Assembly: GCF_000332275.1 (NCBI RefSeq)
Contig: NZ_CM001776.1
Coordinates: 3,780,008-3,844,007, forward strand
Direction: 5' to 3'
Origin: Synechococcus sp. PCC 7336
GTDB taxonomy: Bacteria; Cyanobacteriota; Cyanobacteriia; Thermostichales; PCC-7336
Length of the DNA: 64,000 bases
The position numbers were made by a program, and so were the translations under genes. Shown here piece after piece: positions 1 to 64,000 of the stretch; position 1 is the first letter of the stretch; each line of letters starts with the position of its first letter. The notes beneath the pieces are model-generated. The model did not search any database, was not told where the DNA came from, and worked only from the letters and a program-made list of their open reading frames with translations.

Positions 1-164
1 GGTAACCATCCGCTCGGCTTTACGTCGGCAATGAGTGGTTTTACATCTACCTGTTCTCCATCTGACACCCGTTTCTTACACCGTCTAACGATACTCTGAA
101 CGCGATCGCTATTCGCAATCCGAGCTAGTGGCTTATATCCAGCAAATTCTCCTTTGTAGGGCAT
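1..164 (-). CDS. Partial protein, probable NurA-like nuclease partner of HerA
   Basis: An ORF starts at ATG 164 and reads 54 codons to the window edge without a stop. It begins MPYKGEFAGYKPLAR and then continues with a charged stretch. The start lies three bases beyond the stop of the HerA-like gene, so the two are almost certainly co-transcribed. HerA-family ATPases are commonly encoded with the NurA nuclease, and the N-terminus (MPYxGEFA) resembles my recollection of NurA-domain proteins. The catalytic part is outside the window, so the identity is an inference from context plus a short N-terminal match. It could be another HerA-associated effector. Confidence 0.5.
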   Translation of the reverse strand, partial: MPYKGEFAGYKPLARIANSDRVQSIVRRCKKRVSDGEQVDVKPLIADVKPSGWL

Positions 165-167
165 CGG

Positions 168-2342
168 CTAAGCTCCTTCTGAGTTCTGAGAGGAAGAGGT
201 TTCCGGCTTAACAAGCTGGAGCATAAATTCTCGCACCTGTACCGGGACCACGAAAGGGTTCGAAATTGTCTTGACGCGAAGGAAGCCTTTGTCTTGGGCA
301 CGGAGGATCGAACCTTCAAAGTCAGCAAAGTCGTAGAACTTTCGCAACTCGCGCGTTTCATCAGTGTTGTTAAGATGGCCGATGAACCAGTTCGAGGTGT
401 TCTTCAGAATATTCTTTTGAATACTCGATACCTCCTGCGTGACATAAATCAAGCCGAGATTGTACTTTGCGCCCTCCTTTGCTGTGCGAACCCAGATGTC
501 GCGGTAATCGGTCTCTCGATCAGATGGCAGAAGGTTGTGGGCTTCCTCTGCATAAATGAGGATATTCGGTATATCCTCATTCGGCCGCCCTTGGCGAAAA
601 GCCTCTTTATTGCAGTCGAAAATGCGCTGTACAATTCGTCGAGCCGAAGCATCGTTTACTACTTCGTCTCCACTCGATTGATCGACGACGATAAGTTTTC
701 CGTCAGCTAGCGCATCGTAGATATCATCCGCGTAGTCGCTTGATGTTTCTGGTGTGTGCTGTGAGCGAGCCTGTCCAATAAGTTGAGCGCCGTTTGGGCG
801 AGCGATCATCTCCAGGATGGCTCGAAGGTCTCCATCAGCCCAAGCCTCACCTGACGAGGAGTTCTGAATATAGTCATTCTCAAAATCCTTATAGGCTTTG
901 GTACTCATGAATTGGTAAAGCGCTGCGAATGCGATTGCCAAGCGGCTCCACCCTGGCTCGTTAGCACTGAAGGCACTCGCAGCTGCAACAAACTCAGGTT
1001 CTCCGCTATTCGTCAAAGCATTAATCAGCTCCTTGTTGAAAAGTGACCTGTTTCCTGGACCACGCGTGCTTGGACGAGTGCTCGGAGGCGCATTCAGCCC
1101 AGCTTTTTCCAACAGCGTTCGGTACGCCAACACTCGTCGGGAGTAACGAGTCCGATCCCCCCAGTCTGCTCCAGGCTCTAGCGGCTGCATACGAACTTGC
1201 TGGAAATTCTGGATGTACTTTGAATCTCTTGCCGGAAGAACGTTATCGATAATCTCTTTCCCAATGGGCAGATTTTCCTCAACATGGAAATTGAGAAGCA
1301 TGTACCGTCTGTCAGGATCGTTAGGGTGCGGGAGGATACCATAGGTAATGACATCGTCTGCAATGCCGTCTTCGTGCGCACGCCACACGTTCTTAAGAGC
1401 GTTTGGTGCTTCGCCACCTGAGTCTTGAGCATTGGCGTTTGCGTATTCTCCGTTAGGATCGAAGATAATTTGACCCACACGTCTTGGTACGTGCGTGCTG
1501 TAGCGGAGGTCAAAGACCGCCTTCGCAATAATCTTCGTCGTGTTCGACTTGCCTGTTCGAGTCATTCCGAACAGTGCGCTCTTCTGTCCCAGTAAATCTT
1601 CCGGTACAATCGTCACCCGTACATCGCGAACGCCCTGAAATGCGCGATTCGTAGAAGCATAACGAACCTCACCAATACCAACGCCAGTAGTTGCGCCACC
1701 ATCGCGGTAGTTCACGATCTGTTGGAGTGCCTCATCATTTGGCTTATACACCTTCAGGCCCCGATTAGGGTAATAGTTCGAGAGATCGGCCCCGAAGCAG
1801 AGTTTTAATCTATGTTCATTTATTTCGTTCTTGGGAGGGCGAAGGTAGAACGTCCCAATTACACGACACCGAACGCCAGCAAAGCTCAGGAGCCCTGCAG
1901 TATGATGATCCATCACGCTAGAATCATCCCAATGTTCTTCCCCTGGGCCAGCAACTTGCCGCGCAGCTTGTACACGCACCCTTGTTGCTTCGTCATCATT
2001 TGGTAATGGTGCAGCATCCATCACACGCAATAAGAGAACCGAGCTATCCTCTTTGCTGTAATCAAAAGTCTCACCTGGTACGATTCTTGTGGCCACAAGA
2101 AAACTTAACCCTGGAATGCCACCGACTTCCTGCCGATGGGAGTCATGGATCTGTACGAGGGCAGTTTCATATCCCAACGAAAAGACTTCACCGACGTACT
2201 GCTTCTGTTGAACGAGCATGCCAAGTATTTCCGCTGCCTCACGCTCAGTGTCGCCTGCCTCGTATCCATCTATTACACGCTCGATTCCAGAGGGCGGCGA
2301 TACAACATCACTCTGCCCATCAAGTAGGTCTTGTTGAATCAT
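168..2342 (-). CDS. HerA-like hexameric ATPase (DUF87 family)
   Basis: This protein of about 724 residues has the architecture of HerA/DUF87 DNA-pumping ATPases. A beta-rich N-terminal part (about residues 1-240, HAS-barrel position) is followed by a Walker A motif GMTRTGKSN near residue 260, the family's IIFDPNGEY segment near 293 and a Walker B-like ILIYAEEAH near 596. The tail carries TQEVSSI and WFIGHLNN, matching the sensor/arginine-finger region. HerA hexamers translocate DNA and work with nucleases in end resection or phage defence. The next gene starts three bases downstream and is probably the nuclease partner. GTG 2345 and ATG 2342 are adjacent possible starts, and neither has a clear ribosome site. 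Family assignment is firm; repair versus defence role is open. Confidence 0.9.
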   Translation of the reverse strand: MIQQDLLDGQSDVVSPPSGIERVIDGYEAGDTEREAAEILGMLVQQKQYVGEVFSLGYETALVQIHDSHRQEVGGIPGLSFLVATRIVPGETFDYSKEDSSVLLLRVMDAAPLPNDDEATRVRVQAARQVAGPGEEHWDDSSVMDHHTAGLLSFAGVRCRVIGTFYLRPPKNEINEHRLKLCFGADLSNYYPNRGLKVYKPNDEALQQIVNYRDGGATTGVGIGEVRYASTNRAFQGVRDVRVTIVPEDLLGQKSALFGMTRTGKSNTTKIIAKAVFDLRYSTHVPRRVGQIIFDPNGEYANANAQDSGGEAPNALKNVWRAHEDGIADDVITYGILPHPNDPDRRYMLLNFHVEENLPIGKEIIDNVLPARDSKYIQNFQQVRMQPLEPGADWGDRTRYSRRVLAYRTLLEKAGLNAPPSTRPSTRGPGNRSLFNKELINALTNSGEPEFVAAASAFSANEPGWSRLAIAFAALYQFMSTKAYKDFENDYIQNSSSGEAWADGDLRAILEMIARPNGAQLIGQARSQHTPETSSDYADDIYDALADGKLIVVDQSSGDEVVNDASARRIVQRIFDCNKEAFRQGRPNEDIPNILIYAEEAHNLLPSDRETDYRDIWVRTAKEGAKYNLGLIYVTQEVSSIQKNILKNTSNWFIGHLNNTDETRELRKFYDFADFEGSILRAQDKGFLRVKTISNPFVVPVQVREFMLQLVKPETSSSQNSEGA

Positions 2343-2345
2343 CAC

Positions 2346-2716
2346 GGTTTATTGGGGTGGGGAGTATGTATAACCATTTATTAGCCGAATTTTTTCCATA
2401 TGACACCCTTTTACAGGGTGAACAGACAGGAATTTCCGCATGAATTCCCAATCTAAGTGTTTAGATCGGCAAGTTTTTCGCAAAATAATCCTGTAATGCT
2501 TATATAGAAGGCTACTTTAAGCATGCCTTTGTCTGTTATCTCCACTCTGGTTGCCTAAGGTGCCAGAACATGTAATTAGATAGATTCTGAGCTGGTTGGC
2601 GTTCTATTTCACGATCTAGAGAGGGAACCGCACGAACTTGCGAAGCTAGGACCTGCATCCATCCAGCGGGGCTCGGGATCTACTAGAGTGGTTAGGGCAG
2701 ATTTTTGCAGGATGCG
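2346..2716. other. Divergent intergenic region, herA-like / argS
   Basis: This stretch separates the minus-strand HerA-like gene from plus-strand argS, so it should carry both promoters. I see no convincing ORF, RNA gene or repeat. The part near 2440-2530 is AT-richer than its surroundings, but I could not fix promoter boxes with confidence. Confidence 0.5.
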
Positions 2717-4498
2717 ATGGCCACTTCCACTCCGATTCCAGATCTCCTTGCAACCGAGCTGAAAGCGGCGATCGCCCGAGCCAGTGGGGCTGGAAAACTG
2801 GGGACGCTGACAGAACCCGAGCAGATCGCATTAGTGAATGTGGCGGTGGAGGTGCCGAACGACACTCAATATGGCGACTATGCCAGCCCCTGTGCGTTAG
2901 GCATGGCGAAGCTGTGCCGCATGGCCCCCCGCAAAATTGCCGAAGCGATCGCCGCCGAGATTTCCCTACAAGATATTGAAGTCTCCCTGGCCGGTCCGGG
3001 GTTTATCAACTTCCGCTTGGGACCCGTTTTTCTGCAAAACCAACTCCAGCAAATCTTTGACTTGGGGAACGACTACGGCAAGACTGCGAGCGAGCAACCC
3101 GAGAAGATCTTGCTCGAATTTGTCTCCGCCAACCCCACCGGTCCCCTACACGTCGGGCACGGGCGCTGGGCCGCGATCGGCTCGACCCTGGCCAACCTCT
3201 TGCACTGGGCCGGACATCAGGTGGACTGCGAATATTACATCAACGATGCTGGCAGCCAAATGCAGAATTTGGGGCGATCGCTGCAGGTGCGGCTGCGGCA
3301 GCAGCGGGGGGAAGATGTCGAGTTGCCCGACGACAGCTATCGCGGCACCTATTTAATTGAGCTGGCTCAAAAGCTGGAAGCCTCCGGCAAAACCTTGGAA
3401 ACCCTCGAAGACTATACCGACTATGCCTACGCCGAGCTGTTGCAGTGGCAGCGGGACACCTTGCACCAGCTCGGCACCGATTTCCAACAGTGGTTTAGCG
3501 AGCGTCGCTTGCACGCCTTAGATGGAGAGGGCCAAAGCGAAATCGATCGCACGTTGGCGCAACTGCAAGCGAAAGACTATCTCTACCGCGCCCACGCTGC
3601 CCGTCAGGACGAGATTGTCAAAGAGGGGGCCGAAGAGGCGGTCTATTTTAAAACAGCAGACTTTGGCGACGACAAAGATCGCGTGATTGAAAAAGGGGAC
3701 GGCCAGCGCACCTACCTCGCAGCTGATATCGCCTACCATCGCGACAAATTAGCGCGGGGCTACGATCGCCTCATCAACATTCTCGGAGCCGATCACCACG
3801 GCTATATCTCCCGCCTCAAAGCAAGTGTCGCAGCCTTCGGGTGCAGCCCCGACCATTTAGAAGTCTTACTCGGCCAATTTGTGAAGCTGTTCCGCACCAA
3901 TCCCGAAACTGGCGAGCGAGAAGAAGTCAAAATGTCCAAGCGCAGCGGCAACTTCGTCACGCTCAACGATTTGGTAGAGGACGAAGACATTGGCGTCGGT
4001 GTCGATGCGACTCGCTGGTTTTTGCTCAGTAACTCCGCCGATTCGCAAATCAATTTCGATCTGGACTTAGCCGTCAAACAAACCAACGACAACCCCGTCT
4101 TTTACGTGCAGTACGCCCACACCCGCTGCTGCTCTTTGCTGCGCATGGCGGCAGAAGCCGGATTAGAGATACCCAATCCCGCTAATATTCTCACTCGGGA
4201 GGGGGAGTTAATCTTTACCGAACCGGAAGAGCGCACACTGCTGATGTCACTGCTGACACTACCGGAAGGCTTGCAGCGGGCAGCGGACGATCGCGCCACC
4301 CATAAAGTGATTCGCTTGACGGAGGCGATCGCGACCGACTTTCACAAGTTCTACGATCGCTGCCGAATTTTGGGCAGTGTGCTGGCAGAAACTCCCGAAC
4401 TGGCTGAGGCTCGCTTAGCGGTAGTGGAGGCGACCCGTCAGGTATTGTTCAACCTGCTCGAAGGCATCTTGGCCATTAGCGCCCCCACTTCGATGTAG
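2717..4498 (+). CDS. argS: Arginyl-tRNA synthetase
   Basis: A class I synthetase of 593 residues that charges tRNA-Arg in the cytoplasm. It has the N-terminal Add-1 domain, the signature [16 protein letters not shown] with HVGH at about residues 145-148, a Rossmann core, KMSKRSGN at about 405 and the C-terminal helical anticodon-binding domain from about 470. I chose ATG 2717 over TTG 2705 because AGGA lies four bases upstream of it and the protein then starts [11 protein letters not shown], as expected for the family. Length is normal. The gene is monocistronic, with a tiny opposite-strand gene two bases past its stop. Confidence 0.97.
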
Positions 4499-4500
4499 GG

Positions 4501-4614
4501 CTAGCCGCTGAAAAAGCCCACTAACAGAAAGCTGGCAAACCCCAGCAATGCGAGGACGAGTAGTACTTTGCCAGCATTCGGGCTGCCTTTCCATGAATAG
4601 TTCTTTTCGTTCAT
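4501..4614 (-). CDS. Small single-span membrane peptide, 37 aa, unknown
   Basis: An ATG at 4614 preceded by GAGG opens a 37-codon frame that ends convergently two bases from the argS stop. The peptide has a polar, lysine-containing N-terminus (MNEKNYSWKGSPNAGK) and one strongly hydrophobic helix (VLLVLALLGFASFLLVGFF), so it is probably a single-pass membrane protein with the N-terminus in the cytoplasm. Cyanobacteria encode many such peptides in thylakoid complexes, but I do not recognise this one as a known Psb, Psa, Pet or Ndh subunit. The ribosome site and clean hydrophobic pattern support a real gene; function unknown. Confidence 0.5.
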   Translation of the reverse strand: MNEKNYSWKGSPNAGKVLLVLALLGFASFLLVGFFSG

Positions 4615-4778
4615 AACGAAATCCTCGCAGTTTGTTAGGAAGCTTCATTGTACTCTGGCATCTCCCTCGGGGCGGGGAGCGGTCTAAGGCGAGTAAACGG
4701 TACAAGATTTATTACGGTCGCAGCCCGGACAACTCCCGATCGCGCTAGAAAGATAAAGCTCAACTTGTGGGAAGGGAA

Positions 4779-5390
4779 ATGGCAACGGCGTATTCGTGCG
4801 ACTTAGGAACGGGGCAGCGGGTAGCGATCGAGAATCGCGGTTCCCAAACTGTTGTCACGATGATGAGTACTGCGCCCGGACAGCAGCAACAGGCTAGCAG
4901 CGGATTGGCAACTGGAGCGTGGACCAATCCTCCCACACTATTTCAGCTCGGGAGTAGCTTCATCCTGAAAATTGATTCGGAAATCGGCCAACACTTCATC
5001 CAGTTACAGGGCAGTAGTTTGAGTGCGATGCACTATGCCCCGTCCCTCCAGAACGCTCGCAGCTTGCCATTACAACAGACTGCAGCCGTAGCGAGCCAAC
5101 AACAGCAAGGCCAAAACGCCGCACAAGTCCCGCCCATGCAGCCTATGCCCCCCATGCAGCCCATGCAGCCCATGCAGCCTATGAAACCTATACAGCCCAT
5201 GAAAATGGGAGATATGGAAATGCAAGCCAATCCAATGCAAATGCGGATGGGAGATATGGAAATGAGTATGGGTCACTCGGCGCTAGGAGCCTCTCAAACA
5301 AAGGCAGGTCGAAAATTTTGTTCGCAGTGCGGCAGTAGTCTGAAGTCCGGCGATCGCTTTTGCTCCAATTGCGGACATCGCCTAGACTAA
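4779..5390 (+). CDS. Zinc-ribbon protein with Met/Gln/Pro-rich linker
   Basis: The 203-residue protein has three parts. Residues 1-90 look like a small beta-rich globular domain (MATAYSCDLGTGQRVAIENRG). Residues about 95-165 form a low-complexity linker with PMQP and GDMEM repeats, very rich in Met, Gln and Pro. The C-terminus is a four-cysteine zinc ribbon, FCSQCG followed after ten residues by FCSNCG. ATG 4779 was chosen because GGGAAGGGA lies just upstream, whereas GTG 4767 has no site. Such C-terminal zinc ribbons often mediate protein or nucleic-acid contacts. The Met-rich linker could bind copper, but nothing shows that. Function unknown. Confidence 0.75.
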   Translation: MATAYSCDLGTGQRVAIENRGSQTVVTMMSTAPGQQQQASSGLATGAWTNPPTLFQLGSSFILKIDSEIGQHFIQLQGSSLSAMHYAPSLQNARSLPLQQTAAVASQQQQGQNAAQVPPMQPMPPMQPMQPMQPMKPIQPMKMGDMEMQANPMQMRMGDMEMSMGHSALGASQTKAGRKFCSQCGSSLKSGDRFCSNCGHRLD

Positions 5391-5445
5391 CGGTATGGCA
5401 ACCCATCAAGGCTCAGCGAGCTATTGATTGATAATTCTCTCTCAC

Positions 5446-5832
5446 TCAGATACACTGAGACCTCCCTAGCTGAGCATCTACTGACTTGGACTGAGGAAGT
5501 TCTGATTTCAAGTTTTCGACTTGGCGGTGGAGGTCTGGGAGCTTGTTGCAAATCACATCCCAAATGATTTCGTCGTCGATGCTGAAGTATGCACGAGCAA
5601 CGATGTCTCGCAATCCGGCGATTTTACGCCATTCAATCTGGGGATAGCGATCGCGGATATCAATAGGAATATTTTTGACCGCCTCTCCAATGATTTGGAG
5701 ATTATACATGACGGCATCGAAGGTGAGTTCGTCTGAGGTTAAGCTTTCTCGGGTCGCGTTGGCGGTATAGCGGTCGATTTTAGCAATACTGGTAAGGATA
5801 TCGTCGAGGTATAGGGTGAGGTTACGTGACAT
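5446..5832 (-). CDS. HepT-like HEPN protein (DUF86) lacking the catalytic His
   Basis: A 128-residue all-helical HEPN protein of the HepT/DUF86 family, the RNase toxin half of MntA-HepT modules. The usual RX4-6H active site (R-D-x-x-x-H-x-Y in this family) here reads LRDIVARAYF, so the histidine position is arginine (codon CGT) while the Arg and the Tyr AMPylated in other HepTs remain. The start ATG 5832 overlaps the upstream mntA-like gene by 11 bases, the normal arrangement in which the nucleotidyltransferase comes first. With His missing the protein may be a dead RNase, a partner for other HEPN proteins, or a first step of decay. Family call firm; activity doubtful. Confidence 0.9.
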   Translation of the reverse strand: MSRNLTLYLDDILTSIAKIDRYTANATRESLTSDELTFDAVMYNLQIIGEAVKNIPIDIRDRYPQIEWRKIAGLRDIVARAYFSIDDEIIWDVICNKLPDLHRQVENLKSELPQSKSVDAQLGRSQCI

Positions 5833-6127
5833 CAATTGCTTCCTCTAGCACAATGGCACGGATTTGGGGTTTGAGCGATCTCTTAGTCACGAGATCGACG
5901 GGTCTGTTGAAGAGGTCTTCGAGGAAGAATTTTAAGTCCATGTAGCGATCGAAGGTAGTATTGCCTTCAAATTCCACGAGAAAATCTAAATCGCTGATTT
6001 CTGTGGCTTCGTCGCGAGAGGCAGAGCCAAACAGGGAAAGGGAGGTTACGCCGTAGCTGTGGATGGTATCTAGACGATCCCGTAGGCGAGTGAGAATGGT
6101 TTGTCGGTAGGAGGAAGTAGCTGACAT
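5822..6127 (-). CDS. MntA-like minimal nucleotidyltransferase antitoxin
   Basis: A 101-residue minimal nucleotidyltransferase with the defining GSX10DXD motif (LFGSASRDEATEISDLDFLV) near residues 32-51. In characterised MntA-HepT pairs this enzyme AMPylates a tyrosine next to the HEPN active site and so silences the toxin. It is first in a two-gene operon and its 3' end overlaps the HepT-like gene. The nucleotidyltransferase motif looks complete, in contrast to the altered HEPN motif of its partner. Confidence 0.9.
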   Translation of the reverse strand: MSATSSYRQTILTRLRDRLDTIHSYGVTSLSLFGSASRDEATEISDLDFLVEFEGNTTFDRYMDLKFFLEDLFNRPVDLVTKRSLKPQIRAIVLEEAIDVT

Positions 6128-6399
6128 AACTGGGGGTACGTCTGTTTAATCACTGTAGAGGGCCGAATAACTCAACTAGCAGCACAACAGAGATCGACTC
6201 TACTAGCCGCGCAGTTAGAAGGCATTGGGGAATACAATGGATCTCCTGCATCAATGCTGAGATGGGAGTGCTGAAATTGCTGAACTGATTGGTATACTTA
6301 GCTCTCAGGATAGCTCAGAATGCTGTTCGGCAGTTCGACAGCAGGGGCTGAGCTCCATTTGTGCAAGAGGTTTCGGATCTCAGGAGTTTCAAATTACAC

Positions 6400-7167
6400 A
6401 TGACTTACTGCCTAGGGATCATTAATCGCTTTGGCATTGTGATGGCCAGCGACTCTCGCACCAATGCAGGCACAGATTATATATCGGCATATAAAAAGAT
6501 TTTTGATTTATCCCTGCCTGGAGAAAGAGTTCTTGTTATTTGCGTATCCGGCAATCTTTCAATCACCCAAGGGGTGATGACCCGTCTAAAGCGAGATATT
6601 CGCGATCGGACAGAAATCAATCTGCACACCTTTTCCAATATGTTTGATGTCGCCGCCTATACCGGGGAAAAAATTCGAGAAGTTCAAAGCAAAGATCGAG
6701 ATTGGTTGGAGAAAGATAATATTGATTATAGTTGTAGCTTTTTACTTGGAGGACAAATTAAAGGGGAAGAGCCACAACTCTATTTGATCTATTCTCAGGG
6801 GAACTTCATTCAGGCAACTATGGAGACACCCTTTTTACAACTTGGAGAAACCAAATATGGGAAACCGATCCTCGATCGCACTGTGACTTATGAAACCTCC
6901 CTTAGCGACCTGGCAAAATGCGCGTTGCTATCAATTGACTCGACGATGAAATCCAATATTTCTGTTGGCCCTCCCATTAATTTGATCCTGTATAGAAATG
7001 ATAGCCTAGAGCTCGATCATACGTTGCAATTACGTCTTGGCGATCCCTATTTGGCCAAAATCCGCAAGCTATGGGAGCAGTCTCTGCGCCAAGCTTTTGA
7101 GGCAATGCCAGATATCGAATGGCAAGCGGAAGAGAACGGGCTGGAAGATGAAATTTTAATTGATTAG
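6400..7167 (+). CDS. Anbu-type proteasome-like peptidase
   Basis: A 255-residue Ntn-hydrolase of the Anbu (ancestral beta-subunit) family. It starts MTYCLGI, leaving Thr2 as the presumed N-terminal nucleophile after Met removal, followed by the family block GIVMASDSRTNAG and a lysine in AYKKIFDL at the expected place. The start was set at ATG 6400 because CAGGAG lies about 13 bases upstream and the family begins MTYCxG; the GTG at 6361 would add a useless extension that buries the nucleophile. Anbu forms ring- or spiral-shaped homo-oligomers. Its usual operon partners (circularly permuted ATP-grasp, alpha-E and transglutaminase-like genes) are absent, so this copy is an orphan. Confidence 0.9.
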   Translation: MTYCLGIINRFGIVMASDSRTNAGTDYISAYKKIFDLSLPGERVLVICVSGNLSITQGVMTRLKRDIRDRTEINLHTFSNMFDVAAYTGEKIREVQSKDRDWLEKDNIDYSCSFLLGGQIKGEEPQLYLIYSQGNFIQATMETPFLQLGETKYGKPILDRTVTYETSLSDLAKCALLSIDSTMKSNISVGPPINLILYRNDSLELDHTLQLRLGDPYLAKIRKLWEQSLRQAFEAMPDIEWQAEENGLEDEILID

Positions 7168-7272
7168 CACAGCAATCAATGTCTCGATCCGTTGTAGCCT
7201 TTAAGAAGATATACTTAGGAACTGTCATCGGTTAGGCAACTGTGTCATCAATAGCCTAAAACGAGGTGTAGG

Positions 7273-7645
7273 ATGCGTCGCTACGCACTCAGAGACGATC
7301 GGTGGGAGAAGATAAAAGACTTTCTGCCAGGACGTGAGGGGCATGAGAGCGACCCAGCCATTTGAGGAACCCAACGGCCTTTGACCTGACGGCAGGACAG
7401 TGCTGCGATCTAGATGGCTCCGATGTTTTGCTGGAGCTACTGGGTGATGGTGTGGAGGCGCTCTTAGCCGATAGACGTACGATGCCGATGAGCCTGTGCG
7501 TCAGCGCTTGTCAGCCAAGTGTGCTGCGGTGATTCCTCCCAGGTCCAATCGCCAGTCCCCTTGTTAGTATGACAAGCATCTCTACAAAGGCCCGCCATTT
7601 GATTGAGAACTTTTTTGCCAAGCTCAGGCAATATTGCTTAACATA
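7273..7645 (+). pseudogene. IS5-family transposase remnant
   Basis: The conceptual translation opens with MRRYALRDDRWEKIKDFLPG at 7273, the start of IS5-type transposases. It stops after about 31 codons, resumes with matches to the middle (PTAFDLTAGQ near 7380, ALLADR near 7455) and ends with YDKHLYK and IENFFAKLRQY near 7570-7635. An internal deletion and several frame changes separate the pieces. I found no terminal inverted repeats or target duplication. It is a dead insertion filling the gap between the Anbu and exporter genes. Confidence 0.8.
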
Positions 7646-7673
7646 TATATAAGTTAATTATTTTTCCCTGCGT

Positions 7674-8726
7674 ATGTACTTGCACTCTGCCCATACTCCC
7701 CTCTGGCAACGCTCGATTCCATTGATGCCGTTTGTCTTGTGGGGATCGGGCATGGTGGTGATGAAAGGACCGCTAGCTGCAGCTTCACCGATGTTTATTG
7801 CCACCATGCGGCTGTTGCCTGCGGGCATCCTCGTGCTTGTGGCGATGTGGGTGGCGCAGCAGTGGTTGGGGTTCGAGAAGCGATCGCTGGTGCCGCGCGG
7901 TTGGACGGCGTGGCTGTGGGTGATTGCCTTTGGCCTGATTGATGGTTCGCTTTTCGAAGGCTTGCTAGTGGAAGGCTTGCAAGAGACCGAGGCGGGCTTG
8001 GGGTCAGTTTTGATCGATACTCAGCCGATTGCGGTTGCCATGATGGCAGCAGTATTTTACCGAGAGCGGCTGGGATGGTTGGGCTGGCTGGCGATGCTCG
8101 CAGGAGTCTGCGGCATTACAACCATTGGCCTTTCGCCCGAGTGGGGTTCCGAGGGCTTAGTGTGGACCGACGTGACGGTTTCGACCGGCACCATTTTGAT
8201 GTTGCTGGCAGCACTGTCGATGGCGATCGCCACCGTGATGATGCGGCAAATTTGCAAACACGTCGACCCGATTGTGGCGACCGGCTGGCACATGGTCATC
8301 GGCAGCGTTCCCCTGATTGTTCGATCTGCGGCAACCGAAAGCCACCAATGGGATTTGCTCGCGCCCGCAGGTTGGTTGGCAGTGGTCTATATCGCCGCCT
8401 TCACCAGCGCATTGGCCTACGCCCTGTTTTTCTACAGCGCCTCCCGCGAGAACCTGACTCAACTCAGCTCGCTCACATTTCTGACACCCGTTTTTGCACT
8501 GGTCTTGGGCGGCATCTTTTTGCACGAGCAGTTAACCGTTGTGCAGTGGTGGGGCGCGATCTTGACGCTTGGCAGCGTGTACTGCATTCACCAGCGGGAC
8601 GAATTGATGGAGCGCTTGCAGGCTTGGGGGGAACCGATCCGGCAGGTGGAGGCGATCCGGCAGGTGGAGGCGATCGCGATCGAGGAGTCCGAACTGGTGC
8701 GCGAACCGGTTGAGGTCGGTCGTTGA
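7674..8726 (+). CDS. EamA/DMT-family transporter
   Basis: A 350-residue inner-membrane protein with about ten hydrophobic helices arranged as two EamA repeats (first from FVLWGSGMVVMKGP, second from TILMLLAALSMAIATVMMRQ). Members export metabolites or amino acids; the substrate cannot be read from sequence. The hydrophilic C-terminal tail contains a perfect 18-bp in-frame tandem duplication (8635-8652 and 8653-8670) that doubles the hexapeptide IRQVEA. The stop codon overlaps the TTG start of the next gene, so the two are translationally coupled. Confidence 0.88.
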   Translation: MYLHSAHTPLWQRSIPLMPFVLWGSGMVVMKGPLAAASPMFIATMRLLPAGILVLVAMWVAQQWLGFEKRSLVPRGWTAWLWVIAFGLIDGSLFEGLLVEGLQETEAGLGSVLIDTQPIAVAMMAAVFYRERLGWLGWLAMLAGVCGITTIGLSPEWGSEGLVWTDVTVSTGTILMLLAALSMAIATVMMRQICKHVDPIVATGWHMVIGSVPLIVRSAATESHQWDLLAPAGWLAVVYIAAFTSALAYALFFYSASRENLTQLSSLTFLTPVFALVLGGIFLHEQLTVVQWWGAILTLGSVYCIHQRDELMERLQAWGEPIRQVEAIRQVEAIAIEESELVREPVEVGR

Positions 8727-9304
8727 CGGTTTCCCCGTGGAAATCCTTGCTGCAGGCAGCCATCCGCCGCAATCGCAGCAGTAGAGCGGCTCGGTTTTTA
8801 CAGCTAGCAACGGTCGATGCCGAAAGCCGCCCCCACAACCGCACGGTTGTTTTCCGGGGCTTTTTGCCAGAAACAGACCTTATCCAACTGGCCACCGATC
8901 GCCGCAGTGAAAAAATCGAGCAGTTGCAGCACAATCCCCATGCAGCCATTTGCTGGTACTTCGATAAAACCCGCGAGCAATTTCGCCTCGCGGGGGCGAT
9001 CGAGACCGTCACCGCCGATACAGAAGACGATCGCCGGCAAAATGCTCGCTACGCACTCTGGAGCCAACTCTCCGAGCGCGCCAAGCTGTTGTGGTACTGG
9101 CCCCAGCCTAAAGCAGCTCGCGAGCCGGCGATCGCCTTTCTAGAGACTCTTCCCGAGCAGTCTCCCGTACCTCCCGAGACATTTGTGCTGCTGTTATTCC
9201 GTGCAGAGGAAGTCGATCGCCTAGAACTGCTGGGAGACCCTCAAAATCGCTCCCTGCTGATGCGCACAGACAGCGGTTGGATCGAGCAATCGGTCAATCC
9301 GTAA
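8723..9304 (+). CDS. PPOX-type FMN-dependent flavoprotein (pyridoxamine oxidase-like)
   Basis: A 193-residue split-barrel flavoprotein. The N-terminal half has the FMN-binding pattern of pyridoxamine 5'-phosphate oxidase-like proteins (RFLQLATVDAESRPHNRTVVFRG, then DRRSEKIEQL and CWYF). It belongs to the cyanobacterial/plant branch related to the Alr4036 family, whose substrate is not settled. The start is TTG 8723, overlapping the TGA of the exporter gene; the resulting N-terminus (VSPWKSLLQAAIRRNRS) fits the family. Coupling suggests co-expression with the exporter but does not reveal a shared substrate. Confidence 0.85.
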   Translation: MTVSPWKSLLQAAIRRNRSSRAARFLQLATVDAESRPHNRTVVFRGFLPETDLIQLATDRRSEKIEQLQHNPHAAICWYFDKTREQFRLAGAIETVTADTEDDRRQNARYALWSQLSERAKLLWYWPQPKAAREPAIAFLETLPEQSPVPPETFVLLLFRAEEVDRLELLGDPQNRSLLMRTDSGWIEQSVNP

Positions 9305-9451
9305 GCTGGGGGGTTCTACCGGATTGCTCCAGCCGAGTTCGGCGCGAACGACCGAGATCGCCGATAATATTCCTGAATCTGACATTGCCTTAAAGGGGAC
9401 CCAGGATATCCCCCACCTCCCCTGGATCGAATTAACCGACGGAACACCCAT

Positions 9452-11734
9452 ATGCCTGCGACCCTGTCCTCCGAGCAAATCGAACATCTCGTTTACAACC
9501 AATACGCCAGCCCCTTCGACTACTTAGGGCCGCACAAACTGGACGATAATGGCCTCAGTCGCTGGGTGGTCCGCGCCATTTTTCCGAATGCGGAAACAGT
9601 CGAGCTGATCGATCGCTCCACCCAAACCACCTATCCCATGCAGTCGGAGCACCTCGACAGTTACTTCGAACATCAGTTTGCACCGGGTCAAAACCTGCCC
9701 GACTATCAATTCAAAGTGAAGCGGGCGGGCAAAATCGAAACCCTCTTCGACCCCTATCGCTACCGTACTCCTCGTCTCTCCGAGCTAGACATCTATCTGT
9801 TCCGCGAAGGCAACCACCACCGCGTCTACGAGAAGTTAGGTGCCCATCCCGCCGAAGTAGAAGGCGTGGCTGGCGTTAACTTTGCCGTTTGGGCTCCCAA
9901 TGCCCGCAATGTCAGTGTTTTGGGCGACTTCAACCAATGGGACGGACGCCAGCACCAAATGCAGATGCTGGGTAATAGCGGTGTCTGGCAACTGTTTATT
10001 CCGGGATTGGCGCTCGGCACCGTCTACAAATTTGAACTCAAAAATCAAGCGGGCCACATTCTAGAAAAATCCGATCCCTACGGATTCCGGCAAGAACCTC
10101 GACCCAAAACCGGCTCGATCGTCACCAACCTCAACGATTACACCTGGTCGGACGAAGACTGGATGAAACACCGTCAAACCAGCGACCCGCTCAAACAACC
10201 GATTTCTGTGTACGAGATGCATCTGGGCTCGTGGATGCATCAATCCGCCGATGTTCCCCTCGAAGCCAACGATGGCAGCACTGAATTGGCCTCGATCGAC
10301 TACAAAGACAACACCCGCTTTCTCTCTTATCGCGAACTTGCGGACAAGCTCATTCCTTACGTTAAAGAATTGGACTTCACCCATATCGAGCTATTGCCCG
10401 TTGCCGAGCATCCGTTTGACGGCTCTTGGGGCTACCAGGCGATCGGCCACTACGCCGCCACCTCCCGCTACGGCTCCCCCCAAGATCTGATGTATTTCAT
10501 CGATCGCTGCCACCAAAACAACATCGGCGTGATTGTGGACTGGGTACCCGGCCACTTCCCCAAAGACGGCCACGGTTTGGCCCATTTTGACGGCACGCAC
10601 CTCTACGAGCACGAAGACCCTCGCAAGGGCGAACATAAGGGCTGGGGCACCCTCATCTTTAACTACAGCCGCAACGAAGTGCGCAACTACCTAATTGCCA
10701 ATGCGGTATTCTGGTTCGACAAATACCACATCGACGGCATTCGGGTAGATGCAGTCGCGTCAATGCTTTATATGGACTACGATCGCGAGGATGGCGAGTG
10801 GGTTGCCAATGATTATGGCGGTCGGGAAAATATCGAGGCGATCGACTTCCTCAAAAACCTCAACTACGTCATCTTCGACTACTTCCCCGGCACACTCTCT
10901 ATCGCGGAAGAGTCCACCGCTTGGCCGATGGTCACCTGGCCCACCCACGTCGGCGGCTTGGGCTTCAACCTCAAATGGAATATGGGTTGGATGCACGACA
11001 TGCTGGATTACTTCAGCATGGATCCTTGGTTCCGCCAGTTCAACCAGAACTTAGTTACGTTCTCGATTATGTACGTCTACAGCGAGAACTATATGCTGGC
11101 GCTGTCCCACGACGAGATCGTCCACGGCAAGAGCAACATCATCGGCAAAGTCACGGGAGACGAATGGGGTAAGTTTGCCAGCATGCGCTGTCTGTACGGA
11201 TTCATGTACGCTCATCCCGGCAAGAAAACGCTGTTTATGAGTATGGAGTTCGGCCAGTGGAACGAGTGGAATGTATGGGATGACCTCAGTTGGGAGCTAT
11301 TGCAGTTCGAACCCCATGCCAAACTGAAGGACTATATAGCCGCTTTGAACCAGCTCTACAAGCAAGAACCCGCCCTACACGATAATGACTTCGACCCGTC
11401 GGGATTCCAGTGGATTGACTGTAACGACACCTCTGGTGTGGTGTCTTTTATCCGTCGCGCTAAAGATTCCAGTAATTATTTAGTGGCGGTGTGCAATTTC
11501 TCTCCCGAAATTCGCAGAAACTATCGTATTGGCGTGCCCGAGCATCGCTTCTATCGCGAACTTTTGAACTCAGATGCGATCGAATTTTGGGGGTCGGGCG
11601 AAGGCAACTTAGGGGGCAAACATTCCGATGGGTGGGCCTATCACGAGCAGCCTTATTCGATTGAGTTGTGCCTTCCTCCTCTGTCAATGACGCTCCTCAA
11701 GCCTGGAGACTTGCCACAATTGGCTGATGCATAA
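9452..11734 (+). CDS. glgB: 1,4-alpha-glucan branching enzyme
   Basis: A GH13 glycogen branching enzyme of 760 residues that creates alpha-1,6 branches in glycogen, the main carbon store of cyanobacteria. An N-terminal extension is followed by a CBM48 domain (about residues 125-215, GVNFAVWAPNARNVSVLGDFN), the (beta/alpha)8 barrel with DGIRVDAVASMLY (catalytic Asp near 430), SIAEEST (catalytic Glu near 484) and ALSHDEIVHGK (Asp near 551), and a C-terminal all-beta domain. Full length with all motifs. ATG 9452 has no strong ribosome site, but the N-terminus matches the family. Confidence 0.97.
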   Translation: MPATLSSEQIEHLVYNQYASPFDYLGPHKLDDNGLSRWVVRAIFPNAETVELIDRSTQTTYPMQSEHLDSYFEHQFAPGQNLPDYQFKVKRAGKIETLFDPYRYRTPRLSELDIYLFREGNHHRVYEKLGAHPAEVEGVAGVNFAVWAPNARNVSVLGDFNQWDGRQHQMQMLGNSGVWQLFIPGLALGTVYKFELKNQAGHILEKSDPYGFRQEPRPKTGSIVTNLNDYTWSDEDWMKHRQTSDPLKQPISVYEMHLGSWMHQSADVPLEANDGSTELASIDYKDNTRFLSYRELADKLIPYVKELDFTHIELLPVAEHPFDGSWGYQAIGHYAATSRYGSPQDLMYFIDRCHQNNIGVIVDWVPGHFPKDGHGLAHFDGTHLYEHEDPRKGEHKGWGTLIFNYSRNEVRNYLIANAVFWFDKYHIDGIRVDAVASMLYMDYDREDGEWVANDYGGRENIEAIDFLKNLNYVIFDYFPGTLSIAEESTAWPMVTWPTHVGGLGFNLKWNMGWMHDMLDYFSMDPWFRQFNQNLVTFSIMYVYSENYMLALSHDEIVHGKSNIIGKVTGDEWGKFASMRCLYGFMYAHPGKKTLFMSMEFGQWNEWNVWDDLSWELLQFEPHAKLKDYIAALNQLYKQEPALHDNDFDPSGFQWIDCNDTSGVVSFIRRAKDSSNYLVAVCNFSPEIRRNYRIGVPEHRFYRELLNSDAIEFWGSGEGNLGGKHSDGWAYHEQPYSIELCLPPLSMTLLKPGDLPQLADA

Positions 11735-11800
11735 TGCCTTTACCGCTACCGTGCAGTTCGTGTCTAGCTCTGTGTCTTCCTTTAAATCCGTGAGGTCGAG

Positions 11801-11944
11801 ATGATAACCCCTATCTTATTTTTGGCTCCCGTGGCCATTGGCATTGTGCTGATAAAAGTGGTGAGTGCCCAAGTGGGATTGTTGGCCTGTGCTGCCTTGC
11901 TAGTGGCTGCCTCTATTTATTCTTTGGCCGCCTATAAGATGTGA
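11801..11944 (+). CDS. Small two-span membrane peptide, 47 aa, unknown
   Basis: ATG 11801 opens a 47-codon frame about 65 bases after glgB, with GAGGTCGAG just upstream as a possible ribosome site. Two hydrophobic stretches (ILFLAPVAIGIVLIKVV and GLLACAALLVAASIYSLAA) are separated by a short SAQV turn, suggesting a helical hairpin in a membrane. I do not recognise the family. The composition and clean start/stop support a real small gene; the role is unknown. Confidence 0.5.
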   Translation: MITPILFLAPVAIGIVLIKVVSAQVGLLACAALLVAASIYSLAAYKM

Positions 11945-12004
11945 GGATAATAGATCGGTCGACATGGCCTTTATTTAGCAGCGCGCCTGCCGGAGGAGAG
12001 GTCG

Positions 12005-12352
12005 GTGAGTGGGTTGCTCGGTCGTCTGGACCGGACGTTGGTGGGGATGCCTCGCGCTCAGCAGATGGTCGTGGCTGGTGAGGCACTGACTCAGTTGGTG
12101 TCTGCGTTTGCCGAGCGGGCGGAGTTGATGTTGTTGGATTGGGAGGAGCGTTATAGGGGACCGCTGGTGGATGGAGCTTGGTTGGCGGGGTTGGAGGAGC
12201 GGCCTCCGACGTTCAATCTGGCGGCTTATGAAACCGAACCGGTGGAGTTGCCCAGACCCCGCCCAAGAAATCCAAATCCTCAAGAGGAGCTCGAATTGAT
12301 ACCTGTTGCGGATTCGGCTTCTAGAGAGGATAGAACTCTGATTAAATCTTAA
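12005..12352 (+). CDS. Hypothetical protein, 115 aa
   Basis: A GTG start at 12005 is preceded by a strong GGAGGAGAGG ribosome site. The first 70 residues are predicted helical (LLGRLDRTLVGMPRAQQMVV), followed by an acidic/proline-rich tail with PRPRPRNPNPQEELELIP. There is no signal peptide or membrane segment. It sits 24 bases upstream of another unknown gene on the same strand, so the two probably form an operon. I do not recognise the family. Confidence 0.6.
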   Translation: MSGLLGRLDRTLVGMPRAQQMVVAGEALTQLVSAFAERAELMLLDWEERYRGPLVDGAWLAGLEERPPTFNLAAYETEPVELPRPRPRNPNPQEELELIPVADSASREDRTLIKS

Positions 12353-12376
12353 AGAAACCAACTTGGGAACGAAGCA

Positions 12377-12814
12377 ATGCCTCAATCTTCACCTGCATCA
12401 TATTCTGGCAACATTGCTATCAATGTTATCCCGCAAGTAAACGGAAGTTACATCTGTGAAGCGACGTCATTGCTCGATCGAGAAGCTGCCCAGACAAATA
12501 GGTTTCACGGTCAGAGTCCAAAGCATGCAATCGCCATTGCGCTAGAAAGTATGGCTCGAACATTTCGAATGGAGGCGGTAACAGAGCAGAATATTAATGC
12601 GCTAGAAGTCGAGCGATCGCCCTCTGGAGAAGTGAAAGAGAGGCGCTTTCATGTGATATTGCACTACGAACGGGTTGCAGAGGAAGAGTCGATGTTCGAG
12701 GCAATGCTGCATACTCATCTGGGCAATACGATTGTTGAACAAGCTGAAACATCCATTATCCAGGTCAATCCTGATTTACCGATTGAGCCTTTTAAAGGCG
12801 TTTTTATAGAGTGA
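12377..12814 (+). CDS. Hypothetical protein, 145 aa
   Basis: A soluble 145-residue protein with mixed alpha/beta character and no signal peptide. It contains HGQSPKHAIAIALESMARTF, a likely amphipathic helix, and a beta-rich middle (ERRFHVILHYERV). It follows the preceding hypothetical gene closely on the same strand. I do not recognise a named family. The overall length and the 'gene product handled as a small domain' look resemble conserved cyanobacterial orphans, but no function can be given. Confidence 0.6.
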   Translation: MPQSSPASYSGNIAINVIPQVNGSYICEATSLLDREAAQTNRFHGQSPKHAIAIALESMARTFRMEAVTEQNINALEVERSPSGEVKERRFHVILHYERVAEEESMFEAMLHTHLGNTIVEQAETSIIQVNPDLPIEPFKGVFIE

Positions 12815-13254
12815 TGGACCCTTTTTTGTAATGAGCTGAGAGCTGATTTCGTTTTCGGGGTAGCGTTTCTGCCATTCTGCAGGCGATCGCGCCTCAATCC
12901 TCGCGGTTTTCGGTGAGTTTTTAGCGGGCTAGCGGTCTACTGCTCTCTTCCAAGATACAAGGGGGCCGAGTGCAATGCCTGAAAACTCCAGATCTCAATC
13001 TGGATGGGGTTTAAAACGATCTTTAAAGACCCTGTCTCGAATCGTGTGAAGTGGCGAGAGCATACCGTCGGGCAAATGACTGAAAATCACACAGCTCGGG
13101 TAGTTGCAGAGCCCCATCTTCATAGGTGCCAGCACATAGCCATACCCCAAGCATTTCCAGAGGATTTTCGACGGGATCTAAAGCTGTTGGCAGAACGCTG
13201 GCTCGATCGCTTTTTAGTTTGGCATGAACTTACAGACCGAGAACGTGACCGAAG
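12815..13254. other. Convergent intergenic region containing a dispersed repeat
   Basis: No credible gene. A plus-strand frame at 13004-13333 runs into the 3' end of the opposite DUF1269 gene and has no ribosome site, so I do not call it. The notable content is the 53-bp repeat at 12961-13013, which recurs at 55628-55680. Confidence 0.5.
12961..13013 (+). repeat. 53-bp dispersed repeat, copy 1
   Basis: This segment, starting GGGGGCCGAGTGCAATGCCT, matches 55628-55680 in the same orientation with five mismatches over 53 bases. At the second locus it is joined to the larger ~215 bp repeat. The conserved end suggests a fragment of the same non-coding element. Confidence 0.85.
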
Positions 13255-13758
13255 TTATGCTGTAGCCACAGGCTCGGCCTCATTCAAAGCAGCCTCTAGC
13301 TTCGCTTCATCCTCTTTCGATAGTGAGGTTTGAAGAATTTTTCCTTGAAAGGGTTTTAACTCTTCGAGGACTTTATCTGGCGTAGCCTTTCTAACCAAAA
13401 CAAATAATGCAGAGGTTTCCGGCTCTAATGTTTTACTGAGTTCTTTGATAAAGTCATCATCGATGCCAATATCTGCAACAGCCCCCGATATTGCTCCAAA
13501 AGCTGTACCTGTTGCAACACCGAGAATAGGATTGAATAACAGTAGGCCGATGGCGAGGCCCCACAAACTACCTCTAGCCATTCCTGCGGCGACCAAGTTA
13601 TAAGATTGCTTCAGGTTGATTTTGCCGTCTCGATTCTTCACGACCACTACAGCATCTTCAAGATCGAGCAGATGCTGCTTTTGCATTTTCTCTAAGGCCA
13701 AACGGACTTCTTCAGCCTTAAACTTGTCTTCGAATGTGACTGCAATGAGCTCACTCAT
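13255..13758 (-). CDS. DUF1269 domain protein
   Basis: A 167-residue protein starting MSELIAVTFEDKFKAEEVR, typical of the DUF1269 family. A ferredoxin-like N-terminal part is followed by a glycine-rich hydrophobic segment (GSLWGLAIGLLLFNPILGVATGTAFGAISG, about residues 62-92) and a second alpha/beta part. The family is linked to membranes and stress conditions but has no established activity. A good AAGGAGACAA site precedes the start. The next two minus-strand genes upstream (Dps and a coiled-coil protein) point to a stress neighbourhood. Confidence 0.85.
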   Translation of the reverse strand: MSELIAVTFEDKFKAEEVRLALEKMQKQHLLDLEDAVVVVKNRDGKINLKQSYNLVAAGMARGSLWGLAIGLLLFNPILGVATGTAFGAISGAVADIGIDDDFIKELSKTLEPETSALFVLVRKATPDKVLEELKPFQGKILQTSLSKEDEAKLEAALNEAEPVATA

Positions 13759-13847
13759 ATAGTTGTCTCCTTAAGTCATTCAATCAATAGCTGGATAGCA
13801 CGATCGCCACTCGAGTAGCGATCGCAGATTCCATGCCACATCCGTCT

Positions 13848-14357
13848 TTAGAAAACAATTAAACTTCTCAACATCCAGGCATTTTTCTCGTGGACTCCAA
13901 TCCGTTCGGAGACAAGGTCCAAAGTCGGCTGGTCTTTACAGTCTTCTAACCGAGGCAGGAGCGATCTTGCGGTACGCACTACAGTTTCCTGTGCATCCAC
14001 GAGAAGGCGAATCATTTCTTCCGTAACGGGGACGCCACTTACTGGAGGGATCGAGGTCAAACGAGAAAACTCTGAATACGAGCCGGGAGCATACAACCCC
14101 AGCGCACGAATGCGTTCGGCTATTCGGTCGATGGCCTCAGCCAGCTCTAAATATTGCGTTTCGAAGCGGGCATGCAAGCCTTCAAAGGATGGACCCGTGA
14201 CATTCCAATGGAAGTTGTGGGTCATTAGATAAAGCGTATAGGTATCGGCTAATAATTGGGATAGCCCTTCGGCGATCGCCTGCCGATCTTCATCTCGGAT
14301 ACCGATCTCGACATCTAACTTCGTGCGAGTCGGTACGCTTAAATTCTCAACTAACAT
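13848..14357 (-). CDS. dps: Dps-family ferritin-like DNA protection protein
   Basis: A 169-residue Dps protein. The ferroxidase ligands lie in the first helix pair, with YLMTHNFHWNVTGPSFEGLHARFETQYLELAEAIDRIAER across about residues 45-85, matching the H...H...D...E signature. Dps forms a dodecamer that oxidises and stores iron with hydrogen peroxide and shields DNA. A GGAGA site precedes ATG 14357. The gene lies between a DUF1269 gene and a coiled-coil gene on the same strand, each with its own ribosome site. Confidence 0.95.
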   Translation of the reverse strand: MLVENLSVPTRTKLDVEIGIRDEDRQAIAEGLSQLLADTYTLYLMTHNFHWNVTGPSFEGLHARFETQYLELAEAIDRIAERIRALGLYAPGSYSEFSRLTSIPPVSGVPVTEEMIRLLVDAQETVVRTARSLLPRLEDCKDQPTLDLVSERIGVHEKNAWMLRSLIVF

Positions 14358-14533
14358 AGATGATCTCCAGTATTTTTCAACAGACCGAATGACTTAACTG
14401 ATTCGGTTGGGAGGCTCGGCAATTTAGGGGATTGCAGTGCTGAGTTTGGACCTCGAACTAGCCATCGAGCTAGTCAAGGAAGACATTCCAGCAAAACTGC
14501 AAACTATGCTCGCAAGCCCCAAATACCGGTCGA

Positions 14534-14839
14534 CTAGCTAAAGCTGGCATATGCCCGTTCGAAGGCAGTCTGTAAGTCTTGCCAAGCCCTTTCTAAACCA
14601 GAAGAAATTTCGCGTCTGGCCGATTCAGTGCTGGTTTGCAATTCTTGCAATTTGTTCTGAACTGAGTTGCGCCGTTCGTACAAAGATTGAAGTAAACGCT
14701 CGTATTCGGCTTTCGCTTCTCCTCCAGCAAGAGCAAACTTATCTTTCAGATCTGCAATTCGATCGTCAAACCTATCGAGTTCTGCACGGATTTCTGCTTC
14801 GTTTAGCTGTTCGCGACTTAAAGTTGTTTGAGACTGCAT
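14534..14839 (-). CDS. Coiled-coil protein, 101 aa, unknown
   Basis: A soluble, almost entirely helical protein with heptad-like spacing (LDRFDDRIADLKDKFALAGGEAKAEYERLLQSL) and no signal or membrane segment. Start ATG 14839 has a strong AAGGAG site. It heads the dps/DUF1269 strand. Similar short coiled-coil proteins occur beside stress genes in cyanobacteria, but I cannot give a function. Confidence 0.65.
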   Translation of the reverse strand: MQSQTTLSREQLNEAEIRAELDRFDDRIADLKDKFALAGGEAKAEYERLLQSLYERRNSVQNKLQELQTSTESARREISSGLERAWQDLQTAFERAYASFS

Positions 14840-15007
14840 AATGTCTCCTTATAACTACTCAAAATTGACCGTGTTTGGATTGCGGTATCGGTCAATCACA
14901 TTCATATCATAGCATATAACTAAAATAATGCAACACATGGATTGTAGATTGGGCAGAATTCTCGAACGATCTCCCCTGTTGCGATGGGTGGCAGGGGGTC
15001 GCGAACA

Positions 15008-15472
15008 TTAATGGCGATCGCCTGCTGACGATGTGCCAGCTTCGGTTTTGAGGTCAATGCTCAAACGATTGCGCACCGTGTCGCGAACCACTTTATACGA
15101 GACATCGAGATTGAATTCCTGCTTGAGCCAGCCCCGCACCTCTGCGTAAGTGTCGAGCTGTCGGGGCGGATCGAGTACGCGCCCGAGTTGCACCAAGATG
15201 TCTGCTGGAATCGCCGGCTTTCTTCCCGGGCTGTGCTTGACGGTTAAGAGGGCCTCTAGGCCGCCATCGCGATAGAGCTTCAACCAGCGCTGAATCGTAA
15301 TGCGATCGCGACCCAATAGGAGCGCGACATCGCCAACAGTTTTAACCACGCCTAACTTGAGAAGATAAAGAGCGTGGATTCTCGCGTGAGTCCCCACCAT
15401 TTTCTGGAGATACATCAGCGATTTGAGTTCTTCGACAGATTCTGCAATATCGAGTTTGAGCTTGCCTGTCAT
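15008..15472 (-). CDS. Orphan IS630-type helix-turn-helix protein
   Basis: The 154-residue product matches the DNA-binding N-terminal part of IS630-family transposases: ARIHALYLLKLGVVKTVGDVALLLGRDRITIQRWLKLYRDGG is the HTH, followed by a winged-helix half (LDTYAEVRGWLKQEFNLDVSYKVVRDTVRNRL). The DDE catalytic domain that should follow is absent; only about 170 bases separate the stop from the next minus-strand gene. Either this is a truncated insertion or a transposase-derived regulator. No terminal inverted repeats were seen. Confidence 0.75.
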   Translation of the reverse strand: MTGKLKLDIAESVEELKSLMYLQKMVGTHARIHALYLLKLGVVKTVGDVALLLGRDRITIQRWLKLYRDGGLEALLTVKHSPGRKPAIPADILVQLGRVLDPPRQLDTYAEVRGWLKQEFNLDVSYKVVRDTVRNRLSIDLKTEAGTSSAGDRH

Positions 15473-15721
15473 ATTGGGAAATGGAAATCGGTATCAACAG
15501 CATACCGAAAAGTTGCATTCAAAAAGTTATTAGTCTGTTGTTCGAGCTCGATCGCAAAGAGCGATATTGGCAAACTTCTCACCAGATCTACCGACCATTC
15601 ACCCATTCGAGACTGTATCGAGATATTGGCGACCCCTCTACATCTCGAATTTGATTGTTCTTTCATGCGGCCTGAATTCGACATCGCCGAACCCCACCAC
15701 TGCACCTGTTGAGACGCTTTT

Positions 15722-16351
15722 TCAGTACAGATCGATCTCCATATCCACCCTCCAACTACCAAAGCCGGAATTGGATTGTTGCTGGCCCGAATACAGACTC
15801 TCCCCTCCACTCACCCGACCGAAACGATCCAAGTTGGGACGACTACCTGCATCAGCTCTCACCAGAGCCGTCCGCACGTTGGCAGGACCGGAGCCAGAAA
15901 TCGAAATGGTATTGCTAGTTCTGGACAAGTAGGGATCGAGGAGAATTTGTGCAGAATCGCCATCGAGCGTCGCGATCGCCTGACCGTTGGCTGTCACCGT
16001 ACCGCTAGCCCCCTCCAAAAGCAGAACGTAGTCATCGCGACTCAAGCTGCTGCGCTCGATCGCGATCGCCGTGCGGGAGGTGGATTGGCTACTCTGAGAC
16101 GAGCTAAAAGAAGACTGCGAACTTGTCGAAGACTGAGAGGTAAAGCCCGATGGAAAACTTTGTCCGTCCAGAAGCACTTGGGAGTCTCCACCGCCGCTAA
16201 AAACCCGAACGCTGTCGGTCACCACGCTCACAGAGCCATCTGGCCCCGTTTGGATAATCACCCCAGCAAGAACTGCTCCCCCGCAAACCGCCGCGAGGGC
16301 AGCTCCGAGGGTTCCCGTTCGCAGAAGCGTCCAGATTGTTTTAGTTGCCAT
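15722..16351 (-). CDS. Secreted Ser/Gln-rich protein, cluster member 5
   Basis: A signal peptide with Lys near the start and a long hydrophobic core (TGTLGAALAAVCGGAVLA) leads into a beta-rich region (VIIQTGPDGSVSVVTDSVRV). Next comes a Ser/Gln low-complexity block (about residues 73-97, many SSQSS units), another beta-rich segment with LLLEGASGTVTANGQAIATL, and a C-terminus ending with alternating hydrophobics (WRVDMEIDLY). It is last in a run of five minus-strand genes for exported low-complexity proteins. It lacks the exact QTQSAVQV motif of its neighbours but shares export and Gln-rich composition. Function unknown. Confidence 0.7.
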   Translation of the reverse strand: MATKTIWTLLRTGTLGAALAAVCGGAVLAGVIIQTGPDGSVSVVTDSVRVFSGGGDSQVLLDGQSFPSGFTSQSSTSSQSSFSSSQSSQSTSRTAIAIERSSLSRDDYVLLLEGASGTVTANGQAIATLDGDSAQILLDPYLSRTSNTISISGSGPANVRTALVRADAGSRPNLDRFGRVSGGESLYSGQQQSNSGFGSWRVDMEIDLY

Positions 16352-16409
16352 CATTGTTCTCCAAACAAGGGCAAAGGCTCAGACAGATCTCTCTGCCGAT
16401 TCATTCGTC

Positions 16410-16781
16410 TTAAAAGCCACAGTCCAAACCAATTTGGCGACCGTTCCCCCGCAAGCAGGGATCGGCTCCGTTGCCGCGACGGCCACCTCCGCGACCGCTG
16501 CGCCCCCCGCGACTGCCACTCTCCGGCTGAACCCGGATATTGCCCCGGAAGTCGTCGGGGACGTTAATGTTGAGAATTTGCGTTTGGTCGATTTGTTGTT
16601 CCAAAATCCCTGTTTGGCTAGTGGAACCATTGCCACCTCCCGCCTGCTGCTCTAGATCCCCCACCTGTACGGCAGATTGAGTTTGCTGCACGGGGATGAC
16701 AATTTTACCTGCGATCGCTGCAGGGGCAGTCGCAAAGGCGATCGCCATCCCCAGGGCCCCTACTCTCACACATTGCCACAT
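16410..16781 (-). CDS. Secreted Gln-repeat, Arg/Gly-rich protein, cluster member 4
   Basis: Start ATG 16781 was chosen because GGAGA precedes it and a signal peptide follows at once (VGALGMAIAFATAPAAIAG). The mature 100-odd residues carry QQTQSAVQVGDLEQQ, a Gly/Ser spacer, then QIDQTQILNINV and a GRSGRGGGRRGNG basic stretch; the C-terminus has two cysteines. The motif order QTQSAVQVG ... QTQxxNINV is the same as in cluster member 3, so these two are paralogues. Repeats of this kind suggest stacked beta strands, as in curli-like fibres, but this is an inference from composition. Confidence 0.65.
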   Translation of the reverse strand: MWQCVRVGALGMAIAFATAPAAIAGKIVIPVQQTQSAVQVGDLEQQAGGGNGSTSQTGILEQQIDQTQILNINVPDDFRGNIRVQPESGSRGGRSGRGGGRRGNGADPCLRGNGRQIGLDCGF

Positions 16782-16882
16782 GAGTTCGTTCTCCACGTAA
16801 TAGTCCGATACTTTGTCCAGCTTTCCCAAGCAGGGAGGATGACTCCCTCGGCGACTCAAAAGCTGCGCTCTTTCAATCGCCA

Positions 16883-17479
16883 TCACCGATTTCTCCGGTC
16901 GCGGCCGCGCCCCTGGAGATCGCCTTCTCTGCGACCCCGGCGACCGCCCGATATGTTATTGACATTCACTGTTTGGCTTTGACTGATGCCTTGGCCCAAA
17001 TTATTGTTTTGGGTGCTTTGGGATCCGCCGCCGCCAAGCTGAGATTGATTGCCCACTTGGACGGCAGTTTGCGTTTGATTGATGATAATGGGCTGCCGCC
17101 TTCTGACATTGATATTGACCGTCTGAACCTGATTGATGCCTTGGCCCAAGCTGTTATTTTGGCTTCCGCCACCGCCACCCCCAGACTGGGTCTGGTCGGC
17201 GACTTGAACGGCAGACTGGGTTTGGTTGATGATGACGGGCTGACTCCGCCGACGCCTGCCTCTGCGCCTTCTACCGACGCTCGCCATCTGTTTCGAGCTG
17301 AGCAGCGGTTCCGACAGCATGGCTTTGGAGAGCTCCTCAACCCGAGCGCGATCGCCCGCTCGGACCGCCGATTGCGTTTGATTCGCGATGCTTTGACGCC
17401 AACTTCGAGCCGGTCGAGCGTCAATGCCAGTGGCTGTCGCCAAGATTAGGGCGAGACCGAGTGCCGTTGCTTTGAGCAC
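16883..17479 (-). CDS. Secreted Gln/Asn-repeat, Arg/Gly-rich protein, cluster member 3
   Basis: I place the start at GTG 17479 because AAGGAA lies just upstream and a signal peptide follows (ALGLALILATATGIDA); a longer frame opens at TTG 17536. The mature protein has an early NQTQSAVRAGDR unit and two near-identical modules, each INQTQ[ST]AVQV[AG][DN]Q.Q followed by a Gly/Ser/Gln spacer with LGQGI and then QTVN[IV]N. The modules are separated by GRRRRGRRRRSQ and RRRQ linkers and end in an RG-rich tail. This is the clearest repeat protein of the cluster. Alternating polar/aliphatic residues favour a beta-solenoid or amyloid-like fold. Confidence 0.65.
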   Translation of the reverse strand: MLKATALGLALILATATGIDARPARSWRQSIANQTQSAVRAGDRARVEELSKAMLSEPLLSSKQMASVGRRRRGRRRRSQPVIINQTQSAVQVADQTQSGGGGGGSQNNSLGQGINQVQTVNINVRRRQPIIINQTQTAVQVGNQSQLGGGGSQSTQNNNLGQGISQSQTVNVNNISGGRRGRREGDLQGRGRDRRNR

Positions 17480-17595
17480 GATCGTTCCTTGGGCTGAGTT
17501 CTCGCAAGAACTGATACGCCGCTTCAGTGTTCTCAAACTTCTCGGAAGTGAAGGGGAGGGGAAGGCCCTTCCCCTTCATCCAACTAGCGAGCCAG

Positions 17596-17961
17596 TCAGG
17601 GCAAGCCCGGTAGAGCGAATTGGAGCTGTTGCGCGTTTTGCACGTTCGTTGCGTTTTGCACACTCGGAGCGACGCGGATATCGCGATCGATCGGAATGTC
17701 TCTGCGATGGCGCGGACTCTGGGGCGTACTAGGTTGTCTGCCCCGACCTGCTCTCGTCTGAGCTTGACTTTGCTCTTGGATCAGGATCGCCTCTTGGTTA
17801 TCCACGCCGAATCCCAACTGAATTTGCTGGGCATTTTGAACGCTGACGGCATTTTGAACGCTGGGGGAAATATCCAGGTTGCCGCCCGCCCGAGCGGGGG
17901 CAATCGCGATCGCGCTACTTCCCACCGCCAGCACCATTCCCCAAAGGGTCAATCGATTCAT
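17596..17961 (-). CDS. Secreted VQNA-repeat protein, cluster member 2
   Basis: ATG 17961 has an AGGAGG site and begins a signal peptide (LTLWGMVLAVGSSAIAIAPARA). The mature part contains two copies of the motif SVQNAxxVQNAQQ[IL]Q, one at each end, separated by a Gln-rich and basic/proline linker (GRGRQPSTPQSPRHRRD). The gene starts eight bases after the stop of cluster member 1, so they are in one operon. The symmetry (repeat, basic linker, repeat) mirrors the other members. Unknown function; a fibre or matrix subunit is plausible. Confidence 0.65.
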   Translation of the reverse strand: MNRLTLWGMVLAVGSSAIAIAPARAGGNLDISPSVQNAVSVQNAQQIQLGFGVDNQEAILIQEQSQAQTRAGRGRQPSTPQSPRHRRDIPIDRDIRVAPSVQNATNVQNAQQLQFALPGLP

Positions 17962-17969
17962 GCTGCCTC

Positions 17970-18320
17970 CTATTCGAAACCGCCGAGGCTGTCTTGAATC
18001 AGATCGTTAACGTTGATGCTGTTCTGGCGAATGCGACGGCCACTCAGGGCCTCTTGGGACTGAACGCTTTGTTGCACGCCCGTGTTGGTCTGCTGGATTG
18101 AGATATCGCTGCGGCTGCGACGACCGCGACGACCGACTGCAGACCGCTGGCCTAGCTGCTGTACGTTAGTGCTGTTCTGAATAACCTCGCCCACTCCCTC
18201 GGCAAATTGAAACTGATCGGATTGCTGAATAGCAGTGTTGGTTTGGACCACATCAGCAGAGGCAGCCGCCGCCAATCCCAGGGTCGCGATTGTACCAAGC
18301 GCAATGGATTTAAAAGCCAT
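17970..18320 (-). CDS. Secreted QTNT-repeat protein, cluster member 1
   Basis: ATG 18320 with GGAG upstream gives a signal peptide (IALGTIATLGLAAAASA). The mature protein holds QTNTAIQQSDQFQ and, 50 residues later, QTNTGVQQSVQSQ, plus NSTNVQQ and NSINVND segments, separated by GRRGRRSRSD. It is the first gene of the five-gene minus-strand run, whose promoter should lie in the 18321-18560 gap shared divergently with lspA. No enzyme motif is visible. The two-repeat layout with an Arg/Gly linker is the family hallmark. Confidence 0.65.
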   Translation of the reverse strand: MAFKSIALGTIATLGLAAAASADVVQTNTAIQQSDQFQFAEGVGEVIQNSTNVQQLGQRSAVGRRGRRSRSDISIQQTNTGVQQSVQSQEALSGRRIRQNSINVNDLIQDSLGGFE

Positions 18321-18560
18321 TGATTGAGCTCCGAAACAACTATGAGCCAAGCATAGGGTTCGGGGGCCAAACAGCTCTATATTCAACCCCGCACAGAAGG
18401 CCGCTACTGCCTGTACAAAAAAAACAGCCTAACGGAAGTCATAACTGCGCTGAGCTGCAATCGGTTTGCCACAATCCCCCCCCCGCCCAAAAACAGCGCT
18501 CGGGTATGAGGAGGTGCGCCGCCAGCCTGCACAATGAGAGGGATCGATTAAAGGCACGAT

Positions 18561-19022
18561 ATGAAAAACGCTGGTTTTTGGGTGGCAGCGCTGGTGGGTA
18601 TTGCGATCGATCGATTCACCAAGCTGTGGGTGGCGAACACAATGGAGTTGGGCCAGAGTTTGCCCGCCATCCCGGGGCTGTTTCGCTTCACCTACATCGA
18701 AAATACTGGGGCAGCCTGGAGTTTGTTTCGAGAGTCGGGGGGCTTTTTGAAATGGATCTCGCTGGTGGTGGCACTCGTACTGGTGGCAATGGCCCTCTTC
18801 GGACAACCCATGCGCCGTTGGGAGCAATTGGGCTACGGTTGCATTCTGGCAGGGGCGATCGGAAACGGGGTCGATCGCTTTATGTCAGGCGCTGTGGTGG
18901 ATTTTCTCGACTTTGTGCCGATTGACTTTCCTATCTTTAATGTGGCGGATGTGGCCATCAACATTGGGGTTGCCTGTCTGATTGTCGGTACGTTTGCCTC
19001 TGCCAAACCCGAACGAGAGTGA
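18561..19022 (+). CDS. lspA: Lipoprotein signal peptidase (signal peptidase II)
   Basis: A 153-residue membrane aspartic protease with four hydrophobic helices that removes signal peptides from diacylglyceryl-modified prolipoproteins. Motifs are DRFTKLWV near residue 19, FTYIENTGAAWSLF near 43, and the two catalytic Asp regions GNGVDRFMSGAVVDFLDF and FNVADVAINIG in the second half. Length is normal. It is followed 37 bases later by queC on the same strand. Confidence 0.96.
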   Translation: MKNAGFWVAALVGIAIDRFTKLWVANTMELGQSLPAIPGLFRFTYIENTGAAWSLFRESGGFLKWISLVVALVLVAMALFGQPMRRWEQLGYGCILAGAIGNGVDRFMSGAVVDFLDFVPIDFPIFNVADVAINIGVACLIVGTFASAKPERE

Positions 19023-19059
19023 CTAAGATGGGCAAGCAAAGCTCTCGTGTATTCGCCCT

Positions 19060-19761
19060 ATGTCCGTCAAAGCTGTGGTGTTGTTTTCAGGTGGTTTAGA
19101 TTCCACCACGGTGTTGTACCGAGCGATCGCCGATGGCTGTGACTGTTACCCCCTCTCGTTTGACTACCAGCAACGCCATCGCCGCGAACTAGAAGCCGCC
19201 CGCACGATTATTCAAGCCCTCAACCGTTCTCGCTCCCACACGATTCCCCACCAGGTGATGGAGTTTAGCTTGCGTCAGTGGGGCGGCTCGGCACTTACGG
19301 ACAATCTCGACCTACCGAAAGGGCGATCGCCTGCCGCAATGGCCGAGCGCATTCCCCCGACCTACGTTCCCGCCCGCAACACCATTTTTTTGAGTTTTGC
19401 CCTCAGTTACGCTGAGGCGATCGGAGCCGAGCGAGTCTATGCGGGCATGAATGCCCTCGACTATTCCGGCTACCCCGACTGTCGCCCGGACTATATCGAA
19501 GCCATGCAATCGGTCTTCAATTTGGGCACTAAACAGGGTCGCGAAGGAAACCCGATCTCGATTCACACCCCCCTAATCGAGTTGAAAAAAACTGAAATTA
19601 TCGAGTTGGGCGATCGCCTGGGGGTGCTGTGGGAGCTGACCTGGAGCTGCTATGCGGGAGGATCGGCAGCTTGCGGCGAATGCGATTCCTGTCTCTTGCG
19701 CCGAGCGGCTTTTGAAAATCTCGGTCGCACCGATCCGATTCCCTATGCAATTCCGATCTAA
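19060..19761 (+). CDS. queC: 7-cyano-7-deazaguanine synthase
   Basis: A 233-residue PP-loop ATPase that converts 7-carboxy-7-deazaguanine to preQ0 in queuosine synthesis. It has the N-terminal PP-loop FSGGLDSTT at about residues 9-17, the PARNTIFLSFALSYAEA segment, and a C-terminal zinc site (WSCYAGGSAACGECDSCLLR). All ligands look present. It lies behind lspA with a short gap, but no functional tie between the two is evident. Confidence 0.96.
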   Translation: MSVKAVVLFSGGLDSTTVLYRAIADGCDCYPLSFDYQQRHRRELEAARTIIQALNRSRSHTIPHQVMEFSLRQWGGSALTDNLDLPKGRSPAAMAERIPPTYVPARNTIFLSFALSYAEAIGAERVYAGMNALDYSGYPDCRPDYIEAMQSVFNLGTKQGREGNPISIHTPLIELKKTEIIELGDRLGVLWELTWSCYAGGSAACGECDSCLLRRAAFENLGRTDPIPYAIPI

Positions 19762-20093
19762 GGCGGCGGTGTCAATATAGCGGTCAATGGCGCTGTCTTC
19801 GGCGATTCCTCAGTACGGGCAACATGCTGCGGTAAGTATCGACCGAGCCCCAGGGGAACTCGTAATAGTACTGAGCTGACGCCCTAAGCACTCCATAAAT
19901 ATGTAAATAGTAGCGTTCAAATCCCCTTGAGAGTTGAGTTATTTACGTATTATTACGCGATCGAGACAGGCCGGCCCGGTAATGTCTATCTTAATACTTG
20001 GATGTAGACTACGTATTTCTACTGAGGTTCGTTACAGTTATCCCCCGACAGGTTGGTTCAGTTAGAACATTTACATTTAAGGTTAAGCAGGCA
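19762..20093. other. Intergenic region upstream of the PEP-CTERM gene
   Basis: No credible ORF or RNA gene. The stretch around 19930-20040 is AT-richer and probably holds the promoter and leader of the downstream secreted protein. Several TACGTATT-like words occur near 19945 and 20010, without a clear operator symmetry. Confidence 0.4.
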
Positions 20094-20906
20094 ATGATTC
20101 GGGAACGTATTACCGATCGATCGTTTTTATTCGCCGCCAAGACAGTCATCCTCAGCCTCGGCCTTTTGGCTGGCTCTGCAACTGCTTCTCTGGCAGGAGT
20201 GGGCCTAGAGGTTGGCCAATATCGCTTGAAGGATCATCCCTTTGGCGGTGCCGCGCCCCCTACCTACGGATTGCGGCTTGACGGACTGCTCACGGATGAT
20301 GCAAGTGATGTCTTCACGTTCAGCTTCGATCCTGGCGTTTTCCTGACATACGATGGCTCCAGCATCACAATTGAGGGCACAGTTAGAGGCGGACTCGATC
20401 TGGGAAACAGCGCCCCAGACCCGAGCAATCAGCGCCCTGACGAAGCATTATTTGACCTTCTGATTACTTACAGCACTGGCATCGTAGATGTCGCCCAGGG
20501 GATAAAGGTCGATCCGGGGCCACCCACGCATACAGGTTCGCTCACCCTCGTGGAAGACTTTGACTTCGATGGCGATGGCAATGATGACTTTTTCGCCAAC
20601 GACATCTTCTTACTCCGAGAATTTCTCAAATCTGACGGCACCAGCTTTATCTTCGCGGCAGATGGCCACCGCTTAGGTTCGACACCCCAAGATGTTTTTG
20701 TCGGGCGCGGCTGGTTGACCCACGAGAACAATGGGGTGGGAACGAGTCACAACCAGCCCCGCAGAGCTTCTGACTTCTTGTTTGTCGGTACGCAAATTCC
20801 AGAACCTACAACAGTTTTGGGCTCTCTGGCGGCTTTAGGAGGTAGTTATATCCTCAAGCGCAAGAGAAGCCAAGCTAACGACGGCGATCGCCCATCGACT
20901 CATTAG
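20094..20906 (+). CDS. PEP-CTERM sorting domain protein
   Basis: The 270-residue product has a signal peptide (VILSLGLLAGSATASLA) and a beta-rich exported body with calcium-binding-like acidic patches (DFDFDGDGNDDFF). The C-terminus is a canonical PEP-CTERM tripartite signal: IPEPTTVLGSLAALGGSYILKRKR, i.e. PEP, hydrophobic helix, basic tail. Such proteins are processed by exosortase and released to the cell surface or matrix. ATG 20094 was chosen because it places the signal peptide correctly; the longer frame from 19998 adds an unlikely leader. A hairpin follows the stop. Confidence 0.85.
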   Translation: MIRERITDRSFLFAAKTVILSLGLLAGSATASLAGVGLEVGQYRLKDHPFGGAAPPTYGLRLDGLLTDDASDVFTFSFDPGVFLTYDGSSITIEGTVRGGLDLGNSAPDPSNQRPDEALFDLLITYSTGIVDVAQGIKVDPGPPTHTGSLTLVEDFDFDGDGNDDFFANDIFLLREFLKSDGTSFIFAADGHRLGSTPQDVFVGRGWLTHENNGVGTSHNQPRRASDFLFVGTQIPEPTTVLGSLAALGGSYILKRKRSQANDGDRPSTH

Positions 20907-20935
20907 AGCGGCAACGCGATCGAGCCATCAACTCG

Positions 20936-20969
20936 AGGTTCTTGCTTTCCTCCGGCAAGAACCTTGTTT
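20936..20969 (+). terminator. Hairpin downstream of the PEP-CTERM gene
   Basis: A perfect 10-bp stem (AGGTTCTTGC / GCAAGAACCT) with a 9-base loop, followed by TGTTT. It lies 30 bases after the stop codon and fits an intrinsic terminator with a weak U tract. Confidence 0.6.
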
Positions 20970-21222
20970 GACCTGAGTTCGATGACTCTGCATTGCCCTC
21001 ACCCCCGGCCCCTCTCCCAAATTTGGGAGAGGGGAGAAACAGCCGAAAATCCTTACGGGGCCTTGTTCCCCTGCCCCCAAAGTTGGGGGTAGGGGTTAGG
21101 GGAAGGGGGCCACAGGCATCTAGACAAATGGCCAATGTTTCGGAATATGAATTTCGCCAGCAGCATCAAGTTTGGGGGAAGGGGTTAGGGGATGGGGCCA
21201 GTCCCTTGTCGAACTCGCGTCT
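20970..21222 (+). repeat. GC-rich palindromic intergenic repeat, left copy
   Basis: The block begins GACCTGAGTTCGATGACTCT and contains the palindrome CTCTCCCAAATTTGGGAGAG, then a CCCCCAAAGTTGGGGG palindrome, and ends with a segment reading CCAGTCCCTTGTCGAACTCG. Both ends match 26871-27040 in reverse orientation; the middle is longer here. No ORF. The two copies bracket smpB and the two AAA-like ATPase genes. Confidence 0.8.
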
Positions 21223-21310
21223 TTTTGCGATCGAGTGGCTGCCTGGAACCATCGATCGACGGCGATAATAGTCGTTACGCCCATTACGTCCAAGCGGGAA
21301 TGCCTTTCGT

Positions 21311-21775
21311 ATGAGTCTGAAAAATTACAAAACTCTGGTGGACAACCGCCGCTCTCGGTTCGAGTACGAGCTGCTAGACACTTACGAAGCGGGGCTGGAG
21401 CTGATGGGAACGGAGGTGAAGTCGATCCGCAGCGGACGGGTGAACTTGCAGGATGCCTTTGCGCTAGTACGGGATGGAGAAGCTTGGCTGCTCAACATGC
21501 ACATTGCCCCGCACGAAACCGCCAGTCGCAGCTTCAATCACGACCCCACGCGGCGGAGAAAGCTGCTGCTGCACAAAAAGGAAATCAACAAGATTGCCGC
21601 GGCACTGCAGCAAAAAGGGTTGACCCTCGTGCCGCTGCGACTGGTTTTGAGCAATGGCTGGATCAAAATTCATATGGCAGTTGCGCGAGGTAAGAAGCTC
21701 TACGACAAACGCCAGTCGCTCAAAGAAAAGCAGGTGAAGCGGGAGACTCAGCGGGCACTCAAAGAGAGAGTATGA
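21311..21775 (+). CDS. smpB: SsrA-binding protein
   Basis: SmpB, 154 residues, binds tmRNA and brings it to stalled ribosomes. Recognisable blocks are NRRSRFEYELLDTYEAGLEL near residue 12, GTEVKSIRSGRVNLQDAF near 34, and the positively charged C-terminal tail with GKKLYDKRQSLKEKQVKRE that inserts into the mRNA channel. Length is typical. The tmRNA gene itself was not seen nearby. Confidence 0.96.
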   Translation: MSLKNYKTLVDNRRSRFEYELLDTYEAGLELMGTEVKSIRSGRVNLQDAFALVRDGEAWLLNMHIAPHETASRSFNHDPTRRRKLLLHKKEINKIAAALQQKGLTLVPLRLVLSNGWIKIHMAVARGKKLYDKRQSLKEKQVKRETQRALKERV

Positions 21776-21948
21776 GTTCACCCCGATGTCCGAGGAATTG
21801 GAGCTAGAATTTCGGATAGAGCGTGAAGGAGATCGCCTAGGGGCATGTCTCCAGATGTCACACCGCTCGGGCACAGCACCTTTAAGGCATTGAACGACCG
21901 GATGGGTACATTATCGATCTGCATTGATCTGCGAGTCCTTTAGGCAAT

Positions 21949-23310
21949 ATGGCCGAACAGTCTGAATTCACTTGGGAGGATGCGTGCGGGTTTGCCGATC
22001 GGATCGTATTCGAACAGACTGCGAAACACCTGACCGATCTGGAAGTGAAGGTCTTGCGCGGGGCATGGGACAAGCTCACCTACGACGAGATGGCGCAGCT
22101 ATACAATTACGGTGCGGGCTATCTCAATCGCGATATTGGCAATCCGTTATGGAAGAAGTTATCGAAAGCGCTGGGAGAGAAGGTCAGTAAGGTTAGCTTT
22201 AGCGAGGCGTTGCGGCGATCGCGCTTAAAACGCCAGACGGCGATCGGGCAGTCCTCTGGGATTCTGGACGCCGACGAGATCGACGCTGAAGAGACCTTTG
22301 TAGAAGGCCCCGTTCCCCCTCAGTCGCCTTTTTATGTCAGGCGCGAGAATGTGGAAGCGTTGGGCTTTAAGTCAGTCGTGAAGTCCGGCTCGCTCATTCG
22401 GATTAAGGCTCCCCGCTTGATGGGGAAAACCTCTTTGGTCTATACGTTATTGGCCTACGCTGAAGAGCGGGAATATTCGACCGTTTATCTCGACTTGCAC
22501 AGTATCGATACATCGATTGTGGCCGATCTGGAACGGCTGCTGCGCTGGCTTTGTGCCGCAGTCAGTCGGCGATTGAAATTGCCCAACCGCCTGAATGACT
22601 ATTGGGACTCGGAAATTTTTGGCAGTAACGATAACTGCACGGCCTATTTTGAAGAATATTTACTCTCGCAGCTCGATCGCCCCCTCGTGCTCGCTCTGGA
22701 CAATGTCGATCGAATCTTTCCCCAACGGGAAATTATTGATGATTTTTTCGGGTTATTGCGCAGTTGGCACGAGAAGGGGCGGATTGCACAAATCTGGCAA
22801 AATTTACGCCTCATTCTCTCCCATTCCACTGAAGCCTATATTCCCCTCGACTACAATCAATCCCCCTTCAATACCGGCATTCCCATCGAGCTACCCGAAT
22901 TCGATCGCCAACAGATCGCGGCGATCGCCAAACTGCAACAGCTCGATCTCGACTCCGCCGACATTGATGCCCTACAAGCAATGGTGGGGGGGCATCCCTA
23001 TCTCGTGCGGTTGGCCCTGCAGGAATCGAGCACCAAACAGATTCCCCTCGATCGCCTCTTGCAAGATGCTTGCGCCGAACCGGGAATCTACAGCGACCAC
23101 CTGCGGCGATTGTGGGTGGCTCTACAGGATAATGCGGAACTTCTACAGGCTCTAGAAACAGTTGTCAATTCCTCCGATCCCGTGTCCCTCAACCCCATCG
23201 TCACCTACAAGCTCCACAGTATGGGGGCGATCGAATATCGAGACAATCGCGTCGTGCCTCGCTGCAATCTCTATCGAGACTACTTTCGGACGCTGGCGGA
23301 CAACCGTTAG
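21949..23310 (+). CDS. vMAP-type AAA-like (AAA_35) STAND ATPase
   Basis: A 453-residue protein. The N-terminal ~90 residues ([44 protein letters not shown]) form the HTH-like domain of vWA-MoxR-associated proteins. After a linker, the AAA-like domain begins [13 protein letters not shown]; its Walker A is [12 protein letters not shown] near residue 152 and a Walker B-like segment reads [14 protein letters not shown] near 248. A C-terminal winged-helix part follows. Members act as signal-transducing NTPases in cyanobacterial conflict or stress networks. It ends convergently, overlapping the stop of the WD40 ATPase by four bases. The two proteins share the same ATPase type. Confidence 0.85.
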
Positions 23311-26300
23311 CGAGCCAACAGGCTGGAACGAGCTGGGGCGGGGCTGCAGAGCTGACGTTCTTCAGGCAATAAAGTCGCGGTGGGATTGTTGAGATAGAGC
23401 TCTAGCCAATTGCAACTCAGATCGAGGAGTGTCGATAACTTTAAATCTTCTAAGGCCCACAGCCTGACGGCGGCATCTTCTGAGGCAGAGGCTAAAAAGC
23501 GACCGTCGGGGCTAAAACTGACCGCAAAGATGCGACTGTCAAAATGGTGAAACTCAGCCACCTGGCGGCCTCGCAAATCCCACATGCGAATGGTGCCGTC
23601 TTCCGAAGCCGTCGCCACATGCTGGCCGTCCGGGCTAAAGTCAACGCCTCGCACCGCGCCCAAATGTCCCTCGAAGGTTGTCAGCAGATTTCCCTGCACG
23701 TCCCATAATTTTGCGGTGCCATCATCAGAAACCGTGGCGATTTGTCGTCCATTCGGACTGAATTCCACTTCCCAAACTCGTCCTTGGTGGCCGATGAATT
23801 CAGCCACCTCCCGACCCTCCAACGTCCAAATGCGCACCGTGCGATCGACGGATGCGGTGGCTAGCAAGCGTCCGTCTGGGCTAAACGCCACCCCCCAAAC
23901 GGCATTGCTGTGACCGCTGAACTCCCGCACAAATCTGCCCCGCATATCCCACAATCGCGCCGTCCCATCGCGGGCTCCCGTGGCAACATAGCGTTCGAGC
24001 GGATCGATGCTGACCCCGTACACTTCCCCCCGATGTCCCCTCAACACCGCCAGCAGATTGCCATTCCGATCCCACAGCTGCGCGGTCCGATCGCCCGAAG
24101 CCGCTGCAATCCGATCGCCACTCGCACTCAAACTGACATCCCACACCGGTTCGGAATGGCGGCCTGCCTCTACCACCAGCCTGCCGTCCATCGTCCAGAC
24201 TCGCACTGCGCCATCGCTACTGGATGTAGCCAGTTGTCTGCCGTCAGGCATGAAATCCAGTCCCAAGACGCTATTGGGGTGCTCTAAGGTATGGATCGGG
24301 CCTTTTTGCTGCAGATTCCAAAGACGGACGGTGCGATCGTCAGAGGCGGAGATAGCGTAGCGTCCGTTGGGGCTGAAGGTGACATCGCGCACCCAATCCT
24401 GGTGGGTGCGGAAGCTATCGAGGAATTCGCCGTCAGTGCTCCAAAGACGGACGGTGCGATCGGCAGAGGCGGACGCGAGAGTTTGGCCGTCAGGGCTGAA
24501 GCTGATGCCGAACACCGATAGCCGATGGCCCCTGAGGACTCGCAGGGGCTGGCCCTGCCGAGTCCAGAGGCGAATATTGCTGTCGTCGGAGACGGTGGCT
24601 AAGGTTTGGCCATCGGGGCTAAAGGCGAGTCGAGAGATGCGATCGCTGTGGCCCGCGAAGACAACTTTTTGGCGACCGTCGAGATCCCACAACTGCGCTC
24701 GATTGCCAACTGCTGTAGCCAAATATTGTCCGTCGGGGCTGAATTCTACGTCTTCGAAGGGTTCGTTGTAGGGCTGAATGTTTAAAGTGGGGGTGCCGTC
24801 TAAGTTCCAAAGATGCAGGGTGCCTTTGCTGGAAACGGTGGCGATCGCATCGCTGTCGGGGCTAAAACTGACCCCTTTGAGGGGGGCCTCGTGGGGCATG
24901 ACCGCCACCGCATTCCCCTCGATGTCCCAGACAATCGCTGCACCGTCAGTGGAGGCCGTCGCCACATAGCGTCCGTTGGGGCTAAAGCTGATATCCACCA
25001 CCGACTCGCGATGGCCCTCCAGTTCCCGCTGCAATTGACCCGTCACATTCCAGAGGCGAGCAAAGCCGTCCTGTCCGGCGGTGGCAATGGTGCGACCGTC
25101 CGGCGAGATGCTGACCGCTCGCACCGACCCCTGGTGGGCGTGGATGCGATTTTGTTCGCGAATGGCATCTAAGATTTGCTGCAGCGCCAGTAGGGGAGTC
25201 AGGGTGGGATAGTCCGGGTTGGGGTAGCGATCGCGACTGAGCACCTGCACTGCGCGGCCCGCGCCCACCGCCAGCACCAATGACTCCAACTGTTTGAATT
25301 CGTACTGCTGCAGCGCCTGCCGCGTATCCCGTTCGATGCTGGTAATTTGTTGCGCCTGCTGGATGGTCTTGCCAGTCACCCGGATCGTCAGCCCAGCGGC
25401 TACGGCCAGTACCGCGAGGATGCCCAGACCGAGATAGGTGGTCTTGCGGGCTCTGTGCTGCGCCCTGGTCAAAATTGCCGCAGCATCTGCCTGCTGGCTG
25501 GCAGCCAAAAATTGATAGTCGTCATCGCTCAACTGCTTGCCTGCAGCCCACTGTTGCGCTGCCGCGAGCTGTTCTCCGAGGAGGAATGGGGTGCGATCGC
25601 TTCGTTCCTCCTGCAGCCAGTGATTGAGGGCATCGACATAAAAGGGCGGACGCGAGTTGGACAGGACTTCGTTTACCCAATTCAGGTTGAACACTTCGCG
25701 ATAGATGCGATTGTAGGCCACCAACTCGCCCAATCGCTTCACTACTAAGCCGGACAGGCGCAGTTCCACCTGTTCGGCACTGCCGTCCGAGCGAATGCTG
25801 CCCTGTTTCAAAATGCGCCGATAGACTCCCAACAATCGGCCTACCCGCTGTTCGTTTTGCAGCAGGCGATTGCGAATGGTGCGCAGGTGTTCGGGTTCGT
25901 CTCGCGATTCCCAATTGAGCAGGATGCTTTGGCCGATAAATTGTTCTAGCCAAATGACGATCGCCGCTGGTTCTGACGGCAAAGGGGCGGGGGAATCGGC
26001 GATCGCCTGACAGATTTTTTGGGTTAAAAACGGCTGTCCGCCGGTCCATTCCAAAATGGCATTGAGGACGCGATCGGGACGATCGGTTTTGCGGGCTAGG
26101 CCGATGGCTAGGGGTCGAGTTTCGTAGGCTTGAAAGCCGGAGAGTTCGATCGCCGAACCAATATTGAAGGGGGTGCGAGATTTATCTTGAATCAGGCTGG
26201 AGGGTGTGGCGACGCCGAGGAGGACAAACGAGAGTCGTTGGAAGGCGGCCTGTTGCGATCGCCGATTGTAGCAGGCGCGCAGGGCGGCAAAAAAGTCGTC

Positions 26301-26762
26301 TTTAAAGTCGAGGCGCAATAGGCTGTCAATTTCATCGATAAAGATAACAATATTGGAGTTGACTTCTTTTAATAAAACGGTTTCGAGGAATTCGCTGAAG
26401 CGCTGGACGGGGGAAATCAGGTTCAGATCTCGCCACCAACTGCGCAGGTTGAAGCGATCGCCGAGGCCGAAACTGAAGACTAAGTTGCGAATAAATCCAG
26501 CGTACCAAGTTTCGGGAGTGATTTGCTGGCTGCCAATTTGGGTGAGTTCGATCGCCGCACAGGCGACTCCTTCTTGCTGCAGCCGCTGCATGGTGCGTAC
26601 GCGCAGGCTGGATTTTCCCATTTGGCGGGAGTTGAGCACGTAGCAAAACTCGCCCGCTTTGAGTTTGGCGTAGAGGCGATCGTCCGCTTGCCGCCGCACG
26701 TAGGTGGGGGCGTCGGCGGGCAGGCTGCCACCCACTTGATAGTCATAGGTCCGCGTTGGCAT
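23307..26762 (-). CDS. AAA-like (AAA_35) ATPase with 14 WD40 repeats
   Basis: A 1151-residue STAND-like protein. An N-terminal AAA-like ATPase ([19 protein letters not shown], Walker [10 protein letters not shown] near residue 48, Walker [13 protein letters not shown] near 140) is followed by a winged-helix region, a transmembrane segment near residue 450-475 ([18 protein letters not shown]) and fourteen WD40 repeats of about 40 residues (each like HxxxVxxVxFSPDGxxxATAS..D.xxRLW). Fourteen blades fit two seven-bladed propellers. The tail [12 protein letters not shown] is typical of cyanobacterial WD40 STAND proteins. These proteins are thought to sense a ligand with the propellers and signal through the ATPase. 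No enzymatic effector domain is attached. Confidence 0.92.
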
Positions 26763-26870
26763 TGCAGAAATTCGCGAGCGTCTTTTTAGCGTATCTCAGG
26801 GGGCTAGGAGCGGCGGGCGATCGCCTTTCCTCTCCAGATTGAATGGCCTTTGGGCACTCGCCTTCGACAA

Positions 26871-27040
26871 CGTGAGTTCGACAAGGGACTGGCCCCCATC
26901 CCCTAACCCCTTCCCCCAAAATTGGGGGAAGGGGAATAGAACGGTAGATTGCAGGTTTGAGGCTGCTTCTCCCCTCTCCCAAACTTGGGAGAGGGGCCGG
27001 GGGTGAGGGCAATGCAGAGTCATCGAACTCAGGTTCGACA
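26871..27040 (-). repeat. GC-rich palindromic intergenic repeat, right inverted copy
   Basis: Reverse complement of the repeat at 20970-21222: it contains GACTCTGCATTGCCCTCACC (minus strand), the palindrome CTCTCCCAAACTTGGGAGAG and the CCAGTCCCTTGTCGAACTCA end. A further related palindrome, CTCTCCCCAGGGAGAG, follows at about 27084-27101 and could serve as the terminator of comF. Confidence 0.8.
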
Positions 27041-27114
27041 ACAGCATCTCCAAGGGCAAGGATTAAAGGCTTTTTCTCCCCTCTCCCCAGGGAGAGGGGC
27101 CGGAGTGAGGACGC

Positions 27115-27795
27115 TTAAGTATCGAGCGCAGCACAAGCAACAACAACCGCAGCAGCCACCCTCCACCCCCGCTGCTGCAACACTTGGCGAGCCACAGCCA
27201 ACGTCGAACCCGTGGTAAAAATATCGTCCACCAACAAAATGGGAGAGCGATCGCCACTGGCTGCCTCGGTCGCCACAAACGCCCCAACGAGATTGCCACT
27301 GCGCTCGGCAGCAGAGAGACCGTATTGGGGAGTGGTCGCTCGAACGCGGCGCAACAGCCGGGGACGATGGCGATCGCCCGTCACTTCGCAAAAAGCGCGG
27401 CTCACCACCTCCGCTTGATTGAAACCCCGCTCCTGACGCCGCTCTCGATGGAGAGGGATAGGCACAACGGTGTATGGACGTTCAGATGGGGAATGCTGAA
27501 ACGGGGAGTTGTGTTGCCAGCGCAGCCCGAGCCATTGGCCTAAAGTATCGCCAACTTCGGGATGGCAGTCGTATTTCAAACTGCGCAGCATCCGCTGTAT
27601 CGGGCCTCGATAGAGACCCCAGCCGAAGACCGGCAGCGGAGCGGGGCTGCCGTTGAGAGCAGTCCGAACCCAGTCGGATTGGCGAATGGGGTGGAGCTGG
27701 GCAGCACAGTCGCGACAGAAACAGCCCGCACCGCTGGCAGTCGGGCGCTGACAGAGGGGACAAGTGGGGGCAAACAACCAATCGAGCCAGGTCAT
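27115..27795 (-). CDS. comF: ComF-family phosphoribosyltransferase-like protein
   Basis: A 226-residue ComF protein. The N-terminal zinc finger (CPLCQRPTASGAGCFCRDC) is followed by the LKYDCHPEVGDTLG region and the PRPP-binding loop ILLVDDIFTTGSTL near residue 190. ComF is required for natural transformation in competent bacteria, where it acts on the cytoplasmic side of DNA import. No other competence gene is adjacent; the gene is divergent from the YihY-type gene. Confidence 0.92.
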   Translation of the reverse strand: MTWLDWLFAPTCPLCQRPTASGAGCFCRDCAAQLHPIRQSDWVRTALNGSPAPLPVFGWGLYRGPIQRMLRSLKYDCHPEVGDTLGQWLGLRWQHNSPFQHSPSERPYTVVPIPLHRERRQERGFNQAEVVSRAFCEVTGDRHRPRLLRRVRATTPQYGLSAAERSGNLVGAFVATEAASGDRSPILLVDDIFTTGSTLAVARQVLQQRGWRVAAAVVVACAALDT

Positions 27796-27960
27796 TGATA
27801 AAATTTTTTCGAGGCAACTGATGCGATCGCAGTGTAACTGCTGCCCGATTGCAGTCCCAGAGACATGGGGCTTTCTAATCCACCGCTCTCCTCCGCACTC
27901 ATCGGTCGATATCGTCAGGGCGATCGGATCTGCTATTCAGCCGAGGATTTCGGTAGAGAT

Positions 27961-29043
27961 ATGACATTCAGGCTGAAGTTCGAGATTCTCCTGCAACGCG
28001 CTCGCGAACAGCTAGATGGGGCTCAGCCGCTAGTCGAGAAGTTCTGGGGACTGGCATGGCAGGGGGTGCAGTGGGTTTACGAGTTGGTGCGTCAGGTGAC
28101 GAAACAGGCGATCGGCAACCAAATTTCATCCTCTGCCTCAGAAATGGCCTTCAACGGCATGCTGTCTCTATTTCCCATTCTCTTGCTGGTGGTGGCGGCG
28201 ATCGGTCGGTTAGCCACTTCTCGGCCAGTCCTGACCTTGATGGTAACAACCTTGCAGCAGGTGGTTCCCGGCGATGTCGCCAGTGTGCTCAATCGCGGGC
28301 TAGAGGAGCTCGCGGATGGGGCCGATCGGCAAGTATTCTCGATCGGTATTGTGACACTGCTGTGGGTGGCGTCAGCCTTTTTGGCTCCGGTCATTCGCGC
28401 CCTCAATAACTCCTATGGCGTGCCGCTGCATCGACGCCGCCCTTGGTGGCTGAATCGACTGCTGGCAGTGGGGATTTTCATCGGTACGATGGGTTTGTTA
28501 TTGAGCGCCTCATTTTTGGTCTTAATCGGGCGATCGGTCTTGGATTGGGGAGCCTCGCAGGCGGGCTGGAGTCAGCTATTAGTGGGTTGGGGGCAATTAA
28601 GCATTTGGCCGCTGTCGATGGGGAGTATTGTCTTGGCTCTGGCGTTCATCTATCGCTTGGGTCCGTCGCAGCAACCGGCACTTGCCCCCGTCTGGCCGGG
28701 GGCGATCGCAGGAGGAGCAATCTGGCTGGTGGTATCCTCCTTCTTTCGCATTTACGTGCGCAACTTCGGGCGTTACGAGGCCATTTACGGCAGTATTGGT
28801 GGCGCAATCGTTTTACTGCTGTGGCTCTACTTGAGTGCGTTCGGCATTTTATTGGGGGCGGAGGTGAATGCCGCCATTCACATCTTGCGGTTGCGCCACC
28901 GAGAGCAAAAGAGGCAAGCAGAGCAAACGGAACAGTCGCTCCTGCCAGCCGAGCGACCGAGGCTCTCTCTGCCATCGCACGGGGAATCTTCTCCTCCGCC
29001 GGCAGAGCCTCCTGCCCGATCGCCCGATCGCCCTCAAGCCTAA
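27961..29043 (+). CDS. YihY/BrkB family membrane protein
   Basis: A 360-residue inner-membrane protein with six hydrophobic helices and the family block SASEMAFNGMLSLFPILLLV near residue 58, then GALWGAIAGG-like and YGSIGGAIVLLLWLYLSAFGILLGAEVNA in the second half. The hydrophilic tail is Pro/Ser-rich. ATG 27961 gives the usual N-terminus; the frame opens 96 bases earlier without a ribosome site. Family members were once called ribonuclease BN, but this is disproved; their function is not established. trmL follows 33 bases later. Confidence 0.9.
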   Translation: MTFRLKFEILLQRAREQLDGAQPLVEKFWGLAWQGVQWVYELVRQVTKQAIGNQISSSASEMAFNGMLSLFPILLLVVAAIGRLATSRPVLTLMVTTLQQVVPGDVASVLNRGLEELADGADRQVFSIGIVTLLWVASAFLAPVIRALNNSYGVPLHRRRPWWLNRLLAVGIFIGTMGLLLSASFLVLIGRSVLDWGASQAGWSQLLVGWGQLSIWPLSMGSIVLALAFIYRLGPSQQPALAPVWPGAIAGGAIWLVVSSFFRIYVRNFGRYEAIYGSIGGAIVLLLWLYLSAFGILLGAEVNAAIHILRLRHREQKRQAEQTEQSLLPAERPRLSLPSHGESSPPPAEPPARSPDRPQA

Positions 29044-29076
29044 ATTGTTCTGACAGTCTCCCGAGGAGATCTAGCG

Positions 29077-29568
29077 GTGGTTCAGGTCGTCTTAGTCGCC
29101 CCAGAAATTCCCCCCAATACGGGCAATGTGGCCCGCACTTGTGCCGCCACGCAGACGCCGTTACATTTAATCGACCCGTTGGGATTTCAATTGAGCGATC
29201 GCCAGCTCAAGCGAGCCGGCTTAGATTATTGGCCTGCGGTCGATCTGCACCGCCACTCCTCTTGGGAGGCATTCCAGCAGGCAAAATCTGCCGGTCGCTG
29301 TTGGTGTTTCTCCGTTCGCGGCGATCGCAGCTATACGGATATTGCTTATACACCGGACGATTGGTTGGTGTTTGGCAGCGAAAGTCGCGGCTTGCCCGCC
29401 GAACTGTTAGCTCGCTATCCCACTGTACGCATTCCCCTCAGCGGCCCCGTCCGCAGCCTCAACCTAGGCAGCAGTGTGGCGATCGCCTTGTTCGAAGCCC
29501 TGCGCCAACAGCAACTGGAGTGTCGAGTAGACAGAAGCGGGTACAGTCGTGGAAGCAACATACAATAG
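29077..29568 (+). CDS. trmL: tRNA (cytidine/uridine-34 2'-O-)-methyltransferase
   Basis: A 163-residue SPOUT methyltransferase that methylates the ribose of the wobble base in tRNA-Leu. It begins VQVVLVAPEIPPNTGNVARTC, with LVFGSESRGLP near residue 110 and the knot segment RIPLSGPVRSLNLGSSVAIALFEALRQ near 130. Start GTG 29077 places the family N-terminus exactly. Co-directional with the YihY and YtxH genes. Confidence 0.95.
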   Translation: MVQVVLVAPEIPPNTGNVARTCAATQTPLHLIDPLGFQLSDRQLKRAGLDYWPAVDLHRHSSWEAFQQAKSAGRCWCFSVRGDRSYTDIAYTPDDWLVFGSESRGLPAELLARYPTVRIPLSGPVRSLNLGSSVAIALFEALRQQQLECRVDRSGYSRGSNIQ

Positions 29569-29612
29569 AAGCGAGCGATCGCAGATACGGGGCAAAGGAA
29601 GGAGCATTGGCT

Positions 29613-30011
29613 ATGGGAAATCGAGCGGGAGCCTTTCTCGGCGGTCTCGTGTTGGGAACGGCAGTGGGAACGGCAATTGGCCTGTTGGTGGCCCCCCGCA
29701 GCGGTCGGGACACCCGCCGCTTTCTCAAAAAAACGGCCCAAGCCCTGCCGGATGTGGCTCAAGACTTGAAAACCAGCGTGCAGTACCAAACTGAAAAGTT
29801 GCTCGATTCGGCCCAGCACAGTCTCGACGATACCTTCGATCGCCTTCAGGATGCGGTGGCGGTGGGTAAAGAAACCATGCTGCAAAAGCAAAAAGAACTC
29901 AAAAAACAGGCTTTATCCCTGGAGGACGACGCGCCATTTCAGCCCCAAATCGCTGCCGCTGAAGGCGATCGCGAGAGTGCCTCCCCATCTTCTCCGTCCG
30001 TTGCACCGTAG
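29613..30011 (+). CDS. YtxH domain protein
   Basis: A 132-residue protein with an N-terminal glycine-rich membrane helix (AGAFLGGLVLGTAVGTAIGLLVAPRSGRDTRR), the YtxH signature, followed by a long amphipathic helical region (LPDVAQDLKTSVQYQTEKLLDSAQHSLDDTFDRLQDAV) and a Ser/Pro tail. ATG 29613 is preceded at good spacing by AAGGAAGGAG. A DUF948 gene follows eleven bases later, a frequent pairing; such pairs are linked to envelope stress but have no proven activity. Confidence 0.88.
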   Translation: MGNRAGAFLGGLVLGTAVGTAIGLLVAPRSGRDTRRFLKKTAQALPDVAQDLKTSVQYQTEKLLDSAQHSLDDTFDRLQDAVAVGKETMLQKQKELKKQALSLEDDAPFQPQIAAAEGDRESASPSSPSVAP

Positions 30012-30022
30012 GGCCGAACGTC

Positions 30023-30472
30023 ATGAGCGATCCGGTATTTTGGTTGGGTCTGTCAGTCGGTCTGGTGGCTGCCGGCATATTAGCTATCTTTGTTGCTTTA
30101 GTCCCCGCCGCCAAAGAATTGGCCGAAGCTGCCCGCAGTGTCAAACAATTCTTCAACCTGCTGCAACGGGATCTGCCCCCTACCCTAGAGGCTCTGCGGC
30201 TGACCAGTTTGGAAGTGAGCGATATTGCCGACAGTGTGGACGATGGCGTGAAAAGTGCCGGTCGGATTGTCAAGCGCGTGGATGACGGTCTTGAGGGTAC
30301 TCGCACTCAGGCTCGCGATGCTGGGGTCGCAGCCCGCAGTGTGGTTGCAGGGGTGCGGGCGGGTTGGAAAGTCTTTCTGGAGGAACGCGATAGGGGAGAG
30401 CGAGCCCTGACGTCGCAAGACTCGCCAAGATCGAATTCCGACGCGGGCCCGCGTCAACTCGATCGCCCCTAG
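30023..30472 (+). CDS. DUF948 domain protein
   Basis: A 149-residue protein with one N-terminal membrane helix (LGLSVGLVAAGILAIFVALVPA) followed by a helical, chemotaxis-receptor-like region (LPPTLEALRLTSLEVSDIADSVDDGVKSAGRIVKRVDDGL), the DUF948 pattern. It is the last gene of the YihY-trmL-YtxH-DUF948 series. Anchored in the cytoplasmic membrane by inference. Confidence 0.85.
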   Translation: MSDPVFWLGLSVGLVAAGILAIFVALVPAAKELAEAARSVKQFFNLLQRDLPPTLEALRLTSLEVSDIADSVDDGVKSAGRIVKRVDDGLEGTRTQARDAGVAARSVVAGVRAGWKVFLEERDRGERALTSQDSPRSNSDAGPRQLDRP

Positions 30473-30493
30473 ATCGAACAATTGCATCCAGCC

Positions 30494-30832
30494 TCAATCT
30501 TCTACCGCCACAGCATCCACATCCACCACCGCTTGGTTGGGAGGCTTATCGGCTCCAGTTGGCTGCGGTCCAGTTGCCCCAGCAGGGGCAGCGGCATCCA
30601 TCTCCGCAGGCGGGGCAAACCAATGGCCCAACCAGATCTGTGCTAATTCGGAGAGGAGTAAGCCCAGCAATACCACATCGTCAATTTCTCCAACGCCGGG
30701 GAAAAACGACGGAATGATGTCGATGGGGCTAATCAAATAAATGAGGACGCCAGCCACCACCCACGAGCGAGTGGCGGGATTGCGCAATCCTTGACGAAAC
30801 CAGCGATAGAGGGGGGGAGGGGAGATGTTCAT
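30494..30832 (-). CDS. DUF1232 (YkvA-like) membrane protein
   Basis: The 112-residue product has the DUF1232 core: YRWFRQGLRNPATRSWVVAGVLIYLISPIDIIPSFFPGVGEIDDVVLLGLLLSEL, i.e. a short helix pair around the SPIDxIP motif. I chose ATG 30832 because family members start MNIxxPLY; a longer frame begins at 30895. The tail is Ala/Pro-rich and acidic. Function unknown. It converges on the DUF948 gene. Confidence 0.85.
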   Translation of the reverse strand: MNISPPPLYRWFRQGLRNPATRSWVVAGVLIYLISPIDIIPSFFPGVGEIDDVVLLGLLLSELAQIWLGHWFAPPAEMDAAAPAGATGPQPTGADKPPNQAVVDVDAVAVED

Positions 30833-30887
30833 GCCAGCCAATGGAACGAGGGGGCGATCGCAAATGCGATTCGAGATCCATTCTGGC

Positions 30888-30927
30888 AGCATCAAGCTCT
30901 AACAGCATCAAGCTCTAACAGCATCAA
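30888..30927 (+). repeat. 16-bp tandem repeat, 2.5 copies
   Basis: The unit AGCATCAAGCTCTAAC occurs at 30888-30903 and 30904-30919 and half again to 30927. It lies upstream of the DUF1232 gene and the ROK kinase gene in their divergent gap. Confidence 0.9.
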
Positions 30928-31004
30928 ACCGATTATCCGCGCTACGATCGCTGCGGGCAGGCTGGGGACGAGATTATCCGAGCTGGGCAGACAGAGGGAC
31001 TATT

Positions 31005-31943
31005 GTGGGCGATCGCGCTGAAGTTATTGCCATCGATGTGGGAGGTACCCATATCAAGGCGGGACGGTTTAATGTCGATGGTACTTGTTTAGCATGGCAA
31101 AAGCTGGAAACGGCACAGCCTGCTGCGCCGGAAGTAGTCATCGAGCAAATGGCCGAGATCGTCGCAGTTCTCGATCCCGATCGCAGGGCGGTCGCAGTTG
31201 GGATCGGCGTACCGGGACCGACAGATGTGGCAGGGCGCAAGGCCCTAGTGGCGATTAATTTACACGGCTGGACCGATGTGCCCCTCGCCGATCGCTTAGA
31301 ATCTCTGGTGGATCGACCCGTGAAGCTGGCCAATGACGCCAATTGTGCGGGACTGGGAGAGGCTTGGTTGGGGGCGGGGCGCAACAGTCGCCTCTTTATG
31401 CTGCTGACCCTGGGGACGGGCGTTGGCGGTGCCGTGGTGGTAGATGGTCAATTGTTTACAGGACCGCATGGGGCGGGGGGGGAATTGGGACTGATTGCAG
31501 TTCATCCCGATGGGCCAGAGTGCAACAGTGGCAATCGCGGCTCGCTAGAACAATATGTATCGGCAACGGCGATTCGGCGGCGGACGGGCATGGGAGGTCA
31601 CGAGTTGGATCGAAAAGCACGGGCTGGGGACGAGCAGGCGATCGCCCATTGGACAGAGATCGGCAAAGATCTGGGTATCGGTCTGAGCAGTCTGATTTAC
31701 GTTTTGACCCCCGAGGTGATTGCGATTGGAGGGGGGATCTCGAAGTGCGCGGATTTGTTTTTGCCAGCGGCGATCGCCGAAATCGAGCGGCGCGTCTTGC
31801 CCAGCTCGCGCGTCAATCTCAAAGTCGTGCCTGCCCAGTTGGGGAATCGAGCGGGCTGTGTAGGAGCAGCGAGGTTGGCGTTCGATCTGTGGAACCCACA
31901 GTCAGCGGGCTTGGCTGGCGCAAAAATATTTTCTGGTATTTAG
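31005..31943 (+). CDS. ROK-family sugar kinase, probable glucokinase
   Basis: A 312-residue ROK kinase. The N-terminal phosphate loop is VIAIDVGGTHIKAGRF, the catalytic region is VKLANDANCAGLGEAW near residue 106 (Asp as base), and TLGTGVGGAVVVDGQLFTG follows. The ROK zinc motif is reduced: after GELGLIAVHPDGPECNSGNRGSLEQ only one of the usual cysteines remains. The closest role in cyanobacteria is glucokinase, phosphorylating glucose from glycogen or sucrose turnover, but the substrate is inferred. The start is GTG 31005. Confidence 0.88.
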   Translation: MGDRAEVIAIDVGGTHIKAGRFNVDGTCLAWQKLETAQPAAPEVVIEQMAEIVAVLDPDRRAVAVGIGVPGPTDVAGRKALVAINLHGWTDVPLADRLESLVDRPVKLANDANCAGLGEAWLGAGRNSRLFMLLTLGTGVGGAVVVDGQLFTGPHGAGGELGLIAVHPDGPECNSGNRGSLEQYVSATAIRRRTGMGGHELDRKARAGDEQAIAHWTEIGKDLGIGLSSLIYVLTPEVIAIGGGISKCADLFLPAAIAEIERRVLPSSRVNLKVVPAQLGNRAGCVGAARLAFDLWNPQSAGLAGAKIFSGI

Positions 31944-32026
31944 CCCAGGCCCTTATGCAAAAGGGAATTCACGCATTTAGGTTACAAATTGATTGTTGGG
32001 AGCTAACAGACAGTACGAGGTAGAAC

Positions 32027-32392
32027 ATGGATCTCAATTTAACGAACAAATTGGCGCTGGTCACCGGAAGTACGGCTGGTATCGGACAAGCAATTGCCAC
32101 AACACTTGCTCGGGAAGGTACCGCCATCACAGTAAACAGCGTACTTCCGGGTCCAACGAAGTCTCGTGGAATTGTCGACTTTGTTGGCGCTCTTGCGGGC
32201 GAAGAGGGGAAATCGTTTGAAGAGTATGAGAAGGTATTTTTTGATGAGGTGCGTCCGACATCGCTTATACAGCGCTTTGCTACACCAGAGGAGGTAGCTT
32301 CACTGGTCACTTACATCGCTAGCCCACTCGCATCAGCAACAACTGGTGCGGTCTTGCGTGTGGATGGTGGTGTCGTGAAAAGTGCGTTTTGA
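32027..32392 (+). pseudogene. Short-chain dehydrogenase with central deletion
   Basis: The first 33 residues are the NAD(P)-binding start of an SDR enzyme (LALVTGSTAGIGQAIATTLAREG). The sequence then jumps directly to TAITVNSVLPGPTKSRG, which normally lies some 140 residues later, and continues to a normal C-terminus (GAVLRVDGGVVKSAF). The cofactor-binding NAG motif and the catalytic Ser-Tyr-Lys are therefore missing, while the reading frame is intact. A ribosome-site-like GAGGTAG precedes ATG 32027. It is most likely a non-functional deletion derivative, though a stable 121-residue product is possible. Confidence 0.85.
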
Positions 32393-32491
32393 TGGTTTTA
32401 TGTCGCCCTACAAGGCACCGCAGCGGACAGCTCGCTTCACTCCGCTGTATTGAGCTCAAGCGTCAGTCGGATGGCACGTAAAGGAGTCGCT

Positions 32492-32947
32492 ATGCAGGCA
32501 AGCCGTATCAATCTGGGAAAGACCGCACCGGAGTTATATCAGACCGTCGTTCAGCTCGATCGCCTTGCAAGCGATCTCGTAGCATCTGCGGGAGTCTCTG
32601 AAGGTTTATCACATCTACTGCGCCTCCGCGCATCTCAGCTGAATCAGTGCGCTTATTGCATCAGACTACACACACGGGACGCTTTGTCCAGTGGCGAGAG
32701 CTACGACCGCATCAGTTTATTGCCAGCATGGCGCGAATCACAGTACTTCAGTGATAAGGAGCGCGCTTCGCTGGCACTCATCGAGGCGGTGACCTCGATC
32801 GGAGAAGGTCAAGTTCCCGAATCCATCTACGCCGATGCTTCCGCAGTGCTTTCAGATGAAGAAATCTCAGCAGTTGAATGGCTTGGAGTTGTTATCAATG
32901 CTTGGAATCGGATTGCCATTCCCAGTCGATATCTTGTCAAACCTTAA
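32492..32947 (+). CDS. AhpD-like carboxymuconolactone decarboxylase family protein
   Basis: A 151-residue all-helical protein of the AhpD/CMD superfamily. The redox site is CAYCIRLHTRDA (CxxC plus His) near residue 52, and EAVTSIGEGQVPE follows. Members act as peroxidase-linked disulfide reductases or as decarboxylases. ATG 32492 has AAGGAG at good spacing. It lies after the broken SDR gene; the two may have come together as a transferred unit, since such oxidoreductase/CMD pairs are common, but this is inference. Confidence 0.88.
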   Translation: MQASRINLGKTAPELYQTVVQLDRLASDLVASAGVSEGLSHLLRLRASQLNQCAYCIRLHTRDALSSGESYDRISLLPAWRESQYFSDKERASLALIEAVTSIGEGQVPESIYADASAVLSDEEISAVEWLGVVINAWNRIAIPSRYLVKP

Positions 32948-33045
32948 CCATAATCGACTAACAGAAGTGTGGGCTGACTTTCTAATGTCAGAGAGTACAC
33001 GGGCCTGATTGTCGAAAGGGTCTTCTCTAATCGACAGCAGGCCAT

Positions 33046-33089
33046 AAAAATGTGCTGGAGAAGTCGGTCAACCTTGCTTCTCCAGCACA
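33046..33089 (-). terminator. Intrinsic terminator of the rbc operon
   Basis: A perfect 13-bp stem (TGTGCTGGAGAAG at 33051-33063 with CTTCTCCAGCACA at 33077-33089) is followed on the minus strand by five T residues (33050-33046). It lies about 80 bases after the rbcS stop, in the direction of rbc transcription. Confidence 0.9.
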
Positions 33090-33169
33090 TCTGAGGGCTT
33101 GCGAGTCTAGCACTCGCGAGGGCGATCGCCGATCGCCGCTCCGAAATTCGTTCGAGCAGCCCGTCGGTT

Positions 33170-33499
33170 TTAGAAACCAGAGGGCTTGTTCACAATAAAG
33201 CTAGCCACTTGACACTGCTTGATGTTGTCGAACGCCACAACGCGGATGAAGCAGTTGCGGTACTCGTTGCGGCAGTTGTTGACTTCCTGCAGAACTTCGC
33301 GGGTGGAGCTAGCGCCGAACAAGGGCAGCTTCCACAGAGTCCAGAAGTAGGTGGCGGGGTCGGCAACTTCGTCAAATTCAATCGCAGGGATGAACCCTTG
33401 GTCTAGGTAGTAAGCAATTTGACGCTCGATCTGAGCATCGCTCAGAGGAGGCAGGTAAGACATCGTCTCGTAGCGACGCTCTTTAGGCAGAGTTTGCAT
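33170..33499 (-). CDS. rbcS: RuBisCO small subunit
   Basis: A 109-residue form I small subunit. It starts [36 protein letters not shown] and carries the [21 protein letters not shown] core and the [17 protein letters not shown] strand. It packs with eight large subunits to form L8S8 in the carboxysome. Third gene of rbcL-rbcX-rbcS on the minus strand; AAGGA precedes the start and a strong terminator follows. Confidence 0.98.
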
Positions 33500-33557
33500 G
33501 GTTTAGATCCTTAGTAATGAAAAGGGCCGTCTTCAGAAGATTGTGGTGCTGCGGGCA

Positions 33558-34031
33558 TTAGTCGCCGTCAGCTTCGGGGCTGGTGGGGTCGGTTGGGCCG
33601 TCTGCTGGGGAAGAGGTCTCCAAGCCAGACTGGAGTTCTGGTTCCGGTTGAGCTGGGACGCGCTCTTCCTCGTGTGCCACCTCATCGACAGGCTGCACTT
33701 GTGTCATGCGTTCGAGCAAGCGGCGGCGACGGTCCATATTGGCCTGCTGAATGCCGAGGCTTACCATTTCGGGCAAGAATTCGACAATTTCATCCGCCAA
33801 ATGCTGTCGCACTGTCATAATGCGCAGAGCAATTTCGCGGTCTTCGGCCACGAGTTCCTCCAAATAGGCTTCGCCGTCTTGCAGCTTGCCTTGGGAAGAA
33901 AACTGGCCGAGCCATACCGCCTTGACGGGATGGACCTCGCGCAGTTGCTCTCGAACCGTCCGCATTGCTTGATAGGTCAGATAGCTGATGATAACTTCGG
34001 CTGTCTTTTTCGCGATGTGTTTGCGATCCAT
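33558..34031 (-). CDS. rbcX: RuBisCO assembly chaperone RbcX
   Basis: A 157-residue RbcX. The conserved helical core (DRKHIAKKTAEVIISYLTYQAMRTVREQLREV, then LASQGK-like GQFSSQGKLQDGEAYLEELVAEDREIALRIMTVRQHLA) forms the groove that binds the C-terminal peptide of RbcL. The C-terminal ~35 residues are acidic and Pro-rich and variable between species. Located between rbcL and rbcS as in many form IB operons. Confidence 0.97.
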   Translation of the reverse strand: MDRKHIAKKTAEVIISYLTYQAMRTVREQLREVHPVKAVWLGQFSSQGKLQDGEAYLEELVAEDREIALRIMTVRQHLADEIVEFLPEMVSLGIQQANMDRRRRLLERMTQVQPVDEVAHEEERVPAQPEPELQSGLETSSPADGPTDPTSPEADGD

Positions 34032-34137
34032 CGGTCAATGCGGTCGCTTCTACGCCGCAGTGGAAAAGCAGAAAGCCCCCCTCCGAACCTGGTTGCGGGC
34101 CGAGAAAAACCTCGGTCGCCGCGCGCTGGCATTGGCT

Positions 34138-35568
34138 TTACAGCTTGTCCATCGTCTCGAATTCGAACTTGATTTCTTTCCACAGCTCGCAGGCAGCGGC
34201 CAGTTCGGGAGACCACTTAGCCGCTTCGCGGATGATGTCGCCGCCCTCGCGCATGAGGTCGCGACCTTCGTTACGAGCTTGGACGCAAGCTTCTAGAGCA
34301 ACACGGTTGGCGGTTGCACCAGGAGCGTTACCCCAGGGGTGACCCAAGGTCCCGCCACCAAATTGCAGTACGGAGTCATCGCCAAAGATGTCAACCAGCG
34401 CAGGCATGTGCCAGACGTGGATACCGCCGGAAGCAACAGCCATCACACCACCCATAGATACCCAGTCTTGGGTGAAGTAAATGCCACGGGAGAGGTCGCG
34501 CTCGACGTAGTCTTCGCGCAGCAGGTCGATGAAGCCCAAGGTGGATTCGCGATCGCCTTCTAACTTACCCACAACCGTACCGGTGTGGATGTGGTCGCCA
34601 CCAGACATGCGCAAGCACTTAGCCAGAACGCGGAAGTGCATACCGTGGTTGCGTTGGCGATCGACGACCGCGTGCATGGCGCGGTGGATGTGCAGCAACA
34701 GGCCGTTATCTCGGCACCAGTGGGACAGGGTGGTATTAGCGGTGAAACCTGCGGTCAGGAAGTCATGCATGATGATGGGCATCTCGAGTTCTTTCGCGAA
34801 CTCGGCCCGCTTTAGCATTTCTTCGCAGGTGCTGGCGGTACAGTTCAGGTAGTGACCCTTGATTTCACCCGTCTCAGCCTGTGCCTTGTGAATGGCATCC
34901 GCAACGAACAAGAAGCGATCGCGCCAGCGCTGGAAGGGCTGAGAGTTGATGTTTTCGTCGTCTTTGGTGAAGTCGAGACCGCCGCGCAAGCACTCGTAGA
35001 CTGCGCGACCGTAGTTCTTCGCGGACAGACCCAACTTGGGCTTAATGGTGCAACCCAGCAAGGGACGACCGTACTTGTTAATCTTGTCCCGCTCGACGGT
35101 GATGCCGTGGGGGGGACCTTGGAAGGTCTTCAGGTAGGCAACGGGAATGCGCAAGTCTTCCAGACGGAGAGCGCGCAGTGCCTTAAAGCCGAATACGTTA
35201 CCAACAATAGAGGTGAGCATGTTGGTGACGGAGCCCTCTTCAAACAGGTCGAGGGGATAAGCGATGTAGCAAATGAATTGATTGTCTTCGCCGGGAACGG
35301 GCTCGATGTCGTAGCAGCGGCCCTTGTAGCGGTCTAGGTCCGTCAGCAGGTCGGTCCACACAGTGGTCCAAGTACCAGTTGAAGATTCAGCCGCCACAGC
35401 TGCGCCAGCCTCTTCAATCGGTACACCCGGCTGGGGGCTCACGCGAAATGCCGCCAGAATGTCGGTATCCTTCGGCGTGTAATCGGGGGTGTAGTAGGTG
35501 AGTTTGTAGTCCTTAACGCCGGACTCAAAACCTGCTTTCGTCTGAGTTCTAGTTTGTGAATAAGACAC
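34138..35568 (-). CDS. rbcL: RuBisCO large subunit, form IB
   Basis: The 476-residue large subunit fixes CO2 onto ribulose bisphosphate. Lys175-type catalytic residue lies in TIKPKLG near residue 175, the carbamylated lysine in [11 protein letters not shown] at 202, and loop 6 with GTVVGKLEG near 334. The residue pattern is form IB (cyanobacteria and green plants). The start is GTG 35568, preceded by AGGAAG; the N-terminus [13 protein letters not shown] fits. First gene of rbcL-rbcX-rbcS. Confidence 0.99.
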
Positions 35569-36249
35569 GTCTTACTTCCTCGTAAGCCACTCAATACTGC
35601 GAAGCTGCAAAACCTGGGATCGGGCAGTCAGACTGCCAATCCAGGCACAACTTTTCAACATGTCGAGCAATGCAAAAGTAATCTTAACTCTCGAGGGAGC
35701 GTTTACTTCTATTTCGCTCATCTGCGGGAAATGATTGCGCGTAACGATATGTTTCGCGAATGGGCGATCCCTTGACTCGAAGCGGAATTCGCTCGAAGTG
35801 CAATCCTATCTTGACTAACACTTCTTCGGCCACTCAAAAGCTATCACTCTTCGAAATTAAGCAAATGTTATTTTATTTATACAATTGATTAATCTTGCTT
35901 AAGGTTTGCCGTCGGCTCTGATAGCGCAATCGGTCCAAAGCTCCGGGACGACTGCCTGTCAAGGATTTGGGTGAGTTAGGCTTTAGCCCGAGAGAGAGGG
36001 GCGATCGGCCGTTGCATCCTCCAGCAACGATACAAACCGTCACAGAAAGGGGGCAGAGCAGATGGGGATCGCGATAACAATTTTACTCGGTAGCTTGGGT
36101 TGACAGCAGGTAAAAGGCGATCGGAGATCGGCCACCCTCCTCAAATGGCACAGCGAGCCGAAGATGCGATCGCGAGATGAAAGCTGGCTATCCCGTGCAT
36201 CCTGTGCTCTTGCAAGATATCCAGATGAACTCGATTCGAGCCCACACTG
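35569..36249. promoter_or_regulatory. Long upstream region of rbcL with inverted repeat
   Basis: About 680 bases without a credible gene lie between rbcL and the tandem repeat. The AT-rich part at 35850-35905 contains the inverted repeat TTAAGCAA (35857-35864) / TTGCTTAA (35895-35902), with several TTA-N-TAA words between. It resembles LysR-type (CbbR/NdhR-like) targets and lies about 290-330 bases upstream of rbcL, consistent with the long leaders of cyanobacterial rbc operons. Regulator identity is inferred; the rest of the region shows nothing I can name. Confidence 0.35.
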
Positions 36250-36345
36250 TATCAAACACCGAAAATATCAAACACCGAAAATATCAAACACCGAAAATAT
36301 CAAACACCGAAAATATCAAACACCGAAAATATCAAACACCGAAAA
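36250..36345 (+). repeat. Six perfect 16-bp tandem repeats
   Basis: The unit TATCAAACACCGAAAA is repeated six times without mismatch from 36250 to 36345, ending four bases before the ATG of the DUF3288 gene. There are no spacers, so this is not a CRISPR. In the upstream-extended frame the 16-bp unit cycles through all three codon phases. Confidence 0.98.
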
Positions 36346-36349
36346 TACG

Positions 36350-36628
36350 ATGACCGACCAAAGACACCCTCAATACAAAGCCGATCGCGATTTACTGACT
36401 TCGATCTTGAAAGACGGTACCCCCTCTGATTTCAACTTGGCCGAAGTGGCGCGCCTGCGGATTCGCTATGACGGCTTTCCCGGTGCCCGCGACATTCAAG
36501 TAGACCTCGATGGTATCCTCCAGACTTGGAACCTAAGCGAGACAGACCTATTTGCGAAAACGCGGGCAATTCATCAAGAGCAAACGGTGTACCGGGAACG
36601 GTTTAGCAAGCGGGATGACTGGGCCTAG
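36350..36628 (+). CDS. DUF3288 family protein
   Basis: A 92-residue cyanobacterial protein of the DUF3288 family: HPQYKADRDLLTSILKDGTPSDFNLAEVARLRIRYDGFPGARDIQVDLDGILQTWNL is the conserved body. It is soluble and mostly helical. ATG 36350 lies immediately after the 16-bp tandem array, leaving no Shine-Dalgarno sequence; a frame extending upstream through the repeats exists but gives a repeat-encoded leader absent from the family. Function unknown. Confidence 0.85.
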   Translation: MTDQRHPQYKADRDLLTSILKDGTPSDFNLAEVARLRIRYDGFPGARDIQVDLDGILQTWNLSETDLFAKTRAIHQEQTVYRERFSKRDDWA

Positions 36629-36899
36629 CGATCGCCTTGCACGGACAACATACAGGCCCAGAATTCACACAAACTGACTCGGCAAGGTTGCTTAAAGGAC
36701 GTCGGACTGTGCCAAACACGCACTTCAAGCTGCGGTTTAGCGCAGTTATTGCCAGATAGGCATAAAAGCTTATTCCAAATAAATCCTTACGCCCTATGGA
36801 TTGTGGCGATTTCATCCGTTCGCCCTCTACCTTTAGGCTGATGTACCTATTCCTTCTGCTTAGGCATTATAGCGATCCCGAAGAAAACATTGCGAATTT

Positions 36900-37895
36900 A
36901 TGACACGTTCTGATAGTTCCGGGATCGCGTTTGCCGACCTATTCAAACTCTCTCGATCCGTTCGCTACCTCGAGCTGCGCTCTCGTCGGTATCTTTTCTT
37001 TCGCCGCCAGCCGCACGAGCGGCTATTACCGAGCGCCCCCAACAGCCAAAAACATTGCCTCTCCAGTTATCTGGGGTCGATCGCATTAGGGGCGGGAGTC
37101 ATGCTGGGAAGTGCTCTCGGCGTCAACTATTGGATGGCCCCCCTTTCCGATCGCAGTTCCGATCTGCCCCAAGCACCTGCAGCAGTTGTTGCAGACGAAC
37201 GGCTGCCCGAAATCGCAGTGGCAACTGTCAGTGAGGATGGCGTCACGCGCAATCACGTCCTGGTCAACGACATCCCGGTGACTTCACTATCGGCAGCAGA
37301 GGAAGAGCGCGCTCGCCTGATTGCCAGCGAACTGAAAGCACTGGCCGCGCAGCAGGCGCTTCACCCCGAGATGGCTCGTCCTGCATGGGTCAATGGGGAA
37401 GCGGTCGGGGCGATCGAGGGCGAAGTGATTTTCACTGTCGATTCAGAGACTGCTGCTTGGTACGATCGCCATCCCAGCGATTTAGCCGCGATGTGGATTA
37501 ATAACCTGCGCATCGCTTTGGACGGAGAACCCCTATCCGAAGCAGCAGTGCTGGCCTACCAATATGGCTCCAGTGACGAACCCGTCGATTTTGAGGGGTT
37601 AGCCTCTTGGTACGGACCTTATTTTTACGGTCGCCCTACGGCTTCGGGGGAACTCTTCGTGCCGGGAACGTTTACTGCTGCCCACAAGAGTCTCCCACTC
37701 GGCACCTACCTTCACGTAACCGCTCTCCACACCGGACGCGCTACCATCGTGCGAGTGAACGATCGCGGTCCTTATGTCGGGGCTAGAGTTCTGGACTTGT
37801 CAGAAACGGTTGCTCGGGAACTCGGCATTCTTCACGTCGGTGTGAGTCCTGTAAGAGTTCGCATTATCGATGCTCTAGAGCAGTCACCTTCATAA
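36900..37895 (+). CDS. RlpA-like double-psi beta-barrel protein
   Basis: A 331-residue membrane-anchored or exported protein. A hydrophobic segment near residue 60-75 (YLGSIALGAGVMLGSALGV) is followed by a long linker and a C-terminal RlpA-type DPBB domain (about residues 235-325: GLASWYGPYFYGRPTASGELF, LPLGTYLHVTAL, VRVNDRGPYVGARVLDLSE). RlpA proteins cleave or bind naked glycan strands at the septum. The conserved Asp in NDRGPY is present. No SPOR domain. No lipobox was seen. Confidence 0.88.
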   Translation: MTRSDSSGIAFADLFKLSRSVRYLELRSRRYLFFRRQPHERLLPSAPNSQKHCLSSYLGSIALGAGVMLGSALGVNYWMAPLSDRSSDLPQAPAAVVADERLPEIAVATVSEDGVTRNHVLVNDIPVTSLSAAEEERARLIASELKALAAQQALHPEMARPAWVNGEAVGAIEGEVIFTVDSETAAWYDRHPSDLAAMWINNLRIALDGEPLSEAAVLAYQYGSSDEPVDFEGLASWYGPYFYGRPTASGELFVPGTFTAAHKSLPLGTYLHVTALHTGRATIVRVNDRGPYVGARVLDLSETVARELGILHVGVSPVRVRIIDALEQSPS

Positions 37896-38065
37896 TCGCA
37901 GCCATCTTGCTTGCCGCGAGTCAAAAGCGCGAACTCCTGCTTTTTCTCCCATTGAGAGCGGTTTCTAGGTAGAGGGCCTACTGCCGAATGGCCAAACACA
38001 TGCGATCGCTCCCGCTAATCGATTACAATCCGAGTATTCGGCTTATTTAACAAGTAGGGTTGATT

Positions 38066-38206
38066 ATGGATTGGCGCGTTTTAGTCGTATTGGGCCCCAT
38101 TCTTCTAGCTTTAGGCTGGGCTGGCTACAACATCTTCAAAGCTACTACAAGTGGTGAAGCCAAGCTTTTTGGCGATCGAGGCAACACCCCCTGGAAGAAT
38201 GACTAA
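38066..38206 (+). CDS. psbY: Photosystem II protein Y-like peptide
   Basis: A 46-residue peptide starting [22 protein letters not shown]. The N-terminal half matches PsbY, the single-helix subunit at the cytochrome b559 edge of photosystem II, whose usual start is MDWR(V/L)xVVL. The C-terminal ~20 residues ([18 protein letters not shown]) are longer and more polar than the short basic tail I expect for PsbY. A TACAAT hexamer at 38024-38029 may be its -10 box, and a strong hairpin follows the stop. Recognised from the N-terminus only, so the symbol carries some doubt. Confidence 0.6.
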
Positions 38207-38239
38207 CCTTTGAATGGCCTGCCGGACTGCAAGTTCGCA

Positions 38240-38287
38240 CAACAATCCCCCTAGATCTTGCCCTACCGCAATCTAGGGGGATTGTTG
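38240..38287. terminator. 17-bp stem hairpin between psbY and nadV
   Basis: A perfect 17-bp stem (CAACAATCCCCCTAGAT / ATCTAGGGGGATTGTTG) with a 14-base loop lies 33 bases after psbY and 25 bases from the convergent nadV stop. No long T tract on either strand, but its position suggests a bidirectional transcript end. Confidence 0.7.
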
Positions 38288-38312
38288 TGATGGAGAAACG
38301 AGTGCGCGCTCC

Positions 38313-39695
38313 TTATCTCGCACCCGCTCGCTGGCGCACTCGTTCGAGACTGTATTCCCGCACAATCTTGCCATTCTCGTACACTGTCTCTAGCTGACTC
38401 TCTCGGCTGGGATTCGCAACCGGTAGCACGATCGTTTGAAATTCGCCGTTATGCTCCACCAAGTCCAACCGACCGGGCTTGCTGCGCTTGCCGGGATCGG
38501 TGGCAGGATCTTTAAGGACTGGGATGTCTTTGCCGTCAATCCTCACCAGGCTGCACTTGTAGGCAAATTTCTGAGTATCGCGATTCACCTGTTGCAGTAG
38601 TGCTCCCCCCATGCCAAAAGCGATATTGGAAGCACTGAAGCCCAGCTTGGCGATCGCCTCTAATACCTCCACAATCGTCTCGGGATTCATGCCATCCCCT
38701 TGAATGACGCGCACCGCATTGAGCACTTTGTAGCCCTTTGAGTTTGTCGTACTGCCAAAGCGATCGTCCAAAATCTTGAGAATGCGACTGACCACCACTG
38801 CCGGATTGCCAGAATCGGGCCGAATGACCACCGTCGCCCCAGAATCGAGCACCTCCTGCCGCAGCGATCCCCCCCACAAGTTCTCCACTGCATGCCAAAT
38901 GTCATAGGAATCGGACACCACTGCTACCGAGCTACCCGGTTTGGCAAACTGCTCCAGCATGTTGCGATAAGCAGCCTCCTCTCGCGATCGCCCCCAAGCC
39001 GTCATCGTCGAATGCTCTGCTGCCGGGATCGAGAACCCCGCCATCGGGTGGTGATAATAGTGATTGGCATAAGCCACCCCTTGCACCGTATCGCTGCCCG
39101 AGAAGCTGACTAGGTGGGCCATCCCCCCAATCCCCGACGACTCGCAACTGGATACCCCCCGCGCTCCAAAATCGTGCAGCTTGAAGCCAATCTCGCCATC
39201 GGGGTTGTCCGCAGTTCGAACTAGGGCGTCGTAGATGGCCTGTCGCAGATACCAACTTTGGGTTGCCACCGTCACGGGATACCATACCCGCAGCAGCAGC
39301 GTCTCCAACCACGACACCAGCCAAAACACCTGCGGGTCTGTCGATTCCACTGTCATCAAGACATTGTGGACCGGCACCACCGTCCCCTCCGGCACCGCTC
39401 GAATGCGAATGGGCAGCTTTCCTCCGAGTTCTCGCACGATGTAATTCCACCCAGCCTCATTAAACGGCTCGCCGTGGGCGGTATAAAACTCCTTAGCCTC
39501 CTCAACCATCCACGCTTCGACAGGATGGGCCAAATCGTGTTTGAGAATGTACTGCAAGCCAAAAAAGAGGGTGGCCGGATAGCGCCCCCCCCGACTTTCC
39601 ACATAGGAAAACATGCCTTCAGTACCGGGAGGATATTGCAACCAGTGGCTCACCTTATAAGAGTCGGTATCCAGTAAGAAGTTGTATTTCATCAT
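38313..39695 (-). CDS. nadV: Nicotinamide phosphoribosyltransferase
   Basis: A 460-residue NAMPT-type enzyme that turns nicotinamide plus PRPP into NMN. It begins KYNFLLDTDSYKVSHWLQYPPGTEG and carries VESRGG, DFGARGVSSCESSGIGG near residue 185 and IRPDSGNP near 300, all family signatures. The start ATG 39695 (or 39692) has AGGAG at six bases. The NMN adenylyltransferase gene lies upstream on the same strand, so salvage from nicotinamide to NAD is encoded as a unit. Confidence 0.95.
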   Translation of the reverse strand: MMKYNFLLDTDSYKVSHWLQYPPGTEGMFSYVESRGGRYPATLFFGLQYILKHDLAHPVEAWMVEEAKEFYTAHGEPFNEAGWNYIVRELGGKLPIRIRAVPEGTVVPVHNVLMTVESTDPQVFWLVSWLETLLLRVWYPVTVATQSWYLRQAIYDALVRTADNPDGEIGFKLHDFGARGVSSCESSGIGGMAHLVSFSGSDTVQGVAYANHYYHHPMAGFSIPAAEHSTMTAWGRSREEAAYRNMLEQFAKPGSSVAVVSDSYDIWHAVENLWGGSLRQEVLDSGATVVIRPDSGNPAVVVSRILKILDDRFGSTTNSKGYKVLNAVRVIQGDGMNPETIVEVLEAIAKLGFSASNIAFGMGGALLQQVNRDTQKFAYKCSLVRIDGKDIPVLKDPATDPGKRSKPGRLDLVEHNGEFQTIVLPVANPSRESQLETVYENGKIVREYSLERVRQRAGAR

Positions 39696-39877
39696 GATGA
39701 GCTCCTGAGTTGCGCTCCGCAACTGTTAGCGATTGACCTGTTAGTGATTAAGGCCCGGTCTATCCGAACCCATCAGTTCCCCGAGAGAGGCAATAGGAGG
39801 ACAGGGATAGAATCCTATCGCTCCCTGGAAAGCTAATCCCTAGTGCCATTGCCAGCCGTTGCCAGTACTGGCACCCA

Positions 39878-41506
<1,629 letters not shown>

Positions 41507-43747
41507 ATGCTAGATGAAGATACTTTAGATGTAGCCGCAACTAGTAGCGAGTCCCCTTTTGGTTTGGGGGACGCCCTCCGAGCGCTGCGCAAACGATGGC
41601 CTTGGGCTGCAGTTGTCTCTGCGGGTATCATGACCTGTTGCATGGCTTATACCTTTACTCGCGATACCCAGTATCGATCTCAATTTTTATTGCTCGTGAG
41701 CAATTCACCTGGCGTTGTAGGCTCGAATGAGGGTGCGCCATCGAAAGAGGCGCTGGGCTTCGAGGCACGCACGCTGGCTAGAGCCCCGTTGCTCTCCAAT
41801 ATTTACGAGCGCTTGCCCGAAGTTTATCGGGCAGCAATTTCTCCCCCTCACCTGCTGTGGAACCTATCTGTTCGCCCCTTGGGTGAAGAGGGATTAATGG
41901 TGATTTCTTACACAGACTCCGATCCAGCGCGCGTTAAAGGAGTGTTGGAGACCGCCAGCGAATTTTACCTCGAGTTCGGCGAAGAGCGGCTGCGATCCAG
42001 TCAGTCAAATGCCGTCGCTTTTGTCGAAAGCTCGATTGAAACTGCCCAGCAGGCTTTAGATGAATCAGCCGATCGCCTGCGGGCCTTTCGGGAAGAGCAT
42101 GGCCTTGTGGATCCGAATGGCTTTGCCGGCACGATTGCCGGTCTCAAGTTTTCGCTAGAACGGAATGTCGAAGAACTAGAGCAAGGGATCGCACTCACCC
42201 GCCGCCGCCTGACAGAATTGCGCGCTCAACTGATCGAAGTCGGCCAAGATCCCGAGACAGCCCTCTCCAGTACCCTCCTCAGCCAAGATGGCACTTACCA
42301 AGCCCTTGCCAGCCAACTCCAAGGGATAGAAACTCAACTTGCCCTACAACAGTCTCGCTTTCGGGCAGAGTCTCCCGTGATTCAAACCCTGAAGCAGGAT
42401 CGAGATCGTCTAGTAGAGCTCTTGAGGGCGCGAGCGGGGGAGGTGTTGGGGACTGTCCCCAGTGCAGAAGCATTATTGGCCATTGTCGTTCCCCCTGCCA
42501 CCTTATCGTTCGGTACTCCAACAACTGACGGTACCGAAAGCTCGGCCAGTGCCCCAGCCATTCAGCAGCTCTCTCTGCAGCAAACCTTGACGAGCCAACT
42601 GCAGGCGACACAGTTAGAGCTGGCACTGCAGTTGCAGCGATTGGAGGGTCTGCGGGTCGATGCGGCTTCAGTGGCGGAGCGTTTTGAATCGTTACCGGTT
42701 CTACAGCAGGAATATGCAGAGCTGGAGCGCAAAGTGGGGGTCAATTCGCAACAGTTGAATACTCTTTTAGTGCGGTTGCAAGAACTGCGCATTGTGGGGG
42801 CGCAAGGGGCTGCTCCTTGGAGTCTCTTCGAGCCCCCTTATTTGCCGCGCGAACCTTTTTCTCCCAATATCCCGCGCAACTTGCTCTATGGCTTGTTGGG
42901 CAGTCTCACTCTTGGAGCTGGTGTGCCCGTTGTACTAGAGCTACTGGATGGCAGAGTCAAAACAGATCGGCAGGCTCTCGAACTGACGGGAGTTCCTCTG
43001 TTGGGCGCACTCCCTGCGGCAGAAGAGCTAGATACCCTCTTGTTGCCGAATCCAGAAAATCCTGATGGGTTGGAGGATGGCGATGAGTTAGAGGAGCTCG
43101 AAGACAGCATCGATGTAGAAGCAGTGCCCTCGCCTTATGGATATGCAGGGCGGTCTCTCTTTCAAGAGGCGCTGGGTCAACTGGCTATCAATGTCGAAGC
43201 TCTGCCCTGTCGCAACGGTCGTTCTAAAGTGCTAGCTATCACCTCTGCTCACCCCGGAGAGGGGAAGAGTACGGTGGCGTGCAATTTAGGTAAGGTGCTG
43301 GCTGAAGTGGGCAAGCGAGTGCTGATGGTTGACGCTGATTTTATGCATTCCACAGTTCACCAAAATTTCGAGATTGGCAATCGAGTTGGGTTGAGTACGG
43401 TATTCAGGCATCCCGAGCTAGATTGGCGAGACATGGTGTCTTCGTTCCAACAGGGCCATCTCGATGTCCTGCCGGCAGGCCCTCGCGTCCGCAATCCGCT
43501 GGTTTGGTTCTTATCGCAGCGGATGTCAACTCTTTTGGCAAGTTGGCAAGAGGTATACGACTATATTTTGATCGATACGCCACCGATTGTGGGATTTGCC
43601 GATGCTCAAAGTGTCGCTAGCATTGTGGATGGTGTTGTCTTGGTGGTCAGTTTAGAGATGGCTTCGAAAGCTTCAGTCCTGCGGGCAACTGAGATTCTCC
43701 AAGCGGAGCACGGCAAGTTAGCGGGGTTGGTGGTGAACCGCGAGTAG
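41507..43747 (+). CDS. Wzc-like polysaccharide co-polymerase / BY-kinase, tail out of frame
   Basis: A 746-residue fusion of a Wzz chain-length domain and a bacterial tyrosine kinase. The N-terminal membrane helix is near residue 33-50 (AAVVSAGIMTCCMAYTF), a long periplasmic coiled coil spans about 150-430, and a second membrane segment is near 455-480 (NLLYGLLGSLTLGAGVPVVLEL). The cytoplasmic kinase has Walker A SAHPGEGKST near 580, A' VLMVDADF near 605 and Walker B ILIDTPP near 688. The frame ends VVNRE at TAG 43745. The Tyr-rich C-terminal cluster expected next is encoded immediately downstream in another frame. The enzyme controls export and length of exopolysaccharide. No other polysaccharide gene is adjacent. 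Confidence 0.92.
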   Translation: MLDEDTLDVAATSSESPFGLGDALRALRKRWPWAAVVSAGIMTCCMAYTFTRDTQYRSQFLLLVSNSPGVVGSNEGAPSKEALGFEARTLARAPLLSNIYERLPEVYRAAISPPHLLWNLSVRPLGEEGLMVISYTDSDPARVKGVLETASEFYLEFGEERLRSSQSNAVAFVESSIETAQQALDESADRLRAFREEHGLVDPNGFAGTIAGLKFSLERNVEELEQGIALTRRRLTELRAQLIEVGQDPETALSSTLLSQDGTYQALASQLQGIETQLALQQSRFRAESPVIQTLKQDRDRLVELLRARAGEVLGTVPSAEALLAIVVPPATLSFGTPTTDGTESSASAPAIQQLSLQQTLTSQLQATQLELALQLQRLEGLRVDAASVAERFESLPVLQQEYAELERKVGVNSQQLNTLLVRLQELRIVGAQGAAPWSLFEPPYLPREPFSPNIPRNLLYGLLGSLTLGAGVPVVLELLDGRVKTDRQALELTGVPLLGALPAAEELDTLLLPNPENPDGLEDGDELEELEDSIDVEAVPSPYGYAGRSLFQEALGQLAINVEALPCRNGRSKVLAITSAHPGEGKSTVACNLGKVLAEVGKRVLMVDADFMHSTVHQNFEIGNRVGLSTVFRHPELDWRDMVSSFQQGHLDVLPAGPRVRNPLVWFLSQRMSTLLASWQEVYDYILIDTPPIVGFADAQSVASIVDGVVLVVSLEMASKASVLRATEILQAEHGKLAGLVVNRE

Positions 43748-43827
43748 AACCGACCGAAACCCGATACTACGGCAACTACGGTCGCGACAGCTACTACTAT
43801 CAAAACAACTACTCTACTGTGAGTTAG
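43747..43827 (+). other. Tyrosine-cluster tail of the BY-kinase in shifted frame
   Basis: Read in the frame one base back from the kinase ORF, 43747-43827 encodes 26 residues, EPTETRYYGNYGRDSYYYQN followed by NYSTVS, then TAG. Seven tyrosines in this stretch match the autophosphorylated C-terminal cluster of BY-kinases. A single-base indel between about 43735 and 43747 separates it from the kinase domain. Confidence 0.8.
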
Positions 43828-43837
43828 GGCGAGGGGC

Positions 43838-44131
43838 GTGGTTCATCACAGGGTTACAGTCCGAGGGGTGTTTCCGGAGCAAATCAGCAATCTTTCCGTT
43901 TCGATGGTGGAGAATCTTAACTCCCGTCTGTGCAACTTCTTCTTCCTGCGTCGACAGCTAGGAGCTCCTTATTTGGAGCTACTGAGGTTCTTCCTTAAGC
44001 ATCGGACATTTATGCGCAGCCAGTGTCCCGAGCGGGTGGGTAAGGGTCCAGCGGAACTGATGACGGGACAATCGCATCCTCATTGGCTGGAGCTGTTAGG
44101 ATTTGAGCGCTTTCGGCGAAATCCAACCTAA
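43838..44131 (+). pseudogene. Transposase C-terminal remnant
   Basis: The reading frame encodes VENLNSRLCNFFFLRRQLGA, LELLRFFLKHRTFMRSQCPERVGKGPAELMTGQ and HWLELLGFERF, which is the C-terminal end of a transposase seen in cyanobacterial insertion sequences. Everything upstream of VENLNSR is missing and the preceding residues are unrelated. I could not assign the IS family. The fragment starts the accumulation of mobile debris that continues to 55.7 kb. Confidence 0.7.
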
Positions 44132-44377
44132 AACCGCACTCTGACGTCAGCTTGCGATCGCTCGCTAAAGCCATCATCAAGGTGGCTCGATTTCGCCTGT
44201 TTTGTTACCCTAAATCGACCAAATTTAAACCATGCCAGAGAATATAATTTTCGAGCGATGCCGAACCCGAGCCGAGAACTGCTCCGAGCCGTTCCATACA
44301 GGTATCGAGATCCAGGTTTGCTCAAAGCTCGTTTCCCTGCTAGAAACCATCTTCCTCGGGGTTTTCCGCTCTCCACG

Positions 44378-44505
44378 TTAGCTCGTCCCTTGTCTGGACA
44401 GCGCCTCGATCTCTTCTGGTGTTAGATAAGTCAGACGGCTAATTTGCTCGATCGGCATTCCCTCGCGCAACATTTGGAGAGCGATCGCCTTCGCACGTCT
44501 GAGCT
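44378..44505 (-). pseudogene. Rpn-family nuclease/transposase-like C-terminal fragment
   Basis: The minus strand reads LRRAKAIALQMLREGMPIEQ, then ISRLTYLTPEEIEALSRQGTS and a stop at 44378, the common C-terminus of cyanobacterial Rpn/PD-(D/E)XK family proteins. The catalytic N-terminal part is absent because the frame runs into the repeat at 44506. A truncated relic. Confidence 0.7.
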
Positions 44506-44721
44506 CCCCCTTAAATCCCCCACCAGTGGGGGACTTCCGAGAGGCTATTGGCTTCGCTCTACACTTTAATCATCACGATCTCCATCGCCTTCCCCGCCTC
44601 CCAACCCTCAACTGGAACTGTACTCAAGTCCCCCATTCTGGGGGACTTGGGGGCTAATGCAGCGAACCACAGCGCTAGTGAGAGGGTCTAATAGACACAT
44701 TCTCAAAACTACGGGTCTCTG
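44506..44721 (+). repeat. ~215 bp intergenic element, left copy
   Basis: The segment opens CCCCCTTAAATCCCCCACCA, contains two GTCCCCCA...TGGGGGAC-type palindromes, and ends with TCAAAACTACGGGT. It aligns over its whole length with the reverse complement of 55420-55632, with conserved ends and a diverged middle. It contains no ORF. The two copies flank the Rhs/ISL3 region in inverted orientation. Confidence 0.85.
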
Positions 44722-44864
44722 CTCAGACGAAGTTTATCTACATTTCTCACGGCTTTATATTGAATGCTTACCCAAGTCCTTGTTTGTGGGCTCTAGCAAA
44801 TATCCCCTAGGAGAAGGTGCGCGAGAGCTATCTCTCTGGCGGTCTCGCTAACGCAACTACTTTA
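44722..44864. other. Spacer between repeat and ISL3 element
   Basis: Non-coding as far as I can see; it separates the left ~215 bp repeat from the ISL3 terminal repeat and shows no Rhs similarity, in contrast to the right flank of the element. Confidence 0.4.
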
Positions 44865-46711
44865 TTGCATATTCATCCGACTTCGGGGTCTTGTCCGCTT
44901 TTGGTGATCGTTAAATCTGTCCTAAATGAGGCGCTTATTTCGTATAAGAATCAACTGATTAGGATGAGGCGCTTGGCCAATAGCTCGAGCCCAGCCCTTC
45001 CAAACATCTGCCGTTTCAGCATTTTTAGTCGGTTGTTTTGACCCTCCACTGGCCCATTGCTCACCTCGAGTGTGAGAGCTGCTTTCACCGCATCGTAATC
45101 TTCTTGAAGACCCTTGGCAAAACTCCGTAATGCCTTGATTGAGCTGCTCACAGCTGTCTCCAGCCAATCGTCGAATTCCCCAGGCAGTCGCTCGCGCACC
45201 AGTTTGATGAACCCCTGAGCCAGAGCGATCGCCCCCGATAACTTTGGCTGCTGGCCCAGTTTTTCCAGCAGGGTTTTCTCCTCAGGCGTAAGGTTTTCAG
45301 GCCGTGTCAACAGCAGCCAAGCCGCCCGCTTGGCACTCAAAGGCTCTGACACTGGTGTGGCGGGTGATGGCGCTGGTCCCCGACCCGGTAAGTCATTGAG
45401 GGATTCTCGGCTGGGCTTGATGGAGGGCAGAGAGCAACGCAACTGCCGAGTGTAACGGGCGACGGTCATATAGCTGCCCGGGTACCCTTGCTGTTGGATC
45501 TCGCCAAACAACTGTTTAGTTTGTTGGCGCCCTTGCTGCCATTGCTCTGACAGGTAAGCCTTGTATGGATCCAAACAACTGGGGTTTCTCCGCCGCCCCA
45601 CAGGATATTGCCATTCCGGAAACGTTGACGCGGCCAGGTAGGTATACACCGTTCGCTCGCCAATGCCGAGGTGATGGGCAATGTCTTTAATGGCATAGCC
45701 TTGCTTGCGTAGAGCATGGGTTTGTTCCCACTTCTCCAGTCGTATGGCCCGATTGACTTCCCTTTGGGTTCGATATCTATCCGGAGCAGCTTCGGGGGTC
45801 GGTGCTTCGGTTGGCTGTTGGGCTTGAATCTGTTGCTGCTCAACCTGTTCGAGCGACTGGGTTTGTCCCTTAAAGACTTTCTCTAAAGCCTCTTCGAGAT
45901 TCTGCAACAGATGAAAGCGATCGGCTACCTGGATGGCATCGGGTGCTCCATCGCTCATGCCTCGCCTGTAGGCTTTGGAGCGATCTCTCGAGAGAATCTT
46001 CACGCCAGGATGCTCTTTCAACCAGGCTGCTAAGGTCCCAGCCGCCCGGTCGGGGAGTAGTGCGATCGGTTGGTTGGTCTCCAAGTCGACCAAGATCGTT
46101 CCGTAATGATGACCCGTGCGAAACGCGAAATCATCCACCCCCAATATCTTTGGCGTGGCCATGACTGGTAGGGGCAATTTGGAGATGGCTCGCAAGATGG
46201 TGTTGCGGCTGTATCCGTATCCGAGCTGATGGCTCAAGCGGGCTGCTGCCGAACCACCGAGGGCTAAGCCCATCGCTTCCAGTTGAGCCGTGTAGCGAGT
46301 CGTGCGTCTGGCCCAAGGCGCGACAACCTCGGGCAGACGCTCCGTAAAGATACGCCGAGGGCAACGCTCGTTGAGGCAGAAGAACTTACAGACTTGGAGC
46401 AATATCGTCAGCGTGAATTGAACTAATGGCAGATCCCTCAACGTTCTCTCATAGTGGCTATGGATGCGATCGGTGGAGCGATGACACAGCGGGCAACAGG
46501 CCACCGTTTGAGTCGAGCAGAGGTTAACAACGAGCTGTTGGTTGGCCGGATCGATACTCCAACTGTTCAAGCTCACATCCGTTTGGCTGGGCAGGAGATG
46601 CTGTAAAAGTTCCACGGGCTTGGCAGAGTGAGGGTTTGCACCTGGTATTCTCCTATACCTTCTCTGCATCACCAAAAGCGGACAAGACCCCGAAGTCGGA
46701 TGAATATGCAA
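44865..46711 (-). mobile_element. Complete ISL3-family insertion sequence
   Basis: A 1847-bp element bounded by perfect 44-bp terminal inverted repeats (44865-44908 and 46668-46711; outer end TTGCATATTCATCCGACTTC). It carries one intact transposase gene on the minus strand. The usual 8-bp target duplication is not visible: the left flank ends ACTACTTTA and the right flank starts GAGGGCTG. The right flank is in the middle of an Rhs reading frame, the left is not, so adjacent DNA was lost after insertion. Confidence 0.93.
44951..46669 (-). CDS. ISL3-family transposase
   Basis: A 572-residue transposase. The N-terminal zinc-binding region has CCPLCHRSTDRIHSHYERTLRDLP and CKFFCLNERCPRRIF (about residues 48-110). 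The DDE domain includes ILGVDDFAFRTGHHYGTILVD near 175 and KILSRDRSKAYRRG, DRFHLLQN near 235-260. A central HTH insertion (GYAIKDIAHHLGIGERTVYTYL) is present, and SNGPVEGQNNRLKMLKRQMFGRAGLELL ends the protein with the catalytic Glu. Start ATG 46669 lies at the inner edge of the right terminal repeat. It appears intact and possibly active. Confidence 0.93.
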   Translation of the reverse strand: MQRRYRRIPGANPHSAKPVELLQHLLPSQTDVSLNSWSIDPANQQLVVNLCSTQTVACCPLCHRSTDRIHSHYERTLRDLPLVQFTLTILLQVCKFFCLNERCPRRIFTERLPEVVAPWARRTTRYTAQLEAMGLALGGSAAARLSHQLGYGYSRNTILRAISKLPLPVMATPKILGVDDFAFRTGHHYGTILVDLETNQPIALLPDRAAGTLAAWLKEHPGVKILSRDRSKAYRRGMSDGAPDAIQVADRFHLLQNLEEALEKVFKGQTQSLEQVEQQQIQAQQPTEAPTPEAAPDRYRTQREVNRAIRLEKWEQTHALRKQGYAIKDIAHHLGIGERTVYTYLAASTFPEWQYPVGRRRNPSCLDPYKAYLSEQWQQGRQQTKQLFGEIQQQGYPGSYMTVARYTRQLRCSLPSIKPSRESLNDLPGRGPAPSPATPVSEPLSAKRAAWLLLTRPENLTPEEKTLLEKLGQQPKLSGAIALAQGFIKLVRERLPGEFDDWLETAVSSSIKALRSFAKGLQEDYDAVKAALTLEVSNGPVEGQNNRLKMLKRQMFGRAGLELLAKRLILIS

Positions 46712-46712
46712 G

Positions 46713-48410
46713 AGGGCTGTTTACGACGACCTCGATCGTCTCGTCTCACTGCAACAGGCCAACATTGACGGCGAACTCTTTGCCCGCTTCGACTACGCCT
46801 TAGATGCAGTGGGCAATCGCACGCAGGTGGTCGAGTTAGACGGTCGCCAGGTGAACTACACCTACGACAGCACCTACCGTCTGCTGAGCGAGTCCATTAG
46901 CGATCCGCTCGCTGGCGATCGCCTCATCGAATACAGCTACGATGCCGTCGGCAATCGTCTTACCCGTAACGACTCTGCGGAGGGGCTGACGCTATACACC
47001 TACAACCAAAACAACCAACTCACCACAACTCTCGATGGCGGTGGCATCACAACCACATTCGCCTACGACGACAATGGCAATCTCGTTCGTCGGGAAAACT
47101 CCACCGAACAGATTGAGTACACCTTCGACATCGAAAATCGCCTCGTCTCAACCACCATCGATAGAAACGGCGAAACCCAGCAAGCCGAATATATCTACGA
47201 CGATTTCGGCATCCGCGTTGCCTCAACCGTCAACGGAGAGGAAACCCGTTACTTGGTCGATCCCAATCGACCCTTTGCTCAAGTTTTGGAGGAATACAGC
47301 GTCGATGGCAAGATCCTGACAGCCTATGTCTACGGCGACAGTCTCATCGCCCAGATCGATGCAGACGATGCAGTTACCTATTTTCACGCCGATGGGCTGG
47401 GCAGTACCCGCATTCTCACCGATAGCGCTGGCGAGATTGTCAGCCAGTTCGATTACGATGCCTTCGGGCGAGAACTCTTCCAACAAGGTGCCGATACCGA
47501 CTTCCAATTTGCGGGCGAGCAGCGGGATGATGTACTAGAGCTGGATTATTTACGAGCGCGTTACTACGACCCGGACTTGGGACGGTTTATTAGTCGAGAT
47601 CCGTTCCCCGGTTTTTTGGACGACCCTTACTCTCTACACAAGTATCAGTACGCCCACAACAACCCGGTCAACAATACCGATCCTAGTGGCTTATTCACTC
47701 TGAATGAAGTAACGGCAACGACGATTGTTGGCGGTACTCTCTTCGCGATAGCGGGCTTATCTCTGCAGAACCATATCACTGGAGATAACTTCCTCGTCGC
47801 GTTCATCGATCTGGTTAACCTAGGCGTAGAAAACACTTTTAGCTTCCCCATTAACGAAAACTTTAAGGGTATTGGGAATGTCGGTCTATCCCCCACACCC
47901 AATCCAGTTCTCGATTTGGATGGCAGTCCTCTTGGCAGCGGCGCATTAGATGGCCCACTTCTTGGTGAGCCCCTCGCTCCCCCCCATTCAGGTGCTGGGG
48001 GTGACATTGACATCAATCCAGCAGACGCCTTCCTGACAGATAGTAATCCATTTGATGATGTACCAGTTGATCGAAGACCAGCAGGTGTAGGGGGTAATGG
48101 TACAGCTTCAGAAATCCCTGACTTAAATGGTGCTTCTGTCCAAGAAGTGGCAGATGTACTAACTAGTCAAGGCTTTCAAGGAGGGTCGGTTTCACCGACA
48201 TCAGGTTATCAAACGTTCAAACACCCAGATGGTTCTCGAGTGACTGTTAACTGGAAAACTGGCCGCGTAGTTCGCGAAGCAGCTCCTCAATATGCTACTG
48301 ATGGATCGAGAACAAATCGTGGACAGCGTCTAGCACCTGATGGTTCAGAAACGCCACGCAGTACCCCACATGACCAACACCCTCCTGAATTTTTCAACCC
48401 AGGCTCATAA
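46713..48410 (+). CDS. Rhs repeat protein, 5'-truncated, with C-terminal toxin domain
   Basis: The Rhs frame starts directly at the ISL3 edge (RAVYDDLDRLVSLQQANIDG) and can only be translated from GTG 46809. YD repeats (YSYDAVGNRLTRND, YTYNQNNQL, FAYDDNGNLVRRE) run to the Rhs core RARYYDPDLGRFISRDPFPG and NNPVNNTDPSGLF near 47690. The last ~240 residues are unrelated to the core: a hydrophobic/Gly-Pro-rich stretch, then EVADVLTSQGFQGGSVSPTS and HPDGSRVTVNWKTGRVVRE, which looks like a small nuclease-type toxin domain (BECR-like at a guess). Rhs shells encapsulate such toxins and deliver them to rival cells. The export half is missing, so delivery is unlikely. Confidence 0.88.
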   Translation, partial: RAVYDDLDRLVSLQQANIDGELFARFDYALDAVGNRTQVVELDGRQVNYTYDSTYRLLSESISDPLAGDRLIEYSYDAVGNRLTRNDSAEGLTLYTYNQNNQLTTTLDGGGITTTFAYDDNGNLVRRENSTEQIEYTFDIENRLVSTTIDRNGETQQAEYIYDDFGIRVASTVNGEETRYLVDPNRPFAQVLEEYSVDGKILTAYVYGDSLIAQIDADDAVTYFHADGLGSTRILTDSAGEIVSQFDYDAFGRELFQQGADTDFQFAGEQRDDVLELDYLRARYYDPDLGRFISRDPFPGFLDDPYSLHKYQYAHNNPVNNTDPSGLFTLNEVTATTIVGGTLFAIAGLSLQNHITGDNFLVAFIDLVNLGVENTFSFPINENFKGIGNVGLSPTPNPVLDLDGSPLGSGALDGPLLGEPLAPPHSGAGGDIDINPADAFLTDSNPFDDVPVDRRPAGVGGNGTASEIPDLNGASVQEVADVLTSQGFQGGSVSPTSGYQTFKHPDGSRVTVNWKTGRVVREAAPQYATDGSRTNRGQRLAPDGSETPRSTPHDQHPPEFFNPGS

Positions 48411-48452
48411 TTAGTTAGATAATTTTGTGAGAATATTTCCGAGGATAAATCA

Positions 48453-48809
48453 ATGAGCAGCCAACTAGAAAAACTTTCAATTAGCTATTTTGACTCTTTC
48501 GGCTTTGAAGATATGGGCTATGTTTTTTGGATAAAAGCACCTGCTCCTATTGAGATGACTAAGATTTCATTTCAAGGTGTTGTGCATGTTAATTTTTCTC
48601 GGGATTTGTTAGATCTCGATCCTGTAGATATAATTGTTTTTGAGATTTGCCATGAATTTAGACAGATAAATATTGACGACCTCCAAAGTTATCAGTATTC
48701 AATAGATGAAAAATTTGATTTCCCAAAACTTCATCTAATCACTTTTCATGCCACTAATATTATAAAAATTATTTGCAAAAGTGTGAAAATAGAGCATTTA
48801 AATACTTAG
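48453..48809 (+). CDS. Probable immunity protein for the Rhs toxin
   Basis: A 118-residue soluble protein (MSSQLEKLSISYFDSFGFED) 42 bases after the Rhs stop, on the same strand and clearly richer in A+T than the Rhs core. GAGGA lies upstream of the start. Position directly behind the variable toxin tip is the classic place of the cognate immunity gene. I do not recognise the sequence family, so the role rests on context. Confidence 0.65.
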   Translation: MSSQLEKLSISYFDSFGFEDMGYVFWIKAPAPIEMTKISFQGVVHVNFSRDLLDLDPVDIIVFEICHEFRQINIDDLQSYQYSIDEKFDFPKLHLITFHATNIIKIICKSVKIEHLNT

Positions 48810-49010
48810 GAGTGCTGCTAAAGCATCGAGCACTGAAAGAAATTACGGCTCTTCCTGTCCTGCTATGCCAAACAAGGCAAAAAGAACAAATCTACTAAAA
48901 TCAAAACTTCTATCCCGAGGCCAGAGCTCTTACTGAGCATGGATTACAAGAGATTGAATCATATAAATATCTGAATGATAATGTAGATATCATCTTTAAA
49001 GGATCATAAT
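48810..49010 (+). pseudogene. Short coding remnant before ISL3 copy 2
   Basis: About 200 AT-rich bases hold a 36-codon tail in one frame (EARALTEHGLQEIESYKYLN, then DNVDIIFKGS and stop at about 49009) with no start and a stop codon just before it. It may be the end of a former toxin or immunity cassette. Nothing else is recognisable. Confidence 0.35.
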
Positions 49011-50246
49011 ATGCTCGCCACAGCCTGTCAAAAACTACTCACAGAGACATTGGATCTGCCTGGGTCTCGGGTCACAGGATATCAAACTTTTGAAGGTATC
49101 GGCATCTTCTTGGAACTAGAGTCAGAAAGTCGACAAGCCATTTGTCCTCATTGCGGTTAGACGAGTCGAAGACTGCACCAAAATCACCGGTACTTAGTTA
49201 GAGACTTGCCAATGAGTGGACAATCTGTTTATCTACGAATCAATCGCCGTCAATTTAAGTGTAAGAATTGTGGAAAGCCATTCAGTGAAGTGCTAGAGCA
49301 TGTTGACAAGAATAGAACTTATACAAAGCGCTTAGCCAGAGCAATCATTGGTCAGGTTTTGGATAGCGATATCCGGAGTGTGGCAGAACGCAACGATCTA
49401 AGTGATGATGAGATCCAAACAATTCTCAATGAATTGGGCGAGCAATTAATTCAAGAAGTACCAGAAGGATTAAAGAGGTTAGGAATCGATGAGATTTCAT
49501 TAGTCAAAGGACAGGGTAACTATTGTGCTGTCTTAGTGGACCTAGATCTTAGGAAGCCACTCATGTTGCTAGAGTCACGTCGTCAAGAGGAATTGCGTCA
49601 AGTCTTTACTGGATGGGGAGAAGAGGTGTTGAGTAGAATTGTGGAAGCCAGTATCGATCTGTGGAGGCCATACCGGGATCTAGTTGAAGAAATGATGCCA
49701 AATGCGACAGTGATGGCAGATAGGTTTCATGTAATGAAGATAGTCAACGAAGAGCTAGACAAAGAGAGAAGAAAAGAGAAGAAAGCTGCGGGAAAGATTG
49801 AGAGCAAAGCAGAAAGGGAGGAAAAGCTAGAAGCAATCAATAAAACAAAATATGTTTTATTAAAGAATGAAGAGAATTTAAATTCAGAGCAGCATGAAAA
49901 GTTGTTGAATCTAGCGAAAGAAGTACCTGTTTTAGGAAAAATGCATGAACTTAAAGAGGAGTTTAGAAGCGTTTTTGATGACTTCGACAATTGGTTGGAT
50001 GGCTCATATAAGCTAATCTCTTGACTAAAGAAATCAAAGGAATATTTTCCTGAAAGTTATGGGACGATTGTGAGATGGTGTGGAGAGATCTGTGGTTACT
50101 TTGACCAGAAAACAAGCCGCGGTATAGTTGAAGGAATCAACAACAAGCTTAAACTGATTAAGAGATTGGGCTATGGCTTTAGAAACTTTGAAAACTTCAA
50201 AACTAGAGCTCTGCTTTGTTGGTACTTTGAGTCAAAAATAGCATAG
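49011..50246 (+). pseudogene. ISL3-family transposase with two nonsense codons
   Basis: A full-length ISL3-type reading frame of 411 codons, distinct from the 44.9 kb copy. The zinc motif AICPHCG is followed at 49158 by an in-frame TAG where relatives read Gln or similar, then TSRRLHQNHRYLVRDLP, CKNCGKPF, GIDEISLVKGQGNY, DRFHVMK and so on. A second in-frame TGA stands at 50022 (YKLIS-stop-LKKSKEYFPESYGTIVRWC), where Trp is expected. Both are consistent with single C-to-T or G-to-A changes. The end REGINNK-like GIVEGINNKLKLIKRLGYGF is intact. AT-rich; no terminal repeats identified. Confidence 0.9.
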
Positions 50247-50340
50247 TCAGAACCGATGAGCCGAAATTACCATCCTCGACAGTCTGAGTAAACGATCTGA
50301 TTGATTACTTCAAACCAATTCTCTTAAAGGAGGCATTGCT

Positions 50341-50580
50341 ATGAAAGAAGAGTTCAAAGTTTAGATCTGTAGTGACATTGATTATAATGAGTTAATTGCC
50401 GAGATTTATATTAATGGAAAATTTATTGCCTTAGTTAGCCAGGAAAATATGCCAGAAGAGATGAACATCGAATTCCCCAGTTTGAACGAGCCAGGAAATA
50501 CAGACTTCGTAAAAGTCTAACTAAGTGTCTTTGAAGACGCTTTGAAGCTAGCCAAAAAAAGACTTAGTAATCTTGATTGA
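50341..50580 (+). pseudogene. Immunity-like small gene with two in-frame stops
   Basis: ATG 50341, preceded by AAAGGAGG, starts MKEEFKV, then TAG at 50362, then ICSDIDYNELIAEIYINGKF and ALVSQENMPEEMNIEFPSLN, a TAA at 50518, and SVFEDALKLAKKRLSNLD to TGA 50578. The whole 80-codon frame is coherent across both stops and matches the style of a small conserved protein often seen with toxin cassettes. An expressed ancestor with two later nonsense mutations is the simplest reading. The excellent ribosome site remains. Confidence 0.7.
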
Positions 50581-50607
50581 CTGCGGCATCCTTGATGAAC
50601 TTTATTT

Positions 50608-51175
50608 AACAGCGTGCTACGGAATTCGAGTTAAGGAAAGAATTAGTAAGAACAGACTTAAGTGGTGCTGGAGGGGCTAGGCAAACTGGCCGTGGTGCTT
50701 CTGGCGGTGCTGGTTCCGGGGGAATCGATGGGGCTGGACAAGGTTTTGTCAGTGGTGGTGGTAGCGTTGCCCTCGCTCGGCGCCAAGTTTCCTTGACGGA
50801 GCTGTCCAAGCCAAAGGTGTCGGAAAGGGAGTTTGCGCAAGAATTCTTTGTCGACCGTGGGTTTGACGTTCAGCTTGCTGGCACAAGAGTAGAAGGACCG
50901 GACATAAGGCTTCTTGATATCAATGGCAACGTACAGAGACATTTGAACTCAAGCAGTTGAGGACTTCAAGCTCTTCCAAAGTTGCTGATCGCATTAGAGA
51001 AGCTCTTGTCTGTCAGGGGAATCAAAATGTAATAATCGATCTACGTCGAAGCCCGCTGAGCAATCCAGACGCGTTCTCTGCATTTAATGAAGCTGTGAGA
51101 AAAGGTAGCGTGCAACCTGGACAGACAGTCCGATTAATTACGTCAGACAACTTAGATGTTACTCTTGGATTATAA
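50608..51175 (+). pseudogene. Rhs/CDI-type nuclease toxin tip, frameshifted
   Basis: One frame begins after TAA 50605 with EFELRKELVRTDLSGAGGAR and a Gly-rich linker, then SKPKVSEREFAQEFFVDRGF and TRVEGPDIRLLDINGNVQ. The match continues in another frame from about 50939 with TFELKQLRTSSSSKVADRIR, NVIIDLRRSPLSNPDAF and VRLITSDNLDVTLGL to the stop at 51175. Put together this is a PD-(D/E)XK-like fold (D in GPDIR, ExK in FELKQ) like CdiA tRNase tips. A one-base indel near 50937 and a missing 5' part make it inactive. Confidence 0.75.
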
Positions 51176-51177
51176 AA

Positions 51178-51549
51178 ATGTCTAGAGACTATATGCTAAT
51201 CTGCTTCAACTGCAAGACTTACCTGTCATTTGGCAAAGTCTATGAGGAAGACAAAAATGGAAATTTGCTTGATGATATAACATTTGACGGAATATTTGAG
51301 GACAAGACGAGACGGTGGCACAAGCGTGATGAATTTTTCGGCCGAGTGATGGAGAAATTCTTAATATTGCATCGCAATCACGAGCTTCGATTCGTGCCTG
51401 AAGGTGTAGACGAAATGCTCGAGATAGTAGATGGAAAGGTTGTTGATCGCTCGGAAGAGGAATCTATTTTGGAATCACCTGTTGTGCCTGGTGTGGACTG
51501 GTGGAAAGAGAAGGAAGATTGGATGAATAAGTTTGGGATAGATGACTGA
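51178..51549 (+). CDS. Probable immunity protein paired with the broken nuclease tip
   Basis: A 123-residue soluble, acidic protein (MSRDYMLICFNCKTYLSFGK) starts two bases after the toxin-fragment stop and is fully open. It has a Trp-rich end (GVDWWKEKEDWMNKFG). The tight spacing behind a toxin tip marks it as the cognate immunity gene; I do not recognise the family by name. An immunity gene that outlives its toxin can still protect against kin carrying the active cassette. Confidence 0.6.
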   Translation: MSRDYMLICFNCKTYLSFGKVYEEDKNGNLLDDITFDGIFEDKTRRWHKRDEFFGRVMEKFLILHRNHELRFVPEGVDEMLEIVDGKVVDRSEEESILESPVVPGVDWWKEKEDWMNKFGIDD

Positions 51550-51564
51550 CGTTAAGGAGCGTTA

Positions 51565-54040
51565 TTCAAGGGAGTTGCCGGAGAAAATCTCCAACTGGAG
51601 ACGTTACTCGCAGAATCTGCAGCCAATTTGACCCTTTACGGCCCCGATGGCGAGCAGATCGCTCTCGCACTGGCGGTAATTTCAGCCGCACGCTGTTTGC
51701 CAGCGGTCCTTACACGCTAGCGCTCAATAACGACACCGACAGCGACTGACAACGTTGGAGTGGACTTGCTGACGTTAGAGGTGGATGGCATTCCGGTGGC
51801 GTTGCAGGCGGATGGGACGTTTACGTTGACTCCTGCACAAGTTGATGAGTCGGCTCCGTTGGTGAATTTGATTGCGACCAATGACCGCGTCAGTTTGGGC
51901 GATCCGATTACCTTCCTGGCGACGGCGACCGACAATGTTGGCGTGGACTTGCTGACGTTGGCGGTGAATGGAGCTCCCGTGCTGTTGCAGGCGGATGGGA
52001 CGTTTGCGTTTACGCCCGATGGGGCTGGGGAGGTGAGGGCGATCGCCTCTGCGACTGACGCGGTGGGCAATCAATCCCAATCTACGTTCACCTTCGATGT
52101 CGTCGATTTCAGCGACGGCACGCCGCCGATGGTGGAGCTCGTGGCCGAGCAGTTTGAGGCGTTCATCACGGCACCGACAGATATCTTCGGCACGGTGACG
52201 GATGACAATCTGGACTTCTATACCCTCTCGGTTGCGCCTGTAGGGACGGACGAGTTTGTTGAGATTTTCCGAGGGGAGTCAAACATTGCAGATGGCGATC
52301 TCGGCGACTTCGACCCGACGCTGTTGCAGAACGATGCCTACACGCTGCGATTGGAAGCGGTGGATGAAACGGGGAATGTGAATGCGATCGAGCAGACCGT
52401 CAATGTGGTGGGGGGCTTGAAGTTGGGGAATTTCCAGGTGTCGTTTACCGACCTGCAAATTCCCCTGACCGGGATTCCCATCAGCGTCACTCGCACTTAC
52501 GACAGTCTTAATGCCAGCAGCAGCGACGACTTTGGCTTTGGCTGGCGTTTGGAGTTCCGCGATACGGATCTGCGCACCAGTTTGGGACCGGACGAGCTGT
52601 TCGAGCAATTAGGAATTCGTTCCCAAGCGTTTGACGACAGAACTCGGGTTTACATCACCTTGCCGGGAGGCGAGAGACAGGCGTTTACGTTTGCGCCGAC
52701 GGTCGGCCCGATTTCGGCCTTCTTCCCCTCTGTGGATTTGGGGGGCGACCCGACTATCTACCGCTCGGCTTTCCGAGGGGATGCTGGAGTTACTAGCAGG
52801 TTGGAGATTGAAGGTGTATCGCGGCTGTCACGGGCAGCGGACGGTTCGTATGTCAGTCTCAATCATGGGGCTGGTCTCAATCCTGCCGACACCGATCGCG
52901 GCTTTAGCGGCATTTACCGGCTGACCAGCCGAGAGGGATGGATTTATCGCATTGATGCGGTCACGGGAGACTTGCTCACAGTTGAGAATCCGTTTGGCGA
53001 TCGCCTCACCTTTAGCGATGGCGGGGTAGTCAGCTCCACCGGTCAGGCGATCGTCTTCGAGCGGGACGTGCAAGGACGCATTGCCGCATTGGTAGATCCA
53101 GATGGGAACCGCGTCCGCTACGAATACGATGCCGTTGGGAATTTAGTCTCTGTAACGGATCGCGAAAACAATACGACCCAATTTGGCTACAACGGAGAAC
53201 GTTCTCACTTTTTAGAAGACATTATCGATCCCCTGGGTCGGACAGGCATTCGATCGGAATACGACGAGCAAGATCGCTTATCGCAGATCTTTAATGCTAA
53301 TGGAGAGGCGATCTCGCTGACTTATGACCCCGAGAATACCACCGAAATCGTTTGACAGCAATGGCAATATCACCTCTACCATTGACGCTGCCGGACGTAC
53401 TACTGGTACAGAATATGATGAGAGTGGCAGGCCAATTGCATTTATCGATCCGGCAGGAAACTCTAGCTCTTTAGAGTATGACCACTTCGGCAATTTAATA
53501 CATACCATTGACTTCCTCGGAAATGAAATCCGCTATACCTACGACAATAGAGGCAATCGCTTAACCGAGACTAGAACTGTCACTAATGCTGCTGGCATTC
53601 AAGAGGAAATTATTACTCGACTGGCCTACGATCGTGAAGATCGAATTATCTCCATCTAAAATCCTGAAGGTGGAATTACTCGTTATGAGTATGATGCTAT
53701 TGGGAACCAAATAGCCATAACCGATCCACGTTTAAATCGAACTGAATTTCGCTATAACAATCTCAATCAATTAGTTGAGACAATTTTTGCTGACGATACA
53801 CCTGATGATTTATCCGATAATCTTCGCAGCATCAACCTATACGATCGAGGTGGCAGGGTGCGAACCACTATCGATCCGAGCGGTAACTCCACGCACTATC
53901 TTGATGATGAATTGGGCCGTGTAGCTGGAATTATTTATCCCGAAGCTTCCGATTCCCTGGAACAGCTCTTAGCTGAAATTGCCCCAGGCCAAAGTTTAGA
54001 GGCTGTTGATTGGTCGGATTGGGGAGTGACCCAAGAATAA
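51565..54040 (+). pseudogene. Decayed 5' half of a large Rhs gene
   Basis: Fragments of a secretion-type N-terminal domain (NLTLYGPDGEQIAL, then in another frame NFSRTLFASGPYTLALNN) precede a 531-codon frame with two Ig-like units containing LLTLxVxGxPVxLQADGTF. That frame continues with the Rhs entry region (LGNFQVSFTDLQIPLTGIPI, TRTYDSL) and YD repeats. A frameshift lies near 53350 (TTEIV / FDSNGNITSTI), an in-frame TAA at 53657, and the frame ends at 54040 (VDWSDWGVTQE) well before any Rhs core. Three or more lesions make it a pseudogene. It could be the missing 5' part of the 46.7 kb Rhs gene. Confidence 0.88.
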
Positions 54041-54265
54041 AGCTTTCAGGCTCATCTCAAAGGAAATCCTCACGACAACTGGGATAGGTGACGTTCCTCA
54101 GAGGTTGATAGTTTCTTATCCGAACAGTATTGGCTTGGGTGCTGCCTTTTTGCTGTTTCCGTTGGATGCGGAGGGCTTCGACTTCGGCGAGGGCTTGTTG
54201 GGCTTTGCTGAGGTCTGTCTGTTACAGGCTAATGCCCGACTACTGCAAAGCGATCGCCGATAGAT
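54041..54265. other. Debris between Rhs remnant and plmA
   Basis: No complete gene. The minus strand near 54120-54220 reads KAQQALAEVEALRIQRKQQK, which looks like the coiled-coil end of an unrelated protein. Probably a further truncated fragment. Confidence 0.35.
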
Positions 54266-55258
54266 TTAGTCTGAGGACAAGCCAAATTCCCGCGCGATCG
54301 CCTGCCGGGAGTGCTCGCTGATATAGGGGTCGGAGGCCACAATCTCGGGCAGCCGAATGCGATGCGATCGCACCTCTCTCACTGCCGCCTTCACCGCCTC
54401 CAAACTCGACCGACCGCACAGAATCAACTCCGCTCGCCTTGCGATGGCCTCGAGCTGAAACCTGTCGCTCGCAGGAGCGGCAACAATCAACCGTTCGTCG
54501 CCAAAGCGGCTGCAGGCTATCACTTCTGCCACCTGGGCAATTTCGGGACTGATGGAGACAATGCCGACGCAACTGTGGGCGGGCAATTGGGCGATCGCCT
54601 CCAACTCCCGTTCGTAGGTATTGACATCAATGGGAATCACCCGAGCGCGGTAGGGCGCGGCCACGGTTTCTACTGCCTGGAGGAAGTAGCGGGTGGTTAC
54701 GAGCGTCACCGAAGAATTTTCCGCCAATACGGGGCTTAGAGCTTCCAGCACAATGGACTGAACGGACAATCCCAACTCTTCACTGAATTCGTACTCTAAT
54801 AAACGGGCAACGCCCTGTTGCGCTTGAGGAACAGTCACGATCGCCTGGGCACTGCACTGCTGTCGCCAAGCAATGGCATCCAGCAGCAACGTCTGAATCT
54901 GGGCTAGAGAATAGCCCAGTTGACCCAAGCCGTCGAGCGCCGCTTGCAAGATCTGTTGCGCGGCTGTGGCAGCGGAGTTTTCGTCAGGATCTGCAGGGTC
55001 AGTAGCAGGGGAAATTCCTTCCCGCACGTACATTCCCGAGCCCGCTCGCGCCTCGATCAGCCCCTGCGCTTCCAGTTGACTGTAAACGCGGCTGATGGTG
55101 TTGCGGTGCAAGCCCGTTTGCATAGCCAGTTGGCGGGTGCTGGGCAAGCGACTGCCCGGTTTGAATTGGTTGGAGGCGATCGCGAAGGCAATCTGACTGG
55201 CTAACTGAGCCGATGCGGGACTGTCGCTCTGGGGCTGGATGTAAAACTTGGGTTGCAT
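54266..55258 (-). CDS. plmA: GntR-family regulator PlmA
   Basis: A 330-residue regulator. The winged helix-turn-helix occupies residues ~10-80 (LASQIAFAIASNQFKPGSRLPSTRQLAMQTGLHRNTISRVYSQLEAQGLIEARAGSGMYVRE). The C-terminal ~220 residues form the PlmA effector-like domain (LGYSLAQIQTLLLDAI, VLVTTRY-like TLVTTRYFLQAVE). PlmA is found across cyanobacteria and joins PII and PipX in a complex, tying it to nitrogen/carbon sensing. The protein is complete and marks the right end of the disturbed Rhs region. Confidence 0.82.
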   Translation of the reverse strand: MQPKFYIQPQSDSPASAQLASQIAFAIASNQFKPGSRLPSTRQLAMQTGLHRNTISRVYSQLEAQGLIEARAGSGMYVREGISPATDPADPDENSAATAAQQILQAALDGLGQLGYSLAQIQTLLLDAIAWRQQCSAQAIVTVPQAQQGVARLLEYEFSEELGLSVQSIVLEALSPVLAENSSVTLVTTRYFLQAVETVAAPYRARVIPIDVNTYERELEAIAQLPAHSCVGIVSISPEIAQVAEVIACSRFGDERLIVAAPASDRFQLEAIARRAELILCGRSSLEAVKAAVREVRSHRIRLPEIVASDPYISEHSRQAIAREFGLSSD

Positions 55259-55419
55259 TGCTTAGCTTGGGAGAAGCTTCAAAGAGGGGCGATCGCAGTT
55301 CTTTGAATTCTGGAGAATCCTGCTGAAATAGAATGCTATTTAAGTTAATGACAAGTATGCAATGTCGATTCCACCTGAACTCTTCGATCTAAGCTCTCGC
55401 TTGCTAAACCGAGTCTAGT

Positions 55420-55680
55420 CTGAAACCCGTAGTTTTGATGAGGTATCTATTAGTCCCTCTCACTAGCACTGTCGATCGCTGCATTCGCCCCCTAAATCCC
55501 CCATTCTGGGGGACTTGACGACAGTGCTAGCTGGGGTTTGGAGACGGGGAAGACGAACCTCGCAGTCATTCAAGTTGTAGAACGAAGCCAATAGCCTCTC
55601 ACAAGTCCCCCACTGGTGGGGGATTTAGGGGGCCGAGTGCAACGCCTGAAAACTCCAGGTCTCAACATGGATGCGGTTTA
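55420..55680 (-). repeat. ~215 bp intergenic element, right inverted copy, plus 53-bp end
   Basis: The part 55420-55632 is the reverse complement of the left copy at 44506-44721: same ends (CTGAAACCCGTAGTTTTGAT on the plus strand) and same paired palindromes around ATTCTGGGGGACTTG and CCACTGGTGGGGGATT. Joined to it, 55628-55680 repeats the 53-bp sequence found at 12961-13013. The gap 55259-55713 contains no gene besides this. Confidence 0.85.
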
Positions 55681-55713
55681 CATGAGTTAGATCGAATTGA
55701 ATCTGAGGCTGGA

Positions 55714-55980
55714 ATGACACTCACTATACTTCGCTCTCTTCTGGCAGGAGGAAAACCTGCAGATGACGTCAGTCTGCTTCAGCTCTACGCTAGGCTCAAT
55801 AATACTCTTCTATTTGTAGAGATCGCTCGACGGCGCATTGAGGACACTCTCCAAGATTTGCAGAATCAGTCCCCTAGTACTTTTCAGTCTGCGGGAGAAG
55901 ATTTGTCGGAGTTGTTGGGTCGGGTTTTGGACACTAAGATAGTGGTTACCCGCACATCTGCCATCATCCGAGAGCTATGA
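55714..55980 (+). CDS. Hypothetical protein, 88 aa
   Basis: A small soluble helical protein (LTILRSLLAGGKPADDVSLL, then RLNNTLLFVEIARRRIEDTL) without signal peptide. Its TGA stop overlaps the ATG of the next small gene (ATGA), a sign of translational coupling. I do not recognise the family. Helical with Arg/Glu pairs, possibly a partner of the coiled-coil peptide encoded next. Confidence 0.5.
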   Translation: MTLTILRSLLAGGKPADDVSLLQLYARLNNTLLFVEIARRRIEDTLQDLQNQSPSTFQSAGEDLSELLGRVLDTKIVVTRTSAIIREL

Positions 55981-56129
55981 TTTCCCAGCGCCGCGCGATA
56001 ACTTCCGAACAACGGGCTAAGCTAGCCAAAGCGCTTGAAGTGGCTAATCTGGCAGAGCAGAAAGCCAAAGAGATGGCTGAGTTGGCAGCCACTTTCCAAG
56101 AGAAGTACCGGAAAAAGCAACCAGAATAA
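55977..56129 (+). CDS. Small coiled-coil peptide, 50 aa
   Basis: ATG 55977 overlaps the upstream stop by four bases. The 50-residue product is highly helical and charged (ISQRRAITSEQRAKLAKALE, then EQKAKEMAELAATFQEKYRK). The ATGA overlap and the coherent composition support a real gene too short for routine calling. Role unknown; it may bind the 88-residue partner. Confidence 0.5.
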   Translation: MISQRRAITSEQRAKLAKALEVANLAEQKAKEMAELAATFQEKYRKKQPE

Positions 56130-56447
56130 GACAAGCCTTACAGTATTCAGTGGCACCCAGCATAACTCTTGCTCAGAAAAAACGAATCCATATATTCGAT
56201 TGTCCCCAGGTGCTAATTAAGCCATCATGCGGCAGAATCAGATATTCGAGAATATGTCACCCGCAACTTGCAGTAGTTCGATACTCATAAATAAAGAAAT
56301 CTGGTAAATAAAGAAATCTGGGCTTCAGCCGCAGATGGCCTCGCAGGAGGCCGAAAATTGACAGTTCGACCAGCCTGCGTTGTCTCCGCTCGAACGACTA
56401 GAAGCGATCGCTCTTTCAACTCGCTCGCAGTACAATAGAGCCCAACG
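56130..56447. other. Intergenic region upstream of the TPP riboswitch
   Basis: No gene. It contains a perfect 17-bp tandem duplication (TAAATAAAGAAATCTGG at 56288-56304 and 56305-56321). TACAAT at 56431-56436 is a possible -10 box for thiC, about 12 bases before the riboswitch. Confidence 0.45.
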
Positions 56448-57921
<1,474 letters not shown>

Positions 57922-57944
57922 ACCCCTTCTTACTCTCAAGTCTG

Positions 57945-57976
57945 ACCCTTCTTCCACATTTGGGAGGAGGGTTTTT
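57945..57976 (+). terminator. Terminator of thiC
   Basis: A stem ACCCTTCTTCC / GGGAGGAGGGT (two G-U pairs) with a short ACATTT-type loop is followed by TTTTT, 24 bases after the thiC stop. Confidence 0.8.
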
Positions 57977-58083
57977 CTACACTAAAATCCCCTCTCGCCA
58001 CTTGCGGACTGAGTTCATCCAGATAATCCGATCGCACTCTCGCAACTCCCCCACCGCGATCGCCGCTGGAGCAGTAGGTTTGG

Positions 58084-58515
58084 TTACTCAGCCTCGCCCT
58101 CGGGCTCCCCGACTAATTCTGAAGGCCGTGGGTTCTCGCGATCTAATAACTCTCGAGCCCGCTGATTCGCCAGCTCGATGACGCTGTGAACTTCTTCCAA
58201 ATCTTGAAGGTTGAGGATCTGCCTGCCAATAATCGTCGTTGGCTTCGGCGCAGCTTCCCGCTGATTTGCGTCTAAATCCCGCCCCTCTAAATGGGCCAGA
58301 TACCCGTCCAGCGATGTAAACCCCACTTTACTCGCGATCTCTCGCAACATGATTGGATCGGGCAAATTCTTGAGATTGCCTTTCTTGTAGTTCTTTAACG
58401 TGTTGCTGCTGGTTCCCAGCTCTTTGGCTAGGGCTTCTTGGGATTCAGCCTGTGCGATCGCAGACTGTACGTCTCTCGCAAAAGCATCAATGAGCCGCCT
58501 CCCAGTCAGTGGCAC
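58084..58515 (-). CDS. XRE-like helix-turn-helix regulator
   Basis: A 143-residue protein with an N-terminal HTH (AIAQAESQEALAKELGTSSNTLKNYKKGNLKNLPDPIMLREIASKVGF, about residues 18-68), followed by a linker and an acidic helical C-terminus. The start is GTG 58515. It diverges from a small Ner-like gene across a 170-base gap holding a candidate operator, the layout of a phage-type switch. Target unknown. Confidence 0.75.
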   Translation of the reverse strand: MPLTGRRLIDAFARDVQSAIAQAESQEALAKELGTSSNTLKNYKKGNLKNLPDPIMLREIASKVGFTSLDGYLAHLEGRDLDANQREAAPKPTTIIGRQILNLQDLEEVHSVIELANQRARELLDRENPRPSELVGEPEGEAE

Positions 58516-58587
58516 CGTCAGACCCTTAAAATTACGTCTTTACGCACCTTATATATCCTGCGCAGCGTTTGCATGCAAGACATCACC

Positions 58588-58622
58588 CCACGCTAACAAA
58601 AAAGTTAACACTAACATTATTG
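58588..58622. promoter_or_regulatory. Candidate operator between divergent HTH genes
   Basis: Closely spaced TAAC/GTTA words (CGCTAACAAAAAAGTTAACA, then CTAACATTATTGACA) give three near-direct repeats of TGTTA on the minus strand, one paired as GTTAAC. TTGACA at about 58619 could be a -35 box. Such clusters suit a small HTH repressor acting on both promoters. Confidence 0.4.
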
Positions 58623-58688
58623 ACAGGCAATGGCTGAGGAAGTAGCCTAACGAAGAAGTTGTCTGTAATAATTTTATTGCGCTGGAGG

Positions 58689-58901
58689 ATGAATCCGATA
58701 GATATTAAAGCGGAGCTTCGCAAGGCTGGTTACACGCAGACCGATGTGGCCCAGTTGCTCAATTGCACGCCGCAAACCGTTTGGAATGTTATCAGTCGTC
58801 GGGATCGTTCGCGGCGGGTGGAAGAAAAAATCGCCGAGCTGATCGACCGCCCTCTATGGGAGGTCTGGCCCGACTCGTATCCACAGGCTCCAAAAGAGTA
58901 G
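58689..58901 (+). CDS. Ner/Nlp-like small DNA-binding protein
   Basis: A 70-residue HTH protein (MNPIDIKAELRKAGYTQTDV, AQLLNCTPQTVWNVISRRDR, then RRVEEKIAELIDRPLWEVWP) closely matching the Ner/Nlp pattern of phage Mu-type regulators and their chromosomal relatives. ATG 58689 has GGAGG directly abutting it, so the true start may be TTG 58659 or TTG 58677; the family N-terminus favours the ATG. It diverges from the XRE-like gene. Confidence 0.75.
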   Translation: MNPIDIKAELRKAGYTQTDVAQLLNCTPQTVWNVISRRDRSRRVEEKIAELIDRPLWEVWPDSYPQAPKE

Positions 58902-58997
58902 CCCGTTTTGTGGCATCGATGGCGATCGCGATTGGCGGCTATCGCCACAGCTAGTCGCGAGGCTGGTAGAGCAGCTCGCTCGGGGCAAGCTCTACGC

Positions 58998-60218
58998 TCA
59001 GGCTGCTGGAGGTGAAGATAGATTGCTGGTTTCGGGCAGTTCGATTGGCTCTGAGGCATCTAAGCGGCCCAAGACCCGGCTATACAGTGTTTCTAGCTGA
59101 GTGATATTGCGGCTGAGGGTATAGCGCTGCAAGACTCGCTGACGGGCCTTCCTCCCCAACATCTGAGTAAATTCCTGCTGGTCCCGCAGCAAGGGTAGGA
59201 GTGAAGTCAACTCTGCAGTGACTTTAGCCGCTGACAGAACAATACCCGCCCCATCCTCGATCGCCTCCCCATCGGCTCCTACATTTGTTGCCACTACTGC
59301 CGTTCCGCAAGCCATGCCCTCCAACAGGGAAATCGAAAGCCCTTCAATCAAAGATGGCAAGATAAATACATCGGCCCCCCGCAAGATCTCAATGCGTCGC
59401 TGTTCGTCAGCCACATAACCCAACCATACAACGCCGCGATCGGCCCGGTAAAAAGGTTTGAGTGTAGAGGTCTGCGGACCGTCCCCCACGATCGCCAATA
59501 GAGCTCGATCGCCCATGTCTGCTTGCTTCCAGGCTTTCAGCAACGATTCGATATTTTTCTCGGGGGAAATGCGTCCCTGATAGACAAATAGTCGGTCTGT
59601 CCCCAACTCCTCCTTAATCCTCGACGGTCCCGGGCAGAATTTGTCGGTGTCGACGCCATTGGGGATGACGCTGATGCCAGCTTCGGGAACCCCCAAGGAA
59701 ATCAAGAGCTGTTTTTGCAGTTCTGAGAAGATGATCGTGGCGCGGTACTGGGCTAGAGAGGGGGCATAGAGCTGATAGAGCAGGTGTTGGGTGCGAGACA
59801 CAAAAGTGCGGCGATGGCGATCGAAGGCGGGGTGAAAGGTGGAAACTGCTGGAATTCCCAATTGGCGACCGAGCTTGGGAATGGAGAAATCGAGGGGGGA
59901 GAGGGTGAGAGAAACGTGGATGAGGTCGGGCTTGAGGGTTTGCAGGGCGTCTTTGAGAATTTGGCGGGAGTTGGGGGTGGGAATCGTGAAAATTTGATTT
60001 TTGTGCAAGCAAGGGAGCGAGATTTCAGCAGCCCAGACAGGCTGGGATGGGGCGCGGCAAGCGGTTGGCAATTCTGAGGCGGACTCGGAGGCATTGCCCG
60101 AGGCAAAGTGGATGAAGCTGATGCGGTGGCCCCGCTGGGCTAATGCCGTAGTGACTTCCAAACCGTAGGTGACGTTGCCGCAAAAGGGAGATGTCTTGCC
60201 AATCCAAGCAATGTGCAT
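58998..60218 (-). CDS. GT4-family glycosyltransferase
   Basis: A 406-residue retaining glycosyltransferase of the GT-B fold. The N-terminal acceptor half (HIAWIGKTSPFCGNVTYGLE, TFHPAFDRHRR) is followed by VIPNGVDTDKF near residue 190, the donor domain with FVYQGRISPEKNIESLLKAW near 213 and the EX7E site EGLSISLLEG near 291. It probably transfers a sugar to a lipid or polysaccharide at the inner membrane; substrate unknown. No other sugar gene is next to it. Confidence 0.92.
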   Translation of the reverse strand: MHIAWIGKTSPFCGNVTYGLEVTTALAQRGHRISFIHFASGNASESASELPTACRAPSQPVWAAEISLPCLHKNQIFTIPTPNSRQILKDALQTLKPDLIHVSLTLSPLDFSIPKLGRQLGIPAVSTFHPAFDRHRRTFVSRTQHLLYQLYAPSLAQYRATIIFSELQKQLLISLGVPEAGISVIPNGVDTDKFCPGPSRIKEELGTDRLFVYQGRISPEKNIESLLKAWKQADMGDRALLAIVGDGPQTSTLKPFYRADRGVVWLGYVADEQRRIEILRGADVFILPSLIEGLSISLLEGMACGTAVVATNVGADGEAIEDGAGIVLSAAKVTAELTSLLPLLRDQQEFTQMLGRKARQRVLQRYTLSRNITQLETLYSRVLGRLDASEPIELPETSNLSSPPAA

Positions 60219-60379
60219 GCGGTGTGTCCGTGCGCTCTTCCATCTTTTAGAGTAAGCGCCGAGTTACCCTCAAATCAAAGTCTTTGGGTTTTTCGAGGTT
60301 GAGGCTCGGGGCATAACTTAGAGACTTGTCGTGCTCGCTCCTGCTCCAGAATGCGTCCCCGATCGCCACTCCCAGGGCA

Positions 60380-60417
60380 AATTCTCAAGAAAGCTAGAAA
60401 TTCTCAAGAAAGCTAGA
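60380..60417 (+). repeat. 19-bp perfect tandem duplication
   Basis: AATTCTCAAGAAAGCTAGA occurs twice back to back at 60380-60398 and 60399-60417, 31 bases before the nadA start. Confidence 0.95.
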
Positions 60418-60448
60418 GTGGAAATACCCATCCACCCCTAAATTATCC

Positions 60449-61426
60449 GTGTTTGCTTCCACACTGCCACGCCCCACCCAAACAGCGACCGATCTGACAC
60501 CTCTGGATTTGTTTGAGGCGATCGCCGAACTCAAGCGGGAACTCAATGCGATCGTGCTGGCCCACTATTACCAAGAGCCCGACATTCAAGATATTGCCGA
60601 TTACATTGGCGATTCGTTAGGTCTGTCCCGACAGGCAGCAGAGACTGATGCGGATGTCATCGTGTTTGCGGGCGTTCATTTCATGGCTGAAACCGCTAAA
60701 ATTCTTAACCCCGACAAACTAGTGCTGGTGCCTGACTTAGAGGCGGGCTGTTCGTTGGCCGATAGCTGCCCGCCACAGGAATTTGCCGCGTTTAAAGCAG
60801 CCCATCCCAATTGCGTCGTGGTGTCGTATATCAACTGCACCGCTGAAATTAAGGCCATGAGCGATATTATCTGCACCAGCTCGAATGCCGTTCGGATTGT
60901 GGAGCAAATTCCAGCAGAGCGACCCATTATTTTTGCCCCCGATCGCAATTTAGGTCGCTACGTCATGCAACAAACCGGTCGCGACTTAGTGCTGTGGGAA
61001 GGAAGTTGCATCGTCCACGAAACCTTCTCGGAGAAAAAACTCATCCAACTCAAACTGGAACACCCCAACGCCGAAGTGTTAGCCCACCCCGAATGCGAAG
61101 TGCCCCTGCTGCGCTTGGCTGACTATATCGGTTCCACCACTGCATTGCTCGACTACTGTCAAACCAGCCAAGCACCAGCCTTTATTGTGGCCACCGAACC
61201 GGGCATCATTCACCAAATGGAAAAACGGGTGCTCCACAAGCAGTTTATTCCTGCGCCTCCGACGGACGATACTTGCAACTGTAACGAGTGTCCGTACATG
61301 CGGCTGAATACTCTGGAAAAACTGTACTGGTGCATGAAGAATCGCTCTCCCGAGGTGGATGTACCGGCAGAGATTCGGGTTCAGGCGTTACGACCCATTC
61401 AGCGCATGTTTGAAATGAGTGTGTAG
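60449..61426 (+). CDS. nadA: Quinolinate synthase
   Basis: A 325-residue 4Fe-4S enzyme that condenses iminoaspartate with dihydroxyacetone phosphate to quinolinate, the start of NAD synthesis. Motifs are [21 protein letters not shown] near residue 36, [10 protein letters not shown] near 105, [12 protein letters not shown] near 163, HPECEVPLL near 213 and the C-terminal CNCNECPYM near 279. The start is GTG 60449. Complete and of normal length. Confidence 0.97.
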
Positions 61427-61815
61427 GCCAGCTTTTCCTGCCAAGGAATACAGTTGGGAGCAAACTTGCATCAATCCCGAATCCGTCGATGACCCGCCGG
61501 ATCGATATGCGCCTAAACTGACTGCTGCAAGCTAATCTTCATTTCTAACGCTCCAGGAAATTTATAGAAATATGACATTCTGCGCTCATTCGATACGCTA
61601 GTCTGTCCACAATGGGGGGGGGGAGAGCTTAAGATTGCATCCTATTCTCATTTGACACCTGAGCTCACTAACATTCCAGCCCCTATCACACCCCATCAGC
61701 CAAGGGAATAACGGGCCTGCTTCTCTGTTAAAATGCCTTCTTCTCTATTAAATGATGGTGGCGAGGGGGATTTTGCCGCTCTGTTACTGATGTTTTTATC
61801 AACAGCGAGTCAGCA
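61427..61815. other. Intergenic region nadA / patatin-like gene
   Basis: About 390 bases without a recognisable gene. It contains a run of ten G residues near 61614 and a near-duplicate TTCTCT(G/A)TTAAA word at about 61719 and 61743. Probably the leader of the following gene. Confidence 0.4.
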
Positions 61816-64000
61816 TGGTTAACTCTCCAACCATCGATCCCAGTCTTTCCACTAAAAAACGCAATCAACTGATTAATCTGCTGCTATGGCTGGGGATTCT
61901 GTTTGCGATCGCTCTTTTACAGCTTGTTGGCAATACCGTTCAGTACATTTTCTTTCTCAGAGTCCCTGCGATCGGGGCATTATTCCTGCTGGCATTTCCC
62001 TTTATCGCCATCTATCTCGTCCCCAACATCCTGCGCAATCTATTTGTGTTGAAGGGCTGGGGGCAGTTGGCCATCACAATTGCGGCGGCTATTGTTGCGG
62101 GGATAGGCATCGTTCAGGGGGCAAATGTCATCCTGCTCAATGTTCCAGCTCGGTTTGAGATCTATTCCCTGACTGCAAGATTTCCGCATATTTTCCCGCT
62201 GTCTTACCTCACAGCCATCTTTCTGGCATTGCCCACTGCCTACCTGACCATTCGCTTTTCGCGGGGGAAATTGGGCTTGAACGATCGCCAGATTTGGATC
62301 GGAGCGGCTGCAGGAGCTGCGATCGCTGGGGTAATTGGAGGGGTATTTTCAGTCATTCGCAATTACCTCAACAGCGACACCTTCTTACAAGTCCCTGTGG
62401 TGTGGTTGCTGAAGCTGCTCATTTGGGACCCCAGCGATCGGGCCGGTTATTTAACGGATGGCGGCACCGAACTGACGAACGGACATCTACCGGCGATCGC
62501 ATTTTTGCTGACACTGGCGATCGTCTACGCGATCGCAAAATTTTGGTATGCCCCCGAGCGCAAAACAAAGGCTTCCCCCGAAGCCCCCACGCTGCTGTAC
62601 GTGCTGCTCATCGCCACCAGTCTGGCTCTGCTGCTGGGGTCGATCTCATTCTTGTTCGATCGCTTTCGCCTTCCGGTGCTGCCCCCGCTTCTAATTGTTT
62701 CAGCAATTCTGTATACCCGCTTCAACGTCGATCACTATTACGAATTGCGCGGCAAGCTCGATCCTGACAGTTTGGCAATGGGTGCCTCCTTGCCAAAGGT
62801 AGCCTCCGAAGATACTGCTACTCGAGAGCGGGATATCCAGCAGGCACTCGATGCCCGCCTGCGGTGGGCGTACGAGACACTACCCAATGGAGATCCCAAT
62901 CCAGAAGACGGCCATACGCTGGTGGTAGTCTGTGCGAGCGGTGGCGGCATTCAAGCTTCCGGTTGGGCAGTTAGAGTCTTAACTGGATTGCGGCAAGCCT
63001 TGGGAAACACGTTTTCTCGACACATTGGCTTCATCAGCTCTGTTTCGGGGGGATCGGTAGGCAGTATGTACTACATCGATGCAGAGGATGTGGAAGGACA
63101 GCAGAGTTCTGCCGGTGAAAGCTCCCTAGACGATCGTGCAGCGGATCGCATATTTGCGAGTGCCACCCGCGACAGTTTAGATGCCACAGGCTGGGGGCTG
63201 GCGTTTCTGGATTTTTGGCGCTTCTTCGGATTTCCCACATTCGTCGGTCCCATCTACGATCGAGGCTGGAGTATCGAGCAGGATTGGAAACTGGAGCTCA
63301 GCCAGCCCAATGTGACGTTGGGAAGTTGGAAATCTGCCATTCAAGCGGGTCGCATTCCCCTCCCCGTCTTTAATGCCACTCTGGTTGAAGATGGCAAGCG
63401 CTTTTTAATTACCCCAATGGATTTTGGTCCCGACGCCGCCTCCAAGTCGGTTGACTTCAACACCCTCTTCAAGGGAGCCGATCTGGACGTGACCACTGCC
63501 GCCCGCCTGTCAGCCACATTTCCCTATGTCACCCCCGTCGCTCGCAACGATAAAGGCAAAATTTTCTATCACGTTGCCGATGGAGGCTATTTCGACAACT
63601 TTGGCGTTGCCACTGGCAGCGAGTTTTTGCGGCGGTTTGTGCTAAATGGCAAGAAGAGTCAGCACAACATCAAGCGGATTCTCTTCCTCACGATCGTCAC
63701 CTTTCCCGAAGTTCCCGAAATCCCTCCCCAAGCAGATAGGCCCGATCGCCAGGGTTGGCTGATGTCGATCGCCGGTCCCTTTATCGCTGCCCTCAACGTG
63801 CGCGATTCCACTCAAAGTGTCCAGAATGCCGTGAATATTGAGGCATTGAAGTTACGCAGTCGCTTGGGCAATTTGCTAGAAGAGATGGGCGATCGTAAAG
63901 CTCGAGGGAAGATTCAACAATTGTCTGAGGCTTACGATCGATCCGACGATACCGTGCAAAGCACCCTCGCAGATCTAGAGGCCGAAGCTACTCGGCAAGG
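61816..64000 (+). CDS. Membrane-anchored patatin-like phospholipase, partial
   Basis: ATG 61816 opens a frame that reads to the window edge (728 codons) without a stop. Residues 1-300 contain about seven to eight hydrophobic helices (LINLLLWLGILFAIALLQLV, AIGALFLLAFPFIAIYLV and others). From about residue 370 the patatin fold begins: VVVCASGGGIQASGW (oxyanion loop), SSVSGGSVGSMYY with the GxSxG nucleophile near 417, and VADGGYFDNFG near 590 with the catalytic Asp of the DGG motif. It is thus a lipid acyl hydrolase fused to a membrane bundle. A broad set of such proteins is known in cyanobacteria, with unknown substrates. Confidence 0.88.

Follow-up and report, generated by a model that had tools for sequence, protein, structure and literature searches.

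What is encoded by five consecutive genes of secreted proteins on the minus strand of the Synechococcus sp. PCC 7336 genome? Within the window, by which we mean the whole 64,000-nucleotide stretch that was analysed, these genes (g1-g5) lie at 18320-15722, and the first-pass annotation had read them as an operon of paralogous fibre or matrix subunits that stack through Gln/Asn-rich repeats. Our analysis gives a slightly better than even chance that the window operon belongs, as a divergent form, to a kind of operon found in cyanobacteria that encodes secreted building blocks for an extracellular fibre or matrix. The genes are as follows; families A and C are defined below.

g1, 17970..18320, minus strand: 116 aa, secreted, Gln/Asn repeats as two pairs with a GRRGRRSR linker; A-like
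g2, 17596..17961, minus strand: 121 aa, secreted, VQNA..VQNAQQ.Q repeats; A-like
g3, 16883..17479, minus strand: 198 aa from a GTG start, secreted, with NQTQ[ST]AVQV...QTVN[IV]N units (two complete, a third degenerate) and linkers that are strongly basic; A-like
g4, 16410..16781, minus strand: 123 aa, secreted, a single g3-type unit and a Gly/Arg-rich tail
g5, 15722..16354, minus strand: 210 aa, secreted, a Ser/Gln-rich spacer and a predicted C-terminal beta-sandwich; family C member by sequence

The claim of five consecutive minus-strand genes with signal peptides was borne out: a Sec-type signal peptide, judged by eye, stands at the N-terminus of all five proteins, and a purine-rich ribosome-binding stretch precedes every start. 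For g3, the GTG at 17479 is the preferred start and an alternative TTG at 17536 is less likely. The intergenic gaps from g1 to g5 are 8, 116, 101 and 55 bases. The gene lspA (18561-19022, Pfam Peptidase_A8), followed by queC, diverges from the operon, and about 2 kb from the operon 19998-20906 on the plus strand encodes a secreted protein whose PEP-CTERM sorting signal is of the cyanobacterial kind (NCBIfam TIGR04155, E 3e-7). Immediately downstream, 15008-15472 on the minus strand holds the N-terminal part of an IS630-type transposase (48 bits against a cut-off of 100). The window genome is a single contig of 5,066,637 bases and the sole member of its family among the genomes compared; those nearest to it belong to the same order and are mostly about 3 Mb in size.

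We found no Pfam or NCBIfam model match for any of the five proteins, in agreement with the earlier statement that they carry no enzyme or membrane domain; g5 has, in addition, a folded C-terminal beta domain. Local alignments of the mature parts of g1-g2, g1-g3 and g3-g4 each outscored 1000 of 1000 shuffles; g4 is tied to the other repeat genes solely via g3, and g5 is unrelated to g1-g4. The related internal repeats described for four genes are those of g1-g4 and exceed what composition explains, the basic linkers between them are present (8 Arg/Lys per 12 residues in g3), and the notion of paralogous secreted subunits in one operon is supported for g1-g4. The two full units of g3 share 73% DNA identity with changes mostly at third codon positions (dN 0.18, dS 1.7); because they differ chiefly at silent positions, the repeat sequence has been maintained by selection, and the two units are under purifying selection.

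To the reading of paralogous subunits the first-pass annotation had attached the expectation of repeats and gene order conserved in relatives, and this expectation divides in two: the exact repeats occur in the window genome only, and a related operon recurs widely among cyanobacteria. Searched against 386 cyanobacterial genomes, a profile built from the eight window units matched this operon only, with no repeat paralogue elsewhere in the window genome, and a search with g3 as a single protein among 59 relatives recovered g3 itself alone. Extra matches of the eight-unit profile in genomes G243 (E 0.009) and G276 (E 0.003) were dismissed as chance, the former lying in another frame across an ordinary long gene and the latter in a 38-residue frame.

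The related operon was reached through g5, for which weak relatives were detected in other cyanobacteria; the surroundings of seven of these were read, and each adjoins small secreted Gln/Asn-repeat proteins. The loci share five families: A, with Gln/Asn repeats; E, which is small and basic; B, which contains Cys; C, which resembles g5; and D, with NTENDFG...NTLDASNVT...QPGR ahead of a likely coiled coil. None of the five is in Pfam or NCBIfam. They stand on a single strand with short gaps in the order A (1-7 copies)-E-B-C-D, some loci being without E, C or D. Against a family C profile built without the window, g5 scored 39.7 bits (E 6e-12), the best of 300 shuffles reaching 5.4 bits; on sequence grounds, g5 is a member of family C and links the window operon to the others. 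The family C profile gave convincing matches in 16 of 386 genomes, the window genome counted in, and further loci besides; a weak match in G307 (E 9e-4, within a 619-aa frame) was set aside. The window shares with this operon its family C gene and the same-strand secreted Gln/Asn-repeat genes directly upstream of it. No B or D gene was found in the window genome by searches that were positive in carrier genomes, and no E gene among the window ORFs.

A scan of named genomes with family D yielded 33 loci, with carriers in Fischerella, Calothrix, Rivularia, Richelia, Plectonema, Westiellopsis, Dolichospermum, Aphanizomenon, Nodularia, Chamaesiphon, Myxacorys, Phormidium and others. Seven D loci lack any other member, and family C stands without A, B, D and E at two loci (L055 7059-7523 and L056 7017-7487) that have a secreted neighbour in common. 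Family B is the most widespread (at least 37 of 350 genomes of the class and at least 21 of 147 genera) and family D was found in at least 9 of 386 genomes, these counts being lower bounds because few candidates were scored per genome. Across all the loci that were read, an A gene lies on the same strand and no more than 4 kb away for 65 of 66 B genes. Collectively, these data indicate, at the level of gene content and order, that the A-E-B-C-D operon is a previously uncatalogued type shared across many cyanobacteria.

Several loci depart from this arrangement. A long (358-368 aa) secreted Gln/Asn-rich protein directly follows C in L057 (7510-8616) and L058 (1660-2736), and seems to be a lengthened version of the short A-type gene found after C in L031, L032 and L060. 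In L102 (4901-5308), L111 (4882-5295) and L112 (4843-5256), a further operon variant without C and D, the gene after B encodes a conserved secreted protein that contains Cys (DCSAVIQ.EA.RYATYQQ). Among the flanking genes, no conserved exporter or assembly gene accompanies the operon, and the neighbours that recur seem to reflect lineage context. In 12 loci (L033, L063-L069, L071-L073 and L085) the operon adjoins a gene for a small conserved protein (MKLFEILLDADLLLEAL..., PIN-like by eye), which is probably chromosomal context.

Family A is secreted, and many of its members have Arg/Gly-rich linkers like those of the window proteins. Its signature is a ladder, Q-x3-Q-x5-G-x2-N-x3-Q-x3-Q, observed 102 times against a shuffle mean of 0.1, and G.GN occurs 150 times against 21 in shuffles; between tandem A copies, dN is well below dS. 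We consider it likely that g1-g4 are diverged A genes or functional replacements of A. They match family A in position, order, strand, size, Gln/Asn content, signal peptide and basic linkers, and the fit is good by position and composition and weak by sequence. The mean alignment score to the A set was reached by 0 of 200 shuffles for g1, 0 of 200 for g2 and 2 of 200 for g3, and by 23 of 200 for g4 and 46 of 200 for the g5 control, neither of which stands out; g1 and g2 also show an excess of the pattern [VIL]Q...Q (reached by 8 and 7 of 500 shuffles, respectively). No copy of the strict A repeat occurs in g1-g4, and a profile-profile comparison of the window repeats with the A units was not significant. 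The A-unit profile also failed on mature g1-g4, for which 60 to 805 of 1000 shuffles scored equally high. Matches of a whole-protein A profile to g2 (E 2.9e-5) and g1 (E 2.1e-4) were rejected as proof of membership because most of their score comes from the signal peptide.

These profile results, together with the absence of B and D from the window genome, would suit a different account, in which g1-g4 arose in this lineage alone, have no relation to family A and came to lie beside a family C gene by chance. Against it stand the agreement with A genes in position, order and strand, in size and Gln/Asn content, and in the basic linkers, as well as a residual similarity of g1-g3 to A beyond composition; we judge this account very improbable.

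Structural modelling was carried out on a family A protein from Phormidium. AlphaFold, given 46 relatives, predicted three strand-turn-strand units with one long strand pair per unit. Confidence was modest, with a mean pLDDT of 62.7, values of 70-80 for the best strands and a pTM of 0.44. A Foldseek search of this model against 350,542 PDB chains ranked FapC first (E 0.011), a CsgA fibril third (E 0.27) and FapC again sixth (E 0.74), all with low TM-scores; E-values this weak make the likeness to FapC and CsgA a hint only. In VIA-align the model reached Z 4.3 with CsgA and 4.2 with FapC, but 6.8 with a SufB/D beta-helix chain, and family A profiles run against the sequences of solved structures (PDB) gave chance matches only. 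The proposed stacking through the repeats is suggested by the model of a family A relative and its weak FapC and CsgA matches, and is opposed by the better VIA-align score of SufB/D.

The modest confidence of the A model, the short low-complexity repeats and the Arg/Gly-rich tails and linkers would also befit secreted, largely disordered matrix or sheath proteins, whose Gln/Asn units and Arg/Gly linkers bind acidic polysaccharide and serve as a glue without ordered cross-beta fibres. This is the main rival to our reading, and the sugar-binding-like fold of g5 described below would also accord with it. We nevertheless hold it to be unlikely: the spacing of the A repeat is strict and conserved across lineages, and the purifying selection on the g3 units and on tandem A genes exceeds what composition alone would need.

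For g5, AlphaFold predicted a beta-sandwich at residues 90-210, with pLDDT 76-94 for the most part. This C-terminal domain aligns best with the N-terminal sugar-binding region of GH2 enzymes (Z 6.7, 83 residues, 3.1 A), and a relative gave a sub-threshold match to rhamnoside_JR, a glycosylhydrolase-like jelly-roll model. Since a Z below 8 can mean a common beta-sandwich arrangement, we put forward sugar binding by g5 as a hypothesis suggested by its fold. The predicted fold would also lean the target of the basic linkers, for which nucleic acid or acidic polysaccharide had been named, towards polysaccharide. The family C profile searched against the sequences of solved structures returned chance matches only. 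The GH2 sugar-binding (jelly-roll) domains are given as the closest fold to the g5 C-terminal domain, from which they differ in that g5 has neither a catalytic domain nor membership at the sequence level.

Taken together, our favoured reading of the window operon as a source of extracellular building blocks suggests the following mechanism. The g1-g4 proteins, as the window version of the family A subunits, would first be exported by the Sec pathway and would then pass beyond the outer membrane. On the model of the Phormidium relative, each Gln/Asn unit may form one strand-turn-strand layer, and ladders of side chains would stack such layers in a cross-beta manner within and between copies to yield fibres or matrix. 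The Arg/Gly-rich linkers would remain outside the stack, where they could grip acidic polysaccharide. The family C partner, g5, with its beta-sandwich behind a Ser/Gln-rich spacer, is likely to act as a cap, an anchor or a sugar-binding accessory, its domain possibly contacting the polysaccharide.

Location is the step at which another account enters, namely that the proteins are periplasmic or sit on the outer membrane in an envelope or stress role. In its favour, the only export signals observed are Sec signal peptides, the operon has no linked gene for an outer-membrane exporter, and the window genome lacks CsgG; the tandem expansion to seven A copies fits structural material better, and the A model bears a weak likeness to secreted fibre subunits. 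We regard this account as quite improbable and retain the extracellular one. A repeat-subunit operon carried by roughly one in ten of the cyanobacterial genomes sampled, and missing from Pfam and NCBIfam, would offer a genetic handle on how cyanobacteria construct their sheaths, mats and biofilms. It might also bring to light a new fibre architecture and a new route of export.

Among known systems, curli resembles the operon in being an operon of Sec-exported repeat subunits with strand-turn-strand units, fixed Gln/Asn positions and a Gly turn; a few A proteins contain the minimal QxGxxN motif, and the A model shows the weak structural match to the CsgA fibril. It differs in that the A-type Gln spacing is four residues and each protein has only two or three units and basic linkers. 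Judged by the published curlin motifs, including the Qx10Q spacing (PMC10192328, PMC3521004), N-x-Psi-x-Psi-x-Q half repeats and Qx10Q are at shuffle level in g1-g4; in family A the strict half motif occurs 59 times against 36 in shuffles and Qx10Q is depleted, 42 against 182. The curlin repeat model PF07012, searched at E 1, matched nothing in the window genome (the E. coli control was positive) and none of the family A members. The absence of CsgG from the window genome was established with positive controls, and in the three of 15 carrier genomes that have CsgG it lies away from the operon. The A-E-B-C-D operon, with its window form, is other than curli.

The Fap system has few, longer imperfect repeats with variable linkers and conserved Asn/Gln (PMC12392863). 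Family A shares the few, longer imperfect repeats, the variable linkers and the conserved Asn and Gln, and FapC was the top, albeit weak, Foldseek match of the A model. Fap operons are mostly fapABCDEF or fapBCDEF, FapB and FapC almost always having three repeats (PMC12822426); the A-E-B-C-D order differs from these, and the family A profiles recovered no FapC in the PDB. The phyla named in a published survey of curli and Fap operons, which used profiles of both systems, are Pseudomonadota, Desulfobacterota, Nitrospirota, Bacillota and Bacteroidota; cyanobacteria are not among them (PMC12822426).

The earlier statement that no cyanobacterial system of this form has been described holds as far as Pfam, NCBIfam and the literature were searched, ebfG being the only cyanobacterial amyloid operon found in the papers. 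The four-gene operon ebfG1-4 of Synechococcus elongatus PCC 7942 encodes small proteins of the matrix, and three of the four form amyloid structures (PMC9981879). It is likewise a cyanobacterial operon of small proteins, and is set apart, by its published description, by a C39-peptidase transporter in secretion, in contrast to the Sec-type signal peptides and Gln ladders found here. A bolder reading, possible but on the doubtful side, is that the A-E-B-C-D operons represent one more class of functional amyloid in bacteria, restricted to cyanobacteria and distinct from curli and Fap, in which Gln-ladder subunits of two or three units would be exported without CsgG, a sugar-binding-like partner would tie the fibres to the polysaccharide sheath, and the window operon would be the most divergent known form.
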